The notes under the pieces were generated by a model, which saw nothing but the letters and a program-made list of their open reading frames with translations, made no database searches and was not told the origin of the DNA. A DNA stretch of 13,412 nucleotides from a bacterium (GTDB taxonomy: Bacteria; T1Sed10-126), in assembly GCA_003554945.1 (NCBI GenBank), contig PWHN01000047.1:1-13412 (forward strand), in the 5' to 3' direction. Positions 1-13,412 of this stretch are shown piece after piece. Position numbers and translations under genes: made by a program. Numbering within the stretch: the first letter of the stretch is position 1; each line of letters starts with the position of its first letter.

Positions 1-135
1 GATCAGCTTGAAAAAGATTTAAAGGAATTTAAAAAAGATACCGAAGAAATGTTCGAGCAAATCAGCGAAGAAATAGCACAAGGATTTAAAGAGGCAAATG
101 ACAGGTTAGATAACATGGGTGTATTTAACATGTAA
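1..135 (+). CDS. 3' end of an unidentified gene encoding an acidic coiled-coil protein
   Basis: The window opens inside this gene. Frame 1 gives 44 codons and a TAA stop at 133-135. The visible part is highly charged, with Glu/Lys and spaced Leu, Phe and Ile residues (DQLEKDLKEFKKDTEEMF at the left edge), so it is probably an amphipathic helix or coiled coil. It ends in MGVFNM and contains no cysteine. Only the tail is visible, so no family can be assigned. The next gene's ribosome binding site overlaps its stop region and points the same way, which makes it a member of the same late operon. A scaffold-like or minor structural role would fit, but nothing here proves it. Confidence 0.7.
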   Translation, partial: DQLEKDLKEFKKDTEEMFEQISEEIAQGFKEANDRLDNMGVFNM

Positions 136-140
136 GGAGG
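135..140 (+). promoter_or_regulatory. Ribosome binding site deciding the start of the 148-900 gene
   Basis: AGGAGG lies directly after the upstream stop codon. It is 7 bases from the ATG at 148 but only 1 base from the in-frame TTG at 142, so ATG 148 is the likely start. Confidence 0.75.
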
Positions 141-147
141 TTTGAGC

Positions 148-900
148 ATGGTCGATGAAAAAACAGCGAGAGATTTTTTCGATTCAGGTGACGGGTCTGA
201 ATGGAGCACCCCGGCTTATGAACCATTAAGCGCAGAAGAAAAGAAGAAAAAAGCAGAAACCTTCAGAGATATCTTCAAAAAGCCGCAGATGCAGGAGTTA
301 GACCGTCAGCTTGATACCGCCAAAACAGACTACAAAAGTCAATTAGGCAGAACCCAGGCTAATTACCAAAGACAATACGATATGCTTGCCGACCAGGAAG
401 CAAGACAGCGCAGGCAGGATTTAGAAAGCTCTATTGCCAGGGGTACCGGGCGTTCAGGTGTAGTTGACTATATGGACAGGGAAAGAGGTAGAGAATATTC
501 ACAGAGGTTTGCTGAATTAGGGCACCGGGAAGCAGCAGAAGCAGATGCTTTAGCTGCGGAATTAAACAGGATTAAACGCCAGGTGCCTGAGCAAAGACAG
601 CAGTTAGCAGGGCAGGCAGCAAGGATTCAGGCCCAGGAACTGCAGAGGCTGAGAGATTTAGATTACCAGCGCAGGATGGAAGGCAGTCGTGATCAATTTG
701 ATCGCATGTTAGGTATCTTTGACAGGACACAGTTAACTCCAGTAGAACAACTGCAGCTATATACTCAGCTTGCCCTTGCCAAGGGTCAATTCCCCGGTGA
801 TGTGCCTGATATATTCGGCAGGTTTGGGGTGGGAACAGAGACAGCATCCACAGAAGAAGCAGCATCTGATCCTGCGACATTTGGTAGGGGGTTATATTAA
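148..900 (+). CDS. Gln/Arg/Glu-rich helical phage protein, probable minor virion protein
   Basis: This is a 250-residue protein of unrecognised family. After a short acidic N-terminus (MVDEKTARDFFDSGDG), residues from about 35 to 190 are almost entirely predicted helix, with many Gln, Arg, Glu and Ala and coiled-coil-like spacing. A Gly/Arg break (RGTGRSGVVDYMDRERGREY) sits near residue 100. The tail is less helical and Gly-rich, ending ATFGRGLY. It has no cysteine, signal peptide or membrane segment. The stop overlaps the next ATG by one base (TAATG), so the two genes are translationally coupled. It lies two genes upstream of the giant protein in an otherwise structural operon. I infer a small internal virion (ejection-type) or connector-associated protein. 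A tail-assembly or scaffolding protein is an alternative. Confidence 0.6.
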   Translation: MVDEKTARDFFDSGDGSEWSTPAYEPLSAEEKKKKAETFRDIFKKPQMQELDRQLDTAKTDYKSQLGRTQANYQRQYDMLADQEARQRRQDLESSIARGTGRSGVVDYMDRERGREYSQRFAELGHREAAEADALAAELNRIKRQVPEQRQQLAGQAARIQAQELQRLRDLDYQRRMEGSRDQFDRMLGIFDRTQLTPVEQLQLYTQLALAKGQFPGDVPDIFGRFGVGTETASTEEAASDPATFGRGLY

Positions 901-1478
901 TGCCTAAAGCAGAAGAAGAACGTACCGCAAAAAGATCCCCTGCATGGCAGGATAAGCTAAATGCTTTAACCAGGCAAAGGCAAAAGATTCAAAGCGAGGG
1001 CAGCCCCCCGTTTGAGCCTGGTGCAAAGACCATGGATCATCAGCGAATGCAATCGCAAGAGCGTATGCATGCTGAAGATTTAGTTTTCAGGCGAGAGCAG
1101 TTAGCTTCACAGGAAAGACAGCACCAGGAGCAGCTAACCACGCAACAAAGAATGCAATCAGAACGGCTTGCATTTGATAGGGCAATTCAAGAGAGGCAAT
1201 ATGAATTGGCCTGGATGGAGTTTCAGGCAGCAGCAGCAGCTCAAGAAGAAACAACTGCGCTTGATTGGGCAAAACACGATCTTAATGTAAGGGCATTTGA
1301 GCACGAAAAACAAGCACAAGAAGATTTATATGGTGGCTTGTTCGATGGTTTTGATGAAGCTTTATATGGTGGCACCAGTGAAACACAGCCAACAACTGCA
1401 GAAGGTAGAGCAACGGCAATAGATCCTGGGTGGGGCAGACAACCGGGGCAAAGAGACGAAAGAAGCTTGTTAAGATAA
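900..1478 (+). CDS. Gln-rich coiled-coil phage protein, translationally coupled to the upstream gene
   Basis: This 192-residue protein starts at the ATG sharing one base with the upstream TAA. A G-rich ribosome binding site (AGGGGG, 886-891) inside the upstream gene sits 8 bases away. Residues about 45-125 form a long Gln/Glu/Arg-rich helix with an imperfect internal repeat (RMQSQERMHAEDLVF and RMQSERLAFDRAI, about 105 bases apart), then an alanine run (FQAAAAAQEE). The C-terminal third is acidic and Gly/Tyr-rich (DLYGGLFDGFDEALYGG) and ends basic (QRDERSLLR). There is no cysteine. I do not recognise the family. Its similarity in style to the preceding protein, and its place just before the giant gene, suggest that both are small partners of the giant protein in the virion. 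That role is inferred. Confidence 0.6.
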   Translation: MPKAEEERTAKRSPAWQDKLNALTRQRQKIQSEGSPPFEPGAKTMDHQRMQSQERMHAEDLVFRREQLASQERQHQEQLTTQQRMQSERLAFDRAIQERQYELAWMEFQAAAAAQEETTALDWAKHDLNVRAFEHEKQAQEDLYGGLFDGFDEALYGGTSETQPTTAEGRATAIDPGWGRQPGQRDERSLLR

Positions 1479-1490
1479 ATATGTTTATAT

Positions 1491-1495
1491 AGGAG
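1491..1495 (+). promoter_or_regulatory. Ribosome binding site deciding the start of the giant gene
   Basis: AGGAG is 1 base from the ATG at 1497 and 7 bases from the in-frame ATG at 1503. Normal spacing favours 1503, removing two residues (Met-Ile) from the longest possible protein. The 24-base gap upstream is AT-rich, but I see no convincing -35/-10 pair. Confidence 0.7.
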
Positions 1496-1502
1496 CATGA
1501 TA

Positions 1503-4500
1503 ATGGCCCTTAACACTAATTTTGCAAGCAGGTTGTTAAATAGAACCAGAGAACCTGAGCAGCAAACGACAACACAGTATGATGACTTTATGCATAAAGA
1601 CCGGACTGTAGAGCAAAAACAGCCTACCAACCGGTGGCAAATGTACCGGGACTCTTTGAAACAAACCGCAGCCAGGAAAGCTGTAGATCACATGAAAAGA
1701 ACCGGTATTCAGTATGACCCTGAAGAAATTGTCATTAATTCTATGCTATATACCAGGGACAGGCTGATGGAGAACCCGGAACGTGCGCAACTCGTGTTTG
1801 GTGTTGGCACAATAGACCACGAAAAAGAAAAAGAGCGCATCATTGATGATGTTTTGGAGTACGGCCAACTGCAACCAAGGGCAAAATATCAAACAGAACC
1901 AGAAGATGTTGACATACATGATTTTGATGACCATACCGAATACGAGAAGTATAAAGAGTCGATGCCGGGAATGGGCTATCTTGTTGCCGGCGAGGGCCAT
2001 GAAACCTTAGAGCAGGCTATAGCTGCAGAAGAACAAAGATACGGACTTGATCCCTTCCAGGGTGATGTAAGTCAACTGGAAATGCAAGAGGCCGTGCAAA
2101 ACCTTGATTCCCAGGCAAAGCAAATACTGGAGAAAGAAGATCCGTCTGAAGAAGAATATAAATACCTGATGGATTCTTTTGCAGAACAGGGAATTGATTT
2201 AGCAGCAACTACTCCTGCTCACGGTATCGGGGTTGACCCTTATGCTGAAGGGGTAGAGCCTGCTGAAGATGTATCTTTATGGGAGCAAATTGCTTATCCA
2301 GTTACATCAGCTCTTGGTGGCATACAGCAATCAATATATTCAATTATCGAGTACGGCATGGATGAAAACTCGCTTGTCAGACGTTTTACAGATAATATTA
2401 TAGAGCCGGTAAAAGGGATTGTTGATACTACAGTAGATTTTCTTACTGCAGATGAATTCTCAATAGACGAAACATCCTGGGGCCAAAGAGCAGAAAAGAA
2501 TTGGGATAGAATGGAAGAGATAGCGCAAAATCCACAAATGTGGCAGTATGCAGAATCTATCAGAATGCACAACCGGGAGAAGGTATTTGAAAACTACGGG
2601 CCGGTTGCCGGGATTGCCTTAGATACTGTATACATGGCTGAGGGTCTTGGGCACTTAATGGCTGAGATGGCTCTTATAACAAAATTAACTAAAGGCACAG
2701 GAACAAAAGCATCTGCAGTTAGAGGAGCAGGACAGCTTGCGCAGTATGGCAATAGAATGATGCAGGCATTGAATAGGGTTAATCAGAGTCAAAGAATACC
2801 GCAGTTTGCTAAAACCATGCTTAATGCTGCAGCCAGAAGTGGTGAGCAAGCAGTAGTAAATCCGCAGGTGCAGGCAAAGCTTGGAAGAACCCTTGCTCAT
2901 CGTTATTTAACTACTCCCGGTGAGCTGGAAGATCGGGCGGAAGCTGCAGCTTATGGTATGCTTTACAACTTTACCCCGGTCATGGCAAGGAGTTTTGGTA
3001 AGTCTAATATACTGACAAAGCTAATTGATACAGGTTTAAACTTAATTATTTCAACGCAAAACGAATATTATGAGGCAATCCAAAAGCATGGTTGGACAGT
3101 AGAATCAGCAATGCAAATAATACCAGCTCTTGCTATGGATATTGGTATGTCTCTTAGCACAAAATCCGACAGGGATATAAGAAATTACCGACAGCAGTTA
3201 ATCAATGATGGTGTGCCTGAAAAAGCAGCACAGGCAAGAGCACAGAATGTTGCTGAGCTAAGAGAAGAATTTGCGAAGCAAGGCATTCTTGATGAACAAG
3301 GAAGGCCGGCCAGTCCACAAGAAATTAAAGATTTATCGAATGAAGCAACAGCAGATGCCCGCAGGGTGGGCATGGAAATATTTGAACCGGGGACACGAGA
3401 AGGTGATCGTGTTGAGCCTAGTAGAGAACAAGAAGTTACAGCAGCAAGAACAGGGGAAGAACCTAGAGTTCAAAGAACTGAAGATATTCAGATTAACAGA
3501 AGGGATAAAGATTACCAGAGAATTAAGAAAGAAGTAAGGAATACCTTGAATAGAGATGATTATGAGTCTCAGGCTGCTTATGAGCGAGATGTAAAAGCTC
3601 AAGCAGATGAAAGATATAAGGCAGAAAAAGCAGGCCAAGAGCCTGTAGGAACGGAAGGAATCCCCGAAGCTGAAAGAACTCCTACTGCTGAAGCACAAAG
3701 AACGGGTGAACGTCCTGCTGCTGAAGATAAGCCTGCAGAAAGATTAGACAACAAAACATTACTTGAAATTGGAGATAACTTTAGGGATGTAGGTATCTTC
3801 GATAATGCAGAAAGGCACCTAAATAAACAAGCAATAGAACAAAATAGGCCGGATGAAGCCGTTCAAAGAATTAACGACTTCTTACATTCAGAAGCAAGAA
3901 AGTTTAGGGAGACAGCCTCTACATATGGAATAAGCAAAGAAGAAGGAAAGCGAATTGAAGCGCACGTTAAAAATATAGCAAAAACTTGGGATGGTAGGAG
4001 CGTAGAGCCAATAAATGATGCATTAAGAACAATGGGGCAATATCGTGATAAGTACAATAACATTATCATTCAAGCTCCTGATAGGGCAGAACTTGGTGAA
4101 CGGACAGACACAACACGTGTTGAATTAGATAAACATGAAAATACTCAAATAGACAGCTTTACTGACCGTGCCGTCAAGGATCTTGAAAGGATCGGGGAAA
4201 AAGCAGACAGAGACAGCATCAGAAATGTTATAGAAGAAACTTACCGGGATATTAAAGAAGCCGAGGGTGGCAATAAGACCGAAGCTTTAAAGCGTATAAA
4301 TGAAGTATTAACTGCACAAAAGAAAAAGCATGATGGCGAAGAGTTTAGTTTCACCAAAAGAGACCATACTGCAGAAGAAGCTTTACTTAATAAATTGACC
4401 GGTAAGACAGCTAAGCCTGAAGCTACTGAGGTAAAAGAGGCTGCCCCTAAAGATGATGTAAAGCCTAAAACTGATGACAAGAAACCGGCAAAAGATGTAA

Positions 4501-7500
4501 AAGAAGCTGGCAAGCCAGAAGCAACTGCCCCCAAAGCTGATACCAGGACACCCGGTAAGATGAATGAAGGCTTAAAAACTGAGGGCGATAACAAAGAAAT
4601 ACAAACAGATGATGGTAATACTATAGCCACAGGGTATAATCGTATTGTGCATGGCGACAGGGGGTCGTATATTGAATTTGAACGTAAGCATTTAAATACA
4701 GATGCTTTCGGCCCTATGGTCGATAGGAAGAAAAAAGTAGGTAAAGGTGCTTATTACGATGAAGCTAATTTAAAGGATAAACCACAAACAGATCAAACAA
4801 GATTGTATAAACAACATAGACCGGTTAATTATGCGGATTATCAGGTAGGTAAATATTATATTGCTGCAGATAATCCCTATATTAAGGTTAAAGGTTTTAA
4901 ACCTGCAGCAGCCCCCAAGAAGCCTGCAGCTAAAAAAGAAGCTGATAAAAAAGAGCCTGAAGGTAAACAACAATTAGGTGAAGTTAGATATTCAGAAGAT
5001 GGTAAGTCTGCAGAACTGTTAACCAAGGGCAAAGACTTAAGGGGTGTTCGTGGAGATCATAAAGCACAAAGAGGCAAACATCATGATGGCACTCATGCTC
5101 TAATATTACCTGGTGATAAAACACCGGTTGAAGCAGGTACTGCTTTAAGAATAACCCTTGATGAAGGCAGAGATCAGCTTAACACTAAGGTAACTAAGGT
5201 TGAGACTGTTAAAGGCAAAGATCTTCAGAAGCCTTACCATATACCCGGCCAGTATAAAGACATGAACAAGAAAAAGTTTAACGAGCAAACCTGGCAGAAA
5301 ATTACTTATGACTTAATCGATGTTACTACCGGCGAGAAAACATCACAGTATATGGATGCAACTATCAGAGATACTGGTGCTGCAAGGAAGCAGACTCAAC
5401 AGGAAACCAATAAATATCTTAATCCTTACCGTAAAAATATTAAGGGCGAATCAAAAGAACATAGTACTTATAAACAAATTCCAAAACGTGAATATAAAGA
5501 AGAAATAAATGAGCTGCCTGCTGATAAGCCGTGGATGAGCAGGGATGATGAAAGTGGCACAATAACCTTACGTTCAAGTGCAGGAACAAGAATAGAAGGC
5601 GAAAAAGAAGAGGCAAAACGTTTAGAGCTTGGGCAAAGACAAATATCAATAACAAAGTATAGCAAGAAAAAGACACCTGATCGTTACCCGCAACAGGAGC
5701 ATACATTTAAAAACCTTGAAGCAGCAGCTCAGGCATCACGAATATTAGGATTTGGCAGAAGAATAGGTAAGGAAAAACAGAAAGAGTTTCTTGATAAATT
5801 ACAGAAAGCATCTGGAGATGAAGCAAGAGTTATATCGAGAGAAATTGATGCTATTGCAAATAAATTAATAGATGATTTAAAAACACGCTTTCCAAAAGAT
5901 GAAACATATCGCGATAGAGTAGAAAAAGCAATACACGAGATGACTCAACACTTCTTTAACGAGTTTTTCCACCTGGAACGTGCTGCATTAGCCAAGTTTA
6001 ACAAAGAAAGAAACCCTGAACTAGCTAATAAGTTAATGGCAGAAACAAACAAACTATTTGATTTTGATGGTGCATTGGGCATAGTCTTAACAGATGTAAG
6101 GGAAAGGCTATATGGAATACAAAACTATCAAACCAGGCCGGAATTATATGACGGTAAAGTTGAAATACTTGTGCCCGGTGAAATAAAGCGTGATGGAATG
6201 CAGTATGTGTATGATTCACCAATAACAGATCGTTCTGATTTAATGCGTAAAGACTTAAATGTTGCTGTTGAAAAGCGTAAAGATAAGGGTAAGGTTGAAT
6301 GGGATAGACGAAAAGCAAAGTGGTATATTGATGAAAAGATGGACTATGAAGATTACCAGCAATTAAAGAGTGCAGGCTTTACCGATACAGCTATTGAAAA
6401 TTTACATAAAAGTAATAGAGTTAATGAAGCTTATGAACAAATAAAAGAATCAGCAAAAAGAACAATAGAAAATCCAAAAACAATAAAAAGAGAGTCGGAC
6501 ATATTACAAAAAGAATGGGATAAGTTAAATGTAGATGAACGTAAAGACTTATTAACTAAAATGATATATGCAAATAGAGAGGTAATGCCCAAGAAATTAT
6601 CGGGCAACATCAAATCTTTTATTGATATGTGGGCAAGCTACAAAAACATAAAAGATATGCCTCCGGTAATATTTCGTTCTTTTTTAGACAATATGGGGCG
6701 CAAGGGAGTATTAACCGAAAGGGAAATTAAAGCAATTGAATCTAGACAACAACCGTCTGATATATTGTTTACCACCAGTGGCAGGTATGTCGGTGAAGAT
6801 GGTGTTAGATATCATGATATTGGTATTGGTGGTAGAATTGATGAACAGGGTCGGCCGATAATTAATCCAGAATATAATGTAAAGCCTATCAGTGCTGACT
6901 TAGAAAGAATATCACAGCACACCAGAGGCTTAATTAAACCTGGTGACGTTGATAAAAAAGGCGATCCGGTACCTGTATACTTCCAAGAATATGATACTAG
7001 GACAGGTTTAACTCCCAAAAAATATTATGTCCAAGAAGTGGGTATAGGTGCTGAAAAACCATATCAAAGATTTAATAAGAGCTGGGAAGAGCTAAATGAA
7101 TTAGAACGAACACTGTTATTAACCGAAGGCACATACAAAGTTTGGTTGAAAGATGAAGATGGCAATATATTAGATCATCCTGTAAGTGCGCGTGATCTAC
7201 ATTATGGCCGAGGGGTTGGCCGAAGCTTTCAGCCTTTAATTAGTAGAGAAGCCTTAGATGAGTTTGTTCAAAAAAGTCATGCTGATATAAGAGCAAAAAA
7301 AATAACAGATCCTAAAGAAATAGAATCTATACATGAAATAACCAGGGCATTACATAATTGGGAGAATGCTGTCCATGAACGGATGGATTATACCGGGCAA
7401 AGCAGGGATGATCTTAATAATATAATGGCATTAAATCTTTCTCGTGACCCGGCAACACATTCTTTTTATGCTACAAGCAGATATCCTCGCAAGCCTTTTG

Positions 7501-10500
7501 CGGAAAATATAGAAGAAACGGTTGGGCGATTTAGGCAAAATACTGAAAGCTACATTAAAGATTATGAAACAGCAAAGCAGGAAGTTAATTTTGAAAGAAG
7601 GATGAAAGGCGAAGAACCTTTAGAGGGCGATGCATTACACAGGGCTGCATTAAAATATAACCACGACAAAGCGCAATATCCATTTGAAGTGGTAAGGATG
7701 GGCGAAGAAGTAAAAGAACCATCTATGCGTGAAATCGTTATGGCCCGACAACAAATGGGCATGGATCGTGATGATGATACATCTGAAAAACCAGCGTTTC
7801 TTGATATTCACAGCTTTGATCGACCAGGCATATATCTTGCACGAACAGAAGCTGACGGATTAAAGTTCATAGAAGATAATGTACCTGAGGGCGAAAGGCA
7901 TTTATATGAAGTGCAACCTCGTGAGGTTGACCATGTATTAAGATACGGGAGGGATAGTGATGGCAATAGAGCTGAAGAATGGGTTAAGACTACACTGCAA
8001 CCCTATCTCGAAGCAATCTACGGAGGCACAGTCCCTGGAGTTCGTGGCCAAGAAGGCAAGGCTGTGGAGGGACATGAAGTTCGAGGGGACAGACGAGGAG
8101 AAACTCGCACACCTCGAAAGGAACCTGCACGGGATGACAGAGGATTAACTCCAGAACAGAGAAAAAATGAAAGTGCTGCTATGAGAATAGCGGAAGCTTT
8201 AGGGATGAGAATGGATCCCGAAGGCAAAGACAGCACGTTGCAGTTTACCTTGACCGGCAATCCTGAGTTTGCTGGTGCGGTGTTAGGTAGGCATATTCAC
8301 TTAAATCTTGATACGCCTAGACCGCAGCATACTATTATTCACGAAGTAACTCACCGTTTAATGGAGCTTGATCCAGGGGAAAAAGGTGAAAAGAGACCTT
8401 ATACCTTGATGAAAGAAAAGCTCTTGTCGGGTTGGAACGAAAAGAAAAGAGCTAAACCAAAGACTGATGCAGAGATTAAAGAATGGCTTGCTGACTATAT
8501 GGCCGAGTTATCTTACACTAAAGGTTTTTGGCAGGCACCTGGAATCGGCGGTAAAACACATGGCATTATGCCAACAAAGTTCAGATCAACTCAATTTGAA
8601 ACAGACCCTGATAAGCTACCTGATTCTTTAAAAGTAAGGCACCTGCTTTACGGTAAAGAACAGGCTGAGATGGACAAATTAATGTATCGCCTGATGAGGA
8701 AGCACTTGCAGGGGGACAAGGTATTTGATGACAGCCTTCCTTTCCCCGATAATAGGTTGCTTTACCAGACCGATGGCGGGGCACTGCTTAGCCATCTATC
8801 GCAAGGCCAGAGAGACACTATTAAGCGTGGTGTTGATAAGGTTCTTAGAAATATCAACAGTAACTTAGAGAGTCCTCATTTGCAAGCTTTTATTAATGCT
8901 AAAGATAAGCGTGGTTTTGTTAAGGGTTATCTTAACAACCCGGAATTTAAAGCGGAGCTGCCCTCTAATCTGCTTAAAGCATACCAGAATCTTGGCAACA
9001 AGAAAGTGCAGGAGATGACTTTCAGTGAAGCCAAGACCATGGTTGCGGTATATGATTGGGCCGTTAAGCATATGCTTTACCGCAACACCCCGAAGAAAGA
9101 AGAGATCAGCAAGAACATTAAGCTTGGCGAATACATATGGGGCGAAGAGGGCAACAGCAACCGGCTGACAATAGCAAGAGAGTTTTTGGACAAAAAAGAC
9201 TTAAAAGATGTAAGAGGGTTATCTTATGAAGAGCTAAGAAAGCTCAATGAAAAATTAGTCAATGAATATGTCAGGGCTAGTAATGCAGGTTTCCAAAACA
9301 TATTTGGCACTTCCCGCAGGGATGTTGTCACCAGTATTGTTGAAAAGAAACTGCTTAAACCCGGCAATATAAAGATGTTAAACAACTTGAATATTGTAGA
9401 TTATTCTGAGCGATATGATCTTAATTATGATCTCTTAAGAAAATCTACAGAGCATATTACTGCCAGGGCAATGCATGAAATGATTCGTGGTGAAAAGGTA
9501 GACGATGAGCTGCTCAGGCAGTTAGAGAAGAATCCCGATGAAGTAATTGGAGTAATGATCGAAAATACTTTCCATCGTCTCCCCGGCAAGGGATATAACT
9601 TAAAAGCAGTAGATGATCATATTAACAAACATGGCGATATCGGGGCTGTCCGCACATCGTTGGATGTATTAATTTCCTTAATCCCCCACGGCCAGAAGAT
9701 TAGAAGTAACCTGCAGATGGCAAAGAAGCGTGGGGAAGATTGGGCAAAACCTTTCTATCAAAGAACCAATGATGCCCTTAAGGGCTTAAAAGAAGAAAGC
9801 TTAATTAAAGTAGGTAAAATTGTCGATGGTAAGCGTGATGAAATTGAAGGCAAGATTACTAAAAGAGAAGAAAATGCAGCACAAGAAGTAAGGAAGATAT
9901 TTGCTGACTTATTCGATCAAGGCGTTCAGTTTGGCCTGTTAAAGAAAGGCCAAAAGATAGATGATTACTTACCGCATTTATCTGTATTAGACAAAAGCAA
10001 CAGGGAAATGGGCGAGCATGCCGATAAAATCCCGCATGAGTTTTTCTCTAAAGACAGGCACCGGGTCAGCAAGGGAAATATCAACTACAATGCTAAAGAA
10101 GCACTGCAGATATACATTAATGCTATGCAGAAAAATGCTTTTGTTAAACCTCACATCAAGAGCTTAATGCCTCAATACAGGAAAATGAAACAGCGAACAC
10201 CGAATAAGGCAAAGTTCCTGGGAACGATGATGGATGTTGCTATGGGCAAAATGCCTGAAGCTGGCCTCAAAGAAGGCAGGCTAATGAAAGACACTATCAA
10301 CCGGCTGAGGACAATGGTCGGCAAAGAGGAAATATCTGAAGAAGATGCAGCCAAGGCCCTGCAGCACTATTCCAGGCTGTATGTAATGGCTGAGGTAGGC
10401 AAGGCAATGGGCTTTTCTCCCTCAACCATGTTAAGGAACTTCACCCAGCAGGTGGGAATGATCTGGGATGTATCTACCAAAGAAGATCCTTTAAGAGGCT

Positions 10501-11924
10501 TCAGGTTAAAAGGCCAGCACCTTAAGATGATGATGTCTCCTGAAGGCAGGGACAGGTTAAATAAGATAGCGCAGTTTAATGAAGTCTTGGTGGACAGGCG
10601 ACCGACAGAAGCTTTAAGGCAGGTTGAAGGTGCTCACAAGCACATGGAAGATAAATTCGATGATACCCCCAAGGGGCCGGTGGATAAATTCCAAGGCCTG
10701 GTAGATAAATCGATGTTTCTGTTCAGGCATGCTGACGTTTCTAACGTTAAAGCTTCTCACTTTATCAAGTTAATGGCATCTTTAGAGGATGGTATGCCAA
10801 TGAGAGATGCTATCAGGGAAGCTAACGAAGGAACTTTCCGCACGCAGTTTGACTATGGTGCCGGCAGGCCGATGATATATCACAGTGCCCCCGGCAGGAT
10901 GGCAGCCTTGTTTCATTCCTGGCCGACAAACTACTTTAATATGCTAAGGGACTGGTCTAATCAAGCAGGAGGTGTTGCTACTGAAGAGTTTGCCCGTAAG
11001 TTTGCCGGGCAGATGGCTACCTATTTAATTATAGCTGGCCTTTTAAGGCAGGTAGGCTTAAAGATGAACATAGGGCCGTTTTCTACCGGCGAAGGGCATA
11101 TGGTCACTAAAGGTGCAAGGGCAATACAAAGCTGGATAGCCGGTGAAGATGCAACCAGGGAGCTGCCGGTCTTTTTCTCTACTTTAGATGATGCTACTGA
11201 TACTATCGGCAATGTAATGCGGGGAGACGTTAATACTTTAGGAAAAATAGCGTATGAAGTTGGCTCGTTCACCCCCTTTAGAAATCCAATCAAAAGGTTA
11301 GTCCCGGCAACACAGGCAGTATTAAACGAAGGCCGGACATACGATCCAATTACCGGTGAGGAAAAGCACAAGATAGACGATCCCATGCATTACTTTGCCA
11401 CCATAATGGGGATGAGCAAGTTTGCCGATGATCGCTATCATTTAGCACAACGGTACAGTTTTAGTCCTCGAATGACAGAAACGCACAACATGTTAGAGAT
11501 TGCCATACACCAGCAGATAGATTCTGATTATCAGCCGTCCATCCAACTTAACCGTGACTTACTGTGGAAAATAGCCAGGGGGCAGGGAGCTGAGGTAACA
11601 GATTTATTGAGGAATCCTGCTGAATTAGAGCAAGCGGTAATGAAAAGAATCAAAAGGGCCGGCCTTGATGCTGATGAATTAAGGGATAATGCTTATGCAA
11701 ACATCAGGCGGTACCATTCTAACTTAGCACGGCAACACGTGTTGTCCGGCGGGGGCAACTGGAAAAAAGACGTTAAGGGCAGGCTTAACATGATTCAACG
11801 CTCGCAGGGTAACTTGAATTACTACAAAAGAACCTATGAAGAAATCCTGGAAAACAACCAGTCTAAAGCGGTCAGGCAGCGGGCATTTGAAACGCTGCAG
11901 TTGATAGATAAAATGCAAAACTAA
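1503..11924 (+). CDS. Giant phage polyvalent-type virion protein with embedded zinc metallopeptidase-like domain
   Basis: This is a single uninterrupted frame of 3473 codons. Approximate layout: 1-360 helical and acidic; 365-395 and 480-555 hydrophobic helices (TPVMARSF, LNLIISTQNEYYEAI, IIPALAMDIGMSL); 630-720 charged linker; 730-960 helical; 969-1019 and 1133-1156 Lys/Pro/Ala linkers; 1036-1132 small module with GYNRIVHGDRGSYIEF; about 1160-1580 mixed; 1584-1619 DUF5710-like; about 1720-2172 alpha/beta-rich, unassigned; 2222-2344 metallopeptidase-like with HEVTH at 2280-2284; 2360-3473 long helical C-terminal region with DYLPHL (2821-2826) and an LPD38-like stretch (about 2972-3287). The protein has no cysteine. 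Giant proteins combining structural and effector domains are established as 'polyvalent proteins' of phages and conjugative elements. I infer that this one is packaged and delivered with the DNA. It matches the size of N4 virion RNA polymerase, but no polymerase or lysozyme motif is seen. It is the third of three consecutive cysteine-free proteins. Confidence 0.8.
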   Translation: MALNTNFASRLLNRTREPEQQTTTQYDDFMHKDRTVEQKQPTNRWQMYRDSLKQTAARKAVDHMKRTGIQYDPEEIVINSMLYTRDRLMENPERAQLVFGVGTIDHEKEKERIIDDVLEYGQLQPRAKYQTEPEDVDIHDFDDHTEYEKYKESMPGMGYLVAGEGHETLEQAIAAEEQRYGLDPFQGDVSQLEMQEAVQNLDSQAKQILEKEDPSEEEYKYLMDSFAEQGIDLAATTPAHGIGVDPYAEGVEPAEDVSLWEQIAYPVTSALGGIQQSIYSIIEYGMDENSLVRRFTDNIIEPVKGIVDTTVDFLTADEFSIDETSWGQRAEKNWDRMEEIAQNPQMWQYAESIRMHNREKVFENYGPVAGIALDTVYMAEGLGHLMAEMALITKLTKGTGTKASAVRGAGQLAQYGNRMMQALNRVNQSQRIPQFAKTMLNAAARSGEQAVVNPQVQAKLGRTLAHRYLTTPGELEDRAEAAAYGMLYNFTPVMARSFGKSNILTKLIDTGLNLIISTQNEYYEAIQKHGWTVESAMQIIPALAMDIGMSLSTKSDRDIRNYRQQLINDGVPEKAAQARAQNVAELREEFAKQGILDEQGRPASPQEIKDLSNEATADARRVGMEIFEPGTREGDRVEPSREQEVTAARTGEEPRVQRTEDIQINRRDKDYQRIKKEVRNTLNRDDYESQAAYERDVKAQADERYKAEKAGQEPVGTEGIPEAERTPTAEAQRTGERPAAEDKPAERLDNKTLLEIGDNFRDVGIFDNAERHLNKQAIEQNRPDEAVQRINDFLHSEARKFRETASTYGISKEEGKRIEAHVKNIAKTWDGRSVEPINDALRTMGQYRDKYNNIIIQAPDRAELGERTDTTRVELDKHENTQIDSFTDRAVKDLERIGEKADRDSIRNVIEETYRDIKEAEGGNKTEALKRINEVLTAQKKKHDGEEFSFTKRDHTAEEALLNKLTGKTAKPEATEVKEAAPKDDVKPKTDDKKPAKDVKEAGKPEATAPKADTRTPGKMNEGLKTEGDNKEIQTDDGNTIATGYNRIVHGDRGSYIEFERKHLNTDAFGPMVDRKKKVGKGAYYDEANLKDKPQTDQTRLYKQHRPVNYADYQVGKYYIAADNPYIKVKGFKPAAAPKKPAAKKEADKKEPEGKQQLGEVRYSEDGKSAELLTKGKDLRGVRGDHKAQRGKHHDGTHALILPGDKTPVEAGTALRITLDEGRDQLNTKVTKVETVKGKDLQKPYHIPGQYKDMNKKKFNEQTWQKITYDLIDVTTGEKTSQYMDATIRDTGAARKQTQQETNKYLNPYRKNIKGESKEHSTYKQIPKREYKEEINELPADKPWMSRDDESGTITLRSSAGTRIEGEKEEAKRLELGQRQISITKYSKKKTPDRYPQQEHTFKNLEAAAQASRILGFGRRIGKEKQKEFLDKLQKASGDEARVISREIDAIANKLIDDLKTRFPKDETYRDRVEKAIHEMTQHFFNEFFHLERAALAKFNKERNPELANKLMAETNKLFDFDGALGIVLTDVRERLYGIQNYQTRPELYDGKVEILVPGEIKRDGMQYVYDSPITDRSDLMRKDLNVAVEKRKDKGKVEWDRRKAKWYIDEKMDYEDYQQLKSAGFTDTAIENLHKSNRVNEAYEQIKESAKRTIENPKTIKRESDILQKEWDKLNVDERKDLLTKMIYANREVMPKKLSGNIKSFIDMWASYKNIKDMPPVIFRSFLDNMGRKGVLTEREIKAIESRQQPSDILFTTSGRYVGEDGVRYHDIGIGGRIDEQGRPIINPEYNVKPISADLERISQHTRGLIKPGDVDKKGDPVPVYFQEYDTRTGLTPKKYYVQEVGIGAEKPYQRFNKSWEELNELERTLLLTEGTYKVWLKDEDGNILDHPVSARDLHYGRGVGRSFQPLISREALDEFVQKSHADIRAKKITDPKEIESIHEITRALHNWENAVHERMDYTGQSRDDLNNIMALNLSRDPATHSFYATSRYPRKPFAENIEETVGRFRQNTESYIKDYETAKQEVNFERRMKGEEPLEGDALHRAALKYNHDKAQYPFEVVRMGEEVKEPSMREIVMARQQMGMDRDDDTSEKPAFLDIHSFDRPGIYLARTEADGLKFIEDNVPEGERHLYEVQPREVDHVLRYGRDSDGNRAEEWVKTTLQPYLEAIYGGTVPGVRGQEGKAVEGHEVRGDRRGETRTPRKEPARDDRGLTPEQRKNESAAMRIAEALGMRMDPEGKDSTLQFTLTGNPEFAGAVLGRHIHLNLDTPRPQHTIIHEVTHRLMELDPGEKGEKRPYTLMKEKLLSGWNEKKRAKPKTDAEIKEWLADYMAELSYTKGFWQAPGIGGKTHGIMPTKFRSTQFETDPDKLPDSLKVRHLLYGKEQAEMDKLMYRLMRKHLQGDKVFDDSLPFPDNRLLYQTDGGALLSHLSQGQRDTIKRGVDKVLRNINSNLESPHLQAFINAKDKRGFVKGYLNNPEFKAELPSNLLKAYQNLGNKKVQEMTFSEAKTMVAVYDWAVKHMLYRNTPKKEEISKNIKLGEYIWGEEGNSNRLTIAREFLDKKDLKDVRGLSYEELRKLNEKLVNEYVRASNAGFQNIFGTSRRDVVTSIVEKKLLKPGNIKMLNNLNIVDYSERYDLNYDLLRKSTEHITARAMHEMIRGEKVDDELLRQLEKNPDEVIGVMIENTFHRLPGKGYNLKAVDDHINKHGDIGAVRTSLDVLISLIPHGQKIRSNLQMAKKRGEDWAKPFYQRTNDALKGLKEESLIKVGKIVDGKRDEIEGKITKREENAAQEVRKIFADLFDQGVQFGLLKKGQKIDDYLPHLSVLDKSNREMGEHADKIPHEFFSKDRHRVSKGNINYNAKEALQIYINAMQKNAFVKPHIKSLMPQYRKMKQRTPNKAKFLGTMMDVAMGKMPEAGLKEGRLMKDTINRLRTMVGKEEISEEDAAKALQHYSRLYVMAEVGKAMGFSPSTMLRNFTQQVGMIWDVSTKEDPLRGFRLKGQHLKMMMSPEGRDRLNKIAQFNEVLVDRRPTEALRQVEGAHKHMEDKFDDTPKGPVDKFQGLVDKSMFLFRHADVSNVKASHFIKLMASLEDGMPMRDAIREANEGTFRTQFDYGAGRPMIYHSAPGRMAALFHSWPTNYFNMLRDWSNQAGGVATEEFARKFAGQMATYLIIAGLLRQVGLKMNIGPFSTGEGHMVTKGARAIQSWIAGEDATRELPVFFSTLDDATDTIGNVMRGDVNTLGKIAYEVGSFTPFRNPIKRLVPATQAVLNEGRTYDPITGEEKHKIDDPMHYFATIMGMSKFADDRYHLAQRYSFSPRMTETHNMLEIAIHQQIDSDYQPSIQLNRDLLWKIARGQGAEVTDLLRNPAELEQAVMKRIKRAGLDADELRDNAYANIRRYHSNLARQHVLSGGGNWKKDVKGRLNMIQRSQGNLNYYKRTYEEILENNQSKAVRQRAFETLQLIDKMQN
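2595..3167 (+). other. Hydrophobic-helix region in the N-terminal part of the giant protein
   Basis: Residues 365-555 of the giant protein carry its most hydrophobic N-terminal stretches. One runs from GPVAGIALDTVYMAEGLGHL to about residue 395. A second cluster at 480-555 contains AAYGMLYNFTPVMARSF, TGLNLIISTQNEYYEAI and MQIIPALAMDIGMSL. They are interrupted by charged residues and are not classical transmembrane helices, so amphipathic, membrane-associating or tightly packed helices are equally possible. A protein that crosses or lines the host envelope during DNA delivery would be expected to have such segments, but this is inference. Confidence 0.4.
4407..4559 (+). repeat. Low-complexity Lys/Pro/Ala/Glu linker in the giant gene
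   Basis: Residues 969-1019 consist almost only of Lys, Pro, Ala, Glu, Asp, Thr and Val. KPEAT occurs twice (AKPEATEV and GKPEATAP), and KP/KPK-type motifs recur (VKPKTDDKKPAKD). It is typical of a flexible, disordered tether and marks a domain boundary before the module at 4608-4898. Confidence 0.75.
4608..4898 (+). other. Embedded small module with GYNRIVHGDRGSYIEF signature
   Basis: Residues 1036-1132 lie between two Lys/Pro/Ala linkers and look like one compact domain. The module begins with NTIATGYNRIVHGDRGSYIEF and ends with YADYQVGKYYIAADNPYIKV. From memory, this pattern resembles small uncharacterised phage and plasmid proteins with a 'GYTRVVxGDRGPYxEF'-like signature. I cannot name a family or function. 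Clear linkers on both sides support an acquired, independently folding unit. Confidence 0.45.
4899..4970 (+). repeat. Second Lys/Pro/Ala-rich linker in the giant gene
   Basis: Residues 1133-1156 read KPAAAPKKPAAKKEADKKEP and on, a short, strongly basic, proline/alanine-rich tether. Together with the linker at 4407-4559 it brackets the GDRGSYIEF module. Codons are mixed rather than exact DNA repeats, so it is maintained as protein composition, not as a recent DNA tandem repeat. Confidence 0.7.
6252..6359 (+). other. DUF5710-like motif inside the giant protein
   Basis: Residues 1584-1619 read DLNVAVEKRKDKGKVEWD followed by RRKAKWYIDE. This fits the general pattern of DUF5710, a short module with an 'LNVPY...AK..GA.WD...K.WYVP' layout found in DNA-processing and mobile-element proteins. 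Here Trp1600, Trp1607 and Tyr1608 occupy the conserved positions. The match is by eye and short. The function of the family is unclear, though association with primases and polyvalent proteins is known. Confidence 0.4.
8020..8148 (+). other. Protein-like stretch in the +1 frame inside the giant gene
   Basis: In the +1 frame, 8020-8145 gives 42 codons ending at a TAA (8146-8148). The peptide looks like a normal amphipathic helical protein (EFVAKKARLWRDMKFEG, then EEKLAHLERNLHGM). Thirty-four of 42 third positions are G or C, and the segment is about 58% GC. The giant frame reads it as an Arg/Gly/Glu-rich linker (residues 2173-2215, for example EVRGDRRGETRTP) between an unassigned module and the metallopeptidase-like domain. 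It may be a captured fragment or an old pair of compensating indels. Against this, the main frame's third positions are about 32% GC, like the rest of the gene, so an ordinary Arg/Gly linker could produce the pattern by chance. Confidence 0.4.
8166..8534 (+). other. Zinc metallopeptidase-like (HEVTH) domain in the giant protein
   Basis: Residues 2222-2344 contain HTIIHEVTHRL, in which HEVTH (2280-2284) fits the HExxH zinc-binding and catalytic motif of zincin peptidases. Downstream, EWLADYMAEL (2327-2336) supplies acidic candidates for the third zinc ligand (D2331 or E2335, 51 or 55 residues after the first His), a gluzincin-like arrangement. The preceding FAGAVLGRHIHLNL would be the usual beta strand. 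Metallopeptidase domains are known parts of phage polyvalent proteins. Possible roles are self-processing of the giant protein or cleavage of a host target after delivery; neither can be chosen from sequence. Confidence 0.6.
10416..11363 (+). other. C-terminal LPD38-like helical module of the giant protein
   Basis: Residues about 2972-3287 contain SPSTMLRNFTQQVG, then TQFDYGAGRPMIYHSAPGR and FHSWPTNYFNMLRDW, followed by a hydrophobic helix (MATYLIIAGLLRQVGL, from 3171) and GSFTPFRNPIKRLVPA. The sequence 'F.YG...P.....PGR...LF.SWP.NY' is, from memory, typical of the C-terminal region of giant phage and polyvalent proteins, annotated as a large polyvalent protein-associated domain of the LPD38 type. 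Its biochemical role is not established. GC content is clearly higher than in the middle of the gene. Confidence 0.45.
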
Positions 11925-11925
11925 A

Positions 11926-11933
11926 AGAGGTGA
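11926..11933 (+). promoter_or_regulatory. Ribosome binding site deciding the start of the 11939-12340 gene
   Basis: AGAGGTGA follows the giant gene's stop. The longest frame would start at a GTG (11930) inside this site. The GTG at 11939 lies 8 bases after AGAGG, which is normal spacing, so 11939 is preferred. Confidence 0.65.
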
Positions 11934-11938
11934 AGAAA

Positions 11939-12340
11939 GTGGATTACGTAAAGCTTTATGATGCTGAAACTGAAGAAGAAATGTCACAGGCAGGTGAGTT
12001 TGAGAATACAGTTTCTTTGATTCTTAGGGCAGATCTTTATCCCGATCAGGGTAGTTATGATTCCAGGCGGTTATACTTGGAAGCTGAAGAAGATTACTAC
12101 GTTGATGAGGTTAAGGTAAAGCCGGTTGGCGAACACAGTGAAAGATGGCAGCTAGCTCCCGATGTAAGCAACAACGAAGGTGCTTATGAAGCAGGTGGCG
12201 AAGAGTTGGAGCTTGGCATGGTCGGCCATGGCTCGAACAGGGTATATTTTTGGGCTAAAGCGCAAGCTTTGGATTCAGAACTACCTGAAAATGATGTAAC
12301 AGTAACCTTAAAAGTCTCCGGCATTGCCGGAGTAGTATAG
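11939..12340 (+). CDS. Small beta-rich phage accessory (tail or decoration) protein, first of a related pair
   Basis: This 133-residue protein probably starts at a GTG. It opens MDYVKLYDAETEEEM, continues with alternating hydrophobic residues typical of beta strands (NTVSLILRADLY, RRLYLEAEEDYYVDEVKVK), carries WQLAPDV near the middle, and ends in TVTLKVSGIAGVV. It is acidic and has no cysteine, signal peptide or membrane segment. It resembles the next gene's product in layout: an N-terminal KLY strand, an (I/L)YL strand, APDV then a Gly-rich turn and Tyr, and a later strand with Trp. The pair probably arose by duplication. Similar short 'KLYxD' proteins occur among tail-region genes of Firmicutes phages (recalled, not searched). 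A beta-sandwich decorating or linking fibre components is my inference. Confidence 0.6.
   Translation: MDYVKLYDAETEEEMSQAGEFENTVSLILRADLYPDQGSYDSRRLYLEAEEDYYVDEVKVKPVGEHSERWQLAPDVSNNEGAYEAGGEELELGMVGHGSNRVYFWAKAQALDSELPENDVTVTLKVSGIAGVV
12316..12332 (+). repeat. Inverted repeat (7-bp stem, 3-base loop) at the end of the first accessory gene
   Basis: CTCCGGC (12316-12322) and GCCGGAG (12326-12332) form a perfect GC-rich stem around ATT, 5 bases before the stop codon and just upstream of the next gene's ribosome binding site. No T-tract follows, so it is not a standard terminator. It could tune translation or mRNA processing between the two genes, or be accidental in Gly/Ala-type codons. Confidence 0.35.
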
Positions 12341-12351
12341 GAGGAGTAAAA

Positions 12352-12732
12352 ATGTTAAAACTATATCGTGATGAAGCGTGTACTGAAGAGTTTACTTCCG
12401 GAGATCCTGATGTAGCTTCGGGAGCAGTAGAGGAAAACGAAACCTTTGTAGATGAAAAAGCAATATACCTTAAAAGTGATGATCCTAATTTAACCTATGA
12501 AAATATCAGCATTGAAAAGTTATCAGATGAAATAGCTCCAGGGGTTATTTTGGAGTATGCTCCCGATGTTGGCGGTAGTGCCGGAGGCTACAGCGAAACT
12601 TACGAGCCAAGTGATGGTGCTTATACCAATGCACATAAATTGTGGCGCAGGGTTACTTCGGAGAATGTTGCTGAGCCTTTTAAGCGTGAAGATGTTAAGC
12701 ACAGGGTTAAATCTGATAACTACATAGCGTAA
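12352..12732 (+). CDS. Small beta-rich phage accessory protein, second of a related pair
   Basis: This 126-residue protein starts at an ATG 7 bases after AGGAGG (12339-12344), which overlaps the preceding stop. It opens MLKLYRDEACTEEF, then has AIYLKSDDPNLTYENISI, LEYAPDVGGSAGGY, and a C-terminal YTNAHKLWRRV followed by VKHRVKSDNYIA. Small proteins with an N-terminal 'LKLYxD' and a C-terminal 'xWRRV...KHR' layout are familiar from tail regions of Firmicutes phages (recalled, not searched). They are probably beta-sandwich structural accessories. It has a single cysteine and no signal peptide. The match to the upstream product (KLY start, APDV plus Gly-rich turn) suggests tandem duplication and divergence. 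The exact role is unknown; external virion placement is inferred from the fibre-like gene downstream. Confidence 0.65.
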   Translation: MLKLYRDEACTEEFTSGDPDVASGAVEENETFVDEKAIYLKSDDPNLTYENISIEKLSDEIAPGVILEYAPDVGGSAGGYSETYEPSDGAYTNAHKLWRRVTSENVAEPFKREDVKHRVKSDNYIA

Positions 12733-12747
12733 CCGGGAGGTAATGAT

Positions 12748-13412
12748 ATGAGTGTAATCCCGAAGGGTAAAGAATTTAGCCCCCATACTACATTAAGCGA
12801 AGCATGCGATACCACAACAGCCGAGAGCTGTAAAGTAACAGATATTAATGCTTTTGCTGATTTAGAACCGGGGGAAGAAGGAATCATTGTTTTTTGTGTC
12901 AATGAATTTCACAGCAAAAACCCGGATGATTTTGAGATAATGACTTATTCAGGATATGATGCAGGGAACAATCAGCTTACAGGCTTAGTGCATCGTGACG
13001 GTGTGGCGAGAAACTGGCCTGAAGGCACATATGTTGCCAGCTATGGAACCTGGTACAGTTTTGAACAAATGAAACAGGCATTGTTTAATCACGAAAATCA
13101 ACAGATAGAACAAGATGAAGTGCATGGTTTAAGGGTTGTTGAGGGATCATTAGATTATTATGATGGTGAAAACTGGGTAACAGTAGAAACTGACCTAAGT
13201 AGTGTTGCAATACCTGTGCATCCTGTGAGCGATTTTAGTGCTGACCCTGACGACGAGCAGGCAATTTTAACATGGCATAACCCTGACAACAGGGTGGTTG
13301 GCACGATGACTTCAAACAGCCACAAACGATTACAGAGGCGGGACTGTTTAACTCGGCAGATGACATGTTCATCAGAGGAACATTCGACGGCATACCGCTG
13401 GAAAATGGCGAC
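12748..13412 (+). CDS. Phage tail-fibre or adhesin-like protein, incomplete at the window end, apparent frame break
   Basis: It starts at ATG 12748, 7 bases after GGGAGG (12735-12740); the nearby ATG at 12743 meets a stop after two codons. Translated here, about 221 codons are open to the window edge. Residues about 45-115 contain EIMTYSGYDAGNNQLTGLVH, then WPEGTYVASYGTWYSFEQM. This resembles a phage tail domain with an 'E.i.YtG..gn.LTGv.Rg....WpaGT.Va' pattern (recalled). HGLRVVEGSLDYYDGENWV follows. VSDFSADPDDEQAILTWHNP, near residues 161-180, looks like the first strands of a fibronectin type III-like domain, which is then cut short. After about 13287 this frame becomes Cys/Arg-rich and unconvincing, while the -1 frame shows a known phage motif. 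The true protein therefore probably changes frame here, or the gene is damaged or misassembled. Confidence 0.65.
   Translation, partial: MSVIPKGKEFSPHTTLSEACDTTTAESCKVTDINAFADLEPGEEGIIVFCVNEFHSKNPDDFEIMTYSGYDAGNNQLTGLVHRDGVARNWPEGTYVASYGTWYSFEQMKQALFNHENQQIEQDEVHGLRVVEGSLDYYDGENWVTVETDLSSVAIPVHPVSDFSADPDDEQAILTWHNPDNRVVGTMTSNSHKRLQRRDCLTRQMTCSSEEHSTAYRWKMA
13287..13412 (+). other. Out-of-frame continuation of the fibre gene carrying ITEAGLFN
   Basis: The -1 frame is open from 13287 (just after a TGA at 13284-13286) to the window end. It reads QQGGWHDDFKQPQTITEAGL, then FNSADDMFIRGTFDGIP. 'ITEAGLFN' followed by an 'F.R..F....l..gD' strand pair is a recurrent pattern in phage tail-fibre proteins. 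No start codon precedes the motif in this frame, so it can be expressed only through a frame change from the upstream gene. I see no classical slippery heptamer at the junction, which favours an indel, a deletion joint or a sequence error over programmed frameshifting. Confidence 0.6.

Follow-up and report, generated by a model that had tools for sequence, protein, structure and literature searches.

Few phage proteins are harder to recognise than ejection proteins, which diverge past sequence similarity and in short-tailed phages are encoded after the nozzle gene. It has been reported that N4-type virion RNA polymerases lack cysteine, which was explained as easing passage through the tail or periplasm (PMC2784036, PMC3715699, PMC3915230, PMC5795418); the lack has also been noted in PMC4837373, and has been extended to the giant proteins of StenR_269 and the Zobellviridae, where it was taken as a sign of a polymerase (PMC10747016). 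In N4, gp51 and gp52 have been described as channel-forming (PMC12633501). Cysteine goes unmentioned in that preprint on the structure of N4 ejection, in a review of ejection proteins (PMC8954989) and in a description of polyvalent proteins (PMC5512222), and no statement of a general cysteine rule was found in the literature searched, outside which most subscription journals lie.

The window analysed here is a stretch of 13,412 nucleotides and makes up an entire contig (C71) of a 2.2-Mb assembly in 121 contigs. It carries a run of three genes whose products contain no cysteine by direct count (0 in the proteins of 250, 192 and 3475/3473 residues), as the preliminary description had claimed, with the following features.

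148 to 900, forward strand: P0001 (g26), 250 residues, cysteine-free, rich in Q, R and E; putative small ejection protein 1
900 to 1478, forward strand: P0002 (g27), 192 residues, cysteine-free, rich in Q, E and A; putative small ejection protein 2
1503 to 11924, forward strand: giant (g28), 3473 residues, cysteine-free; putative ejected polyvalent protein
4620 to 4868, forward strand: giant residues ~1042-1124, resembling a stretch of LR756500 (tblastn E=6e-4, 37% over 82 aa)
8340 to 8354, forward strand: HEVTH (HExxH), giant residues 2282-2286 counted from the ATG at 1497; motif only
10407 to 11126, forward strand: giant residues ~2971-3210, C-terminal region common to DarB-like/PLxRFG giants

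The gene for the 250-residue protein starts with ATG at 148 and has AGGAGG upstream, and its stop is overlapped by the start codon of the 192-residue gene. For the giant, an alternative ATG at 1497 would give 3475 residues, and the start at 1503 has a better spaced Shine-Dalgarno AGGAG. Family searches returned only weak coiled-coil-like matches for the 250-residue protein and no match for the 192-residue protein. LR756500 is an uncultured 462-kb jumbo phage, in which the stretch resembling the giant lies in a small open frame.

The same phage is represented by the IMG/VR record IMGVR_UViG_3300027784_000013, of 33,231 bp, with 99.93% identity across the full window; no other close relative was found in IMG/VR and 84,980 genomes. 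Upstream of the window this record encodes TerS, TerL, a CHAP-domain protein, a P22-like portal and a scaffold-like acidic protein, and further a Mu-gpT-like capsid protein, an SU10-type adaptor, two fibre-like proteins and a nozzle/stabilisation-like protein, the portal and adaptor calls resting on matches to P22_portal and SU10_adaptor and the nozzle-like call on matches to phrog_3287 and others. Among the scanned proteins of the 33-kb record none was recognised as a tape measure or tail tube, which points to the layout of a short-tailed phage. The three cysteine-free genes come right after a small coiled-coil ORF downstream of the nozzle-like gene, and thus in the position of an ejection set, directly 3' of the portal, capsid, adaptor and nozzle genes. 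The host is presumed solely from the binning of phage and host together; it encodes an Omp85 protein and so probably has an outer membrane, and DsbB was not detected in it.

This locus resembles the described ejection systems in several respects. Its three-gene order parallels N4 gp52-gp51-gp50 and T7 gp14-15-16. The N4 (Schitoviridae) set is also similar in the size of the giant (3500 versus 3473 residues) and in having no cysteine in any of the three proteins, whereas the present phage has a P22-like portal and an SU10-type adaptor context. The T7 set and the ejection proteins of P22 and Sf6 share the post-nozzle position, the pattern of two smaller proteins and one large one, and the (near) absence of cysteine; in contrast to them, the set has no sequence similarity to theirs, and the giant is 2.6 times the size of T7 gp16 and has no lysozyme domain that we could see. 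Position and comparison together give good support to the reading of the three genes as an ejection set, from which we infer ejection itself.

Composition alone predicts about 36 cysteines for the three proteins together, in keeping with the dozens that the preliminary description had expected, and 32.7 for the giant, where none is found. Each of the five remaining frames of the giant's DNA contains 76-185 TGT/TGC codons, which places the absence at the level of the protein and not of base composition. Cysteine makes up 1.04% of the residues of the presumed host (158 ORFs from 20 contig stretches) and 0.85% (57/6717) of those of the same phage's other proteins, so that capsid, tail and packaging proteins do not share the absence, and at 0.85% the probability of no cysteine in 3473 residues is about 1e-13. 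The absence in the giant is therefore real and not due to chance. The two small proteins, for which 2.1 and 1.6 cysteines would be expected (joint probability about 0.02), are unremarkable alone, and the signal is that of the giant. The earlier suggestion that the lack of cysteine marks the three genes as one ejection set thus holds as regards their position, which is what defines the set, but cysteine is weak evidence for the small proteins.

Ejected proteins of other phages, to which the preliminary description had pointed as a check, proved to be likewise free or nearly free of cysteine. Proteins were labelled as ejected by annotation or gene position (by position in SV21, MW202803 and the neighbours of the LASTA and Mwe-JY07 giants) before their cysteines were counted. 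T7 gp14/15/16 contain 1 cysteine in 2261 residues (gp15/16 0/2065), N4 gp50/51/52 0/4294 and Sf6 gp11/12/13 1/1326, with the other proteins of these phages at 1.23%, 0.73% and 1.08%, respectively. Ten further phages (phiKMV, SP6, P-SSP7, epsilon15, phiEco32, crAss001, LUZ7, DSS3phi2, SV21 and MW202803), a set that includes a cyanophage and a Paenibacillus phage as well as crAss001, gave 9/28,684 in ejected proteins versus 583/63,159 in others. A Poisson model with the frequencies of the other 19 amino acids as predictors, trained on the non-ejected proteins of the other phages (leave-one-phage-out), was applied to 16 phages, among them this phage, LASTA and Mwe-JY07, all three brought in through the finding itself and the latter two with cysteine counted before they entered the model: 11 cysteines were observed versus 422 expected in ejected or position-inferred ejected proteins, and 937 versus 940 in non-ejected proteins. 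Cysteine is the sole residue depleted 50-fold in ejected proteins (0.02% versus 0.91%), all others lying within 0.56-1.36 of their usual frequency, and among proteins of at least 500 residues in the 16 phages 22/27 ejected versus 2/69 non-ejected ones have no cysteine. The rule is not absolute, as P1 DarB (9), epsilon15 (4) and crAss001 (4) have cysteines. Ejected proteins of short-tailed phages thus almost never contain cysteine, a near absence that the three genes share, and the rule appears to extend far beyond the published group.

The closest relatives of the giant are found through its C-terminal region, which matches the PHROG profile phrog_10089 (E=2.1e-4) and, by tblastn over all phages, proteins of Lastavirus, Parlo and Mwe-JY07, every match with E<1 lying within a protein annotated as PLxRFG, DarB-like or DNA methylase. 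Pairwise BLASTP of the region gave E=2e-6 and 2e-5 and an alignment was also built, with identity of 22-30% and E from 2e-6 to 8e-3 by search. The DarB-like/PLxRFG giants (Lastavirus LASTA, Parlo, Pavtok, PEp14 and Microcystis phage Mwe-JY07) are like the present giant in this region, in having no cysteine, in their size of three to five thousand residues and in being the final gene of a cysteine-free run; the LASTA (0/4433) and Mwe-JY07 (0/4985) giants and the proteins directly upstream of each lack cysteine. In contrast, the PLxRFG motif, which in those giants lies about 300 residues before the shared domain, is absent here, and neither a DNA methylase nor an SNF2 helicase domain was matched in Pfam, PHROG or NCBIfam. 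Alignment of the C-terminal domain thus relates the giant to PLxRFG proteins without placing it among them. We counted 4 cysteines in 103,763 residues of 31 giants sharing the domain (from an IMG/VR scan with the domain alignment and four phage records), many of them open reading frames clipped by locus ends and several mutually related, so that effective independence is less than 31; single linkage, which lumps mosaic giants, gives 7 clusters. These relatives did not show the frequent cysteines that would have told against the preliminary description, and in most of the loci the genes around them are at about 1-2% cysteine. One segment of the L108 giant, evidently out of frame (7 cysteines in about 335 residues), was excluded from the count. 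The cluster falls in residues 561-867, a stretch that does not align with close relatives, and is most likely a frame error; cysteine counts could flag such errors in cysteine-free giants.

Could the giant be a virion RNA polymerase of the N4 type? It has the length of about 3,500 residues, the lack of cysteine and the HExxH in its C-terminal part that characterise that protein, with HELVH at 2228 of the N4 polymerase and HEVTH at 2282 of the giant similarly placed, and it ends the same three-gene order. However, a pattern search for the T7-like polymerase motifs T/DxxGR, A, B and C in order did not find them, and thus no motif B/C arrangement; BLASTP showed no similarity to the N4 polymerase, and the giant's sole C-terminal similarity is to DarB-like giants. 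We consider a polymerase of this type very unlikely. The giant proteins of StenR_269 and the Zobellviridae (PMC10747016) share with it size, absence of cysteine and an internal-virion-protein position, and as the absence does not indicate a polymerase, the identification of polymerases from giant cysteine-free virion proteins needs correcting. Polyvalent proteins (PMC5512222) are like the giant in size, HExxH zincin motif and virion-gene context, but in the giant only the motif and one C-terminal region were recognised, and no further effector domain. The HEVTH motif, which has no Pfam match, is a possible zincin metallopeptidase site. Family libraries, run against the full-length giant as well as ten overlapping pieces of it, assigned no domain other than the C-terminal DarB-like match, and PDB sequence searches found nothing. 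Weak sub-cut-off Pfam matches (alpha-2-macroglobulin MG2, DUF7553, Sec10 and human cytomegalovirus UL40) were ignored, and we rejected BLASTP matches to P1 DarB (E 0.009) and T7 gp15 (E 0.47), which came from runs with neither low-complexity nor composition correction. AlphaFold single-sequence models had pLDDT of 38-40 and were not taken into a fold search.

It is likely that a short-tailed phage uses the three genes to encode its ejection (internal virion) proteins and that their products lack cysteine through selection on envelope crossing. The giant would be packed in the head, would leave it at infection by way of the portal and nozzle in an at least partly unfolded state, and would cross the envelope together with the two smaller proteins, to refold as a multidomain protein of early infection, possibly a metallopeptidase with a DarB-like C-terminal domain. 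Oxidation of a thiol, or a wrong disulfide made by it, could block passage or refolding, and long-term purifying selection would then disfavour thiols wherever a protein has to pass the cell envelope in an unfolded state. We infer the packaging, ejection and unfolding of these three proteins, and the chemical reason, from sequence comparison. In contrast to the channel-forming gp51 and gp52 of N4 (PMC12633501), neither small protein has a strongly hydrophobic segment, which counts against this explanation.

The narrow portal or tail channel proposed as the cause in the preliminary description is one possibility, by which cysteine would be excluded merely because disulfides or thiols obstruct unfolding through the tube, and the tape measures that lie inside tubes are indeed free of it (lambda H 0/853, HK97 0/1089, T4 gp29 0/590, P1 Sit 0/1140). 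However, T4 Alt (3/682), the phiKZ virion polymerase subunits gp178/gp180 (7/1941) and P1 DarB (9/2255), which are delivered from the head, keep their cysteines. Although these are a handful of proteins, their passage through the tail argues that the tube is not a sufficient cause, and we regard this explanation as rather doubtful. (A domain-level contrast between P1 DarB and podovirus giants, with 3 cysteines, was too small for use.) The same head-packed proteins, together with the portal and capsid proteins, which carry some cysteine, also make it improbable that cysteine is avoided during a long stay in an oxidising virion interior beside dense DNA, whether or not the protein is ejected. 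Scaffold proteins, which leave the procapsid and are not ejected, do favour such an effect, with 4 cysteines found against 22 expected from composition, about a 5-fold depletion, and suggest that further causes act on head-interior proteins. Scaffolds would also suit a by-product of fold or composition, in which long, helical, charged and coiled-coil-rich proteins are naturally poor in cysteine with no selection for ejection, and ejected proteins do contain more A, Q and R and less W, H and Y. Yet the leave-one-phage-out expectation far above the observed count already takes composition into account, and catalytic polymerase domains are likewise depleted (0/1106 in the N4 polymerase core; 12 cysteines in each of the cytoplasmic T7 and phiKMV polymerases, which have the same fold), and we hold a by-product to be highly improbable.

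Tape measures also reach the envelope. The simplest reading may then be that the constraint acts on proteins lying unfolded or rebuilding in the envelope, which a few contractile-phage proteins suggest. Selection on envelope crossing could accordingly be one case of a general, family-independent exclusion of cysteine from phage proteins that span or cross the envelope, set by envelope exposure and not by the tail tube, which would cover short-tailed ejection sets, DarB-like giants and tape measures and would exempt the head cargo of contractile phages; we see the chances for and against such a rule as evenly balanced. A phage of Paenibacillus, which is Gram-positive, also has a cysteine-free set, assigned by position, and this speaks against the Dsb system acting alone. 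If the rule is true, unknown ejected proteins could be found from sequence alone, and the depletion seen in the survey would allow ejection proteins to be picked in uncultured phages. For the N4-type virion RNA polymerase, the idea of the preliminary description is in the literature, which covers N4-like phages and some of their relatives; what seems to be new is how broad the depletion is and that it reaches DarB-like giants. The depletion also turns a physical question into a testable one, namely which features a protein has to do without if it is to unfold, pass an envelope and fold again.

The genes flanking the cysteine-free run gave several further observations. The window begins (1-56) within a near-exact tandem duplication of 54-56 bases coding a repeated coiled-coil unit, DQLEKDLKEFKKDTEE, which in the IMG/VR record (G001, reverse complement) lies at 19259-19314 in ORF g25. 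Downstream of the giant, the first accessory ORF (11930-12340, 136 aa) is free of cysteine, with a chance expectation of 31%, and the second contains 1. The fibre ORF (12748 onward) has 5, of which 2 fall in a tail that is probably out of frame; the cysteines noted earlier in the second accessory protein and the fibre were thus found again. By eye, the fibre-like proteins g22, g23, g31 and g32 of the IMG/VR record seem to have an N-terminal module common to all four, which suggests duplicated fibre adaptors. The fibre ORF of the window seems to leave frame near 13300 (within 13200-13412), with a fibre-like C-terminus continuing in another frame, and this apparent break is present in both assemblies.
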